Shown piece after piece: positions 1 to 64,000 of a stretch of 64,000 nt of DNA. The stretch is from NCBI RefSeq assembly GCF_038719015.1, contig NZ_CP152276.1, forward strand, positions 4,419,501 to 4,483,500, read 5' to 3'. Positions within the stretch are counted from its first letter, which is position 1, and every line of letters starts with the position of its first letter. The position numbers and the translations under genes are program-made. Below the pieces are notes generated by a model. The model was not told the DNA's origin, made no database searches, and worked only from the letters and a program-made list of their open reading frames with translations. This DNA comes from Nguyenibacter vanlangensis. Its GTDB lineage: Bacteria > Pseudomonadota > Alphaproteobacteria > Acetobacterales > Acetobacteraceae.

Positions 1-492
1 CAGGCCCCTGAACATGCAGTCGGCCAGCAGGGGGGAGGTTGCGAGGGCCGCCGCGCCTTCGCATCCGGTTTCCTCGCCGCCGGTCAGGATGATGGTGACG
101 TCGGGACAATGGCCGGTGTTCGCATGGTGGCGGGCGCATGCGGACATGAAGGCGGCGATTCCGCCCTTCATGTCCGAACTACCGCGCCCATAGACGCGCC
201 CGTCGACGCATTCACCCGAAAAGGGCGGGTAGGTCCACGCCTTGCCGCCCAGAGGAACGGTATCGAGGTGGCCGGAGAAGCCGAGAGTCCCCCCCGGCCG
301 CCGGCCAGGGGGGTGGGCGATGAGATTGACCCGGCGTTCACCGAAACCGATGACCGTAACCGCGAACCCGATGGCGTCGAGAATGCCGGCGCAGAATTGC
401 GCGCAGGCCACCTCGTCGCCGGGTGGATTCAGGCTGGGAATTCGGATCAGGTCCTGGAGAAGCACGACGGGGTCGGTGTGTTGCCTGGTCAT
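1..492 (-). CDS. M20-family metallopeptidase/deacylase (3' part outside window)
   Basis: The gene runs off the left edge; about 164 N-terminal residues are visible. It matches the M20 (ArgE/DapE/carboxypeptidase G2-like) family, zinc enzymes that hydrolyse N-acyl or peptide bonds. Visible motifs are the metal-ligand block FSGHLDTVPLGG near residue 70, the second block GRGSSDMKGG near 105, and the catalytic glutamate pair in TGGEETGC near 140. The ATG at 492 lies 5 bases after the stop of the upstream gene, so it is the last visible cistron of the sugar-type ABC/phosphotriesterase operon. Substrate is unknown; the context suggests removal of an acyl or aminoacyl group from an imported compound (inference). 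Confidence 0.88.
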   Translation of the reverse strand, partial: MTRQHTDPVVLLQDLIRIPSLNPPGDEVACAQFCAGILDAIGFAVTVIGFGERRVNLIAHPPGRRPGGTLGFSGHLDTVPLGGKAWTYPPFSGECVDGRVYGRGSSDMKGGIAAFMSACARHHANTGHCPDVTIILTGGEETGCEGAAALATSPLLADCMFRGL

Positions 493-497
493 GGGGG

Positions 498-1262
498 TCA
501 GGTCCGTGTCGTCAGCCAGTCGAGGCAGTTCAGCCAGAGTGTCCTGTAACCGGGCCATGCCAGGTAGTCGTCCGGCATCCAGTGGACGGACATGTCGCTG
601 GTCCAGACGAGCGAGCGGCCGCGACCCAGGTCCCGCACGGCGATGAGGGGATGGCTGTCTTCGCCCACCGTGGCGACGAGCGTCGCGTCGGGGTGAAGCG
701 TGACCTCGTTGTAGCCGAGAAGGGGCGGCCACGTCCCGGGCAGGCCGGCGACGACGGGATGGGCGGCATCGACGACGCTGACGGGACTACCCTCGGGCGT
801 TTCCTGCCGGTCGTCATAGGGCAGGCAGGCGACGGGAAGGAGCCGTTCGATCGGCGTGTTGCGGTAGCGTGCCTGCCCGTTGACGCCCTGGAAGCTGAGA
901 TAACCCCCGACCATCATGATGCCGCCGCCGTTCTTCACATATTCGACGATGACCTTCAGCCGGTTGGGAAAGGCCTTGCTGTGCAGCCATGTGTCCGGAT
1001 GGATCAGCAGGGTGTTGGCGCCGATGTCGGAGAGGATGATGGCGGCGTACTGAGAGAGATCCTCGACCGCCGCCGGAAACTGGCTCTGCGCCACCTCCGA
1101 GGGCATGTGCGTGACGTCGTAGGACGTGTCGCGCATAGCGTTGAGGAAGTTGACGGCACCACTATGCGCGGTGGTGGTGAAGAACTGGTCAAATCCCTTG
1201 GCGTGGCTGGCGGAACTGATCCACGATTCGCCGACGAGAAGGATCTTCTTTTTTTCCAACAC
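498..1262 (-). CDS. Glutamine-amidotransferase-like (GATase1_like) protein
   Basis: A 254-residue cytosolic protein that resembles the putative glutamine-amidotransferase family with a flavodoxin/GATase1-like fold (PF07090 type). Visible features are the N-terminal KKILLVGESW strand, the glycine-rich NGGGIMMVGGYLSFQG segment near residue 112, and a C-terminal WTSDMSVHW block. I see no clear Cys-His-Glu triad, so amidotransferase activity is doubtful. The start appears to be GTG at 1262, 13 bases after the phosphotriesterase-like gene. Its place between that hydrolase and an M20 deacylase suggests a role in the same catabolic pathway. Function is not known. Confidence 0.8.
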   Translation of the reverse strand: MLEKKKILLVGESWISSASHAKGFDQFFTTTAHSGAVNFLNAMRDTSYDVTHMPSEVAQSQFPAAVEDLSQYAAIILSDIGANTLLIHPDTWLHSKAFPNRLKVIVEYVKNGGGIMMVGGYLSFQGVNGQARYRNTPIERLLPVACLPYDDRQETPEGSPVSVVDAAHPVVAGLPGTWPPLLGYNEVTLHPDATLVATVGEDSHPLIAVRDLGRGRSLVWTSDMSVHWMPDDYLAWPGYRTLWLNCLDWLTTRT

Positions 1263-1275
1263 GGAATTTTCTCTT

Positions 1276-2358
1276 TCAGAGTTGTTGTCCGCCGCACATG
1301 GCTTGCCTGGGATTCGCGACGAGGAGCTGTTCGATGTCGCGGTCCCCCAGCCCGAGGCGTTTCAGGCGGGGAACGAAATGACGCAGGATGTATCCGTAAC
1401 CATGCCCTCCGTAGCGGGTGAGCATGCTCTTGAGGAATACGTCGTGCGAGACGAGGACTTTCCTTCCGTATCCTCGTTCGAAAAGTTGGACGATAGCCTT
1501 GGCGTTTTCGTCGTCGGAGGGGCACTGGGCGTCTTCCTCCGGATAATAATAGGACATGGAGATCATGTCGTATTCGAGGTAGGCGCCGCGCTCGGCCAGG
1601 CTGTGCTGGTAGCCCGGGTCGGAAAGGCTGGGGTTCATGTGGCAGAGGATCACGTGATTGAGGTCCGCGCCCTGTTCTTCTGCGATGTCGAGCATGTCGT
1701 GGGCGACGCGCCGCCAGGCGGGAAGATGGATCGAAAGGGGGACCGAGGTCTCGGCCGAGGCAATCGCGGCGGCGCGCAGGACTTTTTCCTCGTCCTTCGT
1801 CATGGTGGAGGAGATGCCGATCTCCCCGACGATGCCGGCCACGATGTCCGGCCTGTCCGCCGTGCCGCCGACATCGCGGATGATGCGTCGGGCAAGCTGG
1901 TCGGCGCTTTCCGGACCCACATAGTCGGGATGGGACGGCTGGAGATAATATCCGGCGCCCATGACGATGTTCAGCCCGGTTCGCCGGGCAATGTCGCGCA
2001 GGGTCGCGGGAGCGCGGCCGATGCCGACATTGGTCGGGTCGATCACAGTGCGGCCGCCGAGCGCACCGAATTTCTTCAGTTCCTCGACCGCGAGGTCGGC
2101 GCTGTCGAGCATGCAGTTGTCGCGGTTGCCCAGCGGGTTCATCGCGATTTCGCCCAGCATGTCCATCGCCAGCGGCCGCATCGCCCACGAGTGGTGGCAG
2201 GCACAGGAGGGCGCGACCCATTTCTTCGAGGCGTCGAGCATGATGTGTTCATGCATCAGGGTGATGCCCATCTGGTCGGGCGCGATGGGGCCGTTGACGG
2301 TCATGAGCCGGCCGCCGAGGACGCCGATGGAACCGGTTCCGGCATTTTCAGTCGTCAT
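1276..2358 (-). CDS. Phosphotriesterase-family metal-dependent hydrolase
   Basis: 360 residues with an amidohydrolase-superfamily TIM barrel of the phosphotriesterase (PTE/PHP) branch, whose members cleave phosphotriesters, lactones or unknown esters with a binuclear metal site. Candidate ligands are HEH in LMHEHIMLD (about residue 36), the glutamate of GEIGIS (about 172), H in SIHLPAW, H in ILCHMN and D in LVSHDVFLKSM (about 303). A bridging glutamate instead of a carbamylated lysine is a feature of the PHP-type branch rather than true phosphotriesterases. It overlaps the permease gene by 11 bases, so it is probably translated with the transporter and acts on its imported substrate. Confidence 0.88.
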   Translation of the reverse strand: MTTENAGTGSIGVLGGRLMTVNGPIAPDQMGITLMHEHIMLDASKKWVAPSCACHHSWAMRPLAMDMLGEIAMNPLGNRDNCMLDSADLAVEELKKFGALGGRTVIDPTNVGIGRAPATLRDIARRTGLNIVMGAGYYLQPSHPDYVGPESADQLARRIIRDVGGTADRPDIVAGIVGEIGISSTMTKDEEKVLRAAAIASAETSVPLSIHLPAWRRVAHDMLDIAEEQGADLNHVILCHMNPSLSDPGYQHSLAERGAYLEYDMISMSYYYPEEDAQCPSDDENAKAIVQLFERGYGRKVLVSHDVFLKSMLTRYGGHGYGYILRHFVPRLKRLGLGDRDIEQLLVANPRQAMCGGQQL

Positions 2359-3400
2359 GATCGCTTTTCCCGATTCCGAAGATGACTCTGCCCTTGAGGG
2401 TCATGTTGATCCAGATAGCGCCGATGGTGATAAGGCCGGTGAGGATCTGGGTGAGGAAGGGAGAGACGTGGGCGAGGATGAGGCCGTTCTTCAGGCAGGC
2501 GAGGGTGAGGATGCCCAGAGCCGAGCCGATGACGGAACCGTAGCCGCCGGCGAGGCTGGTGCCGCCCAGGACGACGGCGGCGATGACGTCGAGTTCGAAG
2601 CCGACACCGATATTGGACGAGGCGCTGCCCAGCCGTCCGGTCATGAGGATGCCCGACAAGGCGGCGGCGAGGCCGCTGAGTGCATAGACAGTCAGCGAGA
2701 CGCGGCGGACGTTCACGCCCGTCCGGCGCACGCCCTCCTGGTTGGAGCCGATGCCTGTGACGTAGCGTCCGAAGCGGGTGCAGTGCAGGGTGATACCGGC
2801 GGCGGCGACGCAGCCGAGCATGATGACGGCGGGGACTGGAAAGGGGCCGATCCAGCCGCGTCCCGGCCATTCGAGCAGGGGTGCGTTTTCTGGCAGCGGT
2901 AGGGAATAGCCCTGGGCGATCAGCAGGGAAAGCCCGCGAAAGACGGACATGGTGGCCAGCGTGACGATGAAGGGCGCCATGCCGATGCGAGTGATCAGAA
3001 GGCCGTTGGTCGTACCCGCTACAGTTCCTGCCAGCAGCGCGCCCGCCAGGGCCAGGACGGAAGGCAGGTGCCAGAATGTGGCAAGGACAGCCATGGCGAT
3101 CCCGCTGAACGCGGCAACCGCACCGATGGAAAGGTCGATGCCGCCAGTGGTGATGACCAGCGTCATTGCCGCGGCGGAAATGAAAGACCCGGCATTCTGG
3201 CGCAGAATGGTCAGAAAGTTGGCCAGGGATAGAAAGGAGGGCGCGCAGAACGAGAAGATCAGAACGCACACCAGCAGCAGGCAGACCACGCTGGCCAGGC
3301 CAGGTTGCCGTTCGAGCAGCAGGGCGGCCTTGGGCAGGCGCATGCGCCGCGCGGCATTTTGTTGGGGCGTGTGGGGCTGCCTAGTATGCGGAACGGGCAT
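2348..3400 (-). CDS. Sugar-type ABC transporter permease (RbsC-like)
   Basis: About 350 residues with a short basic N-terminus and about eight to ten hydrophobic segments. It belongs to the BPD_transp_2 permease family of ribose/xylose-type importers, recognised by ITTGGIDLSIGAVAAFSG near residue 85 and the late VLGGTSLAGGYGSV block. The ATG at 3400 is preferred because a GGGAG ribosome-binding site lies just upstream; an in-frame start at 3418 also exists. It overlaps the 3' end of the ATPase gene by 20 bases and the phosphotriesterase-like gene by 11. It forms the inner-membrane channel of the importer. Confidence 0.9.
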   Translation of the reverse strand: MPVPHTRQPHTPQQNAARRMRLPKAALLLERQPGLASVVCLLLVCVLIFSFCAPSFLSLANFLTILRQNAGSFISAAAMTLVITTGGIDLSIGAVAAFSGIAMAVLATFWHLPSVLALAGALLAGTVAGTTNGLLITRIGMAPFIVTLATMSVFRGLSLLIAQGYSLPLPENAPLLEWPGRGWIGPFPVPAVIMLGCVAAAGITLHCTRFGRYVTGIGSNQEGVRRTGVNVRRVSLTVYALSGLAAALSGILMTGRLGSASSNIGVGFELDVIAAVVLGGTSLAGGYGSVIGSALGILTLACLKNGLILAHVSPFLTQILTGLITIGAIWINMTLKGRVIFGIGKSDHDD

Positions 3401-4154
3401 GGAAGCGCTCTCCCACAATCAAATCGACGAGTTCTCCGATATTGGTGTCGCCGATCCGTCGCTCGGCGGCGACGATACCGTCGCGGATGACGGCGACCCG
3501 ATCACAGACATGGAAGAGATCCTGGAGCCGGTGCGTGATGAGAATCACGGTCACTCCCTGGTCACGAAGTTTCTTTATTAAATCAAGAACGGCTTCGACC
3601 TCCATCACGGCGAGCGCCGCGGTGGGCTCGTCCAGGATCAGCACGCGGGGGTTGAAGGCAGCGGCACGGGCGATGGCGATTGCCTGCCGCTGGCCGCCGG
3701 ACAGGCTGTCCACGCGGGCGTGCGTGTCGCGGATCACCACCCCCAGGCCCTGGAGCATCTCCGCGCTTCGCCGATGCATCGCTCCCGTGTCGAGGAAAGG
3801 AAGTCCGAGAATACGACGCGTGGGCTCACGCCCCATGAAAAGATTGCCCGCGACATCGATCGAGCCACACAGGGAAAGGTCCTGGTAGACCATATGAATG
3901 CCGGCATCCTGCGCGTCGCGCGGCGAGGCGAAGTGGCAGGGCCGCCCATCAATGAGGATCTCGCCGCTGCTCGGCGCCAGGGCACCGGAAAGGATCTTGG
4001 TCAGGGTGGATTTGCCGGCACCGTTGTCGCCTAGCAGGCCAAGCACTTCGCCGTGGCCGATGGACAGATCGACTCCGCGCAGCGGCGTGATGGCACCGAA
4101 ACGGCGGGTTATGCGCCGCATGTCCACGGCCGGGGCGACGGAAGGATTGGTCAT
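3381..4154 (-). CDS. Sugar-type ABC transporter ATP-binding protein (single domain)
   Basis: 257 residues with one nucleotide-binding domain: Walker A GDNGAGKST near residue 42, Q-loop in MVYQDLSL, signature LSGGQ near 153, Walker B VLILDEPTAAL and switch histidine in LITHR. RbsA-type proteins usually carry two fused domains (about 500 residues); this is the single-domain FrcA-like form. It lies between the binding-protein gene (9-base gap) and the permease gene (overlap). It powers uptake through the permease. Confidence 0.92.
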   Translation of the reverse strand: MTNPSVAPAVDMRRITRRFGAITPLRGVDLSIGHGEVLGLLGDNGAGKSTLTKILSGALAPSSGEILIDGRPCHFASPRDAQDAGIHMVYQDLSLCGSIDVAGNLFMGREPTRRILGLPFLDTGAMHRRSAEMLQGLGVVIRDTHARVDSLSGGQRQAIAIARAAAFNPRVLILDEPTAALAVMEVEAVLDLIKKLRDQGVTVILITHRLQDLFHVCDRVAVIRDGIVAAERRIGDTNIGELVDLIVGERFHARSAY

Positions 4155-4163
4155 GGCTGCACA

Positions 4164-5093
4164 TCACAGGATGCCGTGAGGATATTGGGGGGTGACGATG
4201 GTCGCGGGAACGATGATGTCGTGGGGGACTGGCATGTCGTGCAGCCAGTGGTGGACGGCCTTTACCGCCGCTTCGCCCATGCGGACGGTATCCTGAACGG
4301 CGGTGGCAAGGACGATGCCGTCGCGCAGGCCCTTGTTGATCTCAGGAGACATGTCCCAACCGGCCAGGTGGACGGTCCTGCGTGGTGGGCTGGTTTGCAG
4401 GGCGGAGAGCGCGCCGATCATGGCAGGCTCTCCGGTGGCGTAGATCAGGTCGAGGTCCGGCGCGGCGGCTAGCAGGTCCTCGGCGGCTGTCTGAGCTGAA
4501 TCGAGGATGTTCTGGCCATCGACGAATCCGGATACATGCATGAAAGGCGCCTCCTTTTTCATGGCATCGAGAAAACCGCTATAGCGCAGGGTCTGAATGT
4601 ACGAACCGGTGGCGCCGATGATGCCGATGCGGGTAGGCTGGACGAGGCCGGGCTGGAGAAGGGCATCGAGCAGGCGCGCGGCGGTGCGGATATTGTCGAC
4701 GCCGATCTGGGCGATGGTTTTTCCGGCAACGATGGCGTCGATCGCAATGACGGGCACGTTGAAGCGGCGGGCCGTGTCGATCGCATCGCGTACACCATAG
4801 ACATCGATGGCACAGAGCAGGATGGCGCTGACCTTCTGCTGAGCGTAGGTTTCGATGGCGTCGGACTGGGCGACAGGGCTGTTGTCGGCGTCGAAGACAG
4901 AGAGGGTATAGCCGAGGCGATTGCACCCGGTTCGGACGCCACGGGTGATTTCGTTAAAATATTCCGAGGATTCCGTCGTCTGCACCAGCGCGATATGCAC
5001 GCTGCCCGGCTGTGGCGTTCCGGCCCGGCAGATACCCGGCAGACACATCGTTAACGCGCCGTAGAGCAGTTTTCGTCGATGAACTGTCAGCAT
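4164..5093 (-). CDS. Periplasmic sugar-type substrate-binding protein
   Basis: About 309 residues from the ATG at 5093. The start MLTVHRRKLLYGALTMCLPG is a signal sequence ending near CRAG, so export is likely. The rest is a type-1 periplasmic binding fold (Peripla_BP_4, RbsB-like), with VHIALVQTTESSEYF at the start of the mature part, AIDAIVAGKTIAQIGVDN mid-protein and ATGEPAMIGAL in the second lobe. It is the first gene of the operon and faces the LacI-type regulator across a palindromic operator. The ligand could be a sugar, polyol or lactone-type compound (inference). Confidence 0.88.
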   Translation of the reverse strand: MLTVHRRKLLYGALTMCLPGICRAGTPQPGSVHIALVQTTESSEYFNEITRGVRTGCNRLGYTLSVFDADNSPVAQSDAIETYAQQKVSAILLCAIDVYGVRDAIDTARRFNVPVIAIDAIVAGKTIAQIGVDNIRTAARLLDALLQPGLVQPTRIGIIGATGSYIQTLRYSGFLDAMKKEAPFMHVSGFVDGQNILDSAQTAAEDLLAAAPDLDLIYATGEPAMIGALSALQTSPPRRTVHLAGWDMSPEINKGLRDGIVLATAVQDTVRMGEAAVKAVHHWLHDMPVPHDIIVPATIVTPQYPHGIL

Positions 5094-5144
5094 GGCATCC
5101 GGTCCGCGGGTCGGGAGGTGGACGACGGCACCGGTTCGCTGGTT

Positions 5145-5166
5145 TTTGGTAAACCGGTTTATCCAA
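5145..5166. promoter_or_regulatory. Probable LacI-family operator
   Basis: The 12-base perfect palindrome TAAACCGGTTTA (5150-5161) lies inside a longer imperfect inverted repeat. It sits between the divergent regulator and transporter genes, about 60 bases from the binding-protein start. A CG-centred AAACCGGTTT core is typical of LacI-family operators. It probably controls the importer operon and perhaps the regulator. Confidence 0.75.
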
Positions 5167-5301
5167 TGAAATCGGATACGCATTCCGTTGTCAAGCCGTG
5201 ATGATTGGGGCCGCCGTTGTGCGCGCGGGGATTGGCGATTAGTATGAGGCCCGGATCGATGCGGCTTCATGTCCCGGTCCTTGATGTGCTGGACGCTGCT
5301 G

Positions 5302-6312
5302 ATGAAGAAAAAGGCGCCTACCATTCAAGATGTCGCCGACAAGGCGGGTCTTTCGAAGGCGGCTGTCTCGCGATACCTGAACAAATCGATCAGGCTGCCC
5401 CAGGACACGGGGCGCAAGATCGACGAGGCGGTCGAAGCCCTGGGCTATCGGCGTAACCTGCTCGCCAGGCGGCTGAGCAAGGGCGGCAGCGAGACGCTCG
5501 GGCTGGTGGTGCCCGAAATTTCCAACCCCTTCTTTTCCGAAATGGCGGAAGCCGTTGAGCAGACCGCGTCGGAGCGGGGCTATAACCTGATCCTGGGAAT
5601 CAGCCGGAACCATCCGGAGAAGGAACTGGGTTTTCTGCGTTGGATCGACGATTCAATTGTCGATGGGTTGCTGTTCGTGACGAACCGGCCCGACAATCGG
5701 CGCCTGCAGCTCGAGATCCGTCGTTACGACGAAGTGGTCATTCTCGATGAGGATATTCCTGGCACAACGCAAGACAAGGTATTCTGCCATAATGTCGAAG
5801 GGGCATACGATGCCACCCGGCATCTGATCGAGACCGGGCACAGGTTGATCTTTCACGTAACGGGCCCTGCCTCCCTGATGAGTGTACAGGAGCGTCTGGA
5901 GGGGTTCCGGTTGGCGCATCGGCAGGCCGGGCTTGCGTGTCCCGACAGCCATGTCTTCCATCACGACTATACCCAACAGTTCGGTCGTGAGGTGGTCCGG
6001 GAAATTCTGGCCCGCCCCGCGCGACCGGACGCGGTATTCGCCGCCAGCGACTACATCGCGATCGGGATGCTGGAAGAGTTGCGGCGCCATGACGTTCGTG
6101 TTCCCGACGATATGTCAATCGTTGGTTTTGATGACACCGCGCTGGCCGACCTGGTTACACCGAAGCTGACGACGATCCGGCAGGATGCGGCCGAGTTGGG
6201 GCGGATCGGGACCGGACGCCTTTTGGATACGCTGGCGCGCCGCGACAAACCACGCGACATTATACGAATCGCGACGGCTCTGGTGATACGCGATTCGGTA
6301 TCCCACCGATGA
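5302..6312 (+). CDS. LacI-family transcriptional regulator
   Basis: From the ATG at 5302 the protein has about 336 residues. It starts with a canonical LacI DNA-binding helix-turn-helix, TIQDVADKAGLSKAAVSRYL, followed by the hinge region YRRNLLARRLSKGG. A periplasmic-binding-like effector domain follows, with LGLVVPEISNPFFSEM, ASDYIAIGMLEEL and SIVGFDDTALADL. The length fits the family. It is divergent from the ABC/phosphotriesterase operon and almost certainly regulates it through the palindrome at 5150. An upstream in-frame ATG at 5269 would add an unconserved leader, so 5302 is preferred. Confidence 0.93.
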   Translation: MKKKAPTIQDVADKAGLSKAAVSRYLNKSIRLPQDTGRKIDEAVEALGYRRNLLARRLSKGGSETLGLVVPEISNPFFSEMAEAVEQTASERGYNLILGISRNHPEKELGFLRWIDDSIVDGLLFVTNRPDNRRLQLEIRRYDEVVILDEDIPGTTQDKVFCHNVEGAYDATRHLIETGHRLIFHVTGPASLMSVQERLEGFRLAHRQAGLACPDSHVFHHDYTQQFGREVVREILARPARPDAVFAASDYIAIGMLEELRRHDVRVPDDMSIVGFDDTALADLVTPKLTTIRQDAAELGRIGTGRLLDTLARRDKPRDIIRIATALVIRDSVSHR

Positions 6313-6348
6313 TGTTGAGCATCCGGTAATTCCGTAGGTCTGGACAGA

Positions 6349-6915
6349 TCATTTCACCGCTGCGAGAGCCTGATCGAGACGATAATTGCTGTGTCGGATT
6401 CGTTCAATTGCTGGATCAAAGCCGGCTTCGATCTCTTCTCGCATCGATGTTCGATCCCTCAACGCGATGACGCGATTGATCGGTGATGCGCCAGCAAGCG
6501 GGTATGGGGACGTGCAGTCACTCTGCAAAGGCGGCCATCAGTGTGTTGGGTGCACTCGACCTTGCCAGTGAGATGAGGAGAACACGGCGGGATCGGGCGA
6601 CACTTGATGTCCCAGTCACGCAAGCGCTACTGGACGGCCTCCGCGAAGAATTCAAGCCCTCGATCAGTCTGCACGCGCTGTATGCCAAAGGGCATTTTGT
6701 CGATAACGCGATCAAGGAAATCGAGCGGTTTTTTTCTGTTCGACGGCGATATACGCCCAGTAATTTGTAGCGCGAGCAGTCGTCGAACTCGATCACCCGG
6801 TATGGGGCGGTTATATCGTCTCGTTCCTGCCATGACGAACCAGCACGCGATGGATTGTATCGAGTGACTGTGTCAGATCATGGAGATGCCACACCGTCGG
6901 CAGACGAAGCTCGCA
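6349..6915 (-). pseudogene. Decayed IS481-type transposase
   Basis: Minus-strand translation gives IS481/integrase-core fragments in different frames: TIHRVLVRHGRN, then VIEFDDCSRYKLLGVYRRR, a frame change to FLDRVIDKMPFGIQRVQTDR, then RDWDIKCRPIPP and SPHLTGKVE, ending with SNYRLDQALAAVK before a stop at 6349. The N-terminal part is missing and the frame is broken at least twice, so it is inactive. It starts just after the lacI-type gene. I could not identify convincing terminal inverted repeats. The next 187 bases, to 7102, hold no recognisable gene. Confidence 0.8.
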
Positions 6916-7102
6916 TCGCCACATTGCGCGTATAGTTCGACCCACCCGCGCCCGATTACTTGAAAATTAAGCAGGAAAATTGAAACGATGTCGTCGAATC
7001 TCACCCTTATCAAGGTAAGGAAGCGTATTGCGACCATTCCCTTGGTATGGGTGCGGTCATCATGGCCTGAAATGCGACACGGAACCAGCAGGGAAGAAAC
7101 CC

Positions 7103-8008
7103 CTACGCATCCCCCCGCGCGACATGGCAGCGCGCCAGCCGGTCGAATTCCGCGATCTCCAGCGTCTCGGCGCGCCGCGCGCCGTCGATCCCGGCCGCCG
7201 CCAGCAGCGCCTCGCCGCCGATCGGGCGCAGCGAACCGCGCAGCATCTTGCGCCGCTGCCCGAAGGCGGCGGCCGTCACCTGCTCCATGGCGCGGAACAG
7301 CGCGGGCGCCGGTTGCACCGCATGGGGGATCAGGCTGACGACCGCCGAATAGACCTTGGGCGGCGGCGAGAACGCGCCGGGCGGAATACGCATCACCAGC
7401 GCGCAGCGGCAGGTCCATTGCGCCAGCACCGCCAGGCGCCCGTAATGGGGCGTGTCCGGGGCGGCGCAGATCCGCTCGGCGACCTCCATCTGGAACATCA
7501 GCGTCAGCCGCTCCCACACCGCCGCCTGGCGCAGCCAGCCCACCAGCAGCGGCGTGCCGACATTATAGGGCAGGTTGGCGACGACCTGCCGCGGGGCAGG
7601 GCACAGTTCGCTCAGGTCCCGCCGGGTGGCGTCGGCCTCCACCAGGCGCAGCCGGTCGGGATAACGCGCGGCCAGTTCGGCGATCACCGCCACCGCGCGC
7701 GGGTCGATCTCCACCGCCGTCACCGTCTCGGCGGCACTGTCCAGCAGCGCGCGCGTCAACCCGCCCGGCCCGGGGCCGACCTCCACCACATGCCGCCCCG
7801 CCAGGTCGCCGGCCAGCCCGGCAATCCGCGCCACGATCCCCGGATCCAGCAGAAAATGCTGCCCCAGCGCCTTGCGCGCATCCAGCCCATGGCGGGCGAT
7901 CACCGCGCGCAGCGGCTCCAGCCCCGACCCCTGTTCCAGCTCCTGACCCGCCCCGTCCGGCCGCGCCCCTGGCGTGCGTTCAGCCGACATGCGTTCGGCC
8001 CCGGTCAC
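7103..8008 (-). CDS. rsmA: 16S rRNA (adenine1518/1519-N6)-dimethyltransferase
   Basis: 301 residues. KsgA/RsmA dimethylates two adjacent adenines in helix 45 of 16S rRNA late in small-subunit assembly. Family marks are KALGQHFLLD near residue 46, SAM motif I VVEVGPGPGGLTRALL near 75, the catalytic motif IV NLPYNVGTP near 145, and FSPPPKVYSAVVSL near 215. The start may be GTG at 8008 or ATG at 7990. The gene follows surA with a 17-base gap. In many proteobacteria pdxA sits between surA and rsmA; it is absent here. Confidence 0.93.
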   Translation of the reverse strand: MTGAERMSAERTPGARPDGAGQELEQGSGLEPLRAVIARHGLDARKALGQHFLLDPGIVARIAGLAGDLAGRHVVEVGPGPGGLTRALLDSAAETVTAVEIDPRAVAVIAELAARYPDRLRLVEADATRRDLSELCPAPRQVVANLPYNVGTPLLVGWLRQAAVWERLTLMFQMEVAERICAAPDTPHYGRLAVLAQWTCRCALVMRIPPGAFSPPPKVYSAVVSLIPHAVQPAPALFRAMEQVTAAAFGQRRKMLRGSLRPIGGEALLAAAGIDGARRAETLEIAEFDRLARCHVARGDA

Positions 8009-8025
8009 AACGCGTTTCCCGTGAC

Positions 8026-9411
8026 CTAGACCTTCGACCGCATGTCGATGATCGCCCGGCGGCGCAAATCGCGGTCCAACTGCCGCGATGCCTGCTCGAC
8101 CCGCTCGTTCAGCAACTGGTCGGCAATCTCGCTGGGCGTCTGCTGGGCGAAATTCTTCTGCTGGCGCGCACAGATCATCAGCACGTCGATCCCGTCGGTG
8201 GACACCAGCGGATGGCTGGCCTGCCCCACGGGCAGGTTGGCCAGGACCTGCTGCATCTGCGGGTTCACACGCTCCAGTTGCACATCGCCCGGATTGGCCG
8301 CGCGCTTGTCGCCATATTTATGGTTCATCGCCTCCAGCTCGGCACAGGAATGCACGGTCGCCGAAATCTGCTGCGCCTCCTTCAGCATCTGCTTCTGCTG
8401 GTCGGTCGGGTTGTGCGGGTCCAGCGCGCTGGTGAAGGGCAGGAACGCCTGGCGCAGCGAAACCAGCGTGCCCATCTGGTGGCCGATGACCCGCCGCCCG
8501 CTCAGCGTCGCGATGACATAGCCGCCCGCCACGCGGATCGGGTTGGAAATGGCGCCGATCGGCATCTGCCGCGCCACCGCCACGACCTCGGGGTCCAGGC
8601 TGTCTTCCTGCATCCACCCCATCATCCCGCCTTCCAGCGCAGTCTGGTTCTGCGAGAACTGGGCGGCGACGATGGCGAACGGCGCGCCGTTGCGCAGTTC
8701 CTGGATGATGGTCTGGGTGAATTTCAGCTCGTCTTCCGAATGGCGCGGGTCATCCACCGGAATGAAGATCTCGCTGATCAGATATTGTGGCTTGCCGTCC
8801 TCCTGCCGCAGCGCCGCGTCGCGCTGCGCGATCTCGGCGGCCGTGATGCGCGCGCGCGATCCCATCTCCTCGCGCAGCACCTGGGTCCAGCCCAGTTGCA
8901 CGCGGATCTGGTCGATCAGCGTGGTCAGCGAAATCCCATCCTGGGCCAGCCGGTCGCGCAATGCGTTGTGCGGCATGCCGTTGCGGCGCTCGATATCGCC
9001 GATCGCCGCCGCGATCTGCTCGGGCGGCACGTTGATATGGCGCGACAGCATCTCCGCCTGGCGCAGCCGCTCGTCGATCAATTGCCGGACGATCTGCGGG
9101 CGCAGCCGCGCCATCACGTCCTCGCTCAGGTTCAGCCCGGCCGACAGCGCGAACAGCCGCCCGCGATTATCGACGTCCCGGCGCGTCAGCACCGTGCCGT
9201 TGATGACGGCGATGATCGAATCCTGGTCGACCGCGGCCGGCGCGGCCGCCGCGACGGGGGCCGCCGGCTTCGCATGATGGGCGGCCAGCGCCGTCCCGGC
9301 GGCGCAGCCCACCAGCCCGGCAGCCAGCACCCTGGCCAGGATCGTCGAGGAAAGAACGGTCTTCTGGGGGCGTCGCATGGGGCTCGGTCTCTTACGCATC
9401 GGGTCAGCCAT
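8026..9411 (-). CDS. surA: Periplasmic peptidyl-prolyl isomerase/chaperone SurA
   Basis: About 461 residues from the ATG at 9411. SurA escorts outer-membrane proteins, including LptD, through the periplasm. The N-terminus is basic and is followed by a hydrophobic signal segment ending near GTALAAH. The SurA_N domain contains IAVINGTVLTRRDVDNR, and a parvulin domain follows (about residues 200-300) with EDELKFTQTIIQEL, QFSQNQTALEGGMMGWM and ISNPIRVAGGYVI. The start overlaps the lptD stop by 8 bases, which indicates translational coupling. The C-terminal part after the parvulin domain is less conserved. Confidence 0.9.
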   Translation of the reverse strand: MADPMRKRPSPMRRPQKTVLSSTILARVLAAGLVGCAAGTALAAHHAKPAAPVAAAAPAAVDQDSIIAVINGTVLTRRDVDNRGRLFALSAGLNLSEDVMARLRPQIVRQLIDERLRQAEMLSRHINVPPEQIAAAIGDIERRNGMPHNALRDRLAQDGISLTTLIDQIRVQLGWTQVLREEMGSRARITAAEIAQRDAALRQEDGKPQYLISEIFIPVDDPRHSEDELKFTQTIIQELRNGAPFAIVAAQFSQNQTALEGGMMGWMQEDSLDPEVVAVARQMPIGAISNPIRVAGGYVIATLSGRRVIGHQMGTLVSLRQAFLPFTSALDPHNPTDQQKQMLKEAQQISATVHSCAELEAMNHKYGDKRAANPGDVQLERVNPQMQQVLANLPVGQASHPLVSTDGIDVLMICARQQKNFAQQTPSEIADQLLNERVEQASRQLDRDLRRRAIIDMRSKV

Positions 9412-11767
9412 GGATACCAAAGGCACCGATCGTCTTGAAGGTCAGGGTGAACATGATGGTCGAATTGCGCTGCTGGCCGCCGATCGAGGTATATTGTTTG
9501 ACATACATGATGTTGAAGCCGAAGCAGTCGTTCTGGTACCCGGCATTGCCGCCCATGGCGACGAATTGCTCGCGCGACAGGCTGCGCCGCACGAAACCCG
9601 ACACGTGATAGGCCGCCCAGTTGGCCGACGCCCCCATCGTCAGTTCGTTGGTCTTGACGTAATAGGCCGCCGGCGGGCTGCCCGTCTGGACGTTGGTGGC
9701 ATAATAGTAATAGGGCGTCACCGGTTCATAGACATAGCCCCCGGTCACATGGAAATGCGTCAGCCCGGTGCTCAGCAGCGCGTCGCCGAAATCGACCCGC
9801 TTGGCATAGGGGTCCACCCGCACGCGCCCGGTGAAATCGACGAAACGGTTCGGCGCCAGCCGCGCCCGCGCCACCACGTCGGACAGATGGTGGCTCAACC
9901 CCGAATAGGGGATGCGGTTCCGGTCGATATGCTCCTGGACGCTCTCGCCGACCAGCGTGTCGATTTCATGGCCGTTCCAGGTCCAGTTGCCATGCAGCCC
10001 GAAATTGCCGCGCAGCCCGCCATCCAGCCGGTCCGTGCCGGCATAGCGGTTCAGCGAGAACAGCGTCGAATCCGTCAGCTCATAGGCCAGGCTGTCTTCG
10101 TTGGGCATGTTGCGCGTGCGGCTGTTGCCGCTGTTGGGCGCCGCGATCACCTGGGCGATCGGCTCCAGGATCTGCGTGCCCCTTCCCTTGGCGAAGGTCC
10201 GCAGGAACGGCCAGTTCATCCGCAGCGCCATGGTCGGCAGGGCCTGCCCGCTGGTGGCCGATCGTTTGGTCAGGCCGTACAGCGGCTGCTCGTTCAGGTC
10301 GGTCGCCTGGTACAGCGTCGAATCCAGGCGCAGCGTCAGCTTCCACAACTGCCCCAGCCGGTTATGGAACGGCCGGTCCCAGTTCAGCGCCAACTGGCCC
10401 CGCTGGTCGCTCACGCCGACGGTGCGAAAGACGTAGAAATCGGTCGTATCCACCGACAGCCGCCCGCCCAGCGCATCGGGCTGCCCGAAATAGCTGTAGG
10501 TAAAGCGCGGCAGCACCCACGGAAGCTGGTTGTTGTTGATGGTGCCCTGGTTCAGGCCCTGATAGGCCTGGGCGTCCACGCGGGCATAGGCCCCGGTCCC
10601 GAACCCTTCCAGATAGACGTTCGAGGCCAGCGTCTCCTGGCCATACCCGGTCACGCGGTAATCGCGCATATAGTTCGCGGACGTCGCCAGGTTGATATTG
10701 GCGCCCGTCCGCCATTCGCGCGAGATCGATGCCTGGGCCTGCGCGAAGACGAAGCCCTGGATGCCGTGGTCGTTGGTCGATCCGGTGGTGTTGCCGAACG
10801 TGTTGACGAACGCGCCCTCGCGGTGCGTGTCATAGGCCAGCCCGGCCAGGATGTTCAGCGTGCCGAAATTCAGCGCGTTGCGGTACTGGCTGCTGACCTG
10901 CGGCCCGGTCCGGGTCGACAGCAGGGCCTGGATCGTCATGTCCGACTGCCCGTCGATCACCCAGTAATACGGGATGGTGGCATAGCTTCCCAGATACCGG
11001 TCATAAGGCGTCAGCCCCGGCGTCAGAAAGCCGCTCTGCCGCTTCACCGACGGATCGGACATCGAAAAGACGGGCAGGTACATGACCGGAATGCCCAGCA
11101 TGTCGATATAGGCGTCGCGGAACTCGATGCGCTTGTGCTCGGTATCGTCGATCGCGTCATAGGCCCGCAACTGCCAGAAGGGCGGGCGCTCGGGGTGCTT
11201 GGCGCAGATCGCGCACGCCGTATAGACCGCCCGCGCCAGGTCGTTGACCTTCGCGTCCGTGCGGCGCATGCCGTTGGCGGCCAGCTTGGCGTTCTCGCTC
11301 ATCAGGGCGTGCACGCGGGTCATGATGCCATTGCGCATCCCGCCGCTCAGCTCGGCATAGTCGCTGAACAGCACGGTGCCGTCGGGCTGGACCAGCGCGA
11401 CATTGCCCTTCGCCGCCGCGAGGCCGGTATTGCGGTCATAGGTCACGGTGTCGGCGCGCAGCACGTGGTCGTTCTGCCAGATCTGCACATTGCCCGACCA
11501 GGTGACGATCCCGTTGGCGTTGTCGTACGTCACCTTGTCCGCCTGGAACGTCACCGGCTCGTTGCCCGAGGCCGGCGCGCCCGTCTGGACCTGGATCGGC
11601 TTGGTCGATATCGCCTGCGCATGGGCGCGATGGACCTGGATCGCCGCGCCCAGCAGGGTGCTGCCCAGCATCGTGGCGGTCAGCAGGGTTCCGCGCGCCT
11701 GCGCATGCCGGCCCGCAACGGGGCCCATAAGGCGGACTGACGGGCGGCGGGATATCGGGTTCGGCAT
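9404..11767 (-). CDS. lptD: LPS-assembly protein LptD
   Basis: 787 residues. LptD is the outer-membrane barrel that inserts lipopolysaccharide into the outer leaflet. After a signal segment (LLTATMLGSTLLGAAIQV to about AHA) comes an OstA-like jellyroll, seen in FQADKVTYDNANGIVTWSGN and VLRADTVTYDRNTG. The large barrel domain follows, with the conserved TPGLTPYDRYLGSY region and C-terminal aromatic strands. Cysteines at YTACAICAKH and NDCFGFN could form the disulfides needed for function (inference). The start overlaps the lptG stop by one base, and the 3' end overlaps surA. Confidence 0.93.
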   Translation of the reverse strand: MPNPISRRPSVRLMGPVAGRHAQARGTLLTATMLGSTLLGAAIQVHRAHAQAISTKPIQVQTGAPASGNEPVTFQADKVTYDNANGIVTWSGNVQIWQNDHVLRADTVTYDRNTGLAAAKGNVALVQPDGTVLFSDYAELSGGMRNGIMTRVHALMSENAKLAANGMRRTDAKVNDLARAVYTACAICAKHPERPPFWQLRAYDAIDDTEHKRIEFRDAYIDMLGIPVMYLPVFSMSDPSVKRQSGFLTPGLTPYDRYLGSYATIPYYWVIDGQSDMTIQALLSTRTGPQVSSQYRNALNFGTLNILAGLAYDTHREGAFVNTFGNTTGSTNDHGIQGFVFAQAQASISREWRTGANINLATSANYMRDYRVTGYGQETLASNVYLEGFGTGAYARVDAQAYQGLNQGTINNNQLPWVLPRFTYSYFGQPDALGGRLSVDTTDFYVFRTVGVSDQRGQLALNWDRPFHNRLGQLWKLTLRLDSTLYQATDLNEQPLYGLTKRSATSGQALPTMALRMNWPFLRTFAKGRGTQILEPIAQVIAAPNSGNSRTRNMPNEDSLAYELTDSTLFSLNRYAGTDRLDGGLRGNFGLHGNWTWNGHEIDTLVGESVQEHIDRNRIPYSGLSHHLSDVVARARLAPNRFVDFTGRVRVDPYAKRVDFGDALLSTGLTHFHVTGGYVYEPVTPYYYYATNVQTGSPPAAYYVKTNELTMGASANWAAYHVSGFVRRSLSREQFVAMGGNAGYQNDCFGFNIMYVKQYTSIGGQQRNSTIMFTLTFKTIGAFGIHG

Positions 11768-12879
11768 TATCCGTCTTCTAGATGAAGCAGAAGCGACACT
11801 GCAAGGCACAGCCCGGCCCCCGTCGGCGCCCAGGCCGCCAGAAGCGGCGGCATGGCACCCGATTCGCCGAACTGCGCCGCGACCTTCGAGATCGTGAACA
11901 GCGCGAACCCCGCGGCGACGCCGCCGCCTATCATTCGCGCCACCCCGCCGCGCCGGGTCGGGCGCATCGAAAACCCCGCCGCGACCAGCGCCATCGTGCC
12001 GGCCAGGATCGGCAGGGTCAGCAGCGACTGGAAATGCAGCCTGTGCCGGATGGACGAAAACCCCGACCGGTCCAGCAGCGCGATGAATCCCGGCAGCGCC
12101 CATACCGACAGCGTGTCGGGCGAGGCGAAGCTCTCCTGCACCCGCGCCACCGTCAGGTCGGTCGCCATCACGAAGCGCCCCACCGGCTGCGGCAGATGGT
12201 CCGCCCGGATCGTCCGCGCATCCTCCAGCACCCACACCCCGCGGCCCAGGCGCCCGCGCGGCGCCTCCACGCGTAGGATCATATGGTCGGTATCGTCCAG
12301 CCGGAAGACGCTGACCCCGCTGATCTCCAGCACGCCCGCCTGCACGTGCACGCCGCGCGCATGCAGGATGGCGACCCCGTGCGGCGCCAGGCCGGTATCC
12401 GCCTGGCGGATCCACAGCGCCCCGCCCGACAGGTCCAGCGGCCCGCCGCCGCTGCGCAGATAGACATTGTCCAGCGTCTCCGCCCGCCGGTACATCAGCG
12501 ACGACAGCGGCGACAGCGCGGCCGTCGCCAGCCCGCCGATCAGCAGCGCGCAGGCCAGCGGCCCGGTCAGGAACTGCCAGGCCGAAATCCCCGCCGCGCG
12601 CGCCACGATCAGCTCGGACGACCGCGTCAGCCGCCAGAAACACACGATCCCGCCCAGCAGCACCCCGAACGGCAGGATCTCGATCATGAAATACGGGACA
12701 TGCAGCCCCGCGATCTCGCTGACCAGGCTGGTCGGCACGTTCGGCCGCGTCGCCGCCCGCCGGAGCAGGTCGATGAAATCGAACAGCGAGACCAGCCCCG
12801 TCAGCGACAGCACCATCGCCATCACCGCCAGCGTGAATTGCCGCGCGATATAGAAGGACAGTGTGACGGAAACGGTCAT
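11767..12879 (-). CDS. lptG: LPS export ABC transporter permease LptG
   Basis: About 370 residues, YjgP/YjgQ family. With LptF it forms the inner-membrane channel of the LptB2FG exporter that extracts lipopolysaccharide. The N-terminus SFYIARQFTLAVMAMVLSL begins the first membrane helices, a periplasmic beta-jellyroll lies mid-protein, and three C-terminal helices follow, including LPILAGTMALVAAGFSMRPT. The start ATG at 12879 overlaps the lptF stop in an ATGA arrangement. lptB is not in the window. Confidence 0.9.
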   Translation of the reverse strand: MTVSVTLSFYIARQFTLAVMAMVLSLTGLVSLFDFIDLLRRAATRPNVPTSLVSEIAGLHVPYFMIEILPFGVLLGGIVCFWRLTRSSELIVARAAGISAWQFLTGPLACALLIGGLATAALSPLSSLMYRRAETLDNVYLRSGGGPLDLSGGALWIRQADTGLAPHGVAILHARGVHVQAGVLEISGVSVFRLDDTDHMILRVEAPRGRLGRGVWVLEDARTIRADHLPQPVGRFVMATDLTVARVQESFASPDTLSVWALPGFIALLDRSGFSSIRHRLHFQSLLTLPILAGTMALVAAGFSMRPTRRGGVARMIGGGVAAGFALFTISKVAAQFGESGAMPPLLAAWAPTGAGLCLAVSLLLHLEDG

Positions 12880-14069
12880 GGGCGCGCCGGCTCCGCCGGA
12901 AGCGGCCCCGCGCCCCGCGCATCGGGCCCGCTCGCACCGCGCTGCCGCAATTCCGGCACGAACAGCAGCGCCGCACAGATCAGCCCCGGCAGGATCGCCT
13001 CGATCCACATCAGCGGCACCAGCGCGATATTCCGCCCCGCCAGGTTCTGCACCAGCAGGCTCAGCGCCAGCAGCCCCACCACGCTCATGATCGCCACCGC
13101 CGGGCGGATGATGTTGCCATGGCGCGAGAACGCGCCGCGCAGCACGCTGACCAGCCCGATCATCGCGAACGAGAAGGCGGTGAACGGCGCCGTCAGCCGC
13201 CGCCACGCCTCGACCGCGAACTTGCCCCGGTCCCGGGGCGCGACCACGCGGGGGTCGGGATGCAGCAATTCGCGCAGCGACATCTCCGCCGCGTCGCGAT
13301 AGCGCGCCTGGTCCCCATGCCCCGACGTCAGGTCGATCGTGTTGCGGTCGAAGGTCAGCACGTTCAGCCGCCCGGTCCGGCGGTCGATTTCCTGCCGCGA
13401 CCCGTCGAACAGCACCACGCGCGGCTGCTCGCCCACCACCAGCATCACCCCGCGCTCGGCCAGGATGGTCGACGGGTTGTCGGGCTGGCGGTCGTCCTCG
13501 ACCAGGATGCCGTGCAGGGTCCCGTCATGGTCGCGGCTGCGCACATAGACGGTCATCGTGTCCGACACGGGGGTGAACACTCCCTCCTGCAGCAGGAAGG
13601 CCGCCATCCGGTTGCGGATCTGGAACTCGTATTGCTTGAAGGCATGGAACGACATCGGCACGATCCACAGATTCAGGACCATGCAGGACGCGACCGACAA
13701 TCCCGCGCACAGCAGCCCCGGCCGCGCGATGAAGAACGGCGACAGCCCCGCCGCCCGCATCACCGTCAATTCCCGGTCTCCCGCCAGCCGCTGATACACG
13801 AACTGCACGACCACGAAGGTCGTGATCGGCAGGATCACCGCCACGAAGGACGGCACCAGCATGCTGGTCAGCTCGACGAACACCCGCAGCGACAGGCCGC
13901 GCTCGACCACCAGCGACACGAAATGCAACGATTGCGTCAGCCAGATCAGCGCCGCCAGGCCGCCGGTCGTCGCCACCAGCGCCGCCAGCAACTGCCGCAG
14001 GACATAGCGGTCCAGCATCGGCAGCCGCGATCGCGGCGACGGACGGTCTTGGGGCGGGACGATCGACAT
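12876..14069 (-). CDS. lptF: LPS export ABC transporter permease LptF
   Basis: About 397 residues, YjgP/YjgQ family, partner of LptG. It starts with MLDRYVLRQLLAALVATTGG, followed by transmembrane helices such as SMLVPSFVAVILPITTFVVV, a coupling segment ELTVMRAAGLSP and a periplasmic domain. C-terminal helices contain FSFAMIGLVSVLRGAFSRHG. The start at 14069 is chosen because the conserved family N-terminus begins about 15 residues later and the open frame upstream is low-complexity repeat. It is the first gene of the lptF-lptG-lptD-surA-rsmA run. Confidence 0.9.
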   Translation of the reverse strand: MSIVPPQDRPSPRSRLPMLDRYVLRQLLAALVATTGGLAALIWLTQSLHFVSLVVERGLSLRVFVELTSMLVPSFVAVILPITTFVVVQFVYQRLAGDRELTVMRAAGLSPFFIARPGLLCAGLSVASCMVLNLWIVPMSFHAFKQYEFQIRNRMAAFLLQEGVFTPVSDTMTVYVRSRDHDGTLHGILVEDDRQPDNPSTILAERGVMLVVGEQPRVVLFDGSRQEIDRRTGRLNVLTFDRNTIDLTSGHGDQARYRDAAEMSLRELLHPDPRVVAPRDRGKFAVEAWRRLTAPFTAFSFAMIGLVSVLRGAFSRHGNIIRPAVAIMSVVGLLALSLLVQNLAGRNIALVPLMWIEAILPGLICAALLFVPELRQRGASGPDARGAGPLPAEPARP

Positions 14070-14115
14070 AGGGCTGTGTAGCTCCCCCCGCGCCTCGGCG
14101 CCAGAGCCGGTCGTA

Positions 14116-14205
14116 ACCCCGCCGGCCGTCACCCCGCCGGCCGTCCGGCCCGTCATCCCGGTCGCCCTCCCGATGGTCACTCCGATCGTCACCCCGATCG
14201 TCAGG
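14116..14205. repeat. Short tandem duplications between lptF and the FAD oxidase
   Basis: Two exact copies of ACCCCGCCGGCCGTC occupy 14116-14145. Further down, CCGATCGTC is repeated within 14183-14202, ending at the stop region of the FAD-linked oxidase. The 131-base gap before lptF consists largely of these repeats and otherwise shows no gene. Confidence 0.7.
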
Positions 14206-15646
14206 CGGGCGGGAAGATCGCATCCGGGTTCATCAGTCCGGCGGGATCGATCGCCCGCTTGATCCGCCGCATGGTCTCCAGTTCGGCGCCGCCGCGCCAC
14301 GCGGGCATCATATAGGGCTTCAGCCGCCCGACCCCGTGTTCCGCCGAGAACGATCCGTCCAGGTCGCGCACGACCGCCGCGACCGCATCCATGATCGCAT
14401 GGTCTTGCGCCAGGAACGCGGCCGGGTCCATGCCCTCCGGCTGGACCAGGTTGAAATGGATGTTCCCGTCGCCGATATGGCCGAACGGCGCGGGCCGAAT
14501 CCCCGGGATCAGCGCCGCGCACGCGGCACTCGCCCGTTCGATCAGCGCGGGCACCTTCGACACCGGCACCGACACGTCGTTCTTCACGCTGGCCCCGGCC
14601 CGGCGCTGGGCCTCGGCATGTTCCTCGCGCAGCTTCCACAGCGCCAGGCGCTGGGTCTCGCTCTCGGCGATCACCGCGTCGCTGACGGTCCCCGCCTCGA
14701 ACGCGCCGCCCAGCACCGCCTCCAGCGCCGCGCGCAGATCGGCGTCCCGGCGCGGTGTCGCCAGTTCCACCAGCACATAGGCCGGCGCCGGCTCCGCCAG
14801 CGGCAGGCTCGCCCCGGGCACCAGCCGCGTCACCAGTTCCATCCCCGCGCCCGACATATATTCGAATGCCTGGATCAGCGCCGGGTCCTGGTCGCGAAAC
14901 GCGGCGAACAGCGCCAGCGCCGCATCCGCGTCGGCCACCGCGCACAGGGCGGCCTCGACCGCCCGCGGCTGCGGCTGCAACTGCAGGATCGCGGCGGTGA
15001 TAAAGCCCAGCGTCCCCTCCGCCCCCACGAACAGATGCCGCAGGGCATAGCCGGTATTGTCCTTGCGCAGCCGGCGCAGCCCATGGAACACGCCGCCATC
15101 CGGCAGCACCGCCTCCAGCCCCAGCACCAGTTCGCGCGCATTGCCATAGCGCACGGTGTTGTTGCCGCCGGCATTGGTGGCCAGCACGCCCCCGATCTGC
15201 GCCGATCCTTCCGACGAAATCGACAGCGGCAGCAGCATCCCCGCCGCGCGGGCGGCATCCTGCGCCGCCTTCAGCGTGACCCCGGCCTCGACCTCCATCG
15301 TCTGGTCCACCGGATCGATCCGCCGGATGCGGTTCATCCGCGACAGGCAGATCACGACCTCACGCCCGCTCTCGTCGGGCGTCGCCCCGCCCACCATGCT
15401 GGTATTGCCGCCCTGCGGCACCATCGCGACGCCCGCTTCGGCGCACATCGCCACGACGGCGGCCAGTGCGGCGCTGTCCGCCGGGCGCAGCACGGCGGCG
15501 GCGCGCCCCCGATACAGCGCGCGCCAATCGGTGCAGTACGGCGCGACATCCGCCTCGGCGGTCAGCATGCCGGACGGACCCAGCAGCGCGCCCAGACGGT
15601 GCAGCAGCGCGGCGGACGGGGCGTTGGGCAGCGAACGGTCGGTCAT
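14201..15646 (-). CDS. FAD-linked oxidase, D-2-hydroxyacid dehydrogenase/GlcD type
   Basis: 481 residues. It is a VAO-type flavoprotein resembling GlcD, D-lactate and D-2-hydroxyglutarate dehydrogenases, which oxidise 2-hydroxyacids to 2-oxoacids. The FAD-binding domain has VPQGGNTSMVGGATPD near residue 80, SSEGSAQIGGVLATNAGG near 145 and FVGAEGTLGFITAA near 210. The FAD-oxidase C domain shows the metal-ligand motif GHIGDGNIHFNL near 395 and EHGVGRLK near 450. No fused Fe-S domain is present. The exact substrate cannot be told from the sequence; D-2-hydroxyglutarate or D-lactate are likely candidates. Confidence 0.88.
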   Translation of the reverse strand: MTDRSLPNAPSAALLHRLGALLGPSGMLTAEADVAPYCTDWRALYRGRAAAVLRPADSAALAAVVAMCAEAGVAMVPQGGNTSMVGGATPDESGREVVICLSRMNRIRRIDPVDQTMEVEAGVTLKAAQDAARAAGMLLPLSISSEGSAQIGGVLATNAGGNNTVRYGNARELVLGLEAVLPDGGVFHGLRRLRKDNTGYALRHLFVGAEGTLGFITAAILQLQPQPRAVEAALCAVADADAALALFAAFRDQDPALIQAFEYMSGAGMELVTRLVPGASLPLAEPAPAYVLVELATPRRDADLRAALEAVLGGAFEAGTVSDAVIAESETQRLALWKLREEHAEAQRRAGASVKNDVSVPVSKVPALIERASAACAALIPGIRPAPFGHIGDGNIHFNLVQPEGMDPAAFLAQDHAIMDAVAAVVRDLDGSFSAEHGVGRLKPYMMPAWRGGAELETMRRIKRAIDPAGLMNPDAIFPPA

Positions 15647-15721
15647 GGCAATCGGGATTCCGGTGGTCTGGGGCAGGGGGCTGGGCCAGAGAGGGCGATG
15701 GTTTGGCGGGGGGCGCGGGGG

Positions 15722-16255
15722 TCAGTCCGCCGCCACGGCCCGGTCGGGCAGGGCGGGCAGGTTCAGCACGTGCAGCATCTCGGTGCCGGCTATGCCGGCC
15801 AGCGCGCCGATCGCGAACGCCAGGGCCACCGCCGCCCGGCGCGGCGCCGCCGGGCGCGCCTGCATCATCGACAGCGCCGCCTGGCTCTCCGCCCGCGCCT
15901 GCTGCGTCAGGTACAGTTGCGAGCGCAGTTCCTCGTTGCGGGCCCGCGCGCTGCGCAGATCCAGGTCCAGCTTGTTCAGGCTCTCGGTCAGTTGCGAAAT
16001 CCGCGCCCGCGCCGCCTGCATCTCCTGCGCCCCGGCGCCGCGCGGCGCGCGGGGGCGCGGCTGGGCGCGGGCCGGCGGGTTCGGCGCGATCGCGGTGAAC
16101 AGGTTCTTCAGCGCCCCGCCGGTCGTGCCGTTGCGCCGCGCCCGGTTGCGGATCGCCTCCAGCGCGTTCGCCGACTGTCCCGGCTGGTCCTCCAGGACCA
16201 AGGCCAGGATGTCCGACAGGATCTTCAGTTCCTTGGGGTCGAGTTTGTCGCTCAT
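15722..16255 (-). CDS. Hypothetical protein with coiled coil and C-terminal membrane helix
   Basis: About 177 residues from the ATG at 16255. The N-terminus (DPKELKILSDILALVLED) is helical, followed by a basic Pro/Arg-rich linker. A long coiled coil covers roughly residues 80-130 (ARARISQLTESLNKLDLDLR). A C-terminal hydrophobic stretch, VALAFAIGALAGIAG, could anchor it in the membrane. It ends in a short acidic tail and lies 19 bases after tsaC, probably in the same transcript. I do not recognise a family. Confidence 0.6.
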   Translation of the reverse strand: MSDKLDPKELKILSDILALVLEDQPGQSANALEAIRNRARRNGTTGGALKNLFTAIAPNPPARAQPRPRAPRGAGAQEMQAARARISQLTESLNKLDLDLRSARARNEELRSQLYLTQQARAESQAALSMMQARPAAPRRAAVALAFAIGALAGIAGTEMLHVLNLPALPDRAVAAD

Positions 16256-16274
16256 GGATGCTGCGCGCGATCCC

Positions 16275-17246
16275 TCAGCCCGGCCGGGGCGACGCCGCCC
16301 GGCGCAGCCGGTCGCGAATGGCCAGGCCCAGCCCGGTACGCGGGATCGGCATCGCGGCAATCCGCGCCAGCCCGCGCCGCGCTCCCTCGCTGTCCAGGAA
16401 ACGCAACCCCGCGAACAGCCGCGACGCCGCCTCGTCCAGATGCCCCTCGGGGCTCAGGTTCCAGGTCAGCCCCCCGCCCGGCAGCGCCGGGCCGAAGGCC
16501 AGCAGCGCCTCGTCCGGCGCGACCTCCGTGGCATCCAGCCGCACCGTCAGGCCCGGCGCGTAATGCGACGCCAGCCGCCCGGGCGCGGCCGGCAGCGTGT
16601 CGGCATAATCGTCGGGATGCGAGACCGGGCCGCAGATCTCCGCCAGCGCCTCGACGGTCACGCCGCCCGGACGCAGCAGCACCGGCGAATCGCCGGTCAG
16701 GTCCAGCACCGTGCTCTCCACGCCGACGGGGCAGGGGCCGGAATCCAGCACCGCGTCGATCCGCCCGCTCAGGCCCCGCAGCACGTGATAGGCATCCGAC
16801 GGGCTGACCTTGCCCGACAGGTTGGCCGACGGCGCCGCCACCGGCCGCCCCACGGCGCGCAGCAGCGCCGTCGTCACCGCGCCGCGCGGCACGCGCACCG
16901 CCACCGACGGCAGGCCGGCCGCCGCCAGGTCCGAAATCGTGCAGCCCGGCCGGCGCGGCAGCACCAGCGTCAGCGGCCCCGGCCAGAACCGCTCGGCCAG
17001 CCGGCGCGCCAGCTCGTCCGGCGCCGCCTCGGCGAAGGCGGACTCGGCATCGGGGAAATGGCTGATCAGCGGGTTGAAGCGCGGCCGTTCCTTGGCCGCG
17101 AAAATCCGCGCGACCGCGACGTCGCTGGTGGCGTCCGCCCCCAGGCCATAGACGGTCTCGGTCCCGAACGCCACCAGGCCGCCCGCGCGCAGCAGGGCCG
17201 CCGCCCGGGCGATCCCGGCGTCATTTGCTTCCAGGCGTTCCGTCAT
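16275..17246 (-). CDS. tsaC: L-threonylcarbamoyladenylate synthase (Sua5/TsaC type)
   Basis: 323 residues, the long Sua5 form with an N-terminal YrdC domain and a C-terminal extension. It makes threonylcarbamoyl-AMP from threonine, bicarbonate and ATP for the t6A37 modification of ANN-decoding tRNAs. Marks are LVAFGTETVYGLGADA near residue 30, KERPRFNPLISH near 55, and SANLSGKVSP near 145. The C-terminal Sua5 region starts near the linker LRPGGVTVEAL and contains SHYAPGL. It lies 45 bases downstream of cysQ. Confidence 0.92.
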   Translation of the reverse strand: MTERLEANDAGIARAAALLRAGGLVAFGTETVYGLGADATSDVAVARIFAAKERPRFNPLISHFPDAESAFAEAAPDELARRLAERFWPGPLTLVLPRRPGCTISDLAAAGLPSVAVRVPRGAVTTALLRAVGRPVAAPSANLSGKVSPSDAYHVLRGLSGRIDAVLDSGPCPVGVESTVLDLTGDSPVLLRPGGVTVEALAEICGPVSHPDDYADTLPAAPGRLASHYAPGLTVRLDATEVAPDEALLAFGPALPGGGLTWNLSPEGHLDEAASRLFAGLRFLDSEGARRGLARIAAMPIPRTGLGLAIRDRLRRAASPRPG

Positions 17247-17291
17247 GTCCGCGCCATCCGCTCCCTTCCGCCGGATGATAATCCCAATCGC

Positions 17292-18107
17292 TCACGAATG
17301 CTCCCGCTTTCCCACGCAGACGAAATGCGGATTGCGCCAGTCCGGCTTGCCATAGCGCAGCGGCGACCCGTCCAGCAGGGTCACGCTGCCGCCCGCCGCC
17401 TCGACGACCGCCTGCGGGGCGGCGGTATCCCATTCCATCGTGGTGCCCAGCCGCGGATACAGGTCGACCAGCCCCTCCGCGACGCGGATGAATTTCGCGG
17501 CCGAGCCGATATTGCCCAGATGCGCGATCCGCTGCCCGCCCAGAAACGCCGCCAGCCGCGGATCGTCGGCATAATGGCGCGATGCCAGCACCGTCAGCCC
17601 CTCGGGCGGAATGGCGCGGGCGGCGATCGCGTGCGCGCCCGATTCGTCGATGCGCCGGGCGCCGGTCGCGACATGCGCCGTGTAAAGCTGGTGATAGGCC
17701 GGCAGCGCCACCGCGCCCAGCACCGCCCGCCCGCCGCGCACCAGGCCGATATTGACGGTAAAATCATCGCGCCCGGCAGCGAATTCGCGCGTGCCGTCCA
17801 GCGGATCGACCAGCCAGAAGGTCTCGCCCGCCTCGATCCGCACCCCGGCCGCCGCCTCTTCCTCGGCGATGACCGGAATATGCGGGGCGGCCGCGCGCAA
17901 CCCCTTCAGGATATGGGCCTCGGCCGCATGGTCGGCCTCCGTCACCGGCGAGGAATCGGATTTCGTGACCGTCTCGAAACCGCGCCGGCGAATGGCCCGG
18001 ATCAGCTCCGCGGCCTCGCCCGCCAGCCGCGCGGCCAGGTCCAGCAATGCGGCGTCGCCGGGTTGCAGCAGAGCGGGTTGCGCAAGAGATGGAGATTCGG
18101 AATTCAT
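17292..18107 (-). CDS. cysQ: 3'(2'),5'-bisphosphate nucleotidase
   Basis: 271 residues, inositol-monophosphatase superfamily. CysQ hydrolyses 3'-phosphoadenosine 5'-phosphate to AMP, which recycles the by-product of sulfate assimilation. Metal-binding motifs are EEEA near residue 80 and the signature WLVDPLDGTREF near 98. The C-terminal signature is present as TMEWDTAAPQAVVEAAGG near 223. It is probably the first gene of a cysQ-tsaC-hypothetical run. The upstream 200 bases hold the divergent promoter region toward pepA. Confidence 0.9.
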   Translation of the reverse strand: MNSESPSLAQPALLQPGDAALLDLAARLAGEAAELIRAIRRRGFETVTKSDSSPVTEADHAAEAHILKGLRAAAPHIPVIAEEEAAAGVRIEAGETFWLVDPLDGTREFAAGRDDFTVNIGLVRGGRAVLGAVALPAYHQLYTAHVATGARRIDESGAHAIAARAIPPEGLTVLASRHYADDPRLAAFLGGQRIAHLGNIGSAAKFIRVAEGLVDLYPRLGTTMEWDTAAPQAVVEAAGGSVTLLDGSPLRYGKPDWRNPHFVCVGKREHS

Positions 18108-18315
18108 GCCTCCCGCTTACTCCACTCATGGCCGCGCGTCATGCGCCTTTCTCGATACGTCTTCTCTCGATGTGTCTTCCGGAGCATCCTCTCTTCCGGC
18201 CCCTTTTCGGGGCACGCCGCCGCCGCCCCGCCGACGCGGCTTTGGACAGCGGCGCGCGCTTGCGTCATTCTGGCGTCAAATCCGGGGAACACCCGCACGT
18301 CCAGGAGCCTGACCC

Positions 18316-19800
18316 ATGCTGCAGACCGCTTTCTCCTCCGCCGCCCTTCCGGCCGGCGGCGTCCTGGCCCTCCTGGCGGCCGAGGACGCGCCCCGCCCGG
18401 CCTCCTTCGCCGCCGCCGACGATGCGACCGGCGGCGCGCTGACCCGCGCCGTCCAGGCCGCGTCCTTCACCTTCGCCGGCGGCCGCACCTGCATGGTGCT
18501 CGCCCCCGGCGGCGGGTTCGACCGCATCCTGCTGGTCGGACTGGGCAAGCTCGCCGAATGCGGCGTCCGCGCGGTCGAAACCGCCGCCGGCGCGGCCGTG
18601 ACCGCCCTGGGCAAGCTGGCCGATGCGGCCGCGATCGCCGCCGACGGCGTGCCGGCCGCGCTGCAGGCCCATGTCGCCGCCGGCGCCGCGCTGGCCGCCT
18701 ACCGCTTCGACCGCTACCACACCCGCCAGGCCGAGGATGCGGCCTGGCGCCTCGCCGGCGTAACCGTGCTGACCCCCGACGCCGACCGGGCCGCCGCCGC
18801 ATGGCGGGACCTGTCGGCGGTCGTGCGCGGCGTCTGCCTGGCGCGCGACCTGGTCGGCGAACCGGCCAACCTGCTGCGCCCGCCCGCCTTCGTCGAGCGG
18901 ATCGAGGCCCTGCGCGAGCTGGGGGTCGAGATCGAGATCCTCGACCGCGCCGCGATGGCCGAACTCGGCTTCGGCGCCCTGCTCGGCGTCGCCCAGGGCA
19001 GCGACGCGCCGCCCTTCACCGTCATCATGCGCTGGAACGGCGCCCCCGCCGGTACGGGGGCCGCGCGCACCGCGCCCTTGGCCTTCGTCGGCAAGGGTGT
19101 GACCTTCGATTCCGGCGGCATCTCGATCAAGCCCGCCGCGGGGATGGAGGAAATGAAGACCGACATGGCCGGCGCCGCCGCCGTGGTCGGGCTGATGGCC
19201 GCCCTGGCGGGGCGCAAGGCGCCGGTCGACGTCGTCGGCGCCGTCGGACTGGTCGAGAACATGCTGTCCGGCAACGCCCAGCGCCCCGGCGACGTGGTGC
19301 GCACCTGCTCCGGCCAGACGGTCGAGGTCATCAATACCGACGCCGAGGGCCGCCTCGTGCTGGCCGACGTGCTGTGGTACGTCCAGGATCGCTTCAAGCC
19401 CCGCCTGATGGTCGACCTCGCCACCCTGACCGGCGCGATCGTCGTCAGCCTCGGGCACGAACGCGCGGGCCTGTTCTCGAACGACGACGACCTGGCCCGG
19501 CAGCTCTTCGCGGCGGGCGAGGAAACGGGCGAGAAACTGTGGCGCATGCCCATCTCCGAACCCTATCGGGACGAGCTGCGCTCCGAGGTCGCGGATTTCA
19601 AGAATGTCGGCGGCCGCCCCGCCGGATCGATCACCGCCGCCAAGTTCCTCGAACATTTCGTCAATAACGTGCCCTGGGCGCATCTGGACATCGCCGGCAC
19701 CGCCTGGGCCAAGAAGGCGGCGCCCTGCACCCCCAAGGGGGCGACCGGCTTCGGCGTCCGCCTGCTCGACCGCTTCGTCCGCGACCATCATCCGGACTGA
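18316..19800 (+). CDS. pepA: Leucyl aminopeptidase (M17)
   Basis: 494 residues. PepA is a cytosolic hexameric two-metal aminopeptidase. The catalytic C-terminal domain carries FVGKGVTFDSGGISIKP (metal ligands K and D), MKTDMAGAAAV and the family signature NTDAEGRLVLADVL near residue 340. The N-terminal domain is the usual variable alpha/beta one. An AGGAG ribosome-binding site precedes the ATG at 18316. holC follows after 19 bases, a common pepA-holC pairing in alphaproteobacteria. Confidence 0.95.
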   Translation: MLQTAFSSAALPAGGVLALLAAEDAPRPASFAAADDATGGALTRAVQAASFTFAGGRTCMVLAPGGGFDRILLVGLGKLAECGVRAVETAAGAAVTALGKLADAAAIAADGVPAALQAHVAAGAALAAYRFDRYHTRQAEDAAWRLAGVTVLTPDADRAAAAWRDLSAVVRGVCLARDLVGEPANLLRPPAFVERIEALRELGVEIEILDRAAMAELGFGALLGVAQGSDAPPFTVIMRWNGAPAGTGAARTAPLAFVGKGVTFDSGGISIKPAAGMEEMKTDMAGAAAVVGLMAALAGRKAPVDVVGAVGLVENMLSGNAQRPGDVVRTCSGQTVEVINTDAEGRLVLADVLWYVQDRFKPRLMVDLATLTGAIVVSLGHERAGLFSNDDDLARQLFAAGEETGEKLWRMPISEPYRDELRSEVADFKNVGGRPAGSITAAKFLEHFVNNVPWAHLDIAGTAWAKKAAPCTPKGATGFGVRLLDRFVRDHHPD

Positions 19801-19819
19801 CGGAAAAGGGGGGCGTCCG

Positions 19820-20266
19820 ATGGCGGAAATCGGCTTCTACCACCTCACGCGCACGACGCCCGAACAGGCGCTGCCCGCCCTGCTGGGCCGCACGCTCGAG
19901 TCCGGCCGCCGCGCCGTGCTGCGCTGCCGCGACGCGGCGCGCGTCCGCGCGCTGGACGACGCCCTGTGGCAATCCGCCGACCCGGTCTGGCTGCCGCATG
20001 GCAGCGCCGCCATGGGCCATGGCGCATTGCAGCCGATCTGGCTGACCGACGGGCAGGACGTGCCCAACGGCGCGACCTACCTGTTCCTGGTCGACGATCT
20101 CGATTGCCCCGACGCCGCCGCGTTCGAACGCGTCTTCGACCTGTTCGACGGCGGCAACCCCGACGCCGTGGCCGCCGCCCGCCTCCGCTGGACCACGGCG
20201 CGGGCAGGGGGGCACACCCTGGTCTATTGGCAGCAGCAGGCGAAAGGATGGTCCCGCAAGGGCTGA
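19820..20266 (+). CDS. holC: DNA polymerase III subunit chi
   Basis: 148 residues. HolC is the chi subunit of the clamp-loader assembly and links it to single-stranded DNA-binding protein. It begins MAEIGFYHLTRTTPEQALP and has the conserved RRAVLRCRDAARVRALDDAL and VWLPHG segments, then LFLVDDLDCP. The ATG at 19820 is preceded by a GGGG-rich ribosome-binding site. It pairs with pepA upstream and is followed by an aldo/keto reductase gene. Confidence 0.9.
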   Translation: MAEIGFYHLTRTTPEQALPALLGRTLESGRRAVLRCRDAARVRALDDALWQSADPVWLPHGSAAMGHGALQPIWLTDGQDVPNGATYLFLVDDLDCPDAAAFERVFDLFDGGNPDAVAAARLRWTTARAGGHTLVYWQQQAKGWSRKG

Positions 20267-20314
20267 CCGGACCACCCACCCGACCCGCGCACCGCAGCAG
20301 AAGGACGATCCGCC

Positions 20315-21169
20315 ATGATGGGCTCCGTCACCTTCCCCGATGGGACCACGATACCCGCCCTGGGCATGGGCACCTGGACCCTGGGCGATCGCGCCGACCG
20401 CCGCGCGCGGGAAATCGCCGCCCTGCGCGCCGGCCTCGACCAGGGGCTGAAACTGATCGATACGGCCGAGATGTACGGCAACGGCCGTTCCGAAACCCTG
20501 GTGGGCGAGGCCATCGCCGGCCGCCGCGACGATGTCTGCCTCGTCACCAAGGTGCTGCCCTCCAACGCCTCGCGCCGCGCCATGCCCGCCAGTTGCCGCG
20601 CCTCGCTGCGCCGCCTCGGCACCGACCGGATCGACCTCTATCTGCTGCACTGGCAGGGCGGCATCCCGCTCGACGAGACGGTCGAGGCGTTCGAGCGGCT
20701 GAAGCAGGACGGGCTGATCGGCGCCTGGGGCGTGTCGAATTTCGACGACGACGACATGGCGGCCCTCTCCCGCCTCGCGCCGGCCGGCGCCTGCGCCGCC
20801 AACCAGATCCTCTACAGCCTCGATTATCGCGGCGTGGAATTCGACCTGCTGCCGGCCGACAGGCGGCGCGGCGTCGTCACCATGGCCTATTCGCCGCTGG
20901 GGCAGGGCGGGGAATTGCTGCGCGCCCCCGTGCTGGCGCGCATCGCCGCCCGCCACGAAACCGCCATGGGACCGGCCACGCCCGCCCAGGTGGCGCTGGC
21001 CTGGGTGCTGCGCCGGCCCAATGTCGTGGCCATCCCCAAGGCCGGCAGCGTCGCCCACCAGCGCGAAAACGCCGCCGCCGCCGACATCGCGCTGTCGGAC
21101 GACGACCTGGCGACGATCGACCGCTCCTTCCCCCCGCCGACCCGCAAGATCCCGCTCGCGATGATCTGA
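20315..21169 (+). CDS. Aldo/keto reductase
   Basis: 284 residues, an NADPH-dependent (alpha/beta)8 oxidoreductase. The catalytic tetrad is visible: D in LIDTAEMYG (residue about 51), Y in the same motif, K in LVTKVLP and H in LYLLHWQGG (about 113). The NADP-binding C-terminal loop includes VVAIPKAGSVAHQRENAA. Length and layout are close to E. coli YeaE-type reductases. Substrate is unknown. It is 48 bases after holC and may share the transcript. Confidence 0.9.
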   Translation: MMGSVTFPDGTTIPALGMGTWTLGDRADRRAREIAALRAGLDQGLKLIDTAEMYGNGRSETLVGEAIAGRRDDVCLVTKVLPSNASRRAMPASCRASLRRLGTDRIDLYLLHWQGGIPLDETVEAFERLKQDGLIGAWGVSNFDDDDMAALSRLAPAGACAANQILYSLDYRGVEFDLLPADRRRGVVTMAYSPLGQGGELLRAPVLARIAARHETAMGPATPAQVALAWVLRRPNVVAIPKAGSVAHQRENAAAADIALSDDDLATIDRSFPPPTRKIPLAMI

Positions 21170-21210
21170 CGGCCCGGCCGGCCCACATGTGCACCCACAT
21201 GTACGACGGA

Positions 21211-21252
21211 GCGACGATTTGGGGAGCGACGATTTGGGCAGCGACGATTTGG
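21211..21252. repeat. Three tandem GCGACGATTTGG units
   Basis: GCGACGATTTGG occurs at 21211, 21226 and 21241 with a 15-base period. A degenerate copy follows around 21256. The repeats fill the gap between the aldo/keto reductase and the Hyf-like operon and may lie in its promoter or leader region. No gene is seen here. Confidence 0.75.
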
Positions 21253-21320
21253 CGGGACGATCGATTTCAGGGCACCGCGATTGCGGTATCGTGATTTGAT
21301 GGTACGACGATTCGGCCGCC

Positions 21321-23171
21321 TTGCCGGCGGCCGGTGATTCAGGGACTGGTCGCATCCTTCCGCTCGTTCTTCTGTCCGCCCTCGCCGGGCTGCTGCTCGC
21401 CGGCCTCGCCGCCGACGCACCCGGCGCCCGCCCCGCCCCTGCCGTGCTGCTGCGCGCGGGATGGGCCGCCGTGCTGCTGCCCGCGCTGCTCATGTCCTGC
21501 CTGCCGTCCCTGGCCGCCCCATCGCGCATGCTGCCGGCCGTCCTGGCCCTGCCGCATGTCGATGCGCTGTCCCTGCCGTTCCTGCTCGTGCTCGCCGCCA
21601 TCGGCCTGGCCACCGCGGCGCCCGGCACGAAACCCGACACCGCCCTGGCCTGCGCCGGGCTGACGGTGGCGACCGGCCAGCCGCTGCTCTGCTGCCTCGG
21701 CGCCGCGTCCCTGGCCGCGCTGCTGCGCCCCGCGCCGAAGGCCGCCCCCTGCATCCTCGCCATCGCCCTGGCCGCCGCGCTCCTGCCTTCCGCCTGGCGC
21801 GACGCGGCGCTTCCCCTGCCGGTCCTGGTTGCCGCCGCCGGCCTGATGGGCCTGTCGCTCCTGCCCTTCGGCGGGGCCCGCCACACGGAGCCGGCCACCC
21901 CGCGCGACCTCGCCGGGCTCGTCGCGGGCGCCTGTTTCGCGGTGCGCATGCTGGCCGACTGGCCATCCACGCCGCTTGCCACGCCGCTCGCCGCGCCGCC
22001 CGCCGCATTCGGGGGCGCCCTGACCGCCGCCGCGGGGCTGCTGTTCGCCCTGGCGGGCGGCCTGCGCGCGCTCGCGGCCCCCGATGCGGCGCGCGCGCTC
22101 GGCGGCATGCTGGCCGCCTGGGGCGGGCTGGCCCTGGCCCTGGCCGGGCTGGCGGCGGTGGGCCGCGCGGACGATCTGCCGCTGCTGGCGCTGGGGGCGT
22201 TCCGCGCCCTGGCGCTGCTGCTGGGCGGCGTCGGCATGGCGCTGCTGGCCGCCATCCTGCTGCTGCGCGACATCGGCCAGGCCGCCGGCACGCTGGCCCT
22301 GGATCGCGCTGGCGGGCTGGCCGGGCTGATGCCGCGCGCGGCCGGCCTGCTCGCCCTGTCGCTGGCCGGCGCCTGCGCGTTGCCGCCGCTGGCCGGCTTC
22401 GCCGCCTTCTGGCTGCTGCTGCATGCCGTGCTGGCCCTGCCGCGCGCCGGGGTGCTGGCGGGGGAAATCCCGCCGCTGCTGGCGCTGTGCGGCGCGGGCG
22501 CGGCGTCCGGCCTGCTGCTGCTCGCGGCACTCCGCCTCGGGACGGGCCTGCTGCTCGGCCGGCCGCGCACCCCGCGCGTCGCCGGCGCGGCCGACCCGCC
22601 GTCGGCCCGGCTGCATGTCCCGCTGGCCTGTCTCGGCGTCGCGGGGGCAATCGGGCTGCTGCCCGGCGCCTGGCTGTGGCTGACCCGCGCCGCCGGCTGG
22701 CAGGCCGCCGGATTGTCGGGCGCGGCGATTCCGGTCGGCGCGCAACCCGGACTGTTCGCCCTGGCCGCGCCGGGCGGCGGCGGCGCTTTCAATCCGGCCG
22801 GGCTGGCCCTGCTGCTGGCCGCCGCTGCCGGGCTGGTCCGCCTGTTGGCGCACCGCGCCGGCGCGGCGCCGTCCCGCCCCGCGCCCGCCTGGGCCGAGGG
22901 CGCCCCGCCGGCCCCGCCCTGGATGCCGTTCGGCGACCCGGCCACCCAGGCCGGTCCGGCTTTGTTCGCCGGCCGGCTGGACGGCGTGCTGGGCGGCGCG
23001 CGGGCCACTCGGGCTGCGGCCTGGCGCGCGGCCCGCGCGGCGCGGCGCACGGGCCGGACCGGGCGGCTTCTCGCCGACCGCCTGTCCGATCTCGCGGCGC
23101 GCCACGCCATGAAGCTGGTCCTGCTCTGGTTCGCGCTCGCGGCCCTGCTGCATCTCTGGACCCGCCCATGA
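21321..23171 (+). CDS. HyfB-like membrane subunit (NuoL/antiporter family), degenerate
   Basis: About 616 very hydrophobic residues with roughly 14 predicted membrane segments. It resembles the hydrogenase-4 subunit B/proton-conducting transporter family, mainly through late blocks: ALPPLAGFAAFWLLLHAVL near residue 355 and a soluble stretch PAPAWAEGAPPAPPWMPF near 525, which matches the post-helix loop of HyfB. The expected His/Lys helix-7 region reads GGARHTEPATPRDLAGL with arginine instead of lysine further on, and the FKALLFL-like block reads GAFRALALLLGG. The start is probably TTG at 21321. It is the first gene of a six-gene Hyf-like operon. Confidence 0.75.
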   Translation: MPAAGDSGTGRILPLVLLSALAGLLLAGLAADAPGARPAPAVLLRAGWAAVLLPALLMSCLPSLAAPSRMLPAVLALPHVDALSLPFLLVLAAIGLATAAPGTKPDTALACAGLTVATGQPLLCCLGAASLAALLRPAPKAAPCILAIALAAALLPSAWRDAALPLPVLVAAAGLMGLSLLPFGGARHTEPATPRDLAGLVAGACFAVRMLADWPSTPLATPLAAPPAAFGGALTAAAGLLFALAGGLRALAAPDAARALGGMLAAWGGLALALAGLAAVGRADDLPLLALGAFRALALLLGGVGMALLAAILLLRDIGQAAGTLALDRAGGLAGLMPRAAGLLALSLAGACALPPLAGFAAFWLLLHAVLALPRAGVLAGEIPPLLALCGAGAASGLLLLAALRLGTGLLLGRPRTPRVAGAADPPSARLHVPLACLGVAGAIGLLPGAWLWLTRAAGWQAAGLSGAAIPVGAQPGLFALAAPGGGGAFNPAGLALLLAAAAGLVRLLAHRAGAAPSRPAPAWAEGAPPAPPWMPFGDPATQAGPALFAGRLDGVLGGARATRAAAWRAARAARRTGRTGRLLADRLSDLAARHAMKLVLLWFALAALLHLWTRP

Positions 23172-23209
23172 TCACCCATTCATGATCACCCATTCATGAT
23201 CGCCTATTC
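23168..23209. repeat. Three 14-base copies spanning the hyfB stop and hyfC start
   Basis: ATGATCACCCATTC occurs twice (23168-23195), followed by ATGATCGCCTATTC (23196-23209). The first copy contains the hyfB-like stop (ATGA) and the third contains the hyfC-like ATG. This looks like an ancestral 4-base stop/start overlap separated by duplication (inference). Confidence 0.85.
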
Positions 23210-24182
23210 CGGATGGATCGGGGGGCCGCTGGGCGGCCTGTTGCTGGCGCTGCACCTGGCGCTCATGCTGGCCCTGGCGCCGCTCCTGCGCGGCGCGATC
23301 GACGCCGGCGCCGCCCGGCTCGGCGGGGCGGCGCCCCCGCCGGTGCTGCTGCGCTGGTGCCTGATCCTGGCGCAGGCCAGGCGGCAGGGGCTGCGCGCGG
23401 CGATTGGATGCGCCACGGGCGGGGCCGACCTGCCGCCGGGCCTGGCGCTCGCCGCCGCCCTGGCTGCCTGCGCGCTGGTGCCGTCCTTCGCGCTCGGCCT
23501 GCCGTCCGCCGGCCTGTCGGACCTGCTGGCGCTGGTCACGCTGCTGGGCGCCGCGCGGCTGGCCGCCCTGCTGCCCGGCCTGGCCGCGGGCGTGGCGGCT
23601 TCCGGCCGGCAGGCGGTCGGCGGCATCGTCGCCCTGGCCCTGGCGCAAACCGTCTTTCCCCTGCTGCTCGCCGTCGCCATGCTGGCCACCGGCAGCACCA
23701 CCCTCGACGCCATGCTCACCCGCCTGCACGACCCCGAGCTGGCCGGATCGCGCACGCCGCTGGTCCTGGCGGCCCTGTCCCTGCTGCTCGCCGGCTCCGA
23801 CGCGCCGGCCCCCGGCAGCCCGCCCTTCGGGCTATCGCCCAACCCGGCCCCCGACCCGCCGGCCGACGCCGGCGGGCGCGACCGCGCGGCCCTGGACCTG
23901 GCATCGGACCTGTCGCTGCTGGCCTGGCTCACCCTGGCGGGCGACCTGGCCTGGCCCGCCGCGCTCGCCCTGCCCGGCGAGGTCCTGGGGGGCGTCCCGG
24001 CGGCCCTGCCGGGCGCCATCCTCGCCTGGCTCGCCCGCACCGCGCTGCTGGCGGGCGCGCTCGTCGCGGCGCGGGCGCTGGTCCTGGCGCCGGATCGGGC
24101 CGCGCGGGCGCGGCTGCTGCTCGCCCTGCTGCTCGCCCTGCTCGCGGTCGTGGTGCTCTTCGCCGGGCGGGATTTCGGCTGA
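23196..24182 (+). CDS. HyfC-like membrane subunit (NuoH family)
   Basis: 328 residues with about eight membrane helices. It is related to hydrogenase-4 subunit C and NuoH, which connect the peripheral electron-transfer arm to the membrane arm. The beginning, GGPLGGLLLALHLALMLALA, fits HyfC. The middle has ALVTLLGAARLAALLPGLAAG, and the loop with SDAPAPGSPPFG followed by an acidic stretch and DLASDLSLLAWLTLAGDLAW resembles the quinone-facing loop of the family. Acidic residues normally expected in the loops are few. The 3' end overlaps the next gene in a TGATG arrangement. Confidence 0.75.
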   Translation: MIAYSGWIGGPLGGLLLALHLALMLALAPLLRGAIDAGAARLGGAAPPPVLLRWCLILAQARRQGLRAAIGCATGGADLPPGLALAAALAACALVPSFALGLPSAGLSDLLALVTLLGAARLAALLPGLAAGVAASGRQAVGGIVALALAQTVFPLLLAVAMLATGSTTLDAMLTRLHDPELAGSRTPLVLAALSLLLAGSDAPAPGSPPFGLSPNPAPDPPADAGGRDRAALDLASDLSLLAWLTLAGDLAWPAALALPGEVLGGVPAALPGAILAWLARTALLAGALVAARALVLAPDRAARARLLLALLLALLAVVVLFAGRDFG

Positions 24183-24739
24183 TGCTCCCGCTCCTGCTCG
24201 GCGCCCTGATCGTCCTTTCCGTCCTCCTGTCCGGGATGCGCGGCGCCGCCCTGCTGTGGCATGGCGGCGTCACGGCGTCGGCCCTGCTCGCCGCCGCGTG
24301 GCAGGCGCCCCGGCCGGTGCTGCCCTGCCTCGCCGCGCTGTGCGTGGCGGCGTCCATCCTGCCGCTCTCCTGGGGCCTGGCGCGGCTCGAGGACGATCCC
24401 CCCCGCCCGGGCGAGCGCACGCTCTGCCTCGCCGGCGGACTCGCCTGCGCCGTCCTGGCCGTGGTCGCGGTGCCGCGCGGCCTGCTCGACGCCGCCGGCC
24501 GGCCGGCCCTGGTCGCGGCGCTGGCCGCCATCCTGTGCGGCGTGCTGGCGGCCGCCCTGCGCCGCTCGGTGGTCGGGCAATGCGCCGGCCTGGCCGCCGC
24601 CCTGGACGGGCTGACGCTGCTGGCCGGCCTGTCCGGCCGGGGCGCGCTGCTGCTGGGGGTGGCGGCCCTGCAGGCGGCGCTGATGCTGGTCGCCTTCGTC
24701 TGCCTGCGGCGCATCGCCTGGGCCAGGGGGACGGAATGA
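24182..24739 (+). CDS. HyfE-like membrane subunit
   Basis: 185 residues, hydrophobic, with about six helices. By position and size it matches hydrogenase-4 component E (HyfE, related to NuoK plus extra helices). LPLLLGALIVLSVLLSG opens the protein, and the C-terminal helix LLGVAALQAALMLVAFVCLRR fits the family end. The start ATG overlaps the hyfC-like stop. It ends in GGAATGA, the first unit of a tandem repeat that leads to the next gene. Confidence 0.68.
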   Translation: MLPLLLGALIVLSVLLSGMRGAALLWHGGVTASALLAAAWQAPRPVLPCLAALCVAASILPLSWGLARLEDDPPRPGERTLCLAGGLACAVLAVVAVPRGLLDAAGRPALVAALAAILCGVLAAALRRSVVGQCAGLAAALDGLTLLAGLSGRGALLLGVAALQAALMLVAFVCLRRIAWARGTE

Positions 24740-24796
24740 GGGGGCGGAATGAGGGGAGCGGAATGAGGGGCGCAGGAATGAGGCACCCGGAATGAA
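24733..24796. repeat. Five GGAATGA-containing tandem units between hyfE and hyfF
   Basis: GGAATGA recurs five times with variable spacers (GGGGGC, GGGAGC, GGGGCGCA, GGCACCC). The first copy carries the stop of the hyfE-like gene and the last carries the ATG of the hyfF-like gene. Each copy contains an ATGA stop/start overlap, so the gap looks like an expanded overlap junction. Confidence 0.85.
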
Positions 24797-26114
24797 CGCC
24801 GCGCTTTCGGCCTCGCCGGTGCTGCTGCCGCTGGCCCTGTGCTGGCCCTTCCTGTCGATGGGCGCGCTGGCGGCCTGTTCGCCCGCCTCGGCGCGGCCCG
24901 CCGCGATCGGCCTGTCCGCCATCGGCCTGTTGCTCGCCGTCCTCGCGGCCGGCGCCGGCGCCGCGTGGCCCGCCACCCCGTTCGCGGCGCCCCCCGGCCT
25001 GCTGCGCCTCCTGCCGCCCCTGCCGCTGCTGGCGCTGTTCCTGTCCACCCTGCTGCCGCCCGCCGCCACCCCGCGCCGCGACGCCCACAACCAGGCCGCC
25101 CGCAACCAGGCCGCCCTGACCCAGGGACTGGCCGGCGGATCGGCCCTGGCCGCCACCTGCGCCGATCCGCTGTCCGGCGCGGTGGCGGTCGGCGGGGTCG
25201 CCATGCTGGCGGCGCTGGCCATCGCCACCACGCGCGGCGCGGCGCGGCTGGGCTGGGACATGTTCCGGCTCAGCCTGTCGGGCATCCTGCTCGCGGTGCC
25301 GGGCGCCGTGCTGCTGGCCGCGGCGCCCGGCAGCGCCGGACGGCTGGACGGGCTGGGCGGCGTGCTGCTGGCAACGGGGCTGGGCGTCGTCGCCGGCCTG
25401 GGGCCCGCCACCCCGGTCATGCTCGCGGCCGAGGACGCCCCCGCCGCCATGGCGCTGGCCCCCGTCATGACCGCGATCCCCGTGCTGCGCCACCTCGCCG
25501 TCGCGCCGGATGGGCGCGGCACGATGCTGCTCGGCCTGGCCACGATCTGGCTGGCGGCGCTGCCCATGCGCCGCGCCACCGCCCGCCGGCGCGGCCGCCT
25601 GGCGCTGGGCGGCCTGATCGGGCTGGCCGCCATCGCCGCCGGCGCCACCGCCAATGCCGCCGCCACTGCCACCGCCACTGCCACCAGCAGAATCGCGGAC
25701 GGGGCCGGCGCGGCGGGCCTGGCCGCTCTGCTGCTCTCCGCCGCCCTGCTGGCGCCGCTGGCCGACCGGCCGGCCGCCTCCGCCGGCCATACGGCCCCGG
25801 CCGGCTTTCCGGCCCGGGCCTTGCGCGGCGCGCTGGCGTTCCATCCACCCTTCCTGCCGTTCGGCGGATTGCTGCTGACCCTGGCGGCCCTGACCGACGC
25901 CGCCCCCCTGCTGCTCGCCCCCCTGGTCCTCGGCCTGCTCGCCGGCCGCGCGCCGCCCCCCTCCGCCGCTACGCCCGCCGACATTCCGGCCGGCCCCCCG
26001 CCCGGCTCCCCGCCCGACCCCCCACTCGGCGCAGCCGGTCCCCTGGCCGTCGTCCTGCTGCTGGCCGCCATGACGGCGCTGATCGCCTGGTTTCTGCCCA
26101 GGACCTTGCAATGA
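24792..26114 (+). CDS. HyfF-like membrane subunit (NuoM/N family), degenerate
   Basis: 440 residues with about 11-12 hydrophobic helices. Position and overall shape match hydrogenase-4 subunit F. The region that should read like the NuoM-type HxWLPDAHxEAPxPVSALLSG block is LGPATPVMLAAEDAPAAMAL, keeping the AEDAP core but lacking the histidine and following lysine. The late block FHPPFLPFGGLLLTLAAL may correspond to the PPxxGFxSE segment without its glutamate. An Ala/Thr-rich stretch near residue 285 arises from simple repeats. The 3' end overlaps the large-subunit gene by 4 bases. Confidence 0.68.
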   Translation: MNAALSASPVLLPLALCWPFLSMGALAACSPASARPAAIGLSAIGLLLAVLAAGAGAAWPATPFAAPPGLLRLLPPLPLLALFLSTLLPPAATPRRDAHNQAARNQAALTQGLAGGSALAATCADPLSGAVAVGGVAMLAALAIATTRGAARLGWDMFRLSLSGILLAVPGAVLLAAAPGSAGRLDGLGGVLLATGLGVVAGLGPATPVMLAAEDAPAAMALAPVMTAIPVLRHLAVAPDGRGTMLLGLATIWLAALPMRRATARRRGRLALGGLIGLAAIAAGATANAAATATATATSRIADGAGAAGLAALLLSAALLAPLADRPAASAGHTAPAGFPARALRGALAFHPPFLPFGGLLLTLAALTDAAPLLLAPLVLGLLAGRAPPPSAATPADIPAGPPPGSPPDPPLGAAGPLAVVLLLAAMTALIAWFLPRTLQ

Positions 26115-27643
26115 CCGCCCCCGCTCCGCCGTCCGCCGTCGCCCTGATCCGCGCCGGCGAGCCCGAGGCCGGCGCCTGGCGCTTCCGGCTCACGGAGGAT
26201 GAATGGCGCGACCTGGCGCTCGCCCTGCGGCATGATCCGCTGCCCTTCGTCGGGCTGTGGGCCGACGGGCAGGACGTCCACGCCCTGTTCCTCGAAGCCG
26301 GCGAATGGCCGCTGGTGGCCAGCATCGCACCCAGCCAGGGGCGCTATCTCGCCCTGTCCCCCGTCCGTCCGGCCGCCGCGCTGCCCGAACGCTGCGTGCA
26401 GGATCTGTGGGGTTTCGCCGCGATGGAGGCCCGCGATACCGGCCCCTGGCTCGATCACGGGCTCTGGACGGCGACCTGGCCGCTCAGCGCGCGCCCCGGC
26501 CCCGTCTCCTGGCCACCCGAGCCGCCGGACTTCGCCGCGACCCGCGTCCCGTCCGGCCGGACGGTCCTCGGCGCCGGCCCGGCCGACGGCGCGCATCACG
26601 CCCCCGCCCATCTCCGGCTGGCCCTCGGATCGGGACCGGCCGCCTCCAGCCGGATCGGCGCCGCGGAATGGCGCCTGGGCTACGCCCATCGCGGCGTCGC
26701 CGCCCGGATGCGGGGGCTGGACGGCCCGGCCGCCTGCCGCCTCGCGGGGCGGGTCGCAGCCGGCGCGTCGGTCGCGCATCAATCCGCCTTCTGCCGCGCG
26801 CTGGAGGTCGCGACCCGGACCGAAATCGGTCCCGACACCCATGACGGCCGCGTCATGCTGGCCGAACTCGAACGGATCGCCACCGCCCTGCACGACGTGG
26901 CCAGGACCGTCCACGCCGCCGGGGGCGCGGCGCCGGCGGCGGAATGCGAACGCCTGCGCGAAACCCTGCTGGACCTGTATGGCCGCCTGTTCGGCCACCG
27001 GCTGCTGATGGACCTGGTCCACCCCCAGGGGATCGGGCCCGAGGACGCGGCCACCCTCGCCGCCGTTGCCCGCCGGACCGCCGAACAGGTCGAATCCGGC
27101 CTGCCGGCCATCCGCCGCGCCCTGTCCTGGCCCGGGCTCGCCGCCCGCATGCAGGGGCGCGGCGTCATGACCGAACAGGCCGCCCGCGCGCTGGGCATCG
27201 GCGGCCCCGCCGGCCGCGCCTCGGGACGCGAGGACGACCTGCGCCGCCTGGCCCACCTGGTACCCGGCTATCGCCGCGACTGGCTGGATAGCGGCGTCCG
27301 CCGGGCCGGCGACGTCGCGGCGCGGGTCGATCTGCGCCTGGCCGAAATCGCCGGCAGCGCGCGCATCCTGCACGCCGCCGCGCGGGATTTCTCTCCCGGC
27401 GCGCAGCCCCCCGGCACGCCGCAGCGCCATGACGGCGAGGGCGTGGGCTGCGCCGAGGGCCCGCGCGGCGCGGTCTGGTACTGGCTCCGCGTCGCCGGCG
27501 GCACCATCCTGCACGCCGCCATCCGCGATCCGGCCCTGGCCCAGGTCGCGGCGCTCGACCACGTCCTGCCCGGCGCCGATCCCGACGACGCGGCGATGAT
27601 CGTCCGCTCATTCGGCCTGTCCGCCGCCGGGGCGGACCAGTAA
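26111..27643 (+). CDS. HyfG-like large subunit without NiFe ligands (NuoC-NuoD-like fusion)
   Basis: 510 residues. The N-terminal third resembles the NuoC-like domain of HyfG/HycE, ending in ERCVQDLWGFAAMEARDTG. The rest matches the NuoD/NiFe large-subunit fold, with ELERIATALHDVARTVHAAG near residue 260 and LLMDLVHPQGIGPED near 300. Active hydrogenases carry a CxxC near the start of this fold (CGICG in HycE) and a DPCxxC near the end. Here the regions read AAGASVAHQSAFC and VRSFGLSAAGAD, so the CxxC motifs are gone. It is therefore not a NiFe hydrogenase and resembles Ehr-type or complex-I-like subunits. Confidence 0.82.
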   Translation: MTAPAPPSAVALIRAGEPEAGAWRFRLTEDEWRDLALALRHDPLPFVGLWADGQDVHALFLEAGEWPLVASIAPSQGRYLALSPVRPAAALPERCVQDLWGFAAMEARDTGPWLDHGLWTATWPLSARPGPVSWPPEPPDFAATRVPSGRTVLGAGPADGAHHAPAHLRLALGSGPAASSRIGAAEWRLGYAHRGVAARMRGLDGPAACRLAGRVAAGASVAHQSAFCRALEVATRTEIGPDTHDGRVMLAELERIATALHDVARTVHAAGGAAPAAECERLRETLLDLYGRLFGHRLLMDLVHPQGIGPEDAATLAAVARRTAEQVESGLPAIRRALSWPGLAARMQGRGVMTEQAARALGIGGPAGRASGREDDLRRLAHLVPGYRRDWLDSGVRRAGDVAARVDLRLAEIAGSARILHAAARDFSPGAQPPGTPQRHDGEGVGCAEGPRGAVWYWLRVAGGTILHAAIRDPALAQVAALDHVLPGADPDDAAMIVRSFGLSAAGADQ

Positions 27644-27657
27644 GTGGACCAGTAAGT
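27634..27657. repeat. Duplicated terminal codons and stop of the hyfG-like gene
   Basis: GGACCAGTAAGT occurs twice in tandem. The first copy holds the last codons and the TAA of the HyfG-like gene; the second repeats them in the short gap before the HyfI-like gene. Confidence 0.85.
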
Positions 27658-27674
27658 TAAAGAAAGGAGCGACC

Positions 27675-28160
27675 ATGGCCCTGATGCGCGCGATCCTGGC
27701 CGCCCTGGCCGGCGGCCATGCCGCCCGGCGCCCCGACCTGCCTCGACTGGCGGCGCCGCGCGGGCGCCCGCTCGCACTGTTCCATGTCGAAACCGGCGGC
27801 TGCGAGGGCTGCGCGCTCGAAATCGCCGCGCTCGACAGCGCCGCCTACGCCCTGGCGCCGACCGGCATCCGCTTCGTCGCCACGCCGCGCTTGGCCGACA
27901 TCCTGCTGGTGACTGGCCCGCTGACCCGCGCCATGGCCCCGGTGCTCGAATCCGCCTGGCACGCCATGCCCGATCCCCGCGCCCTGGTCGCGGTCGGCGC
28001 CTGCGCGATCGACGGCGGACCGTTCGCGGAAAATTACGCGGTGCTCGGCGGGCTGCAGGACCGCACGACGATCGACCTCGCCATTCCGGGCTGCCCGCCA
28101 TCCCCCGCCGCCATCATGGCCGGCCTGGCCGCCATCCTCACCCCCGCCGTACCACGCTAG
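27675..28160 (+). CDS. HyfI-like small subunit (NuoB family) with intact Fe-S cysteines
   Basis: 161 residues. It matches the NuoB/HyfI small subunit, which holds the N2-type proximal 4Fe-4S cluster. All four expected cysteines are visible: two in FHVETGGCEGCALE (near residue 45), one in AVGACAIDGGPF (near 110) and one in IPGCPPSP (near 140). A GAAAGGAGC ribosome-binding site precedes the ATG. The retained cluster beside a large subunit lacking NiFe ligands argues for a redox-active, non-hydrogenase complex (inference). The gene ends just before a strong terminator. Confidence 0.85.
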   Translation: MALMRAILAALAGGHAARRPDLPRLAAPRGRPLALFHVETGGCEGCALEIAALDSAAYALAPTGIRFVATPRLADILLVTGPLTRAMAPVLESAWHAMPDPRALVAVGACAIDGGPFAENYAVLGGLQDRTTIDLAIPGCPPSPAAIMAGLAAILTPAVPR

Positions 28161-28210
28161 CCGTTATTTTATCGAGGACCAGAATGACACTAATCTATTG
28201 ATTTTATTAT

Positions 28211-28246
28211 TTTATTCCGAAATTCGCCTGCGAATTTCGGAATAAA
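28211..28246. terminator. Bidirectional terminator hairpin
   Basis: An almost perfect inverted repeat with stem TTCCGAAATTCGC/GCGAATTTCGGAA and a CT loop, extended by T-rich and A-rich flanks to 18 paired bases. It lies between the convergent HyfI-like gene and pssA and has U-tracts in both directions. A similar hairpin occurs at 54251. Confidence 0.88.
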
Positions 28247-28250
28247 AACA

Positions 28251-29207
28251 CTAGGCCGTCCCGCCCGCCTCCGGCGCATCATCCTCGGCCTGCAGGTCCT
28301 GCGCCTCTTTCTTCAGCTTGTGAAAGCTGCGTCGGCTCAGCGGCAGCAGCGCCACATAGATCACCCCCGCGGCGGCCAGCGCCCCCCACGGATCGGCCAC
28401 CAGGATGGCCGCATAGGCCCCGGTGCCCAGCATCAGCGGCAGCACATAGGCCGACGGCACCTTGAAATTCTTGAACGACCAGACCGGAATGGTCGACACC
28501 AGCAGAAACGCGGTGCCGCTCAGCGTCAGCGCCGGCAGCAGCGGCAGCCGCGTCATGGCATAGACCCCGTCCCAGCCCAGCTTGCGCGCCTCCAGCCCCA
28601 GGAACAGCGGAAACATCGCCAGCCCCGCCCCGGCCGGCGCCGGCACGCCGGTGAAGAAATTGCTGGCATATTTGGGCTTGTCGGTATCGTCCAGGCTGGC
28701 ATTGAACCGCGCCAGGCGCAGCGCCATGCACACGGTGAACATGATGCAGGGCAGATAGCCATAGCGCCCCGCATCCCGCAGCGCCCACAGATACAGCACG
28801 AATCCCGGCGCGACGCCGAAGCACAGGAAGTCCGACAGGCTGTCGAATTCGGCGCCGAACCGGCTGGTGCCGCGCAGCAGCCGCGCGATGCGCCCATCCA
28901 GCCCGTCGATGCAGGCCGCAATCAGCAGCGCCACCGCCGCGTCGCCGAACCGGTCATCCAGGGCGAAGCGCATCCCCGTCAGCCCGGCGCACAGGCCCAG
29001 CATCGTCATGATGTTGGGGATCAGCCGGTTGAAGGACGGCCCGCGCACCCGCGGCCGGCGGCGCCGCACCAGCCGCCGCCGCCTGCGCCCGCGCATCGCC
29101 GAAGCCCCGGCAGACGGAGCCGCCGCAGCCGGCCCCGTCGCGTTCGGCCCCGCCGCGTTCGGCGGCGTCGCATCGGGCCCGGCGCCGCGCGGGTCGGACA
29201 CGTCCAT
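28251..29207 (-). CDS. pssA: CDP-diacylglycerol-serine O-phosphatidyltransferase
   Basis: 318 residues, integral membrane. It makes phosphatidylserine from CDP-diacylglycerol and serine. The CDP-alcohol phosphatidyltransferase signature is clear: DGLDGRIARLL followed by SRFGAEFDSLSDF near residue 95-120. The family core begins at FNRLIPNIMTMLGLC; the preceding 55 residues are a low-complexity Ala/Pro then Arg-rich leader, so the true start may be later. It lies 5 bases after psd, forming a phosphatidylethanolamine pair. Confidence 0.93.
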   Translation of the reverse strand: MDVSDPRGAGPDATPPNAAGPNATGPAAAAPSAGASAMRGRRRRRLVRRRRPRVRGPSFNRLIPNIMTMLGLCAGLTGMRFALDDRFGDAAVALLIAACIDGLDGRIARLLRGTSRFGAEFDSLSDFLCFGVAPGFVLYLWALRDAGRYGYLPCIMFTVCMALRLARFNASLDDTDKPKYASNFFTGVPAPAGAGLAMFPLFLGLEARKLGWDGVYAMTRLPLLPALTLSGTAFLLVSTIPVWSFKNFKVPSAYVLPLMLGTGAYAAILVADPWGALAAAGVIYVALLPLSRRSFHKLKKEAQDLQAEDDAPEAGGTA

Positions 29208-29212
29208 ATCGG

Positions 29213-29890
29213 TCAGAGACGCGCCATGACGGTCTCGCCGCCCACCATCGTCTGCCCCGCCGCGACCAGCGGCTCGACGCCGGGCGGCAGGTACAGGTCG
29301 GTGCGCGAGCCGAAGCGGATCAGCCCGAACCGCTCCCCGGCCTCATAGGCCATGCCTTCCTCGGCCTCGCACAGGATGCGCCGGGCGATCAGCCCCGCGA
29401 TCTGCACCACCGCCAGGTTCCGCCCGTCCGGCAGGGTCAGGCGCAGCGCGTTGCGCTCGTTCAGCTCCGACGCCTTGTCCAGGCTGGCATTCAGGAACTG
29501 GCCGGGGTGATAGGCCACGCGGGTCACCGTCCCGGCCGCCGGCATGCGGTTGATATGCACGTCCAGCACCGACAGAAAGGTTGCGATCCGCCATACCGGG
29601 GCATCGCCCATCTCCAGCGATTCGGGCGGGCTGACCTTCTCCACCGACACCACGCGCCCGTCGGCGGGGGCCAGGGCCAGGTGCGCGTCGGCGGGCGGCA
29701 CCCGCTCGGGATCGCGGAAGAAATACAGGCAGAAGCCGAAGAACAGCCCGGCCGCCGTGCCCAGCCACTTCGCCGGCCGCCACGGCAGGGCCCGGCCGGC
29801 CAGCGCGGCCGCGCCGGATGCCAGAAGGAAGGGACGGGCCGCCCGATGCGGCGGCGCCAGGACGAGTTTCATGGATTGGATCAGGGACAT
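29213..29890 (-). CDS. psd: Phosphatidylserine decarboxylase proenzyme
   Basis: About 225 residues from the ATG at 29890, the short alphaproteobacterial type. It converts phosphatidylserine to phosphatidylethanolamine and self-cleaves to form a pyruvoyl group. The self-cleavage site is the GS of [12 protein letters not shown] near residue 195. Other marks are [11 protein letters not shown] near 65 and VDVHIN-type [14 protein letters not shown] near 110, with an N-terminal hydrophobic segment. The 137 bases upstream to the methyltransferase gene show no other feature. Confidence 0.93.
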
Positions 29891-30027
29891 GGGCCGAAGT
29901 TCATGAAGCGTTCGGGTCGGACGGTCAAGCACCGGCCCCGGCGACACCGCCGCGCGGGACGATCCGGCGGAACCGAGTGTGCCACGGATCGCGTCCGCGG
30001 TCAGCCGGGATCGTCATGCGGCCGGCC

Positions 30028-30801
30028 TCAGCCGGGTTCATAGATCCGCCGCGGCACGCGGATCAGTGCCGGGGCCGGCGCCGCAGGCATGCCGGCATAC
30101 ACGTCCTTGACCGCCTCGATCACGAACACGCCCCCCAGCGCGGGCAGCAGCGCATGGCCCGCCGCCTCGGCCAGGTTTCCCAGCGCCCGGTGCGCGGCCC
30201 CCATCGGCGGCAGGTACAGCGCCCCGTCATGCCGCTCGGCCCGCAGAAAGGCCCGCGACAGGCGGCGCGCGATCTGGCGCGGCGAAAAGGGCGCGCCCTG
30301 GCCGAACGGCGTGTCGTCCGCATGCGCCCACCACCCCGCGCGGTTCGGCACCACCAGCAGCAGCCGCCCGTCATCCTTCAGGATCTTCCATGCGGACCGC
30401 AGCAGCTCGTCCGGCCGCTCGGCGGTCTCCAGCGCATGGACCATCAGCACCCGGTCGAAATGCAGCTCGGGGAAGGGCAGCCGATCCTCGGCCACCATGC
30501 AGTCATGCACGCCGATCGGCGCGATGGTCGCCGCATCGCGCGTCACCGCCGTATCCAGCCGCGCCGACAGGCACATGACCGCCCCCGGGGCCGCTCCCGA
30601 GGCCGCCCCCGGCCGCGCCCAAAGCGGCAGATAGGGCAGCGTATAGCCCAGCCCCAGGATCCGCTCGCCCGCCCGGGGCGCGGACCCGGGCCCCGTACTC
30701 GGCCAGAATGTCCGCAGCCGCTGCCGCAGCAGCCGCGCGGTGTTCTCGCCCGGCCGGCTGGCATAGAATTTCGCGGCGGTGCGGATGTCGTCTTGCATCA
30801 C
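30028..30801 (-). CDS. Class I SAM-dependent methyltransferase
   Basis: 257 residues. The fold is Rossmann-like methyltransferase type 11: motif I is weak (ERILGLGYTLPYLPL near residue 47), and the acidic post-II block LPFPELHFDRVLMVHALETA near 110 and LKDDGRLLLVVPNRAGWWA near 140 are clear. Proteins of this kind often sit next to gloB in alphaproteobacteria, as here, where the two genes are divergent. Substrate is not known. The start at 30801 lies 65 bases from the gloB start. Confidence 0.82.
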   Translation of the reverse strand: MMQDDIRTAAKFYASRPGENTARLLRQRLRTFWPSTGPGSAPRAGERILGLGYTLPYLPLWARPGAASGAAPGAVMCLSARLDTAVTRDAATIAPIGVHDCMVAEDRLPFPELHFDRVLMVHALETAERPDELLRSAWKILKDDGRLLLVVPNRAGWWAHADDTPFGQGAPFSPRQIARRLSRAFLRAERHDGALYLPPMGAAHRALGNLAEAAGHALLPALGGVFVIEAVKDVYAGMPAAPAPALIRVPRRIYEPG

Positions 30802-30866
30802 GCCCGATTAACACAAATTGTGGAAACATGCCGCGCCAGGCCGCGCGCCCTCAGACGGAGACGACC

Positions 30867-31595
30867 ATGGGACTTTCGATCCGCCCGATCCCGATCCTGA
30901 CCGACAATTACGCCTGGTTCCTGCGTGACGAGGAAAGCGGCGCCACCGCCCTGGTCGACCCGGCCGAGGAAGCCCCCCTGGTCGCCGCGATCGAGGCCGA
31001 AGGCGGCCGGCTCGACCAGATTTTCCTGACGCATCATCATGCCGATCACGTGGTGGCGACCGACGCGCTGCGCAAGCGCTTCGGCGCGATCGTCACCGGG
31101 GCCGCGGCCGACGCCTACCGCCTGCCGATGCTCGACTACGCCGTGTCCGACGGCGACACGGTCGCCCTGGGCGACATGATCGGCACGGTGATGGAAACTC
31201 CCGGCCACACGCGCGGCCATATCGCCTATTATTTCGCCGCCGCGCCGGCCCTGTTCTGCGGCGACACGCTGTTCAGCCTGGGCTGCGGCCGCCTGTTCGA
31301 AGGCTCGGCCGAGGAAATGTTCCACGCGCTGCACCGCATCGCCGCCCTGCCGGACAGCACCCTGGTCTGCTGCGGGCACGAATATACCCTGGCCAATACC
31401 CGCTTCGCCCTGGCGGTCGACCCCGACAACGCGGCCCTGCACGCCCGCGTCGCCGAAATCAACACCCTGCGGGCCGAGGCCCGCCCCACCGTGCCCGTCC
31501 GGCTGGGGCTGGAAAAACAGACCAACCCCTTCCTGCGCGCCCCCGACGTCGCCACCTTCGCCCGCCTCCGCCGCGAAAAGGACGTGTTCCGGTAA
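30867..31595 (+). CDS. gloB: Hydroxyacylglutathione hydrolase (glyoxalase II)
   Basis: About 242 residues from the ATG at 30867. GloB hydrolyses S-lactoylglutathione in methylglyoxal detoxification. It is a metallo-beta-lactamase fold enzyme; metal ligands are in FLTHHHADH near residue 55, H in TPGHTRGHI near 110, D in FCGDTLFSLGCGRLFEG near 130 and H in CCGHEYTLAN near 170. The C-terminal HAGH_C region ends with TNPFLRA, which contacts glutathione in the family. It is divergent from the methyltransferase gene. Confidence 0.94.
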   Translation: MGLSIRPIPILTDNYAWFLRDEESGATALVDPAEEAPLVAAIEAEGGRLDQIFLTHHHADHVVATDALRKRFGAIVTGAAADAYRLPMLDYAVSDGDTVALGDMIGTVMETPGHTRGHIAYYFAAAPALFCGDTLFSLGCGRLFEGSAEEMFHALHRIAALPDSTLVCCGHEYTLANTRFALAVDPDNAALHARVAEINTLRAEARPTVPVRLGLEKQTNPFLRAPDVATFARLRREKDVFR

Positions 31596-31604
31596 ATTAT
31601 CGAA

Positions 31605-32267
31605 TCACGGGGACTCGGCCGCGACCACCCACCCGTTTCCCGCCCTGGCGAACAGCGGGGTCTCGAACACGGCCTGAACCGGCAGGCGGACCTGCTCCGC
31701 CCAGCGCTGGGTCTGCGCCATGGCGCACGATACCGCCACCGGCACCACGCCGATCCGTGCCAGCAGCGCCAGCGCGGCGGCGATCGACCGCCCGGTGCTG
31801 ACGGCGTCGTCCACCACCAGCACCCGCCGCCCCTCCAGCAGGCCGCGCAGATTGGGGTCCAGATACAGGCGCTTCCCCGCATCCGGACTGGTGATCGACG
31901 CGATGGGCTCCGACAGCCCCGCGTCGTACCAGAATTTCCGCGACGTCCCCAGCGGCACGAACCGCGCATGGCCGCAGGCCCGGGCAACGGCCGGCGCCAG
32001 CCCCAGCCCCAGGGTCGGCAGCCCCACCACGATGTCCGGCGCCAGCGCGCGGGCGCGCGCGCCCATCGCATCCGTGATCGCATCCAGCACGGCAAAGGCG
32101 GCATGATTGGCCAGGAAGGACGCCACCGCATGCACGCCGTCCGGCAACGGCCGGATCGGCAGATCCAGCAGCCGCGCGCCCACGCAGACGGTATAGCGGT
32201 CGCGAAACACCGGCCCGGCCGCGCGCTCCGTCGCGAAATCCTGCCAGAAGGACTGCGTGCCGCTCAT
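31605..32267 (-). CDS. Phosphoribosyltransferase, probably purine salvage
   Basis: 220 residues. A type I phosphoribosyltransferase fold with the PRPP-binding loop RRVLVVDDAVSTGRSI near residue 145 and an upstream PDIVVGLPTLGLGLAP strand near 80. It resembles adenine/xanthine phosphoribosyltransferase-like proteins. The start at 32267 overlaps the M20 gene stop in ATGA form, making it the last cistron of the purine operon. It would convert a free base such as hypoxanthine to its nucleotide (inference). It converges on gloB with a 9-base gap. Confidence 0.85.
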   Translation of the reverse strand: MSGTQSFWQDFATERAAGPVFRDRYTVCVGARLLDLPIRPLPDGVHAVASFLANHAAFAVLDAITDAMGARARALAPDIVVGLPTLGLGLAPAVARACGHARFVPLGTSRKFWYDAGLSEPIASITSPDAGKRLYLDPNLRGLLEGRRVLVVDDAVSTGRSIAAALALLARIGVVPVAVSCAMAQTQRWAEQVRLPVQAVFETPLFARAGNGWVVAAESP

Positions 32268-33532
32268 CCCGCCTCCACCAGCGCGGCGAACAGCCGCACC
32301 GCGGGCTCCAGCACCGCCTCGTCGAAATCGAACGCCCCGTCGTGATGGCCGGCCGCCAGGTCCGCGCCGATCAGGCAATATCCCGCCCGTCCGCCCCGTG
32401 CCTGCACCCGCCGCATCATGAAGGTCGCGTCGTCGCCCCCGCCGATCGGCCATTCCGCGACGATCCGCCCGATGCCGGCCTGTGCCGCCGCCGCGGCGAC
32501 CCGCGTCCGCACCGCCGGGTCGGACACCGCGCTGACCGAATGCCCGCGCGCGATCACCTCCACCGTGGCGCCCTGCATCATCGCCGCGCCCCGGATCACA
32601 TGCCCGGCCCGCTCGGCCAGCCCCTCCAGGATCGCCTCGGTCTCGGCGCGGTATTCGATCTCCATGCGGGCCGTATCGCCCACCACGTTGCGCGCCCGCC
32701 CGGCTTCCAGCCGCCCGACATTCACATGGGTCACGCCGCTGCCATGGCGGGGCATGGCATGCAGGCCCAGCGCCGCCGCCGCCGCCGCCAGCAGGGCATT
32801 GCGGCCCGCCTCCGGCGCCATCGCGGCATGGGCCGGCCGGCCATGGAACAGCACGTCCTGCCTCACCGACCACAGAAACCCGTTCGCCGCCGTCGCCACC
32901 TGCCCGCTGGGCAGCAGGCAGCCCAGATGCCCGGCCAGGAACAGGTCCACATCATCCAGCACGCCGGCCTCGACCATCGGCAGCGCGCCGCGCCCCCCTT
33001 CCTCGGCGGGCTGGAAGATCAGCCGCAGCGTGCCGCGCCAGGCCGCCTCCGGCGCGGCCAGACGCTCGGCCACCGCCAGCCCGATCGCCACATGCCCGTC
33101 ATGCCCGCAGGCATGCATCATCCCCGGCCGGGCCGAGGCAAAGCCCAGCCGGGCAGGGGTGTGGGCGGCATCCGTCGCCTCCTGCACCGGCAGCGCATCC
33201 ATGTCGAAGCGCAGCGCCGTCACCGGCCCGTCGCCCCGCCGCAGCTCGGCCACCACGGCCGTCTGGCCGCCCGGCATCCGCGCCATCCAGCGCCCATCGC
33301 CCCCCGCCGCGATCGCCGCTTCCCGCGCCAGGGCGATCTCGCGGTCCGACGGCGGGGCCAGCATCGCCTCGGCCCGCATCACCTCGGGGCCGATCCGCAG
33401 CGCATAGCCCAGCGCGTCCAGCCGCCCGGCCACCAGCGATGCCGTGCGATATTCCAGGAAACCGGTTTCCGGATGGCGGTGCAGCGCCCGCCGCATCCCG
33501 ACCACCTCGCGCGGAAAGTCGGCCCCGCTCAT
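32264..33532 (-). CDS. M20-family amidohydrolase (hippurate/p-aminobenzoyl-glutamate hydrolase type)
   Basis: 422 residues, M20D-like. Conserved blocks are RRALHRHPETGFLEYRTA near residue 14, TALRFDMDALPVQE near 105, MMHACGHDGHVAIGLA near 138 and IFQPAEEGGRGALPM near 170, with the metal-binding CGHDGH and catalytic EE. This group removes acyl or aminoacyl groups from amides. Both ends overlap neighbours by 4 bases (ade upstream, phosphoribosyltransferase downstream), so it is firmly part of the purine operon although its substrate is unclear. Confidence 0.9.
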   Translation of the reverse strand: MSGADFPREVVGMRRALHRHPETGFLEYRTASLVAGRLDALGYALRIGPEVMRAEAMLAPPSDREIALAREAAIAAGGDGRWMARMPGGQTAVVAELRRGDGPVTALRFDMDALPVQEATDAAHTPARLGFASARPGMMHACGHDGHVAIGLAVAERLAAPEAAWRGTLRLIFQPAEEGGRGALPMVEAGVLDDVDLFLAGHLGCLLPSGQVATAANGFLWSVRQDVLFHGRPAHAAMAPEAGRNALLAAAAAALGLHAMPRHGSGVTHVNVGRLEAGRARNVVGDTARMEIEYRAETEAILEGLAERAGHVIRGAAMMQGATVEVIARGHSVSAVSDPAVRTRVAAAAAQAGIGRIVAEWPIGGGDDATFMMRRVQARGGRAGYCLIGADLAAGHHDGAFDFDEAVLEPAVRLFAALVEAG

Positions 33533-35379
33533 CCGGCCTGCACGACGCTGTCGGTGACGATCGCTCCGGTCATGCCGTCGGTAATGCCCAGGTCGGTGAC
33601 GTGCGGCCCGGCGTTGCAGGCCAGGCTGGCGCCGATCACCAGCTTGATCATCACCGGCACGCCGTCCCAGGTCGAAACCGACGCGGCGGCCTCGCGCACC
33701 GCCACGAAACGCCGCGCCACCTCATCCGCCGGCTCGGTCGACAACAGCCCGCAGACCGGCAGCCGCAGCGCGGCCAGCACCTCCCCGCCGCGCGTCACCG
33801 CCATTCCGCCGCCGCTGGCGATCAGCGTGTTGGCCGCCAGCGCCATGTCGTCGGGGTCGCGGCCGAACACCGCCAGGTTGTGACTGTCATGCAGCACGGT
33901 CGTGGCGATCGCGCCGCTCCATTCGCCCCAGCCCTCGATGACGCCGATCCCGGGCATGTCCGTCCCATCACGATGCCCGGGCGCGCCATAGCGATTGAAC
34001 ACCGCCATCAGCGCCGCATCGCGCGGCAGCACCACCCGCCCATCCCGCACCGCCACCTCGCGCGTACCCCATTGGGTAAAGCGCGGCCTGGATACGGTCT
34101 GGATCGTCACCCGCTCGCCCCGCGCCGGAATGGCGAAACAGGACGCCGCGACCGGCGCCAGCCGCATGGTGCCCCCCGGCGGGGGCGGCGTCGCGGTGCC
34201 GGGCGCCTCCAGCATCGCCCCGTCCTGCGCCACGTGCCGGCCCGACACGATGACGCTGCCCACGGCAAAATCGCGCAGGTCGCGAAATACCACCAGGTCG
34301 GCCCGCCGGCCCGCCGCCACCAGCCCCAGGTCGCGCCGCCCCAGCCGCTGCGCGGCATTCAGCGTGGCGCAGCGCAGCGCCTCGACCGGGTCCATGCCGT
34401 ACTGCACCAGCCGGCGCAGCAGATGCACGATCCCGCCCTGCGCCACCAGGTCGTCGGGAAAGATGTCGTCGGTGCATAGGGTCACGGTCTGCGGCACCCG
34501 GCCGATCTCCCGGAACGCCGCGACCGCCTCGGGCAGCACCGGCTCGTGCGACACGCGCAGTTCCAGCGTCATCCCCGCCCGCAGCTTCGACAGGATGTCC
34601 TGTCGGTCCGTCAGCTCATGGTCCGATTCGATTCCCCCCGCCGCGAAGGCCTGCAGCGCCGGCCCCTCCAGCCCGCGCGCATGGCCGCAGACCAGCTTGC
34701 CGCTCTCCAGCCCCGCCTGGACGATCCCGCTCATGCGCGGCGCGCGCTCCAGCACGCCGCGCATGTCCATCACTTCCGCCACGCCGATGATGTCCGGCCA
34801 GGACAGCATCTCGCGCATCGCCCCGGCGTCGAAATCGGCGCCCGACCGCTCCAGCCCCGGCGCCGACGGCACGCAGGACGGCGCCTCGACCAGGATCCGC
34901 AGCGCCAGCCCCCGCGCCGCCTCCACCGCCCAGCGCACGCCCTCCAGCCCGGACACGTTGCCCACCTCGTGCGGGTCCCAGCAGATCGTCGTCGTCCCCT
35001 GCGGCACCACCACGCCGGCATAGGCGCGCGGCGTGATCATGGAGCTTTCGATATGCAGGTGCGTGTCGATCAGCCCCGGCGCCACCACCGCGCCGTCCAG
35101 CGCGATGCGCCGCGCCGCGTCCTGCCGCGCGCCGCGCGGATGCACGCTGGCGATCAGCGGCCCCACCAGCCCGACATCCGCGTCGCGCAGTTCGCCGGTC
35201 GCCATGTCGGCCACCACGCCCCCGCACAGCAGCAGGTCGAACGGCGCCAGCCCGCGCGCGGCCCGCACCGCCCGGTCGCGCAGCGCGGGATCGTTCAAGT
35301 CGGTCTCGGGCAAGTCGGTCTCGGGCAAGTCGCCCTCGCGCGGATATGCGCCGGCGGCCGGGGTCGCATTCTGGTTCAC
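33529..35379 (-). CDS. ade: Adenine deaminase
   Basis: About 616 residues from a GTG start at 35379, which follows an AGGGAGGATT ribosome-binding site and overlaps the stop of the nucleoside hydrolase (GTGA). Adenine deaminase converts adenine to hypoxanthine and ammonia. Motifs: GLIDTHLHIESSMITP near residue 95 (metal ligands), VCGHARGLEG near 205, ESDHELT near 225 and the C-terminal LVIGASLACNAGPHVTDLG near 590. A 15-base tandem repeat adds DLPETDLPETDLN near the N-terminus. It probably processes adenine brought in by the permease. Confidence 0.93.
   Translation of the reverse strand: MNQNATPAAGAYPREGDLPETDLPETDLNDPALRDRAVRAARGLAPFDLLLCGGVVADMATGELRDADVGLVGPLIASVHPRGARQDAARRIALDGAVVAPGLIDTHLHIESSMITPRAYAGVVVPQGTTTICWDPHEVGNVSGLEGVRWAVEAARGLALRILVEAPSCVPSAPGLERSGADFDAGAMREMLSWPDIIGVAEVMDMRGVLERAPRMSGIVQAGLESGKLVCGHARGLEGPALQAFAAGGIESDHELTDRQDILSKLRAGMTLELRVSHEPVLPEAVAAFREIGRVPQTVTLCTDDIFPDDLVAQGGIVHLLRRLVQYGMDPVEALRCATLNAAQRLGRRDLGLVAAGRRADLVVFRDLRDFAVGSVIVSGRHVAQDGAMLEAPGTATPPPPGGTMRLAPVAASCFAIPARGERVTIQTVSRPRFTQWGTREVAVRDGRVVLPRDAALMAVFNRYGAPGHRDGTDMPGIGVIEGWGEWSGAIATTVLHDSHNLAVFGRDPDDMALAANTLIASGGGMAVTRGGEVLAALRLPVCGLLSTEPADEVARRFVAVREAAASVSTWDGVPVMIKLVIGASLACNAGPHVTDLGITDGMTGAIVTDSVVQAG
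35296..35340. repeat. In-frame 15-base tandem repeat in the ade N-terminus
   Basis: CAAGTCGGTCTCGGG is present at 35296 and 35311, with a partial third copy at 35326. It encodes the repeated peptide DLPET of adenine deaminase near residues 17-29, outside the conserved domain. Confidence 0.85.
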
Positions 35380-36455
35380 GGCGCAATCCTCCCTGCGGCA
35401 TCGGCGAAATCCGCAACGAAACGCGCCCGGTCGATGGCGGTGACGATCTCGACCGGCCGCTCGCCCATGTGCGGGCGCGTCTGTTCCGGCCAGACATGGG
35501 CATAGCCGCGATTGGGCCCGTGGGCCAGGTCGACATCCATATAGGCCGAGACCGAGCCTGTGACGATCGCGGGATCGACCGCGATCGCCGCCGCCAGTTC
35601 GTCCCACATCGGCTGGGGATGGTAATATTGCGTCAGATAGCGGCTCAGCCCGCCGGCATGCCGCGTCGCCCGCGCCAGGATCTCGGGCGTCATGCGCAGC
35701 GGGTTCGCCACCCCGCCCACCGAAACGATCTTCGGCCACGCCGCCGTCAGCGTGATGTCGGCGGCCTCGGGATCGAACATCAGGTTGAAATCGGTATAGT
35801 AATCGGCGCTGGCGGTCACCTGGCCCAGATTGCCGTCCACCAGCCCGCCCATGAAGACCAGTTGCCGGCACAGCCCGGCGAATTCCGGGTCCAGGCGGAT
35901 CGCCAGCGCCAGGTTGGTCATCGGCCCGGCCGCCACGATGGTCACCTGGTGCGGATGGGCATGCACCTGGCGGATCAGGAACAGCGCCGCCGTCTCGCCG
36001 GCCGGCCGGCCGGCCGGGGCGCCCTCGCGCAGGGGCGGCACGGGCGGCTGGCTGTCGGGCGCATCGCCCCGCCACGCGCCCTTCCAAGGCATCACGCCGT
36101 TGGCCTTCTCCCAGGCCAGCAGGCGCGGGCGCGAATTGACCAGCGGCGCCGTCGCACCCGGCACCACCGGCACGCCCTGCACCCCGGCCAGTTCCAGCAG
36201 CCGCAGCAGATGCGCGACCTCGGCATTCTCCCACCCGTCGCCGACCGTCACGGTCAGGCCCAGCACCCGCACCCCCGGCGCGCCCAGCAGCGGAATGACC
36301 GACTGCATGTTCGTGCCGCCGGGCCCGGCGAAATCATTGTCCATGATCACCAGGGACGGCTCGGCCGCCCTGGCCGGCACCCTGGCGGACCCCATCGCCA
36401 GGCACGCCAGCAACAGGCCCCCCAGCACGCGAAATTCAGGAAACGGACCGCGCAT
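35376..36455 (-). CDS. Exported nucleoside hydrolase (IUNH family) with atypical metal motif
   Basis: 359 residues. A signal segment (VLGGLLLACLAMGSARVPA to about RAA) suggests a periplasmic enzyme. The body is an inosine-uridine nucleoside hydrolase fold that splits nucleosides to base and ribose. The usual calcium motif DTDPGIDD reads MDNDFAGPGGTN here, keeping two aspartates but not the DD pair. Other family blocks are TIVAAGPMTNLALAIRL near residue 185, LVFMGGLVDGNLG and FNLMFDPEAADI. The C-terminal histidine region reads QPMWDELAAA. It is coupled to ade by overlap, and permease stop is 10 bases upstream. Confidence 0.87.
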   Translation of the reverse strand: MRGPFPEFRVLGGLLLACLAMGSARVPARAAEPSLVIMDNDFAGPGGTNMQSVIPLLGAPGVRVLGLTVTVGDGWENAEVAHLLRLLELAGVQGVPVVPGATAPLVNSRPRLLAWEKANGVMPWKGAWRGDAPDSQPPVPPLREGAPAGRPAGETAALFLIRQVHAHPHQVTIVAAGPMTNLALAIRLDPEFAGLCRQLVFMGGLVDGNLGQVTASADYYTDFNLMFDPEAADITLTAAWPKIVSVGGVANPLRMTPEILARATRHAGGLSRYLTQYYHPQPMWDELAAAIAVDPAIVTGSVSAYMDVDLAHGPNRGYAHVWPEQTRPHMGERPVEIVTAIDRARFVADFADAAGRIAP

Positions 36456-36465
36456 GAACAGACTT

Positions 36466-37860
36466 TCAGTGATGAACCGGGGGATGAACCGGGGGATGAA
36501 CCGGGGGGTGAACCGGGGAATGAAGATGGGCCGAAACGATAAAGAACAGCACGAAGACGGCGCTCAGCACCCACAGCACCGGCGACAGCGCCCGCCCGCG
36601 TCCCGCGACAATCGCCATGACGATATAGCTGAAGGTGCCCAGCGCCATGCCGTTGATCAGGTTGCTGGTCAGCAGCGCGATCATGAAGGTCAGGATCGCC
36701 GGCACGGTCTGGCCCGGATCGTCCAGGTCCAGCCGTCCGATGCCGTGAAACATCAGCATGCCGACCATCAGCAGCGCGGGCGCGGTCGCCTGCGGCGGCA
36801 CGATCATGAAAAGCGGCCACAGGAACAGCGACAATGCAAATCCCGCCGCGATCGTCAGCGCCGTCAGGCCGGTACGCCCGCCCGCCTGCACCCCGGTGAC
36901 CGATTCCGAATAGACCGTCACCACCGCCGTGCCCAGCAGCGGTCCCACGATGGTCCCCACCGCGTCGCTGGCAAAGGCTTCGGTCGCGCGCGGGATCGCC
37001 CCGCCGCGCTTCAGCATGCCCGCCGCGCTGACCACGCCCAGCAGGTTCGCCAGCGTGCCGAACAATTCCGTGCACAGAAAGAAGAACAGCATCGGCAGCA
37101 GATAGAAGACATGCCGCGCGACATAGCCGAAATCCAGCCGGAACGCGGTCGCCGCCGGCCAGACGGGCATGGCGAGCAGCCGCTCCGGCCAGCGCGTGAT
37201 CGTGCCGCCATGCCCGTCGGGGATGAACAGCCCGGCCGCCGTCATCGCGACGATCGACAGGATCAGCGCGCCGGGAACGCGCCGCGCCACCAGCGCGGGC
37301 GTCAGGACAAAGCCCGCCACCGTCAGCAGCACGCCCGGATCGGCCAGCGATCCCATGGTGACGAAGGTCGTCTTGCTCGCCACCACGAATCCCGCATTGC
37401 GCATGCCGATGAACATGATCACCAGCCCCACGGCGATCTGGATGCCGACGCGCAGCGCATCGGGCAGCTCATGGGCGATCCGCTCGCGCCATTTCGTCAG
37501 GGTCAGCACCAGGAAAATGACCCCGGTCAGGCACACGACCGCCAGCGCCGCCGGCCAGGGCACCCCCATCTGCACCACCAGCACATAGGCGAAGATGACG
37601 TTCGACCCCATCGCCGGCGCCAGCCCCAGCGGCAGGTTGGCCAGCAGCCCCACCATCGCGCTCGCCACGATCGCCACCAGGCAGGTGGCGCTCAGCACGC
37701 TGGCCCGGTCCATCCCGGCGGCCGCCAGGATCATCGGATTCACCGCCACGCAATAGACCATGGCGGTAAAGGTGGTCAGCCCCGCCACCACCTCCCGCCC
37801 CGCCGTCGTGCCGGCGCGGCGCAGCCCGAAAAACCGGTCCAGCCGGCCGATCACCCGCAT
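36466..37860 (-). CDS. Purine permease, NCS2/AzgA type (adenine/guanine/hypoxanthine)
   Basis: 464 residues with about 12-14 membrane helices. It belongs to the AzgA-like NCS2 family: TTFTAMVYCVAVNPMILAAA near residue 32, NLPLGLAPAMGSNVIFAYVL near 75, TLFGTLANLLGVV-type segment ELFGTLANLLGVVSAAGM near 265, and VTVYSESVTGVQAGGRTGLT near 310. It imports purine bases with protons across the inner membrane. The C-terminus is a His/Pro/Val repeat. The ATG at 37860 overlaps the stop of the truncated TonB-receptor copy (ATGA), the ancestral operon junction. Confidence 0.92.
   Translation of the reverse strand: MRVIGRLDRFFGLRRAGTTAGREVVAGLTTFTAMVYCVAVNPMILAAAGMDRASVLSATCLVAIVASAMVGLLANLPLGLAPAMGSNVIFAYVLVVQMGVPWPAALAVVCLTGVIFLVLTLTKWRERIAHELPDALRVGIQIAVGLVIMFIGMRNAGFVVASKTTFVTMGSLADPGVLLTVAGFVLTPALVARRVPGALILSIVAMTAAGLFIPDGHGGTITRWPERLLAMPVWPAATAFRLDFGYVARHVFYLLPMLFFFLCTELFGTLANLLGVVSAAGMLKRGGAIPRATEAFASDAVGTIVGPLLGTAVVTVYSESVTGVQAGGRTGLTALTIAAGFALSLFLWPLFMIVPPQATAPALLMVGMLMFHGIGRLDLDDPGQTVPAILTFMIALLTSNLINGMALGTFSYIVMAIVAGRGRALSPVLWVLSAVFVLFFIVSAHLHSPVHPPVHPPVHPPVHH
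36471..36518. repeat. Tandem GATGAACCGGGG-type repeat at the permease C-terminus
   Basis: Four imperfect 12-base units GATGAACCGGGG run from 36471 to about 36518. On the minus strand they encode the permease tail HSPVHPPVHPPVHPPVHH just before its stop. The 12-base unit keeps the reading frame. Confidence 0.85.
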
Positions 37861-38270
37861 CAGAACCCCGTGCTCGCCGTGATCATGGCGGCAAATCCGC
37901 CCGCCACGTAATAGGTCGGTGTCCCCGTCGCCCCGATCATTGTGCCGTAAATCCCCCGCGTCGCGCGGGCCGACGGCGCAATCCCGGCCGGCCCCGACAG
38001 ATATTTGTTGTCGCCCACATTCATCAGATTAAGCCGCAATTCCGGCCGCGCACGCCACAGCTTCGGTGCACGATAGCCGAAATTCATGTCGGCATCGACA
38101 TATCCGGGCATCGCCTGGTCGTTCATGAAGGTCGAAAACTGCCGTCCGACATATTTGACCTGCGCCCCCGCGAAATAGATCTGATGATGCGCGTCGAACC
38201 GGCAGTGCCCGCCCGAGTGACCGCCGCATTGGTGCCGCTGCGGTACTGCGCGTCGTGCAGGTAATCGGGT
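37854..38270 (-). pseudogene. Truncated duplicate of the TonB-dependent receptor 3' end
   Basis: Positions 37854-38178 match 40028-40352 with about two base differences: the last hundred or so codons of the intact receptor, including VKYVGRQFSTFMNDQAMPGY. At 38179 the match jumps to the segment beginning near 40821, so about 470 bases are missing, and a further short deletion shifts the frame. The copy then ends near 38270. It keeps the stop codon that overlaps the permease start. It cannot encode a functional receptor. Confidence 0.92.
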
Positions 38271-38301
38271 AGGCCTCGCCTTGTGCGGCATCAGACGTTC
38301 C

Positions 38302-39816
38302 TCACCAATAATGTTTCAGTTTTAGCCATGATTCTGAAATGGGCTCGCGTAGATCGAGGCATTCGAGGATCGGCAAACCCTGATAGACAGGCAGCGCCCA
38401 TATTGAATGGAATGTCCCCAGTGTGCGGGCCTCGCCACAAAGGCCATGACTTACCAAAGTTCCACCTACGTCGATCACGGTATGCGATGGTGCGCCCGGA
38501 CCCCAAATCCAATAATTGTTATGCCCACTGATGACTCGTGACCTGTCGGAAGCAGGTTCGAAAACCTCAATCGCGGATGCCAGTCCGTAATCGCTGGCGA
38601 AGATAGGGATGTCCGCGGGAACTCCGGCAGCCGTTTTCGGCCGAAGTCGCATTACATCATATGCCAGCAATCGCCAACCATGCATGTCGGCGAAGTTTGC
38701 ACCGATGGGCGCTGTGCGGCCGTATTCGGTAGGTCGGAAATGTAAACCGTGCGCCTTCAGCCAGTCACGATAAGCGAGCACAGAGCGTTCGGACAGGATG
38801 GGCATCGTGAGCGGCAGTAACGCGCAGCCCGTCATTACCAGGGCGGTCAGCATTGGCACACTGGTCAGGCGTCGCTCCGCGCCACATCTGCTCCAGGCTG
38901 CGCCGCCGGCTGCCAACATGCAAGGATCGATCGGGGCGAGATAATAAGCCTTGCCGTGCAGGACGATCATGACCAGTAGCAGAAGAAGATAGGTCACCCC
39001 AAGCCAGCGCCATCGATTGACGCAAAGCGACCAGACGAGCCCACAGATCAGAAAGATCGTTGCGATCAGGCTGGCTTGGGACGCCAGTTGAAAAACAAAT
39101 TGGGTGGGCGAAAGAATAATGTTCTTGCGCTCGCGCCCATTTTTAAGAAGTTCAAGCATCGGCCAGTGGTGGAGTGCCTGCCAAACTGCGTTTGGCAACG
39201 TGATTGCCACGGCCAGAATGGCTCCGATAACGAACTGGAAGGATAGAAGGTCACGCCAGCGACCTGTTAGCAAGACGCCACCTGCGAGGCACAAGACAAG
39301 AAACAGCGCGCTGTCTTTTGTCTCCATGGCGAAACCAAGAGCAACCCCGGCCGGTATCCAGAAAGCGGCGCGGCCCTGCAGCGCTCGCGCTACAGCGAGC
39401 ACGGCCAGGGTCCAAGCGGGCGTTCCAACAGCGTCTGGGCCCAACACCGTACCGAACGCAACAAGAACTGGCGCCAACGCTGTCGTTGTGCCCGTCAGGC
39501 AGACTCCCCAGAAACGTGCTCCCATGTCTCTCGCCAAGACCATCGTTGCCCATACAGTGATAGCTGCACAAGCAGCGGGTATAGCTCGCAACGTGAATAG
39601 CGAGGTGCCAAATGCTTGCGATCCTGCTGCCAGAAAAGGAACGACAAAGGGCTGGTCCACGTACCCATAATCGGGGTGGCGACCGCAGACGATAAAATAC
39701 AATTCGTCACGAAAAAAACCATAATGCGGATTGCCGAATAAATGAACAAACGCCACCAAAAACGGAAACAATACTGTAAATCGTTCAAGTTCTGGCCGAA
39801 ACACGGAGTTGCTCAT
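38302..39816 (-). CDS. Membrane glycosyltransferase, GT39/ArnT-like
   Basis: About 504 residues from the ATG at 39816, which has a GAGG ribosome-binding site; a GTG at 39843 is an alternative. It has about ten hydrophobic segments and resembles the PMT_2/ArnT-like family that transfers sugars from polyprenyl phosphates to lipids or glycans on the periplasmic face. The N-terminal loop GFFRDELYFIVCGRHPDYGY holds the acidic DE motif typical of the family. The gene is noticeably less GC-rich than its neighbours and lies inside the duplicated TonB-receptor junction, which suggests acquisition. Acceptor unknown. Confidence 0.85.
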   Translation of the reverse strand: MSNSVFRPELERFTVLFPFLVAFVHLFGNPHYGFFRDELYFIVCGRHPDYGYVDQPFVVPFLAAGSQAFGTSLFTLRAIPAACAAITVWATMVLARDMGARFWGVCLTGTTTALAPVLVAFGTVLGPDAVGTPAWTLAVLAVARALQGRAAFWIPAGVALGFAMETKDSALFLVLCLAGGVLLTGRWRDLLSFQFVIGAILAVAITLPNAVWQALHHWPMLELLKNGRERKNIILSPTQFVFQLASQASLIATIFLICGLVWSLCVNRWRWLGVTYLLLLLVMIVLHGKAYYLAPIDPCMLAAGGAAWSRCGAERRLTSVPMLTALVMTGCALLPLTMPILSERSVLAYRDWLKAHGLHFRPTEYGRTAPIGANFADMHGWRLLAYDVMRLRPKTAAGVPADIPIFASDYGLASAIEVFEPASDRSRVISGHNNYWIWGPGAPSHTVIDVGGTLVSHGLCGEARTLGTFHSIWALPVYQGLPILECLDLREPISESWLKLKHYW

Positions 39817-40033
39817 TTCTGCCTCAATAGAGATGGGAGTCACGTGGCATCAGATTTCCAACCTCTCAGAGAATATATGACCAAAACCTCTCATTTCAAA
39901 AACAAATACCCAATAGTACGGTCAGCAGCTCATGGGGAAACGGGAAAAGTTGAAAGTGTCCGCAAACCTGTGTTTTCCCGACGGGTGGCGAGGCGCGTGC
40001 CGAAATGTGGCCCAAATGACCGATCCGCCCGCA

Positions 40034-42409
40034 TCAGAACCCCGTGCTCGCCGTGATCATGGCGGCAAATCCGCCCGCCACGTAATAGGTCGGTGTCCCC
40101 GTCGCCCCGATCATCGTGCCGTAAATCCCCCGCGTCGCGCGGGCCGACGGCGCAATCCCGGCCGGCCCCGACAGATATTTGTTGTCGCCCACATTCATCA
40201 GATTAAGCCGCAATTCCGGCCGCGCACGCCACAGCTTCGGTGCACGATAGCCGAAATTCATGTCGGCATCGACATATCCGGGCATCGCCTGGTCGTTCAT
40301 GAAGGTCGAAAACTGCCGTCCGACATATTTGACCTGCACCCCCGCGAAATAGGTCCCGTCATCGTAATCCAGCCCGACCGCCGCCTGCACGTTCGGGCTG
40401 CGCACCGCCTGCTTGCCCCGTGTCGGCAGGAAATCGGCGCCCACCTGGTAATTGCTGTCGATCCGCGCGTTCAGGTATTCGGCCGAGACATAGGGCCGGA
40501 CATGGTGCCACGGCCGGGTTCCCAGTTCGACATCCACCCCGCGGGAGGTCTGGCCGCCCGCATTGATGTTCTGGGTGATCTGCGCGTTGTTGATGACGAC
40601 CTGCGTCGCCACCTGCCGGTTCGTGAAATTATAGTTGAAGAACGTCACCGACCCGTTCAGCACATCGCCCTGGTAACGATAGCCGATTTCCTCCTCGATG
40701 GAATATTCGGTCTTCTGTCCGGGATTGGCCAGGGTCGTGATCGCCCCCGTGCTGGCGCTATAGGTGTTGTACAGCGCATTCAGCGTCGGCGTGCGGAAAT
40801 TGGTGGCCACGCCGCCGAAGATCTGGTGATGCGCGTCGAACCGGTAGCGCCCGCCCAGGTTCGGCGTGGTGACCGCCGCATTGGTGCCGCTGCGGTACTG
40901 CGCGCCGGGCAGGTAATTGTACCCGGTGCGCGCCACCATGGTCTCCTTGATGCCCGCCTCCAGGTGCAGCCTGTCGCCCAGCGCCGCATAGCTGTCGCCG
41001 AAGAACAGCGAATTCACCTGGGTGACCGTCAGATTGTCATAGCTGGCCAGCCGCGTCCCGTCCGGCAGCGTCACGTTGCCCTGGAATCCCCAGACATTCG
41101 CCGGCCCGCCATTGGCGCCGATCATGCTGTATGGGTTGACCATGCGCTCGCGCGACCAGTCGTACCAATCGCCGAAGACCAGGCTGTGATGTCCGAAATC
41201 GACATGGATCTTCGACACCACGCCCGGCCGGTATACGTACGGCGTACCAAACGGCGTGTACATCAGCACCCGGTCGCCGATCACCCCGTTATTGTTCAGA
41301 TCGATGGCATAGCGCCGCGTCCCGGCATAGACCGCTCTTTCCGACAGGACCGACGCCGAGGCGATGGTCCCGGAATTCCAGTAGAAATAGGGCGTGACGT
41401 CCAGGCCCACATGGTCGCTGATCACGATCTTCTGCGGCGCGCTCATGACGATGACGCGATAGGGGCTCTGATGCAGCTTCCAGTAACTGGTGCTGTTCGG
41501 CGCGTAATTCTCGGCGTAGTTCGCATCGCGCCCCAATTGCTGCCATTGCGCCAGCGTCGGCGACAGATAGGCCACCTTCATCGAATCGTCGAAGGTCAGG
41601 ACCAGGCTGCTGCGGCTCCCCCCATCCCACTCCTTCAGCATCTTGAAATCGACATGCTGCTTGTGGTCGTCGCCCGCGCCGCGAAAATGCGGCTCCTCCA
41701 GGTGCGACCAGGAGACGAAGGCCCGCACGCCCGAATGGCCGATCAGGCCCGTATTCAGCCGGACGAACTCCCGGTGCGTATGGTACGAACCATATGACCC
41801 CGCGACCGTGCCGCCGAACGTCTCGGCCGGATCGATCAGGCTCATGGTCGTGATCCCGCCCGACGCCCCGATGACCGGCGAATCCAGGTTGGCCGACCCC
41901 TGCTGCATCGTCACCTGGTTCAGGTTCTCCGAATCCACCCATTCGGTCGGAAACGCCATGTAGGACCCGATATCGTTCAGCGGCGCGCCTTCCAGCGTAA
42001 AGCCGATCTGGTCGCTGTTCATGCCGCGTACGGTGATGTTGCCGCTGACCATGCCGTACGGATCGGCGCTGGCCACGTTCGCCCCCGGCATGCTCGCCAT
42101 CAGCCGGAACACGTTCGGCGTCGGCGATTGCTTGGCGATGAAATCGCGCGTGACCTCGCTGCGATTGCGCACCCCGTTCTGCACCGTCATGCGGCCGCCG
42201 CCCACGCTCTGCCGCACCACGCTGATCTCCTCGGCCGCCTTTGCGCCGCTCCTGCCTTTCCCCGCGGCAGACGCGACGCGCGGCGGGGCGGACACGGCAG
42301 CACCCCGATGGGCGGCATCCTGGGTATCGCGGGTATCGGCATGTGCCAGACCGGGCATCGCGCCACTGGCCAGCGCGGTGGCGACAAGAAGCAGGCAGCG
42401 TTTCATCAT
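40034..42409 (-). CDS. TonB-dependent outer-membrane receptor
   Basis: 791 residues. A signal peptide MMKRCLLLVATALASGAMPG to about AHA is followed by a linker. The plug domain has ISVVRQSVGGGRM and GNITVRGMNSDQIGFTLEGA near residue 130. A large beta-barrel ends with an aromatic terminus (ITASTGF). The sequence ends at the same junction motif that precedes the purine permease, and it is divergent from the GntR regulator across a palindrome. It is probably the outer-membrane gate for purine nucleosides or related compounds (inference); no cofactor-specific motif is evident. Confidence 0.92.
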   Translation of the reverse strand: MMKRCLLLVATALASGAMPGLAHADTRDTQDAAHRGAAVSAPPRVASAAGKGRSGAKAAEEISVVRQSVGGGRMTVQNGVRNRSEVTRDFIAKQSPTPNVFRLMASMPGANVASADPYGMVSGNITVRGMNSDQIGFTLEGAPLNDIGSYMAFPTEWVDSENLNQVTMQQGSANLDSPVIGASGGITTMSLIDPAETFGGTVAGSYGSYHTHREFVRLNTGLIGHSGVRAFVSWSHLEEPHFRGAGDDHKQHVDFKMLKEWDGGSRSSLVLTFDDSMKVAYLSPTLAQWQQLGRDANYAENYAPNSTSYWKLHQSPYRVIVMSAPQKIVISDHVGLDVTPYFYWNSGTIASASVLSERAVYAGTRRYAIDLNNNGVIGDRVLMYTPFGTPYVYRPGVVSKIHVDFGHHSLVFGDWYDWSRERMVNPYSMIGANGGPANVWGFQGNVTLPDGTRLASYDNLTVTQVNSLFFGDSYAALGDRLHLEAGIKETMVARTGYNYLPGAQYRSGTNAAVTTPNLGGRYRFDAHHQIFGGVATNFRTPTLNALYNTYSASTGAITTLANPGQKTEYSIEEEIGYRYQGDVLNGSVTFFNYNFTNRQVATQVVINNAQITQNINAGGQTSRGVDVELGTRPWHHVRPYVSAEYLNARIDSNYQVGADFLPTRGKQAVRSPNVQAAVGLDYDDGTYFAGVQVKYVGRQFSTFMNDQAMPGYVDADMNFGYRAPKLWRARPELRLNLMNVGDNKYLSGPAGIAPSARATRGIYGTMIGATGTPTYYVAGGFAAMITASTGF

Positions 42410-42507
42410 CGGGTCCTGAAGGCAATCCTGGAGGGAAGGGCACGGTTATGGGCGCGACATTGACAGGGCGCGGGCTTTTGGCGTTCGCTCGCGGCAAGAT
42501 GTCTCAT

Positions 42508-42533
42508 GTTGTTATATGATGTCCTATAACAAC
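42508..42533. promoter_or_regulatory. Perfect inverted repeat, probable GntR operator
   Basis: GTTGTTATA and TATAACAAC form a perfect 9+9 inverted repeat with an 8-base spacer. It lies between the TonB-receptor start (42409) and the GntR-type regulator start (42579). This is the expected place for a site controlling both. Confidence 0.85.
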
Positions 42534-42578
42534 TTCGGCGCCATTTCAATCCCATTCAGCAACGATCGCGAGTCCCCC

Positions 42579-43352
42579 ATGCCGACAAGCCCGCGCGCCT
42601 TCGCCGCCTCTCTCGACAGCGCCAGCCCCGATCCGCTCTATCTGCAGGTGGCGGCCGATATCGGCCGGCATATCGGCCACGACCCGCGCTTTCTCCATCG
42701 CCTCCCGTCCGAGGCCGAACTCTGCGCTCTCTACGATGTCAGCCGGATCACCATCCGCCAGGCGCTGGCCCACCTGGCCGAACGCGGCCTGGTGGTCCGC
42801 CGCCATGGGCGCGGCACCTTCGTCAGCGCGGTGCGCCGCGACGGGCGGCAAAGCGCGATCTATTCGTTCGGCGACATCCTGGCCGGGCAGGGGCTGGCGC
42901 CCGAGACCGAATTGCTGGCCTTCGGCATGACCGCGCCTCCCGCCGAGGTGCGCGCGGCGCTCGGGCTGGGCGACACGGCGCTGGGCCTGCGCCGCGGCTT
43001 TTCCGTCAACGGAAGGCGCGTCGCGGTGACCGAGGTCCATTATCCTCCCGCCCTGGCCGAGCGGATAACCGAGGACATGGCCCGCGAAACATCCTCGGCG
43101 GAAATCCTCACCCGGCGGCTGGGGCTTGCGATCGACCATGCCGACGTGTCGGTCGATCTCGCCGCGATCGGCCCGGCCGTCGCCGACTGGCTGCGCCTGC
43201 CGCCCGCCAGCACGCTGATGCGCATCCGCCGCGTGACCCATTGCACCGGCCTCGGCCCCTGCGAGCACAGCCAGATTCTGCTCTCCACCGGCGCCGCCGC
43301 ATTCCGCGTCGACGCCGAAGGCCGCATCGCCCCGGCCCTCGGCGCCGCCTGA
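42579..43352 (+). CDS. GntR-family regulator, HutC/UTRA type
   Basis: About 257 residues from the ATG at 42579. The N-terminal winged helix carries RLPSEAELCALYDVSRITIR near residue 43 and LVVRRHGRGTFVS. The C-terminal UTRA effector domain follows with YSFGDILAGQG and SRIL-type blocks such as SSAEILTRRLGL. It is divergent from the TonB-receptor/purine operon and likely represses it, with a purine or related compound as effector (inference). An in-frame ATG at 42516 lies inside the operator and is less likely. Confidence 0.92.
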   Translation: MPTSPRAFAASLDSASPDPLYLQVAADIGRHIGHDPRFLHRLPSEAELCALYDVSRITIRQALAHLAERGLVVRRHGRGTFVSAVRRDGRQSAIYSFGDILAGQGLAPETELLAFGMTAPPAEVRAALGLGDTALGLRRGFSVNGRRVAVTEVHYPPALAERITEDMARETSSAEILTRRLGLAIDHADVSVDLAAIGPAVADWLRLPPASTLMRIRRVTHCTGLGPCEHSQILLSTGAAAFRVDAEGRIAPALGAA

Positions 43353-43372
43353 CCCCGCCCCGGGCGGCAGCT

Positions 43373-44116
43373 TTACGCCATATGCTGCCCGCCATTGACC
43401 GACAGGGTCGACCCGGTGATGAAGCCCGACTCCTCGGCGGTCAGAAACGTGACGCAGCGCGCCACCTCGTCGGCCGTGCCCAGCCGCCCGACCGGAATCC
43501 GTCCCACGATGTCGGCCAGGATCTGCGGCGGCACGGTGTCCAGCATCGCCGTATCGATATAGCCCGGGGCCAAGGTATTGACGGTGATGTTGTGCCGCGC
43601 GCCCTCCAGCGCCAGCGCGCGGGTCAGGCCCTGCAGCCCGGCCTTCGAGGCCGCATAGTTCGCCTGACCGAACTGGCCGGTCTGGCCGTTGATGCTCGCC
43701 ATGTTGATGATCCGGCCGAAACCCTCCGTCCGCATGGCGGGCATGGTCAGCCGGCACAGATTGAACGCGGCGCCCAGGTTGGTGTCGATCACCGCGTCCC
43801 ACGCCGCGCGGGTCATCTTCCCGATGGTCGAATCCCGCGTGATCCCGGCATTGTTGACCAGGATCGTCACCGGCCCGTCTTCCGCGGCGATCCGCGCCAG
43901 AGCATCCTCGCACGCCGCGAAATCCCCGGCGTCGAAGGCCATTGTCCGGATGCCGGTGGCCGATTCGAACGCCCGGGCCTCGTCCCGCCGGGCGGTATAG
44001 GTGGCGACGACACGCCGCCCGGCATCACGCAGCGCCCGGCTGACCGCCGCGCCGATCCCGCGCGTGCCGCCGGTCACCAGGGCTACGCGCGGTGTCTGGC
44101 GCTCGGCACTGATCAT
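43373..44116 (-). CDS. phaB: Acetoacetyl-CoA reductase
   Basis: 247 residues, short-chain dehydrogenase/reductase. PhaB reduces acetoacetyl-CoA to (R)-3-hydroxybutyryl-CoA with NADPH. The cofactor site is VALVTGGTRGIGAAV near residue 11, and the active site is INMASINGQTGQFGQANYAA with Ser, Tyr and Lys near 140-160. NNAGITRDSTIGKM and LSVNGGQHMA are PhaB-like rather than FabG-like. It lies next to phaC and phaE, which supports the assignment. It converges on the GntR gene with a 20-base gap. Confidence 0.88.
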   Translation of the reverse strand: MISAERQTPRVALVTGGTRGIGAAVSRALRDAGRRVVATYTARRDEARAFESATGIRTMAFDAGDFAACEDALARIAAEDGPVTILVNNAGITRDSTIGKMTRAAWDAVIDTNLGAAFNLCRLTMPAMRTEGFGRIINMASINGQTGQFGQANYAASKAGLQGLTRALALEGARHNITVNTLAPGYIDTAMLDTVPPQILADIVGRIPVGRLGTADEVARCVTFLTAEESGFITGSTLSVNGGQHMA

Positions 44117-44254
44117 GGATGTTTCCCTGGTGGATGGGGCCTGGTGGACGGGGCTCGATGGATGGCGCGCCCAAACGGCGTCGCTCCGGTTTTACAGGAT
44201 CTCCCGCCCCCGGCCACCCGCTTTATCCGCCCATGCGATCCGCCCGCGCGCCGT

Positions 44255-45385
44255 TCATCCATGGCGCAGCAGCCACGCGCCCAGCCTCTCCCACAGCAGG
44301 GCGCGGGCGCGCGGGCCGGCCACCATCCCCACATGTCCCCCCGCCACCGACAGCGCGCTCGCGCCCGGGATCAGTCCGGCCAGCACCCGCGCACTGGCGG
44401 GCGGGACGATGCGGTCGCGCTCCGGAACGGCCACCAGCACCGGCATGGCCAGCGCCTCGGGGCGCACCGCCCGCCCGCCCACTTGCCATTGCCCGCGCAT
44501 CGGCAGGTTCGCGCCGTACCAGTCGCGGATGCACGCCACGGCCACCGGGGCGGCCAGCGGCACGCCGTCGCCCAGCCAATCCTCCATGGCGACAAACAGC
44601 GCCGCCTGCGCCGCATCGCGCGTCCCGGCGCCGAATTCGCGGAACTTGCGGACGATTCCCGCCGGGTCGATCGCGGCGAACGCCGCCTGCAGCGCATCGA
44701 CCGGCACCGTCCCGGTCAGGGCCATCATCCCCGTATAGGGGGCCAGGATCCGCGTCAGCAGCGTCGCGATCTCCGCGCCGCCGCCCCCGGTGCCGGAAGC
44801 GGCGAAATCCCACGGCGTCGCCAGCAGCACCAGCGCGCGGACCAGCTCGGGCCGCCGTCCCGCCGCCGCCAGCGCCAGCAGCCCGCCCATGCAATAGCCG
44901 GCCAGGCTCACCGGCCCGCCGCATCGCGCGGCCACGGCTTCCAGCGCCGGCTCCAGGCGCCGCGTGACATAGCCCGCGCAATCCAGCCCGCGTTCCGCCT
45001 CGCCCGGCCAGCCCCAATCCAGCAGCAGCGGCCGCACCCCACGCCCCGCCAGGTCGCGCAGGATCGACAATCCGGCGCCCCCGTTCCCATCCCCGCCGGG
45101 CATCAGGTCCAGGATATAGGCCCGGTTCACCAGGCTCGGGACAAACAGCACCGGCCTGCCGCCGCCGGGCGCGTAATCCAGCACCCGCATCTCCCCCTGG
45201 CGCCACAGCACCGGCGGCGGCGCCGGATCGACGCGCCGGTACGGATGCCGGCGATAGGCCGCCACCCCCGCGATGAAGGCCGGATCGATGAAAGCGGGGT
45301 CGATGAAAGCGGGGTCCGGGACGGCGGACGCGCCCGCCGCCGGATCAGTCTCCCCGTCCGGTTCCCCCTCCGGTCCCCCCGGCAC
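44255..45385 (-). CDS. phaC: Poly(R)-hydroxyalkanoate synthase subunit PhaC (class III-like)
   Basis: About 376 residues if the GTG at 45385 is used; the frame is open much further upstream, so the start is uncertain. The alpha/beta-hydrolase core has PVLFVPSLVNRAYILDLMPG, the lipase-like box GYCMGG with catalytic Cys, the aspartate in AVPERDRIVPP and the histidine in VAGGHVGMVAG. It polymerises 3-hydroxyacyl-CoA. A 15-base repeat adds DPAFIDPAFIDPAFI near the N-terminus. It overlaps phaE, as subunits of a two-component synthase. Confidence 0.8.
   Translation of the reverse strand: MPGGPEGEPDGETDPAAGASAVPDPAFIDPAFIDPAFIAGVAAYRRHPYRRVDPAPPPVLWRQGEMRVLDYAPGGGRPVLFVPSLVNRAYILDLMPGGDGNGGAGLSILRDLAGRGVRPLLLDWGWPGEAERGLDCAGYVTRRLEPALEAVAARCGGPVSLAGYCMGGLLALAAAGRRPELVRALVLLATPWDFAASGTGGGGAEIATLLTRILAPYTGMMALTGTVPVDALQAAFAAIDPAGIVRKFREFGAGTRDAAQAALFVAMEDWLGDGVPLAAPVAVACIRDWYGANLPMRGQWQVGGRAVRPEALAMPVLVAVPERDRIVPPASARVLAGLIPGASALSVAGGHVGMVAGPRARALLWERLGAWLLRHG
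45271..45315. repeat. Three 15-base units near the phaC start
   Basis: CGATGAAAGCGGGGT occurs at 45286 and 45301, with a diverged first copy at 45271. On the minus strand this encodes three DPAFI units upstream of the PhaC catalytic domain. The repeat keeps frame. Confidence 0.85.
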
Positions 45386-45848
45386 GGCGGCCGCGCTTCG
45401 GCCGGGGGGCGTCGCCGCCGTCGGCCCGCCCGGCCAGCCGGGCGTCCAACTGGTCCAGCCGCCGCTCGATCCGGTCGAGCTGCGCGCGGATGGCCCCCAG
45501 TTCGCCGCCGCCAGCAGGTGCAGCGCCAGCGGGCGCGGCCCACGGCGCAGCATCGGCCCCGGAGGCAAAGGCGGGAAAAGGCGGCCATCCCCCGGTCCAG
45601 GATCCTGCGTCACGATCGCGCGCTCCTTCCCCGGCGGCAGCATCCCCGGCCGCTTCCTTCTCAGCGCCCGCGGACGTCGACGCCGGGGCAGGGGTTGGGG
45701 CAGGGGCGGCATGTTCGGTCCAGAACCGCGCCACGCGCTGCATCGTCTCGGCCCATTCCCGGTCCATGCGCAAGGCGGCGCCCTCGCTCTGCCAGATCGC
45801 CATCCAGTCCCGCATCAGCGCCGCCGGATCGGGCGGATTACCGGTCAT
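45345..45848 (-). CDS. phaE: PhaE-like synthase subunit
   Basis: About 167 residues from the ATG at 45848. It matches the small subunit of class III PHA synthases in outline: an N-terminal helix with LMRDWMAIWQSEGAALRMDR and QRVARFWTEH, a long Ala/Pro/Gly-rich linker, and a C-terminal coiled coil (GAIRAQLDRIERRLDQLDAR). It ends in a basic, glycine-rich tail. The tail region overlaps the proposed phaC start. Typical PhaE proteins are longer, so it may be a reduced form. It is divergent from phaR. Confidence 0.7.
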   Translation of the reverse strand: MTGNPPDPAALMRDWMAIWQSEGAALRMDREWAETMQRVARFWTEHAAPAPTPAPASTSAGAEKEAAGDAAAGEGARDRDAGSWTGGWPPFPAFASGADAAPWAAPAGAAPAGGGELGAIRAQLDRIERRLDQLDARLAGRADGGDAPRPKRGRRAGGTGGGTGRGD

Positions 45849-46048
45849 CCGTGCCCGTCTCGCGGAAAACCGCCATCCGGCCGCGCGGCGCATCGTGCAT
45901 CCTGCTGCGTCTCATGCTATCCTTTCCGCTTTCCCGGCCGCATACAGGCGGCCGTGATGCATCCATCCTCGCCGGATTCGCGTTCAGCCAGGACGTGCCA
46001 TCGCTTCGTTCCGCCCACCCCGTGCCGACCGACGGCCCAGCTTCGTTG

Positions 46049-46729
46049 ATGGAGGCCATATTGCCGGATGCCAGCAGCCCGGTCGCCCCGATCGTCATCA
46101 AGAAATACGCGAACCGTCGCCTGTACGACACCGAAAGTTCGATCTACATCACCCTCGACACGCTGGCCGATATGGTCCGCGCTGGCAAGGAGTTCGTGGT
46201 CCACGACGCGCGCACCGGCGACGACATCACCCGCGCCGTCCTGACCCAGATCATCATGGAGGAAGAGACCAAGGGCCGCGCCATGCTGCCCGCCACTTTC
46301 CTCCGGCAGCTCATCCGCTTCTACGGCGACAGCATGCAGGGGCTGGTGCCCGACTATCTGGACCAGATGATGGAACAGTTCGCCGCCGGCCAGAAGCAGG
46401 TCCGCGCCACGATGCAGCGGACGATGGAAACCTTCCTGCCGCCCGAGATGGAAAAGATCGGGCGGCAGAACCTGGCGATGATGGACCGCGCCATGTCGAT
46501 GTTCGCCGCCTTCTACCAGCCGGCGCCCGACCAGCCCCCGGCCTCCCGCTCCCCCGAACCCGCGCCGCCCTCCGCGCCATCCGCCGCCGAAACCATGGAG
46601 CAGGAACTCCAGCGCCTCCGGCAGGAGGTCGCGTCCCTGCGCGACGCCCTCGCTCCCTCCGACGCCGATGCCGACGCCATGGATTTCACGACGGATTTCA
46701 CGGCCACCCGACAGGCACGCTCCCGATAA
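46049..46729 (+). CDS. phaR: Polyhydroxyalkanoate synthesis regulator PhaR
   Basis: About 226 residues. PhaR binds DNA and PHA granules and represses phasin and PHA genes. The conserved N-terminal domain is IVIKKYANRRLYDTESSIYI near residue 15, followed by the PHB accumulation regulatory segment DITRAVLTQIIMEEETKG. The second half is Gln/Met-rich and ends in a coiled coil (MEQELQRLRQEVASLRDAL). The start at 46049 is tentative; an in-frame TTG at 46061 is an alternative. It is divergent from phaE, and its 3' end overlaps the DUF2125 gene by 32 bases. Confidence 0.92.
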   Translation: MEAILPDASSPVAPIVIKKYANRRLYDTESSIYITLDTLADMVRAGKEFVVHDARTGDDITRAVLTQIIMEEETKGRAMLPATFLRQLIRFYGDSMQGLVPDYLDQMMEQFAAGQKQVRATMQRTMETFLPPEMEKIGRQNLAMMDRAMSMFAAFYQPAPDQPPASRSPEPAPPSAPSAAETMEQELQRLRQEVASLRDALAPSDADADAMDFTTDFTATRQARSR

Positions 46730-47951
46730 AGACCTGCCGCCCGCGCAGCCGCAGCGTCAGGTCCACCGGCCGGTCGCTCGGCGCCGGCCCGTCCTCTCCC
46801 CGGTTCTCGCCCGCGTCTCCCCACATGTCTCCATGCGCATCGCCCCGGGATACCCCCGGCATCCCCGCCGCCCACCGGTCGATCGCGTCGATCGCCCGCG
46901 CCAGGTCCGGCGCCACCGGCCCATCCCGGCCCAGCGCGCGCACCGTCCGGCCGATCCCAGCCACCGACAGGGTCAGGTCCCCGTCCGCCCCATCGCGTTC
47001 CAGACCCTGTTCCAGACAGGCCCATTCCAGGCTGGCCCATTCCAGACAGCAACGCCCCACCAGGCGCCCCACCAGACGCACCGACAGGGTCGACCAGGCG
47101 GCATGCACATCCTGCACCAGCAGGGTGCGCCCATCGCCCGCCAGCGCCAGCGTCAGCCCGCCATCCCGCAGCATCCCGGCCTCCGGCAGGGCAGGGGGCA
47201 CGGACCACCCCAAGGGCCGCCGAAACGGCAATTCCCGCGGCAGCCACACCTGCCGGACCGACAGCGCCAGCGCCAGGCGGCTCGCCGCCGGGCCGGCCGC
47301 CTCATCCCAGACGCCGCGCCCGTGCAATCCCGCCAGGCCGAACCCGATCGACCACCCCCCCGGTCCCGTCACCCGCAGCGCCAGACGCCGGGCCGCCCAG
47401 GTCGCGTGTCCGGCCGCCATCCCGCCCGGCCATCCCGATCGTCCCGGCATCTCCGCCAGCGGCAGCATGATGCGCACGGCCTCGCCCCGGCCGCGCAGCA
47501 TCCATGCCGCGTCCGGCCGCGCCGGGTCGGTCACGCGCAGCACCTGCGCGCCGTCCAGCCCCACGCGCAACTGCCCCGGATGCAGCAGCGACAGCGACAA
47601 TACCACGCGCTCCGCCGCCCAGGCGGCCCGGTCACGCCCCGCCGGCCCGCCGATCGGCCCGTCCAGCGCCGGTCCCGCCAGCACGATCCGCGCCGTCAGC
47701 GGCGATCCGCCGCGCATCCGCACGCCCGTCCGCACCTGCCACCCCTGGCGGGCCAGATCGGCGCTCCAGCGCGCCACCGCCGCATCCAGCCGGCATTGCG
47801 CCACCCACCATGCCGACAGGTCGGCCAGCATCAGACACGCCACGGCCAGACATGACATGGTTAGCCACGGCACGGCCAGGCGCCGCGCCCGGCACCCCTG
47901 GACGATCCGTCTCGCCATCCGGGACAGGGCAGGGGGGGCGGGGACGATCAC
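46698..47951 (-). CDS. DUF2125-domain protein
   Basis: 417 residues. A hydrophobic N-terminal segment (WLTMSCLAVACLMLADLSAW) suggests membrane anchoring or export. The remainder is rich in beta-strand-like repeats such as ARIVLAGPALDGPIGG and LRVGLDGAQVLRV, consistent with the alphaproteobacterial DUF2125 family of unknown function. Two in-frame tandem repeats are visible near residues 298-315 (LVGRLVGR and LEWASLEWACLEQ). The start at 47951 could instead be the ATG at residue 12. It is convergent with and overlaps phaR. Confidence 0.75.
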   Translation of the reverse strand: MIVPAPPALSRMARRIVQGCRARRLAVPWLTMSCLAVACLMLADLSAWWVAQCRLDAAVARWSADLARQGWQVRTGVRMRGGSPLTARIVLAGPALDGPIGGPAGRDRAAWAAERVVLSLSLLHPGQLRVGLDGAQVLRVTDPARPDAAWMLRGRGEAVRIMLPLAEMPGRSGWPGGMAAGHATWAARRLALRVTGPGGWSIGFGLAGLHGRGVWDEAAGPAASRLALALSVRQVWLPRELPFRRPLGWSVPPALPEAGMLRDGGLTLALAGDGRTLLVQDVHAAWSTLSVRLVGRLVGRCCLEWASLEWACLEQGLERDGADGDLTLSVAGIGRTVRALGRDGPVAPDLARAIDAIDRWAAGMPGVSRGDAHGDMWGDAGENRGEDGPAPSDRPVDLTLRLRGRQVFIGSVPVGWP

Positions 47952-48255
47952 GCCGTTCGGTCACGCATGTCAAAAATGGCCGCGAACAACTTGATTCACA
48001 TAAGATTAACATTGATGGCGCTAGGGTCGCCGCGCAGCCGTATGGAATTTATCCACAGGCGCCGCGCGCGGTTCCGGCCCTACCGTAACCCTTTGTTTCG
48101 GCCCATGCCGACTCGGCGTCAACCCTGCGCGGATAGAAATTTATTCGTTGCGAAATAAAGCACTTGCGGGATTTTCAGCCCCGGCACCCCGATCCACCCG
48201 CCCCCTGCGCCGCCGGGCGGACCGCCCGGCCCCTCTTCCAGGGGAACGACAAATC
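47952..48255. other. Intergenic region between DUF2125 and acyltransferase genes
   Basis: About 300 bases without a recognisable gene. It contains AT-richer patches (47988-48015 and 48135-48165) and one perfect DnaA-box consensus at 48049. An overlapping promoter for the DUF2125 gene is likely here. No clear terminator was seen. Confidence 0.5.
48049..48057 (+). promoter_or_regulatory. DnaA-box consensus TTATCCACA
   Basis: A perfect match to the DnaA-box consensus. It lies in the intergenic region beside AT-rich patches. A second identical box lies 247 bases downstream in the same orientation. Confidence 0.45.
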
Positions 48256-49029
48256 TTATTGATCGACCGAATGGGGGACAGGAACGCCCACAGAGTTATC
48301 CACAGGATTGTCCCGTGGGTCCCGGGCCGTAAATCCGCGGGACAAATCGTCCCAGGCCGCTGAGATCGCGGGAAGAATCCCGTTCCGCCCCAGGTCCGGC
48401 GGCAAGGCGGCCCCGATGGCGATATGGATCGTTCCGGGATGCTTGACAAACGCATTGCGCGACCAGCACAGGCCGGAATCCGTGGCCACAGGAATGATTG
48501 GCAGGCCGGTATGTCCGGCCATCGCGACGATGCCGGGGTGCAGCCTGGCCGTCTCGCCCGGCCGGGTCCGCGTCCCTTCGGGAAAGATGACGATCTGCCG
48601 CCCGTCCGCCGCCGCCTGCCCGGCCGCGCCCAGCAGCGCCCGCAACGCCTTCGCGCCTTCCGCGCGCCGCACCGGGATCATCCCGGCCAGCAGCAGCATC
48701 GGCCCCACCAGCGGCAGGCGCGTCAGCTCCTCTTTCATCACATAGGCCGGCCGCTCCACCAGGTTCATCCACACCAGCGTGTCGAACGCCGACTGGTGCT
48801 GCGACGCCACCAGGCAGGGCCGGCCCGCCGGCAGATGCTCCCGCCCCGTCACCACCAGCCGGATGCCGCAGATCCGGCGCAACCCGCCGACCGCCAGCCG
48901 GGTCCACAGCTTGGCATAAGGCAGCGCCAGCGACCGCGCGAACAGCCGGATCGGCCACGCCCCGACCCCCATGACCAGCGTCAGCAGCATGAAATAGACG
49001 TTGAACAGGCACGCGCGGACAAAAATCAT
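48256..49029 (-). CDS. 1-acyl-sn-glycerol-3-phosphate acyltransferase (PlsC type)
   Basis: 257 residues. PlsC-type enzymes acylate lysophosphatidic acid at position 2 to make phosphatidic acid. The N-terminus is hydrophobic (FNVYFMLLTLVMGVGAWPI). Catalytic motif I is SQHQSAFDTLVW with HxxxxD near residue 78, the block VIFPEGTRTRPGE lies near 148 and GLPIIPVATDSG near 178. The C-terminal 30 residues are variable and carry a DnaA-box-like sequence. Assignment to glycerolipid synthesis is solid, but the exact acyl acceptor is inferred. Confidence 0.9.
   Translation of the reverse strand: MIFVRACLFNVYFMLLTLVMGVGAWPIRLFARSLALPYAKLWTRLAVGGLRRICGIRLVVTGREHLPAGRPCLVASQHQSAFDTLVWMNLVERPAYVMKEELTRLPLVGPMLLLAGMIPVRRAEGAKALRALLGAAGQAAADGRQIVIFPEGTRTRPGETARLHPGIVAMAGHTGLPIIPVATDSGLCWSRNAFVKHPGTIHIAIGAALPPDLGRNGILPAISAAWDDLSRGFTARDPRDNPVDNSVGVPVPHSVDQ
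48296..48304 (+). promoter_or_regulatory. DnaA-box consensus TTATCCACA (second copy)
   Basis: A perfect DnaA-box match inside the 3' end of the acyltransferase gene. Taken with the copy at 48049 it may mark a DnaA-binding locus; chance occurrence is possible. Confidence 0.4.
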
Positions 49030-49059
49030 GGCAGGCTTCTCACCTCGGAACGGCCAAGT

Positions 49060-49100
49060 AGGAACGATCAGGCAGGAACGATCACGCAGGAACGACCAAG
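49060..49100. repeat. Three AGGAACGAYCA-type tandem units
   Basis: Three imperfect 14-15-base copies starting AGGAACGATCA (49060, 49075 and about 49089) lie between the acyltransferase start and the AHSA1 gene. No gene is apparent in this 150-base gap. Confidence 0.75.
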
Positions 49101-49182
49101 CCCCCTACACGAGAACGCGCCACACCAGAACCCCACAAGGCGAGCCGCTCCCCTGATTCGGCCCGCGACGCCCGGCCCGGTC

Positions 49183-49662
49183 TCAGATCCGCAGGGCCAG
49201 TTCCTCCAATTGGGTCAGACAGGTCCCCCATCCCTGGAAGAACCCCATTTCCTCGTGCTTCGCCCGGTCCTGCGCGCTCTTGTGCCGCACCAGCGCGCGA
49301 TAGCGCGTGCCGCCGGGGACCGGCTCCATCGTGATCTCCGCCGTCATGAAGGCTTCGTCATTCGGCCGGAATTGCGGCCCCAGGCCGTCGGTCCAGACCA
49401 GGCGCCGCTCCGGCTCCACGATCAGGATGCATCCCGGCTTTTCCGGAAAATCCACGCCCTCCGGCGAACGCATCACGACATTGAACGCGCCGCCCGGCAC
49501 AAGCGCGATGTCCGCCTTGGCCACGCCATATGGCCGGGGCGCGAACCATTGCTTCAGCAGGTCGGGCTCGGTCCAGGCGCGCCATAGCTGGGCCGGGCTG
49601 GCCTTGACCGTGCGTTCGAGGACGAGGTCGAGGTCGGGGTCGATCTGGTCATTCATGTCCAT
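49183..49662 (-). CDS. SRPBCC/AHSA1-domain protein
   Basis: 159 residues. It is an activator-of-Hsp90-like (AHSA1/CalC-type) SRPBCC protein with the hallmark [20 protein letters not shown] opening, [10 protein letters not shown], and the C-terminal [19 protein letters not shown] helix. Members of this class are commonly paired with ArsR-type regulators, as here (14-base overlap with the upstream gene). A ligand is not known. Confidence 0.9.
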
Positions 49663-50008
49663 GGGTATTGTCCTGTTCGGCCAGCGTTTCGACGAAGGAA
49701 TCCAATTGATTCAAGCGGGTTTCCCAAACACGCCGCTCCTGTTCCAGCCAGCCTTGCGCCGCCGCCAGCGCGCCGGGACGCAACTGGCACATGCGGACCC
49801 GGCCCATTTTGCGAGAGACGACGATCTCGCTCTCCTCAAGCACATGGATGTGCTTCATGAAGCTGGGCAGGGCCATGCGATGCTGCCGCGCCAACTCGCC
49901 GACGCTGGCCGGCCCGCCCGCAAGCTGCGCGATGACCGCGCGGCGGGTGCCATCCGACAGAGAGTGAAAGACGCGATCAAGGTAAGCCATATGGCTAACT
50001 AATTGCAT
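49649..50008 (-). CDS. ArsR-family winged-helix regulator
   Basis: 119 residues. The helix-turn-helix [20 protein letters not shown] (near residue 37) and the following wing [20 protein letters not shown] are typical of ArsR/SmtB-like regulators. No metal-binding cysteine pair is visible, so it is probably of the type paired with AHSA1 proteins. The start may be M1 at 50008 or the Met at 49990. It is the first gene of a two-gene unit with the SRPBCC protein. Confidence 0.88.
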
Positions 50009-50112
50009 CCGCGCATTCCTGTCAAGTCAGTAATCCATTCGGCTAAGTTTATCCGCCGAAAGCCCAGACCGGCGAAGACGCGGGTCCCGCGTCCCCGGCC
50101 GGCCACCGCCGA

Positions 50113-51657
50113 TCACTTCAATTGCGCGGCCGATGCGGCATAGAAGCCGTCGACGTCATGCCACAGCGCGGCGCGGCTCTCGGGGCGGGTGTACAGCATA
50201 TGCCCGCCGGGATAGAGATGCAGGCCGATCCGCTCGGCGCCGACGGGGATATGGTCGCGGGTCCAGCGTGTGGTGCCGAACGGGCAGGCCATGTCGAAAT
50301 AGCCGTTGGCGACGAAGACGCGCAGGCCGGGATCGATCGCCAGCAGCTTGCGCAGCAGCGCGACCTGGTCGGTCATCGGCGACCCATGGTCGCCCCAGCG
50401 CCACGCGCCGTTCACCTCCATGCTCAGCAGGTCGTACGTCAGCTCGGTGCGAAAGCCCAGCTCGTTCGCGGCATAGCCGGCGAAGGCATTGCCATAGGCC
50501 CGGCCGAACCCGAACAGCGTCGGATCGGGGCTGTCGTTGTTGTCGATCCCCTCGGGATACGGATCGGCGATGGATTGCGTGAAATCGTACAGCCCATACA
50601 GCCGCTCGCCACGGCTGCGCACGTCGTGCGACATCGGGTCCAGCGCGCCGCGCTGCTTGGCCACCACCTCTTCCGGCAGGCCCGTACGCCGGGCGATCTC
50701 GGCATAGAACGCCTGCGCCTCCGCCCCCTGCGGCGGCGCGTTCGCCAGCGTCGTCAGATAGGGCCCGAACGCATAGCGATAGGCATCGTCCAGCGCCGCC
50801 GGCGTCAATTGATGCGCCGCGTCCAGATGGGCGGCAATAAAGGTTGGCAGCGTCATGGCCGAGGCCAGCGGATTGTTGGCCGCATCCAGGAACTGCATCT
50901 GGATGGCCGGCGAGATCATGACGATGCCGTTGACGATCAGGTTCTGCTGCTGCTGCAACTGCCACGCGACCTGGATCGAACGGATGCCGCCATAGCTCTC
51001 GCCGACCAGGTAATGGGGCGAGGCCTGCCGTCCGTTCTGTCCGACCCACAGTTCGATGGCCTTGGCGAAGGCCGAACCGTCCTTGGTCACGCCGTAATAG
51101 GCGTCGGCCGCCTTGTGCGGGTCGATCGGCCGGCTATAGCCGGTGCCGACCGCGTCGATGAACACCATGTCCGTGGCCGGCAGCCAACTGTCGGGATTGT
51201 CCACCAGGCGCGCCGCCGCGCCGTCGGTGGGCATGCCCGCCGGGAATTGCAGGGCCCGCGGCCCCGCCGCGCCCAGGTTGAGGTACGCCGTGCCCGCGCC
51301 CGGCCCGCCATTGAAGAAGAACGAGACCGGCCGCCCCGGCCCCGCGCCATCCTGGGTATAGGCGACATAGAAGATTTTGGCCCCCGGCTTGCCGTCCTCG
51401 TCGCGCAGCGTCAGCGTGCCGGCATGGGCGGTATAGGCGATGGTCCGCCCACCGGCCGTATAGCGATGTTTCGTGACCGAATCCGCGGGCAGCAGCCCGG
51501 CCTGGCCGTTCTCCGCCGGCGCGGCCTTGGCCGTGTCGGCCTTCGGCGCCTCGGCCGGCTTGTCGGCGGCAAGGCCAGGGGACGCCAGACCGGGTGCCAG
51601 ACAGGGCGCCAGACAGGCCGAGGCCAGCAGAAGGGCGGCAAAACGGGTTCGGAACAT
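50113..51657 (-). CDS. S10-family serine carboxypeptidase, exported
   Basis: About 514 residues. The signal peptide FRTRFAALLLASACLAPCLA precedes a repeat-derived linker (CLAPGLASPGLAADK) and an Ala/Lys/Pro-rich segment. Catalytic serine lies in GESYGG near residue 219, aspartate in VANGYFDMACPFG near 436 and histidine in YPGGHMLYTRPESRAAL near 475. PVSFFFNGGPGAGTAYLN near 115 is the oxyanion region of the S10 fold. It probably trims peptides from the C-terminus in the periplasm or outside. Confidence 0.9.
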   Translation of the reverse strand: MFRTRFAALLLASACLAPCLAPGLASPGLAADKPAEAPKADTAKAAPAENGQAGLLPADSVTKHRYTAGGRTIAYTAHAGTLTLRDEDGKPGAKIFYVAYTQDGAGPGRPVSFFFNGGPGAGTAYLNLGAAGPRALQFPAGMPTDGAAARLVDNPDSWLPATDMVFIDAVGTGYSRPIDPHKAADAYYGVTKDGSAFAKAIELWVGQNGRQASPHYLVGESYGGIRSIQVAWQLQQQQNLIVNGIVMISPAIQMQFLDAANNPLASAMTLPTFIAAHLDAAHQLTPAALDDAYRYAFGPYLTTLANAPPQGAEAQAFYAEIARRTGLPEEVVAKQRGALDPMSHDVRSRGERLYGLYDFTQSIADPYPEGIDNNDSPDPTLFGFGRAYGNAFAGYAANELGFRTELTYDLLSMEVNGAWRWGDHGSPMTDQVALLRKLLAIDPGLRVFVANGYFDMACPFGTTRWTRDHIPVGAERIGLHLYPGGHMLYTRPESRAALWHDVDGFYAASAAQLK

Positions 51658-51697
51658 GAAAATCCTCTCGGTAATCAGCACATCAGAAACATTACAA

Positions 51698-52648
51698 TCA
51701 GCGCGCCCGGACCGGCGCGGACGCCGTGGCCGGCAGGGCGGCGTTCAGCATGTCCGCCAGCCGCACCCCGGCCTGCTCCAGGCGGACCTGGATCACCGGC
51801 CACGCCGCCTGGTCGTAGGGGGCGCCCAATGCAATCCCGGGTGCAATCCCGGGGCCGTTTCCGGCGTGGGGCAGGTCGGCATAGACCACGTCGCGCGCCA
51901 GGGCATGGCTCTCGTTCGCCCAGGCGGCGACGACCGGACCCAGCGATCCGGGCAGGCCCTGCGGGGCCCAGGCCGCCGCCTGTCCCGGCGTGATCGCGTC
52001 GTTCAGGATGGCGGCCTCCTGCCGCGCGCGGGCCAGGTCGATCGCGTAATGCGGGCCGGTCGTCAGGCCGGTTTCGTGTTCCAGAATCCCCTCGTCCCAC
52101 AGGGAATGCAGGTTCAGGTGCCCGTTCCGCGTCTCGCCGAAATAGCTGACCTTGACCATGTTGCCGCCCTTGTCATGGTCGCGTTCGGCGGCGTGCAGCG
52201 GCTGATGGATGTCGCCCACCAGATGCACCACCCATTTCAGGGCCGCCAGCCGCTTCGCGCGCGGCGCGCGCGCGTCGCCCAGCACGCGCAGCAGGTCCGG
52301 CAGGCGCGCCACCACGCAATTCCCGTCCGGACAATCGGCGGTGGCATAGCCGGGGGCCGCGACGTCGATATCGACATAATGCCACGGCAGGGTCTCCGGC
52401 GCCCCGCCCCGCTCAGGCGGAATATGGCCGATGCTGTCGGGCCACGAGGCGATCTGATCCATCGTCCGATGGCCTTCCAGGGCCAGCAGATCGCCCACCT
52501 GCCGCGCGGCGGCCGGGCTCAGGCGCGCCTCGGCGATATCGGCGACGATCGCATGCCCATTCCCACCCCAGGCCAGGGCCGGCCGCGCCGCTCCCGCGCC
52601 CAGGCCCATCACCAGCGCGGCACAGCCCAGCACCATGCGTATCGTCAT
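51698..52648 (-). CDS. S1/P1-type nuclease, exported
   Basis: About 316 residues from the ATG at 52648, preceded by a GGAGGAAAA ribosome-binding site. It is a trinuclear-zinc nuclease that degrades RNA and single-stranded DNA. The signal peptide ends at PALA, so the mature protein starts with Trp (WGGNGHAIVADIAEARL), as in the family. Metal ligands are also visible in ASWPDSIGH, LPWHYVDIDV, WVVHLVGDIHQPLHA and NLHSLWDEGI. A 12-base repeat encodes GIAPGIALGAP near the C-terminus. It is divergent from the DUF6880-like gene. Confidence 0.92.
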   Translation of the reverse strand: MTIRMVLGCAALVMGLGAGAARPALAWGGNGHAIVADIAEARLSPAAARQVGDLLALEGHRTMDQIASWPDSIGHIPPERGGAPETLPWHYVDIDVAAPGYATADCPDGNCVVARLPDLLRVLGDARAPRAKRLAALKWVVHLVGDIHQPLHAAERDHDKGGNMVKVSYFGETRNGHLNLHSLWDEGILEHETGLTTGPHYAIDLARARQEAAILNDAITPGQAAAWAPQGLPGSLGPVVAAWANESHALARDVVYADLPHAGNGPGIAPGIALGAPYDQAAWPVIQVRLEQAGVRLADMLNAALPATASAPVRAR

Positions 52649-52773
52649 CCCGTCTTTTCCTCCATGAACATCGAGCGGGCCATTATTCGGCGCGAAAGGG
52701 AATATGCAATCCCGGCGCGCTCTCCCCTGCCGGCTTGATTGCGCCGCGCGATCCCCTCCCATAACCTGCCGCC

Positions 52774-54252
52774 ATGGCCCGATCCCCCTCGCCGAAATCC
52801 CCCTCATCGCAATCTCCGGCGCCGAAATCCCGCGCGCCGAAAACCGCGTCCCGCAAGCCCGCCGCGCCGGCGAAGGCGGGCACGACCCTCACCCGGGAAA
52901 ACCTGCAGGCGCTCGGCGCCGAACGCCTGGCCTCATTCCTGATGGAACTGGCCGAGCACGACGCGGCCCTCGGCCGGACGCTGCGCATGGCGCTGACGGC
53001 CGCCCACGCCAGGGACCGGCTCGGCAAGGAGGTCGAGAAGCGCCTGCGCGCGATCCAGCAGTCCCGCGGGTTCCTGTCCTGGGACAAGGTGAAGCCGCTG
53101 GCGGCGGAACTGGACGCCCTGCGGCACACGATTCTCGAAGACGTCGCGGCGGCGGATATCGAAACGGCCGCGCGGACCATGCGCCTGCTCGTGGAACTCG
53201 CGCCGTCCATCCATGAGCGAAGCGACGACAACGGCTATCTGTCGAACGTGTTCTGCGACGCCGCGTCGGATCTCGGGCGGCTCTGGGGCCGCCTGCCCAA
53301 CCGGAAACCGGCCGATGTCGTCGAGGATATTCTCACGCTCCTCGACAGTGACGAGTACGGCACATGCGACGACCTGCTGTCGTCGTGCCGGGCAGCGCTC
53401 GGAACGGACGGGGCGGCGCTGCTGAGGGCGACGCTCATGAAGCGGCTGCAGGCCCTGCCGCTTCCCAGGGGCGGCGAGGATTATCGTGCCATCGGCGCCC
53501 GCAATCGCATCACGCGCCGGTTGCAGGACCTGGCCGACGCCATGGACGATGTCGCGGCCTATATCGAGGCCGTCGGCCTCGGCACGCACCCGGACCGCTT
53601 CATCGGCGACGTGGCGCGGCGCCTGCTGGACAAGGGCCGCGCCCGCGAGGCCCTGGAATGGCTCGCGCGCGAACCGGCCGGGGCCGTTCGGTTCGACGGC
53701 GCAAGCGACGATCTCAGGATCGAAGCCCATGAGGCCGCGGGAGAACGGGACACGGCCCAGGCCCTGCGACTGAAAATCTTCCACACACGCCTCAGCCTGC
53801 CGCACTGGCGGGCCTACCAGCGCCATCTCGGCGACTACGACGCGATCGATGCCGAGGAGCAGGCGCTCGCCCACATCATCGATTTCCCCGACAGGGCGGC
53901 GGCGCTCGCCGCCCTGCTGGAATGGCCCGCGCTGGACGAGGCCGCCCGCCTCGTGCGTACCCACGCCGACACGCTGGACGGGCGGAATTACGCGACCCTG
54001 CGCCCGGCGGCCGAACGCCTCTCGGAGGCCCATCCCAACGAGGCCACACGGCTTTACCGCCGCCTGGTCGAGGCGGTGCTGGACCAGGCGCTCTCCCGCT
54101 CCTATTCCTACGCGGCGAAGGACCTCAAAGCCTGCCATGCCCTCGCCCCCATGATGACCGACGCCCCGGGCCTGGAAACCCACGAGGCATTCATGACGCG
54201 CCTCAAGACACGTCACAGGCGCAAGCTCGGCTTCTGGTCCCTGGTGTCCTGA
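52774..54252 (+). CDS. DUF6880-like helical repeat protein
   Basis: 492 residues. The N-terminus is a low-complexity basic Ser/Pro/Lys stretch (SPKSPSSQSPAPKSRAPK). The rest is almost entirely helical with TPR-like patterns, for example LREALEWLAREPAG-like ARPREALEWLAREP, VARRLLDKGRAREALEWL and LARLYRRLVEAVLDQAL-like segments. It resembles DUF6880 proteins of alpha- and gammaproteobacteria. Function is unknown; DNA or protein binding is possible from the basic start (inference). It is followed by a hairpin terminator. Confidence 0.7.
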   Translation: MARSPSPKSPSSQSPAPKSRAPKTASRKPAAPAKAGTTLTRENLQALGAERLASFLMELAEHDAALGRTLRMALTAAHARDRLGKEVEKRLRAIQQSRGFLSWDKVKPLAAELDALRHTILEDVAAADIETAARTMRLLVELAPSIHERSDDNGYLSNVFCDAASDLGRLWGRLPNRKPADVVEDILTLLDSDEYGTCDDLLSSCRAALGTDGAALLRATLMKRLQALPLPRGGEDYRAIGARNRITRRLQDLADAMDDVAAYIEAVGLGTHPDRFIGDVARRLLDKGRAREALEWLAREPAGAVRFDGASDDLRIEAHEAAGERDTAQALRLKIFHTRLSLPHWRAYQRHLGDYDAIDAEEQALAHIIDFPDRAAALAALLEWPALDEAARLVRTHADTLDGRNYATLRPAAERLSEAHPNEATRLYRRLVEAVLDQALSRSYSYAAKDLKACHALAPMMTDAPGLETHEAFMTRLKTRHRRKLGFWSLVS

Positions 54253-54282
54253 TTCCGGAATTCGCAAGCGAATTTTGGAATC
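54251..54282 (+). terminator. Terminator-like hairpin
   Basis: A 15-base stem GATTCCGGAATTCGC/GCGAATTTTGGAATC with an AA loop and two G-U pairs. It overlaps the last bases of the DUF6880-like gene. The sequence closely resembles the hairpin at 28211; no long T-run follows. Confidence 0.6.
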
Positions 54283-54317
54283 GAAAGGACGGCAGAATCA
54301 ATATTTTAGCGGCATAG

Positions 54318-54701
54318 CGGAGATCCCCGGCTTTCCCGACGGCGCTGGCAGCCAAACGTGTCATCGAGACGCTGATCGCGGAATCGAAGGGCCAGGGCCT
54401 GGGGCGCGCGGTCGTCCTGCTCCCGCGCACCGATAGCGTCGAGGCTGTGACCGCCGATCTCGGCCAGGCCGGCATCCGGGCGGTCCATAATGACCACAAG
54501 GCCGAGGTGGACGTTGCCGCCATCCGGAAGAAGCTGAAGCTCAGTCGCCGTCAGTTCGCGCTCTGGTATGGGCTGGAGGAAGAAACCATCAAGGGATGGG
54601 AAAGCGGCGAACGCACGCCGGACACCGCGGCCAGGAGCTATCTGCGTGCAATCGCCAACCGGCCGGACGCGGTGCGTGACGCCTATCGCGAAGCGGGATG
54701 A
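54318..54701 (+). pseudogene. N-terminally truncated HTH (XRE-like) regulator or antitoxin
   Basis: The frame is open from 54318 but has no ATG, GTG or TTG start before a GTG at 54447; the residues in between (AAKRVIETLIAESKGQGLGR and later VVLLPRTDSVEAVTADLGQA) look like real coding sequence. From there VDVAAIRKKLKLSRRQFALW and YGLEEETIKGWESGERTPDT form a classic XRE helix-turn-helix, ending in AIANRPDAVRDAYREAG. The missing start suggests a 5' truncation; a short protein from the GTG (84 residues) is still possible. No toxin partner is adjacent. Confidence 0.55.
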
Positions 54702-54750
54702 AGCGGCGTCGGCTCTCGATCGTGCCGGCCGGACGGGACGGACGTCACGG

Positions 54751-55398
54751 TCATCCCCGCTCCCCGGCCGGGGGCGTGTATTGCGCGGCAAAAGCCCGCT
54801 TGTAGGCGGGCCGCGCCTCGCCGCGGGCGACATAGGCGGCCAGCTTCGGATAGTCGTCCAGAAGGCCCGACGCCCTCAGCCGGAGCAGCACCGACACCAT
54901 CATCAGGTCGCCCGCACTGAATGCGCCATCAAGCCATTCGGCATCGCCAAGGCGATCGGAAAGCGGCGTCAGCCGATCGCGAACGCGCCCCGCGACCAGC
55001 GGCAGGCGCGCCGCGCTCCAGGGCTTGTCGCTCTCCAGAAGCCTGGCGGTCGCGAGTTCGAGGATCGGCGGCTCCACCGTGTTGAGCGCGGCGAACATCC
55101 AGGTGATCGCCCGCGCCCGCGCATCGGCGTCGTCCGGCAGCAGGCCCGCATGGCGCTCGGCGACATGCAACACGATCGACCCACTCTCGAACAAAACGAG
55201 GCCGCCGTCCTCATAGGTCGGAATCTGGCCGAAAGGCTGAAGCGCCAGATGCGCGGCCTCCTTCATCTCAGCGAACGAAACGGGGCGAACGTCATAAGGC
55301 TGGCCCACTTCTTCAAGCGCCCAGCGAACGCGCATGTCACGCGCCAGCCCCCTGCCGCGATCGGGCGATCGTCTGAAGACGGTAATGATGGGGGTCAT
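54751..55398 (-). CDS. Glutathione S-transferase family protein
   Basis: About 215 residues from the ATG at 55398, which has a strong GGAGGCTCC ribosome-binding site. The N-terminal thioredoxin-like domain has ITVFRRSPDRGRGLARDMRV and the GSH-binding PFGQIPTYEDGGLVLFESGS near residue 45-65; Pro in QIP is the conserved cis-proline. An all-helical C-terminal domain follows (RDRLTPLSDRLGDAEWLDGA). Class and substrate cannot be set. It converges on the HTH gene with a 49-base gap. Confidence 0.85.
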   Translation of the reverse strand: MTPIITVFRRSPDRGRGLARDMRVRWALEEVGQPYDVRPVSFAEMKEAAHLALQPFGQIPTYEDGGLVLFESGSIVLHVAERHAGLLPDDADARARAITWMFAALNTVEPPILELATARLLESDKPWSAARLPLVAGRVRDRLTPLSDRLGDAEWLDGAFSAGDLMMVSVLLRLRASGLLDDYPKLAAYVARGEARPAYKRAFAAQYTPPAGERG

Positions 55399-55640
55399 AA
55401 GGAGCCTCCGAGCGACCATCATCTCCACAAGCGTGGCTTTCGCCGTCCGGTTGCAGAAGACGAACCTTCCGGCGATGCCGGCTTTCGCAACCCGCGGCCC
55501 CGTTTCCGGGGCATGTCGGGTTTCAAGCGTTCCCCTGTCCGGTCGAGGCTGTTATTCGTAACGGGAAGCGGATATCACCAGACGCGCGTGGATGTTTTCA
55601 CCGGCGGGCGTCTCAATGCCGGGACGATGCAACAGGAATT

Positions 55641-56429
55641 TTGCAAGTGCACGATACAGCCCTTGAACTTGGCCGCCGTTTCTTCATGCATTATGCTTCG
55701 GGGGCCGAGGACCCTCACATCCTTGACCTCGGATCGATGGACGTCAACGGATCGCTGCGTTCCGTTTGCAGTCCGGCAATGCGTTATACCGGCGTCGATA
55801 TGGACGCCGGCCCCGGCGTCGATCTCGTGCTCGCGGACCCCTATGTCCTGCCGTTTGATGATTGCACCTTTTCCGCGGTGGTCAGTTCTTCCTGCTTCGA
55901 ACATAGCGACATGTTCTGGCTGATTTTCCTCGAAACGCTGCGCGTGCTCCGTCCCGGCGGCTATCTTTACGTGAACGCGCCGAGCAATGGCTGGTACCAT
56001 CCCTATCCGCGCGATTGCTGGCGATTCTATCCGGACTGCGGACTGTCCCTCGTCACCTGGGGCCGGCGGCAGGGAATGGACGTGCACCTGATGGAAAGCT
56101 TCGTCGCGCCACGCTCGGCGGATGGCTGGAACGATATGGTGCTGGTCTTCCGCAAGGGCGCCGGCACCGCCGATGCGGTGCCGATCAGCAGCACCCTGCC
56201 GGGCGCGGGCGGCGTCCGCGCGGCGCCCGATATCGGCGTGCTCCAGAAACCGTTCGACATGACGCCCGACATGCAGATCATCAATACCCTGCTTCAGACA
56301 CTCAAACAGAAAGACGAACAGATCGCGGCGCTCGAACGGATGGTCAACGAAAGCCATCAGGCCATCGCGGCCTATCTCGCGGCACGCCCCGGCCAGCAGA
56401 ACGCCCTGACGGCGGAGAAAAATCTGTGA
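55641..56429 (+). CDS. SAM-dependent methyltransferase (type 11) with C-terminal coiled coil
   Basis: About 262 residues with a TTG start at 55641; a GTG two codons later is also possible. Motif I is HILDLGSMDVNGSLRS near residue 27, motif II ends in YTGVDMDAGPGVDLV and the acidic YVLPFDDCTFSAVVSSSCFE block lies near 67. LRVLRPGGYLYVNAPSNG follows near 102. The tail from about 210 (MQIINTLLQTLKQKDEQI) is a coiled coil, unusual for a simple methyltransferase and possibly a dimerisation or tethering element. Such fusions are seen near glycan-modification genes, but none are adjacent here. Confidence 0.82.
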   Translation: MQVHDTALELGRRFFMHYASGAEDPHILDLGSMDVNGSLRSVCSPAMRYTGVDMDAGPGVDLVLADPYVLPFDDCTFSAVVSSSCFEHSDMFWLIFLETLRVLRPGGYLYVNAPSNGWYHPYPRDCWRFYPDCGLSLVTWGRRQGMDVHLMESFVAPRSADGWNDMVLVFRKGAGTADAVPISSTLPGAGGVRAAPDIGVLQKPFDMTPDMQIINTLLQTLKQKDEQIAALERMVNESHQAIAAYLAARPGQQNALTAEKNL

Positions 56430-56451
56430 CCGCCAAATGAAACAGCAGCTT

Positions 56452-56583
56452 TCACCTCCCGAGCAATCCTGTATCGCCCATCAGCACGGAACCTGCTGCA
56501 ACCAATGCGGCGCGAACGCTCCCGTCCAGATCGTCCCATTGCCGGAGTGCGCGATCGTCGAATTCGATCGCGTATTCAGTCAT
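56452..56583 (-). pseudogene. Truncated RelE-like toxin
   Basis: 43 codons. The N-terminus TEYAIEFDDRALRQWDDLDG matches the start of RelE-type toxins (about 85-90 residues), but the frame ends at 56452 after a divergent tail. The start ATG overlaps the antitoxin stop by 8 bases (ATGACTGA), as in real relBE-type pairs. The catalytic C-terminal residues are absent, so it is not functional. Confidence 0.65.
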
Positions 56584-56839
56584 CCGGATGACGGGCCTTC
56601 AATTCCGCCAGCGTCATGCGATGGCGCGGCGCGGGGTCGGCGAGGCGTTCGCGGACGATTTCGATCAGCCTCGCGTCCTCGTCGGTCACGAGCCGCCGCT
56701 TGACGGGCGGCTGACCAGTCTCGGCGATATAGGCCAGGGTGTCGCGCAGCACGTCGGACAGGGACATGCCTTGCGCCGACAGCTTCGCAACGGCGGCGGC
56801 CTTGAGGGTATCGTCGACGCGGAATGTCACAGCGGACAT
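56576..56839 (-). CDS. RelB/DinJ-like antitoxin
   Basis: About 87 residues from the ATG at 56839, with a GGGAGG ribosome-binding site. The N-terminal ribbon-helix-helix AVTFRVDDTLKAAAVAKLSA and GMSLSDVLRDTLAYIAETGQ is typical of RelB/DinJ antitoxins, followed by the toxin-neutralising tail VKRRLVTDEDARLIEIVRER. Its partner toxin downstream is truncated, so this antitoxin appears orphaned. Palindromic operator candidates in the 5' region were not clear. Confidence 0.82.
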   Translation of the reverse strand: MSAVTFRVDDTLKAAAVAKLSAQGMSLSDVLRDTLAYIAETGQPPVKRRLVTDEDARLIEIVRERLADPAPRHRMTLAELKARHPDD

Positions 56840-57129
56840 GGTTGCCTCCCTGATTGCAGTACATATGTAATACATCTGTACGAATATGAAAAGCACGAAA
56901 TCGGGCAGGCTCCCGAACGTACTGTCCACATCGAACGACGGAGATGACCATATGTCCGGCTGGCGGCGATCTGATCCAACCGCCGTTCGAACGGACTCGT
57001 TTGAAGGGGCGAAAATTCTAGGTAAAATAATAATTTAGGGTATTTTCACTGAACCGGTGTCCAGCCGAAATGCCCTAATGGAGGCGTCGGGCTTGATCGC
57101 AACAAGCGGCCCGGACTCAGGCAGCCTCC

Positions 57130-58920
57130 TCAGACAGCCTCGACCGGGTTGTAAACGGGCCACCATTGCCGCTCGCGGACGGCTTCGACGACATTGTCCG
57201 GCTTCTCCTGTGCCAGCCCCTGTTCGATCGCCTTGCGCGCCACCTGCACGGCGACGACGCTGGACGTCTCCCGCAAATCTTCGTTCGAAGGCAGCAGGGC
57301 GGCGCCGGGCGCCGTATCCGTGGCCTGCCCGGCCACGGCCTGCGCGGCCGCGAAAATCATCGCGTCGGACACCGTTGTCGCGCGCGAGACGATGGTCCCG
57401 AAACCCAGGCCCGGATAGAGCGCGGCATTGTTGGCCTGCCCGATCGTGTAGGTGACGCCCTTGTGTTCGACATCGTCGAACGGCGCGCCGGTCGCCACCA
57501 GAACCTTTCCGTCAGTCCATTCGATCAACTGCATGGGCGTGGCCTCATGCAGTTGCGTCGGGTTCGACAGCGGAAGGATGATCGGCCGTTCAACGTGAGA
57601 CGCCATGTCACGTACGATGGCTTCGGTGAACAGATGCGGCGTCGTCGAGGTCCCGATCAGGATGGTCGGATGCACGGCCTTCACGACCGTCGCGAGATCG
57701 ATGATGCCGGGGGCCGAGGCGATCTTGGCGCGAAGCCCGGCCATGGCCGGCCAGCGCGTTTCCGTCGCGGGCAACGTTTCGCACGGCGTCCGTGGATACT
57801 GCGCGATTTCCGCCTCCGGTCGCGCGTAATCCCTCTGGAAATCAAGCAGGTCGTCGCCCATGCCATCGGTCAGCAGACCAGGAAGATCCACCAGCCAGAT
57901 CCGTCGCACGGCGTCTTGCCGGCCCACCCCGTGACGGACCATCTGGTCGCGGATCTGATCGGCGATGCCGACACCCGCCGTCCCGGCCCCGAGGATGACC
58001 ACGCGCTGATCGGCCCATGACGCCCCGCTGCGTTCGACGGCGTTGATCAGGGCGCCCAGAACGATGGCTCCCGTGCCCTGTACGTCATCGTTGAAGGTCG
58101 GAACGGTGTTCCGATAACGATCCAGGATGCGACGCACATTGGTCGAACCGAAATCTTCCCAGTGCAGCATGGCCTTCGGGAACAGCTTTCGTGCCGCGGT
58201 GACATAGGCGTCGATGAACGCATCATAGGCATCGCCGCGAACGCGACTGTGCCGGTAGCCGATATAAAGCGGATCGTTCAGCAATTTTTCGTTGTCCGTC
58301 CCGACATCCAGAATCACCGGAACGACGCGATGCGGATCGACCCCCGCCGCCGCGGTGTAGACAGCCAGCTTACCGATCGAGATATCGATGCCGTTGGATC
58401 CCCAATCGCCTATACCGAGGATTTCCTCGGCATCGCTCGCGACGAGAAGATCGATATCGTCGGCCCCGGCACCGAACGCCGCCAGCCTTTCCTCGACGCT
58501 GTCGGGATCGTCGATGCTGAGGAACACGCCGCGCGGCCGCGTCATCACCTCGCTGTAATTCTCGATTGCCTCCCCGACGACCGGATCATACACGACGGGC
58601 AGCATGTCCATCATATGCCGCTGCAGAAGCGCATAGAACAGCGTGACGTTGTCGTCGTGCAGGCGCCACATGTAGATATGCTTCGCCAGATCCGTCGGCG
58701 CCGCTCTGTACGCCCGATAGGCGCGCGCAAGTTGGGGCTCCATATCCGTCGTGACGGCCGGCGGAAGCAGCCCGTTCAGGCCAAGCGCGGCCCGCTCCTG
58801 ACGCGTGAACGCAGTGCCCTTGTTAAGGGCGGGATCACGCAGCACGTCATAACCGCGTGCCGTCGTCGCAATCCTGCGCCCCGCGCCGAAACCCGAGATC
58901 CGAGCCTGTCTGCTGAACAT
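57130..58920 (-). CDS. maeA: Malic enzyme (NAD-type, oxaloacetate-decarboxylating)
   Basis: About 596 residues from the ATG at 58920, preceded by GAGGAGGTC. The reaction is malate to pyruvate plus CO2 with NAD(P)+. The malic N-terminal domain has YMWRLHDDNVTLFYALLQRH near residue 90 and LPVVYDPVVGEAIENYSEV. The NAD-binding part has the metal site FNDDVQGTGAIVLGALINAV near 270, VILGAGTAGVGIADQIRDQM and LPLSNPTQLHEATP near 445. Length and motifs fit the MaeA/ME2-like group. NAD versus NADP preference is not proven from the sequence. Confidence 0.92.
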   Translation of the reverse strand: MFSRQARISGFGAGRRIATTARGYDVLRDPALNKGTAFTRQERAALGLNGLLPPAVTTDMEPQLARAYRAYRAAPTDLAKHIYMWRLHDDNVTLFYALLQRHMMDMLPVVYDPVVGEAIENYSEVMTRPRGVFLSIDDPDSVEERLAAFGAGADDIDLLVASDAEEILGIGDWGSNGIDISIGKLAVYTAAAGVDPHRVVPVILDVGTDNEKLLNDPLYIGYRHSRVRGDAYDAFIDAYVTAARKLFPKAMLHWEDFGSTNVRRILDRYRNTVPTFNDDVQGTGAIVLGALINAVERSGASWADQRVVILGAGTAGVGIADQIRDQMVRHGVGRQDAVRRIWLVDLPGLLTDGMGDDLLDFQRDYARPEAEIAQYPRTPCETLPATETRWPAMAGLRAKIASAPGIIDLATVVKAVHPTILIGTSTTPHLFTEAIVRDMASHVERPIILPLSNPTQLHEATPMQLIEWTDGKVLVATGAPFDDVEHKGVTYTIGQANNAALYPGLGFGTIVSRATTVSDAMIFAAAQAVAGQATDTAPGAALLPSNEDLRETSSVVAVQVARKAIEQGLAQEKPDNVVEAVRERQWWPVYNPVEAV

Positions 58921-59159
58921 CTTGACCTCCTCGCCACTATGGTTGCCATCAGGCGATAGTCCAGTGAAGCGGTGCCGGGAACACGTTCGAACCTTGGACG
59001 AGCCCGCCTCACCCGGCAAGCCCGGCTCGCGTAATCCGTGTCCTTTCCGGACGTTCGCGTTTGCGTCATGCTGGGGGAGGGACAACGCGGCGGAACGACG
59101 CGACGCGCCGCGAGTGGCCGCGTGCCGGATATCGCCGGGTAGTTGAGGAAAAACAAGGG

Positions 59160-59765
59160 CTTGAATGGCTCAAAGTATCTATGAAACGACGCATGGTCAA
59201 TTTAGGCCGTAGCCTCATAAGCGCGAAGCGACAGGCGCATTGAAGCCAGTTGGACCATGGCCAGGAAGTTGGCGGCAGTTTGTCGTAGCGAGTGGCAACG
59301 CGACGGAAGTGCTTCAGCTTGGAGAAAAAGCGCTCAATAAGATTGCGCTCGCGGTAGAGCCGCTTGCTGAAGCACGGCTTCCAGCGCCGGCTGCTCTTTG
59401 GAGGGATGTTGGGCGTGGCCCCCTGCTCTTGGATCAGTTCGCGGATGCGGTCGGCGTCATAGGCTTTGTCAGCCAACACGATGGTGCGAGGTCCCAGATG
59501 ATCGAGAAGCGTATCGACGATCTGTCCGTCATGCGCCTGCCCAGCAGTGAGACCGAGTCGGATCGGAAGTCCTTGCGCGTCTGCCACAACATGGATTTTG
59601 GGCGTAAGCCCGCCGCGTGATCGACCAAGACAATGATCTCGATCCCCCTTTTTGCCGTCGCGGCCTGCTGATGAGCGCGAACGCAGGTGCTGTCGATCAT
59701 CTGGATATTGGGACCGTCCGCCCCCAATGCCTGACAGCCTCTGCGCCAGTCAACGAATGCGCTGA
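59160..59765 (-). pseudogene. IS5-type transposase remnant
   Basis: Minus-strand fragments in two frames match the IS5/IS427-like transposase: GADGPNIQMIDSTCVRAHQQ and, after a frame change near 59620, GLPIRLGLTAGQAHDGQIVD, TIVLADKAYDADRIRELIQE and the DDE helix YRERNLIERFFSKLKHFRRV. The N-terminal half is missing. The remnant separates the malic enzyme promoter region from the osmC-like gene. No intact terminal inverted repeats were identified. Confidence 0.8.
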
Positions 59766-59772
59766 AGGCCCC

Positions 59773-60222
59773 TCATCTCGCCATGGTAATTTCCGTTTTG
59801 ACGGAATTGGCGATAAAACACTGTTCATGCGCTAGATGATGCAGTTCCGCCTGCATTTCGGCGGTCGGCGGCTCTCCCGCATAGATGATGGTCGGATTCA
59901 GTTCGACGCGGCTGACAATCATCTTTCCGTCGACCTTCTCCATCACGCCGGTCGCATTGTCGGTATAGCTTTCTACAACGATCCGCTTGGGAGCCGCGAT
60001 GGAGAGAAACCACAACATGTGACAGCTCGAAATTGCCGCGATGTAGGCCTCTTCCGGATCGACATTGGCCTCGACCGAATAAGGAAGCGGAACGATATGC
60101 GGCGAAGCCGATGCCGGCACGACCTGTCCGCCGTCAAAGCGCCAAATGTGAGCGCGGCTGTAGCGCTTGTCGGTGAAGATCGCTCCGTCGCGATCCCAAT
60201 TTACCTCAACGGTCATTTTCAT
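59773..60222 (-). CDS. OsmC/Ohr-family protein
   Basis: 149 residues. OsmC/Ohr proteins are thiol peroxidases that reduce organic hydroperoxides, with two conserved cysteines. The body has RAHIWRFDGGQVVPASASPH near residue 23, EEAYIAAISSCHMLWFLSIA near 58 and LHHLAHEQCFIANSVKTEIT near the end, so both cysteines are present. The ATG at 60222 overlaps the GntR stop (ATGA), so the two genes are translationally coupled. Its C-terminus abuts the IS5-type remnant. Confidence 0.88.
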   Translation of the reverse strand: MKMTVEVNWDRDGAIFTDKRYSRAHIWRFDGGQVVPASASPHIVPLPYSVEANVDPEEAYIAAISSCHMLWFLSIAAPKRIVVESYTDNATGVMEKVDGKMIVSRVELNPTIIYAGEPPTAEMQAELHHLAHEQCFIANSVKTEITMAR

Positions 60223-60848
60223 GATCGATCCTTTGTCGGCTTGGAAAGAAGTCTTGCCGTCGTCTGAGTGAGATGACGGCGCAAATGCTGGGCTGCAGCT
60301 TCGAAATCGCGCTTCGCACATGCGGCGACGATTGCCGCGTGCTCCTCGAAAAAATTGATGCGCTCTTCGGCGCCGGGCTGCTGGTGCATCGTCGACCGAC
60401 GCGATTCCCGGCGGAGCGTCGTTATCGTCCGAAGCAAGCGCGTATTCTCACATCCGCTGTACAGGGTGAGATGAAACTGCTGGTCGAGTTCCAGAATCTG
60501 TAACGGGTCGTACTCAGAGCTCAGCTCATCGTTAAGCCTTTCAGCCTTCCGCAGGGCAGAGAGCGAAAGAGACGGAAGCGATTGCTCCAGGGCAGCGACC
60601 TCCAGAATAGCTCGAAGGTCGCAAAGCTCGGCCGATTCCCGCTCTGAGAGTATGGCGACCGCTAGGCTTCGATCAGGGCGCCGTACGACCAGACCGCTCC
60701 CGAGTAATCGGTCCAGAGCTTGCCTGACGGGTTGGCGGCTGACACCGAAACGTTCGGCGATCAACTCCTGCTTGAGCACGACGCCCGGCGCCAGTTCGCC
60801 CGACTCGATCTCATCCTGAAGCTCGCTGAAAATCGACTTTGGATCCAT
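60219..60848 (-). CDS. GntR-family regulator, FCD type
   Basis: 209 residues. The winged helix has LKQELIAERFGVSRQPVRQA near residue 25 and the FCD effector domain follows with ELCDLRAILEVAALEQ near 73, ELDQQFHLTLYSGCEN near 118 and EEHAAIVAACAKRDFEAA. FCD regulators usually sense small organic acids. The start codon lies inside a perfect 18-base palindrome, which suggests autoregulation. It is coupled to the downstream osmC-like gene. Confidence 0.9.
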   Translation of the reverse strand: MDPKSIFSELQDEIESGELAPGVVLKQELIAERFGVSRQPVRQALDRLLGSGLVVRRPDRSLAVAILSERESAELCDLRAILEVAALEQSLPSLSLSALRKAERLNDELSSEYDPLQILELDQQFHLTLYSGCENTRLLRTITTLRRESRRSTMHQQPGAEERINFFEEHAAIVAACAKRDFEAAAQHLRRHLTQTTARLLSKPTKDRS

Positions 60849-60856
60849 GGATCCAA
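60839..60856. promoter_or_regulatory. Perfect 18-base palindrome over the GntR start codon
   Basis: TTGGATCCATGGATCCAA is a perfect palindrome centred on the ATG of the GntR gene. It is a plausible autoregulatory operator blocking initiation of transcription or translation. No second site was found nearby. Confidence 0.6.
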
Positions 60857-61069
60857 GTTAGCGCGAGCCTTCCGCCTGGGTCAAGCCCCTATCCCGATGG
60901 CAAGCACCAGTGTCAGCAAAGCCAGCATTTGCCGTCACGCTGGCTTGAGTGGATTATTGTCTGGGCCGGCAAGCGACACCGGTTGCGGCATTCAGATGTC
61001 CAGGTATGGATGGCTCTTGAATGCCCGCTTCCCGTCCATCTCGGCCGTTCCGATTTATGGGTTCACGAC

Positions 61070-61705
61070 CTAAATCGCATTGAGATGATTATTCCATTCA
61101 ATATCATTGGATAGCGCCTTTTGTAATATTTCTCTTAGAATAATGGTATCTATTGTTTCCACCTGATGCCAATCAATGGATTCGTACTGGTCTCGGGTAA
61201 TGTCGGGTTCGGTCGTCATTTCGATCTCTTTAATCCACCACCGAACTATTTTTACGTATATGGAGAAAATAAAGAGGACATCAGAAAGCGTCAGAGGGAG
61301 TTTGCGATCATCTGCAAGTATCAGAAGAAGTTCATGTCCAATTTCATTCCTGATAGTATAGAGTCGTTCTATCTCATTCAATTCGCCCAGGTCGATTGCA
61401 TTGGCATCACAAAACCAGTGTAGGGCGGCCCGAAAGGCCTTGTTGCTATGCTGACCATCTTTCCCGCTCCCGGTTTCCCGAATCAATCGTTTGAATTCGT
61501 TCCCTCGTATGTAGCATAACTCACCATTGCTGATTTCGATATGCTGCGAAAAGAAACCATCCACCCGATCAATAGTGTATTTTTTGAATCTTTCGAAAGT
61601 CGTCAAAATAAGCCCGGCTAGTACAAATTGTCGGCGGACGTTTGTACCGTCGTCGGTGAACACACTGTTCAGTTTTGTAAACTTATTGGAATGATCCGGC
61701 ATCAT
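61070..61705 (-). CDS. Hypothetical helical protein with HEPN-like RNEIGH motif
   Basis: 211 residues in AT-richer DNA than its surroundings. The protein is predicted mainly helical, with a C-terminal hydrophobic stretch (SDVLFIFSIYVKIVRWWI). Around residue 117 it reads YTIRNEIGHELLLI, which fits the R-x4-H pattern of HEPN nucleases, though only one motif is visible and other family landmarks are weak. I do not recognise a family with confidence. No neighbour helps decide its role; the next gene upstream is an AAA-type ATPase. Confidence 0.55.
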   Translation of the reverse strand: MMPDHSNKFTKLNSVFTDDGTNVRRQFVLAGLILTTFERFKKYTIDRVDGFFSQHIEISNGELCYIRGNEFKRLIRETGSGKDGQHSNKAFRAALHWFCDANAIDLGELNEIERLYTIRNEIGHELLLILADDRKLPLTLSDVLFIFSIYVKIVRWWIKEIEMTTEPDITRDQYESIDWHQVETIDTIILREILQKALSNDIEWNNHLNAI

Positions 61706-61712
61706 TATTCAA

Positions 61713-62330
61713 TCATGCATCAATCTTATGGGGGGATGTATTTCCTCTTAAACTTCGCATCACGAAATTTGTCCGATCTTCGACGGGTGTCCGAGGAAGC
61801 TCCCTCAAGGTATAGCCATAATGTTGATAAGTTTCGATCATAACGTCATAGGTAGCGCTGGATTCTTCGAAGGTCTGCTTTCGTTCGGCGTCCTGAGTGT
61901 AAATTTCCGCCCACGGCGGGGCAATGAATACCTGTTGATAACGGAAGCGTCGCGCCGCAGTATCAAGGTGGGATGGAACGGGAAGATCGCACAGGCGGAG
62001 ATATCCGATGACATCTGGGATGCCGCGATCGAACAGGATATGTCCATTCCGTCTGGATGCCTCATGCCAGGAGCGTAGCTCCCAGCTTAGCATCAATTCA
62101 GCGAAAGCGTGGCGGTTCCGCCATGGGAGCGCTGTGCCGCCGATTTCGATCTGATCTCTGATGATGGCGCGTCCCGCTTCCGGCATATGAGGAATGCCTT
62201 GCCGAGCCAGAGCCTTGAGCAGCGTTGTCTTGCCGGAACCGGGGCCACCCGTCACGACATGGAAGCATGTGTCGAACGACGCACTCTTATGGCAGTGGGA
62301 CTCAAGGTGCTGATTGACAAAAGCTGTCAT
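61713..62330 (-). CDS. AAA_28-type P-loop ATPase/kinase
   Basis: About 205 residues from the ATG at 62330, coupled to the GST gene stop (ATGA). The Walker A motif FHVVTGGPGSGKTTLLKALA lies near residue 25, and HILFDRGIPDVIGYLRLC near 97 is the Walker B-like aspartate block. The AAA_28 family contains small predicted NTPases or kinases of unknown role. Downstream the reading frame ends at 61713, 7 bases before the HEPN-like gene. The operon context (GST, unknown protein, membrane protein) does not reveal a substrate. Confidence 0.82.
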   Translation of the reverse strand: MTAFVNQHLESHCHKSASFDTCFHVVTGGPGSGKTTLLKALARQGIPHMPEAGRAIIRDQIEIGGTALPWRNRHAFAELMLSWELRSWHEASRRNGHILFDRGIPDVIGYLRLCDLPVPSHLDTAARRFRYQQVFIAPPWAEIYTQDAERKQTFEESSATYDVMIETYQHYGYTLRELPRTPVEDRTNFVMRSLRGNTSPHKIDA

Positions 62331-62959
62331 GCCTGCGCTCCTCGCCGTCCTACGACGCGCGCGAACCAGGCGTGCAGGGCAGCAGCTTCTTCCAGCAATG
62401 CCAGCTTCAGGCGGTCGCGGGCAAAATTCAAGGTGACGAACGCCGTGATGTCGACGATCGAGAAGGCATCGCCGGCGACATAGGGTACGTCGCGCAACCG
62501 AATGTTCAGGTCGGCCATGAAATCGGCCAGCCTCTGGCGTCCGCGGGCGGCAAGCTCCGGGATTTGCGCATAGCCATGCGGTCCAACGAGCGCACGCCCC
62601 GCCAACCCTGGCAGGCTGTTTCGCACCGCTTCCATCGCGGCGAGATAGCCGTCGATTTCCATGCGCCGGTCCCACATGCCGATGACGGCGCGCTGTTCTG
62701 CCGTGTCACCCATCAGAGGAGGATCGGGGTGCAATTCTTCCAGATACCGGCAAATGACGGTCACCTCGCTGATCGCGGTGCCGTCGTCCAGTTCCAGTAC
62801 AGGCACGGTGCAGGAAGGGTTGAGGACACGGAATGTGGACGCGAACTGCTCGCGCTTGGCCAGATCGACCGTGACGGTCGGGATCGTCAGTCCCTTCTCG
62901 GCGACGAAGAAGCGTACACGCCGTGGATTGGGGGCGGTGGGGTAATCGTAGAGCTTCAT
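62327..62959 (-). CDS. Glutathione S-transferase family protein
   Basis: About 210 residues. The start MKLYDYPTAPNPRRVRFFVA and GSH-site block NPSCTVPVLELDDGTAISEV with cis-proline (VP) near residue 55 are typical of GST, with the C-terminal helical domain following (RDVPYVAGDAFSIVDITAFV near 150). It lies in a chain of genes joined by ATGA overlaps at both ends. Class and substrate unknown. Confidence 0.88.
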   Translation of the reverse strand: MKLYDYPTAPNPRRVRFFVAEKGLTIPTVTVDLAKREQFASTFRVLNPSCTVPVLELDDGTAISEVTVICRYLEELHPDPPLMGDTAEQRAVIGMWDRRMEIDGYLAAMEAVRNSLPGLAGRALVGPHGYAQIPELAARGRQRLADFMADLNIRLRDVPYVAGDAFSIVDITAFVTLNFARDRLKLALLEEAAALHAWFARVVGRRGAQA

Positions 62960-63531
62960 GGCAATGCCGCCCGTCGATGGTGACGGGACGGAGACTCTGA
63001 TCGATCCCGGATGGCCGTGAGCATACGGCGGCGGATCAGGCCACTGACCGGACGGATCAGATACCAGTAGGGCGCGAAATGGTGCCTGGCCCGGTCTGTG
63101 ACGCAAAGCACGCGGGTTTCCGTCACCAGTCGGTTGGTGCTCCCCGGACCCGACTGGATGGAGAAGCCAAGGGCAAGCTTGCAGACGTCGTCATCCCGAG
63201 AGGAGAGAAAGGCATCCGTCGAGGGGATGTCGCGCAGCCCGTAATCCGCCTGCCAGAACGAGCCGATGAGGCCATAGATCAGTGCCGTGTCGCCCCGCCG
63301 TTCCAGCACCGTGAAGTCGGCGAGGTCCAGATTCTGTTGCCGCGCGCGACCGAACAGCCGGGTGGGCGTCTCCCGCAGGCGGATGGCGGCGCGAACCAGC
63401 GGATCGTCCTCGTTCCGCCAGAGGGTCACCGCGTTCATGATTCGACTGGCCGGGGCACAGATATCCATGCAATGTCGCTCGCTGAAATCGAAGCGCGGCA
63501 GGAAATCGTCCAACGGGTTCAGTAGGATCAT
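62956..63531 (-). CDS. Unknown protein, SRPBCC-like by motif
   Basis: 191 residues. It opens with a short hydrophobic stretch and MILLNPLDDFLPRFDFSER. The central block FTVLERRGDTALIYGLIGSF and later TETRVLCVTDRARHHFAPYW with LIRPVSGLIRRRMLTAI resemble proteins of unknown function with an SRPBCC-like (polyketide-cyclase) fold, seen mainly in actinobacteria. I cannot confirm the family. It overlaps both neighbours by 4 bases. Confidence 0.6.
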   Translation of the reverse strand: MILLNPLDDFLPRFDFSERHCMDICAPASRIMNAVTLWRNEDDPLVRAAIRLRETPTRLFGRARQQNLDLADFTVLERRGDTALIYGLIGSFWQADYGLRDIPSTDAFLSSRDDDVCKLALGFSIQSGPGSTNRLVTETRVLCVTDRARHHFAPYWYLIRPVSGLIRRRMLTAIRDRSESPSRHHRRAALP

Positions 63532-63953
63532 GAATTCTGTCTACCCAGAATGACGGAACGGTGAATTTCATCGGTCAATTCGTTGTTGATCTTGACGAGC
63601 TTGTGGATCTCGTCGGTGAGCCGAAGGACCGCCTCAGTATCCTGAAATGTTTGCAACGCCTGCTTGTCGGAGGCCTTCGTTAGGACCTGCTGCCCGACCA
63701 TAACAACCGAAAGCAGGACCAACTGCAAAAAGGTCTGCGATATCCAGGAAACAAGCGCGAACGCACCCTGGTGAATGGCCTCGGGCAAGCTGACCAGCGC
63801 CAACGCGGCAAATGCGTAGGCGCAACACATCGACCCGACGATCCTTGTTATGAAGGCCGCCAACTTCCCATTGAAACCCACGGACCCGTTGTCCACCACG
63901 GGGACTCCCTCAATGCGATTTCGCACACTTCGTGGATTAGGAAGATGTTCCAC
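63528..63953 (-). CDS. Small membrane protein with C-terminal coiled coil
   Basis: 141 residues. Two hydrophobic helices (SMCCAYAFAALALVSLPEAI and FLQLVLLSVVMVGQQVL) are followed by a helical coiled coil (LRLTDEIHKLVKINNELTDE). It looks like a small integral membrane protein with a cytoplasmic coiled coil. Closest resemblance is to uncharacterised actinobacterial membrane proteins. It is the first gene of the overlapping four-gene operon; the upstream 47 bases reach the window edge and show no other gene. Confidence 0.65.
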   Translation of the reverse strand: MEHLPNPRSVRNRIEGVPVVDNGSVGFNGKLAAFITRIVGSMCCAYAFAALALVSLPEAIHQGAFALVSWISQTFLQLVLLSVVMVGQQVLTKASDKQALQTFQDTEAVLRLTDEIHKLVKINNELTDEIHRSVILGRQNS

Positions 63954-64000
63954 GCGGCACGCCTCTGTCAGCTTCTCTCAAAATCCATGCGGGACCTCGG

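Follow-up and report, generated by a model that had tools for sequence, protein, structure and literature searches.

A six-gene operon of Nguyenibacter vanlangensis, carried on the 64,000-nt stretch of DNA analysed here (the window), encodes a relative of respiratory complex I and the group 4 hydrogenases that has lost both its NiFe ligands and nearly all mappable residues of its proton path. It is by definition an Ehr (energy-converting hydrogenase-related) complex, an already known kind, and is widely retained among acetic acid bacteria and related bacteria. Members of the complex I superfamily are generally treated as ion translocators. The complex described here probably does something other than making H2 or pumping protons, and the explanation that we favour, with moderate confidence, is a decoupled Ehr variant: anchored in the membrane and carrying one cluster, it would serve as a redox relay or sensor without pumping.

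Organization of the operon and subunit assignment

Six open reading frames on the + strand within positions 21321-28160 of the window follow the order HyfB-C-E-F-G-I, with gaps from B to I of 24, -1, 52, -4 and 31 nt. This order and the tight spacing had been proposed in a sequence-only reading of the region and were borne out by the ORF coordinates, the gaps and profile comparison. The first gene (21321..23171) has a TTG start, the true start being uncertain, and encodes subunit B, a HyfB/HycC-like protein of NuoL-type antiporter fold. It is followed by subunit C (23196..24182; HyfC/HycD/NuoH-like), subunit E (24182..24739; HyfE-like), subunit F (24792..26114; HyfF-like antiporter fold), the large subunit (26111..27643; HyfG/HycE/NuoC-NuoD-like) and the small subunit (27675..28160; HyfI/HycG/NuoB-like). 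Proton-path residues have been lost from B and F, and the E-channel glutamates from C.

None of the four membrane subunits matched a Pfam family at E<=1. Comparison by hhalign with E. coli and alphaproteobacterial families gave probabilities of 99.9% for HyfB, 99.8% for HyfC and 97.8% for HyfF; subunit E, the weakest assignment, relies on operon position and a probability of 83.6% (E 8e-6). With that reservation for HyfE, the profiles, and models in the case of B and C, place NuoL-, NuoH- and HyfE-like membrane subunits together in a single operon. The model of subunit B (pLDDT 82.2) is closest in the PDB to HycC (7z0t_C, TM 0.65/0.66) and that of subunit C (pLDDT 87.0) to HycD (7z0s_D, TM 0.74/0.79), which suggests that the fold is retained in both modelled subunits. 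The large subunit matched PF00346 (1.8e-20), the closest PDB entry for its profile (A1) being HycE (7z0s_E, E 8e-70), and the small subunit matched PF01058 (1.9e-27).

Active-site pocket, iron-sulfur cluster and redox partners

In the alignment with HycE the large subunit has A/A/S/G at C241/C244/C531/C534, i.e. none of the four NiFe cysteines, and CxxC is absent throughout the protein. The claimed lack of NiFe ligands thus holds, with no Cys pairs at the ligand positions, and a frameshift concealing them was contradicted by a 510-codon large-subunit match free of internal stops. The pocket pattern at HycE E193, C241, C244, S283, H284, R395, E437, R478, D529, C531 and C534 reads AAATARERGSG, and the former active-site proton donor is lost. 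The small subunit, as the same reading had stated, keeps all four [4Fe-4S] cysteines (C43, C46, C110, C140) at the cluster positions.

We refer to pump-type Ehr loci as P-type and to the decoupled subtype, which includes the window's clade, as N-type; both labels are our own. The NiFe cysteines are absent at all four positions in the 60 fully read Ehr rows and at the two readable positions in locus L054. The pocket is nearly invariant in the P-type relatives; in the N-type the proton donor and canopy residues are mostly lost, E193 being present in 4 of 42 rows and R478 in 22 of 42. All four cluster cysteines are found in 32 of the 35 N-type rows with a small subunit. In one related genus (g100) the small subunit has GCGS in their place in 3/3 genomes, three of the four cysteines being lost, a point against electron transfer being the function shared by all. 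The term 'redox-linked' used in the earlier reading is thus partly supported, by the intact [4Fe-4S] site of the window's operon, with this genus as the exception.

The reported absence of a HyfA/HyfH-type ferredoxin and a formate dehydrogenase from the window was confirmed: a six-frame scan of the window found no CxxCxxCxxxC ferredoxin motif, and the genome's four molybdopterin oxidoreductase matches all lie outside it. A tblastn search of the window with 25 E. coli Hyf/Hyc/Nuo proteins recovered the small subunit only. Since it also missed the diverged subunits B-G, the lack of a HyfA/HyfH hit says little, and more weight goes to the motif scan; NuoE, NuoF and NuoI gave no match in the window in the same weak test. 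In 23 related loci, the top matches to the E. coli set included neither HyfA/HyfH nor a formate dehydrogenase. Elsewhere the genome encodes a HypB-like protein and a NiFe hydrogenase-like large subunit in which both cysteine pairs are present.

Gene order and subunit homology are the points that an active hydrogenase-4 or formate hydrogenlyase would explain. We regard that reading as practically eliminated, being refuted by the missing NiFe ligands here and across the Ehr rows; also weighing against it are the window's lack of ferredoxin motifs and molybdopterin enzymes, and the location of the NiFe hydrogenase-like and HypB-like genes elsewhere in the genome. The assignment to an Ehr-like relative of complex I and group 4 hydrogenases which is itself not a hydrogenase is supported by subunit homology together with the missing ligands.

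Loss of the proton path

Proton-path residues were counted at 24 key positions, of which six (B 142 and 235; C 218; F 343, 347 and 351) are unmappable on the N-type profiles, so that N-type counts refer to mapped keys only. Between 19 and 24 of the 24 are present in all 36 P-type loci, and 0-2 of 10-18 mappable residues are left in all 41 loci of the window's clade. Ten N-type loci have no key, 27 have one and four have two (35 of 583 readable cells). The window operon has one of 18 mappable keys, with 0/8 in B, 1/6 in C (an Arg) and 0/4 in F, a subunit of 440 aa with 0 Lys and 1 Glu. N-type subunits were recognised by profile in 28 (B), 41 (C) and 35 (F) of the 41 loci; where B was unrecognised (13 loci), a hydrophobic ORF occupies its place in 12, and none was seen in L180. 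Two of 38 candidate loci, L175 and L179, were excluded from the P-type counts: in the tree, built from alphaproteobacterial rows and E. coli, both sit on long branches beside E. coli HycE/HyfG, and the NiFe cysteines are present in L179. L043, with only the large and small subunits in the stretch examined, was counted as neither type.

Among columns conserved in the P-type, the 34 K/E/H columns are retained in the N-type at 4.6%, against 34% for the 314 others, and structural Pro/Gly/Trp columns are retained best. None of the K, E or H columns in B, C and F is conserved in >=75% of N-type rows; the ionisable columns that reach this level are D81, R209, R405, R419 and R579 of B, D109 of C and R159 of F.

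Both complex I clusters of the same genome have all tested NuoL/N/H residues, and the second cluster its NuoM residues too. We rejected GC drift as the cause, since N-type loci of ~36% GC are also stripped and the complex I of the same genome is intact. PF00361 detects six antiporter subunits genome-wide, none within the window; four tested P-type subunits match PF00361/PF00146 at 1e-35 to 1e-54. Misalignment is made unlikely by profile-profile mapping, by the composition of the window's F and by a second case, loci L181 and L189, whose B subunits align to the P-type profile at 374 and 381 bits with 2 and 0 of 10 B keys, and with 0/7 F keys. Two genomes carry a P-type copy alongside an independently stripped one, and the channel loss probably occurred twice. 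Pocket and channel losses coincide, also in the independent case.

The usual proposal for Ehr is an energy-converting complex, i.e. a redox-driven ion pump with an unspecified donor. Gene content and fold agree with it, as do the intact path and nearly invariant pocket of the P-type relatives, for which a pump is plausible. In the window's lineage, however, the loss of the membrane-arm path and of the pocket proton donor makes such a pump unlikely, and the near-empty key counts and the lack of any well-conserved K/E/H column in B, C and F reduce it to a very improbable reading. Lost antiporter residues alone are no proof of lost coupling, because some proton paths of formate hydrogenlyase tolerate mutation, H2 production being retained with HycC K239A and K336A (PMC9474812); the case for decoupling rests more on the missing HycD-type E-channel. 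Taken together, losses of the donor, the E-channel and the relays make proton movement by any known route unlikely; judged from the residues, the window's complex would not be credited with proton translocation.

Selection, distribution and genomic setting

The dN/dS ratio is below 1 in every computable comparison, indicating that the operon is under purifying selection. The ratios refer to profile-matched stretches, some of which overrun genes (E, 245 codons versus 185 in the window), so that overlapping frames enter into some of the E and C values. In the window's genus constraint is weaker on the operon (0.06-0.58) than on neighbouring genes (0.00-0.26), and values are likewise raised in the pairs L116/L117 and L035/L118 (0.17-0.47 versus 0.06-0.15 for neighbours). 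In the pair L036/L114 the operon (0.01-0.05) is as low as its neighbours (0.01-0.04), and genus g100 gives 0.11-0.39 across four comparable genes.

Slow decay of a relic Ehr operon would account for the fast divergence and raised ratios in the window's genus and the two other pairs, for a close relative (G247) whose large-subunit match is truncated at residue 373, and for the 32 of 297 family genomes without a match of EhrL strength and the one without any match. It is a rather improbable explanation given the low ratios of L036/L114, the concentration of losses in K/E/H columns and the retention of the operon in four small genomes lacking NuoH (L048, L051, L126, L127), in which C, E, F and G are present in 4/4 and I in 3/4, B's place being taken in 4/4 by a hydrophobic ORF (444-497 aa). 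A non-expressed relic, named beforehand as a refutation, is thus opposed, short of exclusion, by dN/dS below 1 and wide retention.

EhrL was found in 24 genomes of four genera, of which 23 are without complex I (NuoH). Gluconacetobacter diazotrophicus PA1 5 (L004) also carries the operon, as Gluconobacter oxydans 621H probably does. In the window's lineage the conserved setting comprises what we take, from the sequences, to be pepA, holC, pssA and psd, the pssA-like and psd-like clusters each occurring in 12 of 22 loci. No conserved partner gene was found: beyond the six genes, no cluster is present in more than 6 of 30 P-type or related loci.

Proposed function

A pseudoenzyme scaffold would perform no redox chemistry and would serve as a membrane platform or an assembly or regulatory partner, the cluster being structural where present. 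Genus g100, with its lost cysteines and constrained genes, speaks for it, as do the mostly lost donor and canopy residues of the N-type and the preferential retention of Pro/Gly/Trp columns. We nevertheless hold it to be unlikely: four cysteines persist in nearly all N-type small subunits, seemingly beyond structural need, and a role as a general complex I helper is countered by the persistence of the large subunit in NuoH-less genomes.

The decoupled variant that we favour would descend from a pump-competent, P-type Ehr. The six-gene architecture is kept, as is a single [4Fe-4S] cluster in most of the species examined; the E-channel, the antiporter relays and the proton donor of the active site are gone. 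The remaining one-cluster module may relay or sense electrons, with a soluble partner on one side and the quinone pool or a further protein on the other, and would conserve no energy. Within this explanation the complex is unlikely to move protons, as deduced from its residues; the relay or sensor role, taken by itself, is a conjecture to which we give slightly less than even credence. A broader and more doubtful proposition is that a complex I fold with neither pumping nor, in g100, a known redox cofactor has been selected for a new membrane function, perhaps structural or signalling, with decoupling at least twice, one of these in genomes where the P-type copy persists.

In a lineage under selection, the mappable ionisable path has all but disappeared, yet gene set and modelled folds persist, beside a P-type with a nearly invariant pocket. 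The natural series of losses, from NiFe site to pump to iron-sulfur cluster, could help to tell apart the parts needed for catalysis, for coupling and for mere assembly; the P-type and stripped copies within single genomes offer a clean comparison pair, and the operon a concrete handle on the function of Ehr complexes. Among the titles and abstract beginnings listed from open-licence PMC text, none concerned Ehr or channel loss in Acetobacteraceae.

Comparison with known systems

The Ehr complexes of Geobacter sulfurreducens (GSU0739-45), comammox Nitrospira and ammonia-oxidising archaea, compared by their descriptions, likewise have group 4 hydrogenase-like large and small subunits that lack NiFe ligands. 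Passages of PMC6349859, PMC10284858, PMC10432482 and PMC7894505 describe them together with NuoL-like and HyfE-like membrane subunits, and either presume ion translocation or leave it open. As far as descriptions go, the window's lineage is set apart by the additional lack of proton-path residues, and the channel-stripped Ehr may form a distinct subtype marked by a second loss beyond that of the NiFe site. With E. coli hydrogenase-4/FHL-2 (HyfABCDEFGHIJ) the operon has the order and homology of HyfB, C, E, F, G and I in common, but it is devoid of HyfA, HyfD, HyfH, the NiFe ligands and the channel residues. E. coli formate hydrogenlyase-1 (7z0s, 7z0t) contains the nearest relatives of known structure for B, C and the large subunit; it has CCCC in HycE and the HycD/HycC proton path, both lost from the window operon. 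Unlike respiratory complex I (NuoB, NuoD, NuoH, NuoL/M/N), the operon has no NADH module, NuoI or channel residues, the last being present in the complex I of the same genome; the two share the PF00346 large subunit, the PF01058 small subunit and one [4Fe-4S] site near the former NiFe site.

Operon and identity of its subunits

The genes for B, C, E, F, G and I follow one another in this order on the + strand of the window (21321-28160), in a source genome of 4.75 Mb assembled as a single contig, of which the window spans G000:C1:4419501-4483500, and are separated by 24, -1, 52, -4 and 31 nt, in agreement with the tightly spaced operon described by the sequence-only reading. The large subunit G (26111-27643, + strand) contains no CxxC motif, and A, A, S and G align with C241, C244, C531 and C534 of Escherichia coli HycE; in the small subunit I (27675-28160, + strand) each of the four cluster positions is occupied by a cysteine (C43, C46, C110, C140). 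Both the missing NiFe ligands and the retained cysteines had been recognized earlier. The claim that ferredoxin and formate dehydrogenase are not encoded locally is likewise supported, as the window contains no ferredoxin motif and none of the four molybdopterin-oxidoreductase matches of the genome.

Tandem duplications of 12-15 bp in 2-4 copies occur upstream of ehrB (21208-21252) and at the borders B/C (23167-23209), E/F (24725-24795) and G/I (27634-27657), some covering start or stop codons. Elsewhere in the genome (~1.525 Mb) a NiFe hydrogenase-like large subunit (G000:C1:1525445-1526917; 7446-8918 of locus L196) has both cysteine pairs (RLCGICPVSH, DPCLSCATH), with a HypB-like gene and small-subunit-like and HoxU-like proteins nearby.

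Pfam matched only G (PF00346) and I (PF01058), the four membrane proteins having no match at E≤1. Profile-profile comparison paired B with HyfB, C with HyfC, F with HyfF and E with HyfE (99.9, 99.8, 97.8 and 83.6% probability, respectively), and the AlphaFold models of B (pLDDT 82.2, pTM 0.83) and C (pLDDT 87.0, pTM 0.88) had E. coli HycC and HycD as their top PDB matches. The large-subunit profile matched HycE best (8e-70), with Mbh and complex I next. Energy-converting hydrogenase-related (Ehr) complexes are described, in excerpts of four papers, as relatives of hydrogenases from which the NiFe ligands are absent (PMC6349859, PMC10284858, PMC10432482, PMC7894505), and by this definition the window's complex, as predicted from its sequence, is an Ehr complex. 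Geobacter Ehr subunits are more abundant on formate than under hydrogen-containing conditions, according to a part of one of these papers (PMC7894505).

Selective loss of proton-path residues

Twenty-four key residues, of which 10 lie in B and 7 each in C and F, taken from the proton path in an excerpt of the formate hydrogenlyase structure paper (PMC9474812) or conserved in relatives, were scored over 81 loci, two FHL-like rows being excluded from the pump-type set. Each of the 36 pump-type loci kept 19-24 of the 24 keys, and in the lowest three (L044, L096, L184) the ORF recovered for B was partial. Across the 41 loci of the window's clade only 10-18 keys could be mapped per locus, since the mapping does not reach six keys and some loci lack a recognized B or F; 0 were kept in 10 loci, 1 in 27 and 2 in 4, altogether 35 of 583 readable cells. 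HyfB K221, H228, K252, E310, H344, H348, K352 and E407 are each shared by 25-28 of the 28 rows from pump-type loci and E. coli, but a charge of the same type stands there in 0-1 of 26 rows of the clade. HyfF K232, H239 and E406 are kept in 0/27 and E143 in 4/27; an acid remains at HyfC E138 in 1/32, E146 in 8/32, E196 in 3/32 and E213 in 3/32, and a basic residue at R116 in 14/32. HyfB R209 has a like charge, and P355, P356 and P448 are retained, in all 26 rows. Among the pump-type-conserved columns, the 34 occupied by K, E or H were retained at 4.6% versus 34% for the 314 others (permutation p 5e-5; D 36%, R 31%), and therefore the loss is selective.

Both complex I clusters of the source genome keep EKK (NuoL), EKKK (NuoN) and EEDEEE (NuoH), and NuoM of the second keeps EKKE. 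PF00361 recognizes six antiporter subunits in the source genome and none in the window, and four pump-type subunits tested matched PF00361/PF00146 at 1e-35 to 1e-54. The path residues are likewise lost in relatives of 35-37% GC (L038, L039, L122, L123). Of the two complex I clusters, one (G000:C1:225466-228257) has no NuoM between NuoL and NuoN over the stretch read, and a gene resembling NuoM, 36% identical to the E. coli protein, is located at G000:C1 3999442 (L165 and L163 for the two places together).

The former active-site pocket

In the 36 pump-type rows HycE positions 193/241/283/284/395/437/478/529/534 read E/S/N/H/R/E/R/N/G (N283 in 35/36), a predicted pocket that is nearly invariant and from which the metal ligands are absent. 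The 42 rows of the stripped (N-type) complexes, the window's clade included, retain mainly H284 (37), R395 (39) and E437 (38); R478 is kept in 22 and E193 in 4 (L040, L120, L121, L124), and position 529 is G in 32. Judged from the alignments, pocket residues and proton path are lost together.

Number of losses

The placement of the large subunit envisaged by the sequence-only reading was realized in part, as an alignment of the HycE ligand columns and a tree of 83 large subunits with an E. coli outgroup, in which the window's clade comprises 41 rows (support 99/99). Because L181 branches among the pump-type rows, two changes to the stripped state are required; one change suffices in 6% of bootstrap trees, and stripping probably happened twice. 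Of the 10 B keys, L181 retains 2 and L189 none; these loci, from two genomes of genus g47, each keep 4/7 C keys and 0/7 F keys, with E193 replaced by Q and N529 by S; both genomes also carry a pump-type copy with 24/24 keys (L182, L190). In genome G062 a pump-type copy (L167) is accompanied by a stripped copy with a low score (L168). Were the path residues gained rather than lost, the tree would need the opposite root, a reading we do not favour since the E. coli outgroup falls within the pump-type side, though on a long branch.

Distribution

The nearest named relative of the large subunit is that of Gluconacetobacter diazotrophicus PA1 5 (68% identity); other Gluconacetobacter come next, and then, at 40-46% identity, named proteins from Komagataeibacter, Novacetimonas, Acetobacter and Lichenicola. 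In Acetobacteraceae, where the sequence-only reading proposed to look for the six-gene unit, the large subunit is widespread: a match to it at ≤1e-54 was found in 264 of 297 genomes (five best candidates scored per genome, pump-type and stripped pooled), a count including fragments and at least two genomes (G029, G058) grouping with E. coli HycE/HyfG, not Ehr. Thirty-two genomes gave only NuoD-strength matches and one gave none. Among 288 genomes searched across the class, 23 from outside the family had a large subunit at ≤1e-120. NuoH is absent from 23 of 24 large-subunit-bearing genomes of four genera; channel residues were scored for four of the 23 (L048, L051, L126, L127), all of which are stripped.

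Several loci are unusual. The 0.9 Mb genome G448 (L104; 34% GC in the stretch read) has a pump-type operon with B ended by the contig edge, and no NuoD match at 1e-25 was found in it, so Ehr may be its sole complex I-like machine. In G011 (L043) large- and small-subunit genes lack adjoining membrane genes, and a HyfC-like gene (G011:C2:263658, 62% to L042) lies on a different contig, reflecting either a split operon or an assembly effect. In L054 (G247), a close G. diazotrophicus relative, the large-subunit match ends at query residue 373, possibly a broken copy. The hydrophobic ORF at the B position is shorter (444-556 aa versus 616) in the N-type loci L048, L049, L051, L125-L128, L172, L174 and L176-L178 and is not recognized by the B profile.

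Selection

Nei-Gojobori dN/dS was below 1 in each comparison that could be computed, pair L048/L125 being saturated and four other pairs having 1-2 uncomparable genes. L036/L114 (probably Acetobacter) gave 0.01-0.05 and the low-GC pair L038/L039 gave 0.05-0.11. Three genomes of the window's genus compared with one another gave 0.06-0.30, and the window against L004 gave 0.20-0.58. The range was 0.17-0.47 for L116/L117 and L035/L118, and for genus g100 it was 0.11-0.39. The neighbours pssA, psd and pepA gave 0.00-0.26 (seven pairs where found). Constraint on ehr equals that on the neighbours in L036/L114 and is weaker in several pairs, the window's genus included, which argues against a strong role there.

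Function of the stripped complex

Homology, the residue losses, the modelled fold of B and C, selection and distribution are shown by the data above. From them we infer that proton pumping is absent from the N-type, since most glutamates of the E-channel have been lost with no conserved K/E/H column in their place, and since changes of E138 or of E199/E201/E203 in HycD nearly abolish hydrogen production in E. coli (a 98-99% decrease; PMC9474812). All four small-subunit cysteines are present in 32 of 35 N-type rows in which this subunit was found (unrecognized in 7/42) and in 33 of 34 pump-type rows. Conjecturally, the N-type may relay or sense electrons at the membrane through one cluster. The main rival, a scaffold, is favoured by genus g100, whose small subunit has G, C, G and S at the cluster positions, with three of four cysteines lost, in 3/3 genomes (L040, L120, L121). 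In g100 the reading frames for B, C, G and I are uninterrupted, the profiles did not recognize E or F, and L040 has an F-like ORF with a weak BLAST match; if the g100 complex works, it does so without the known cluster. No published report of a decoupled Ehr variant was found in open-licence literature text. The complex is of a known kind, Ehr, and represents a new, probably decoupled variant of it.
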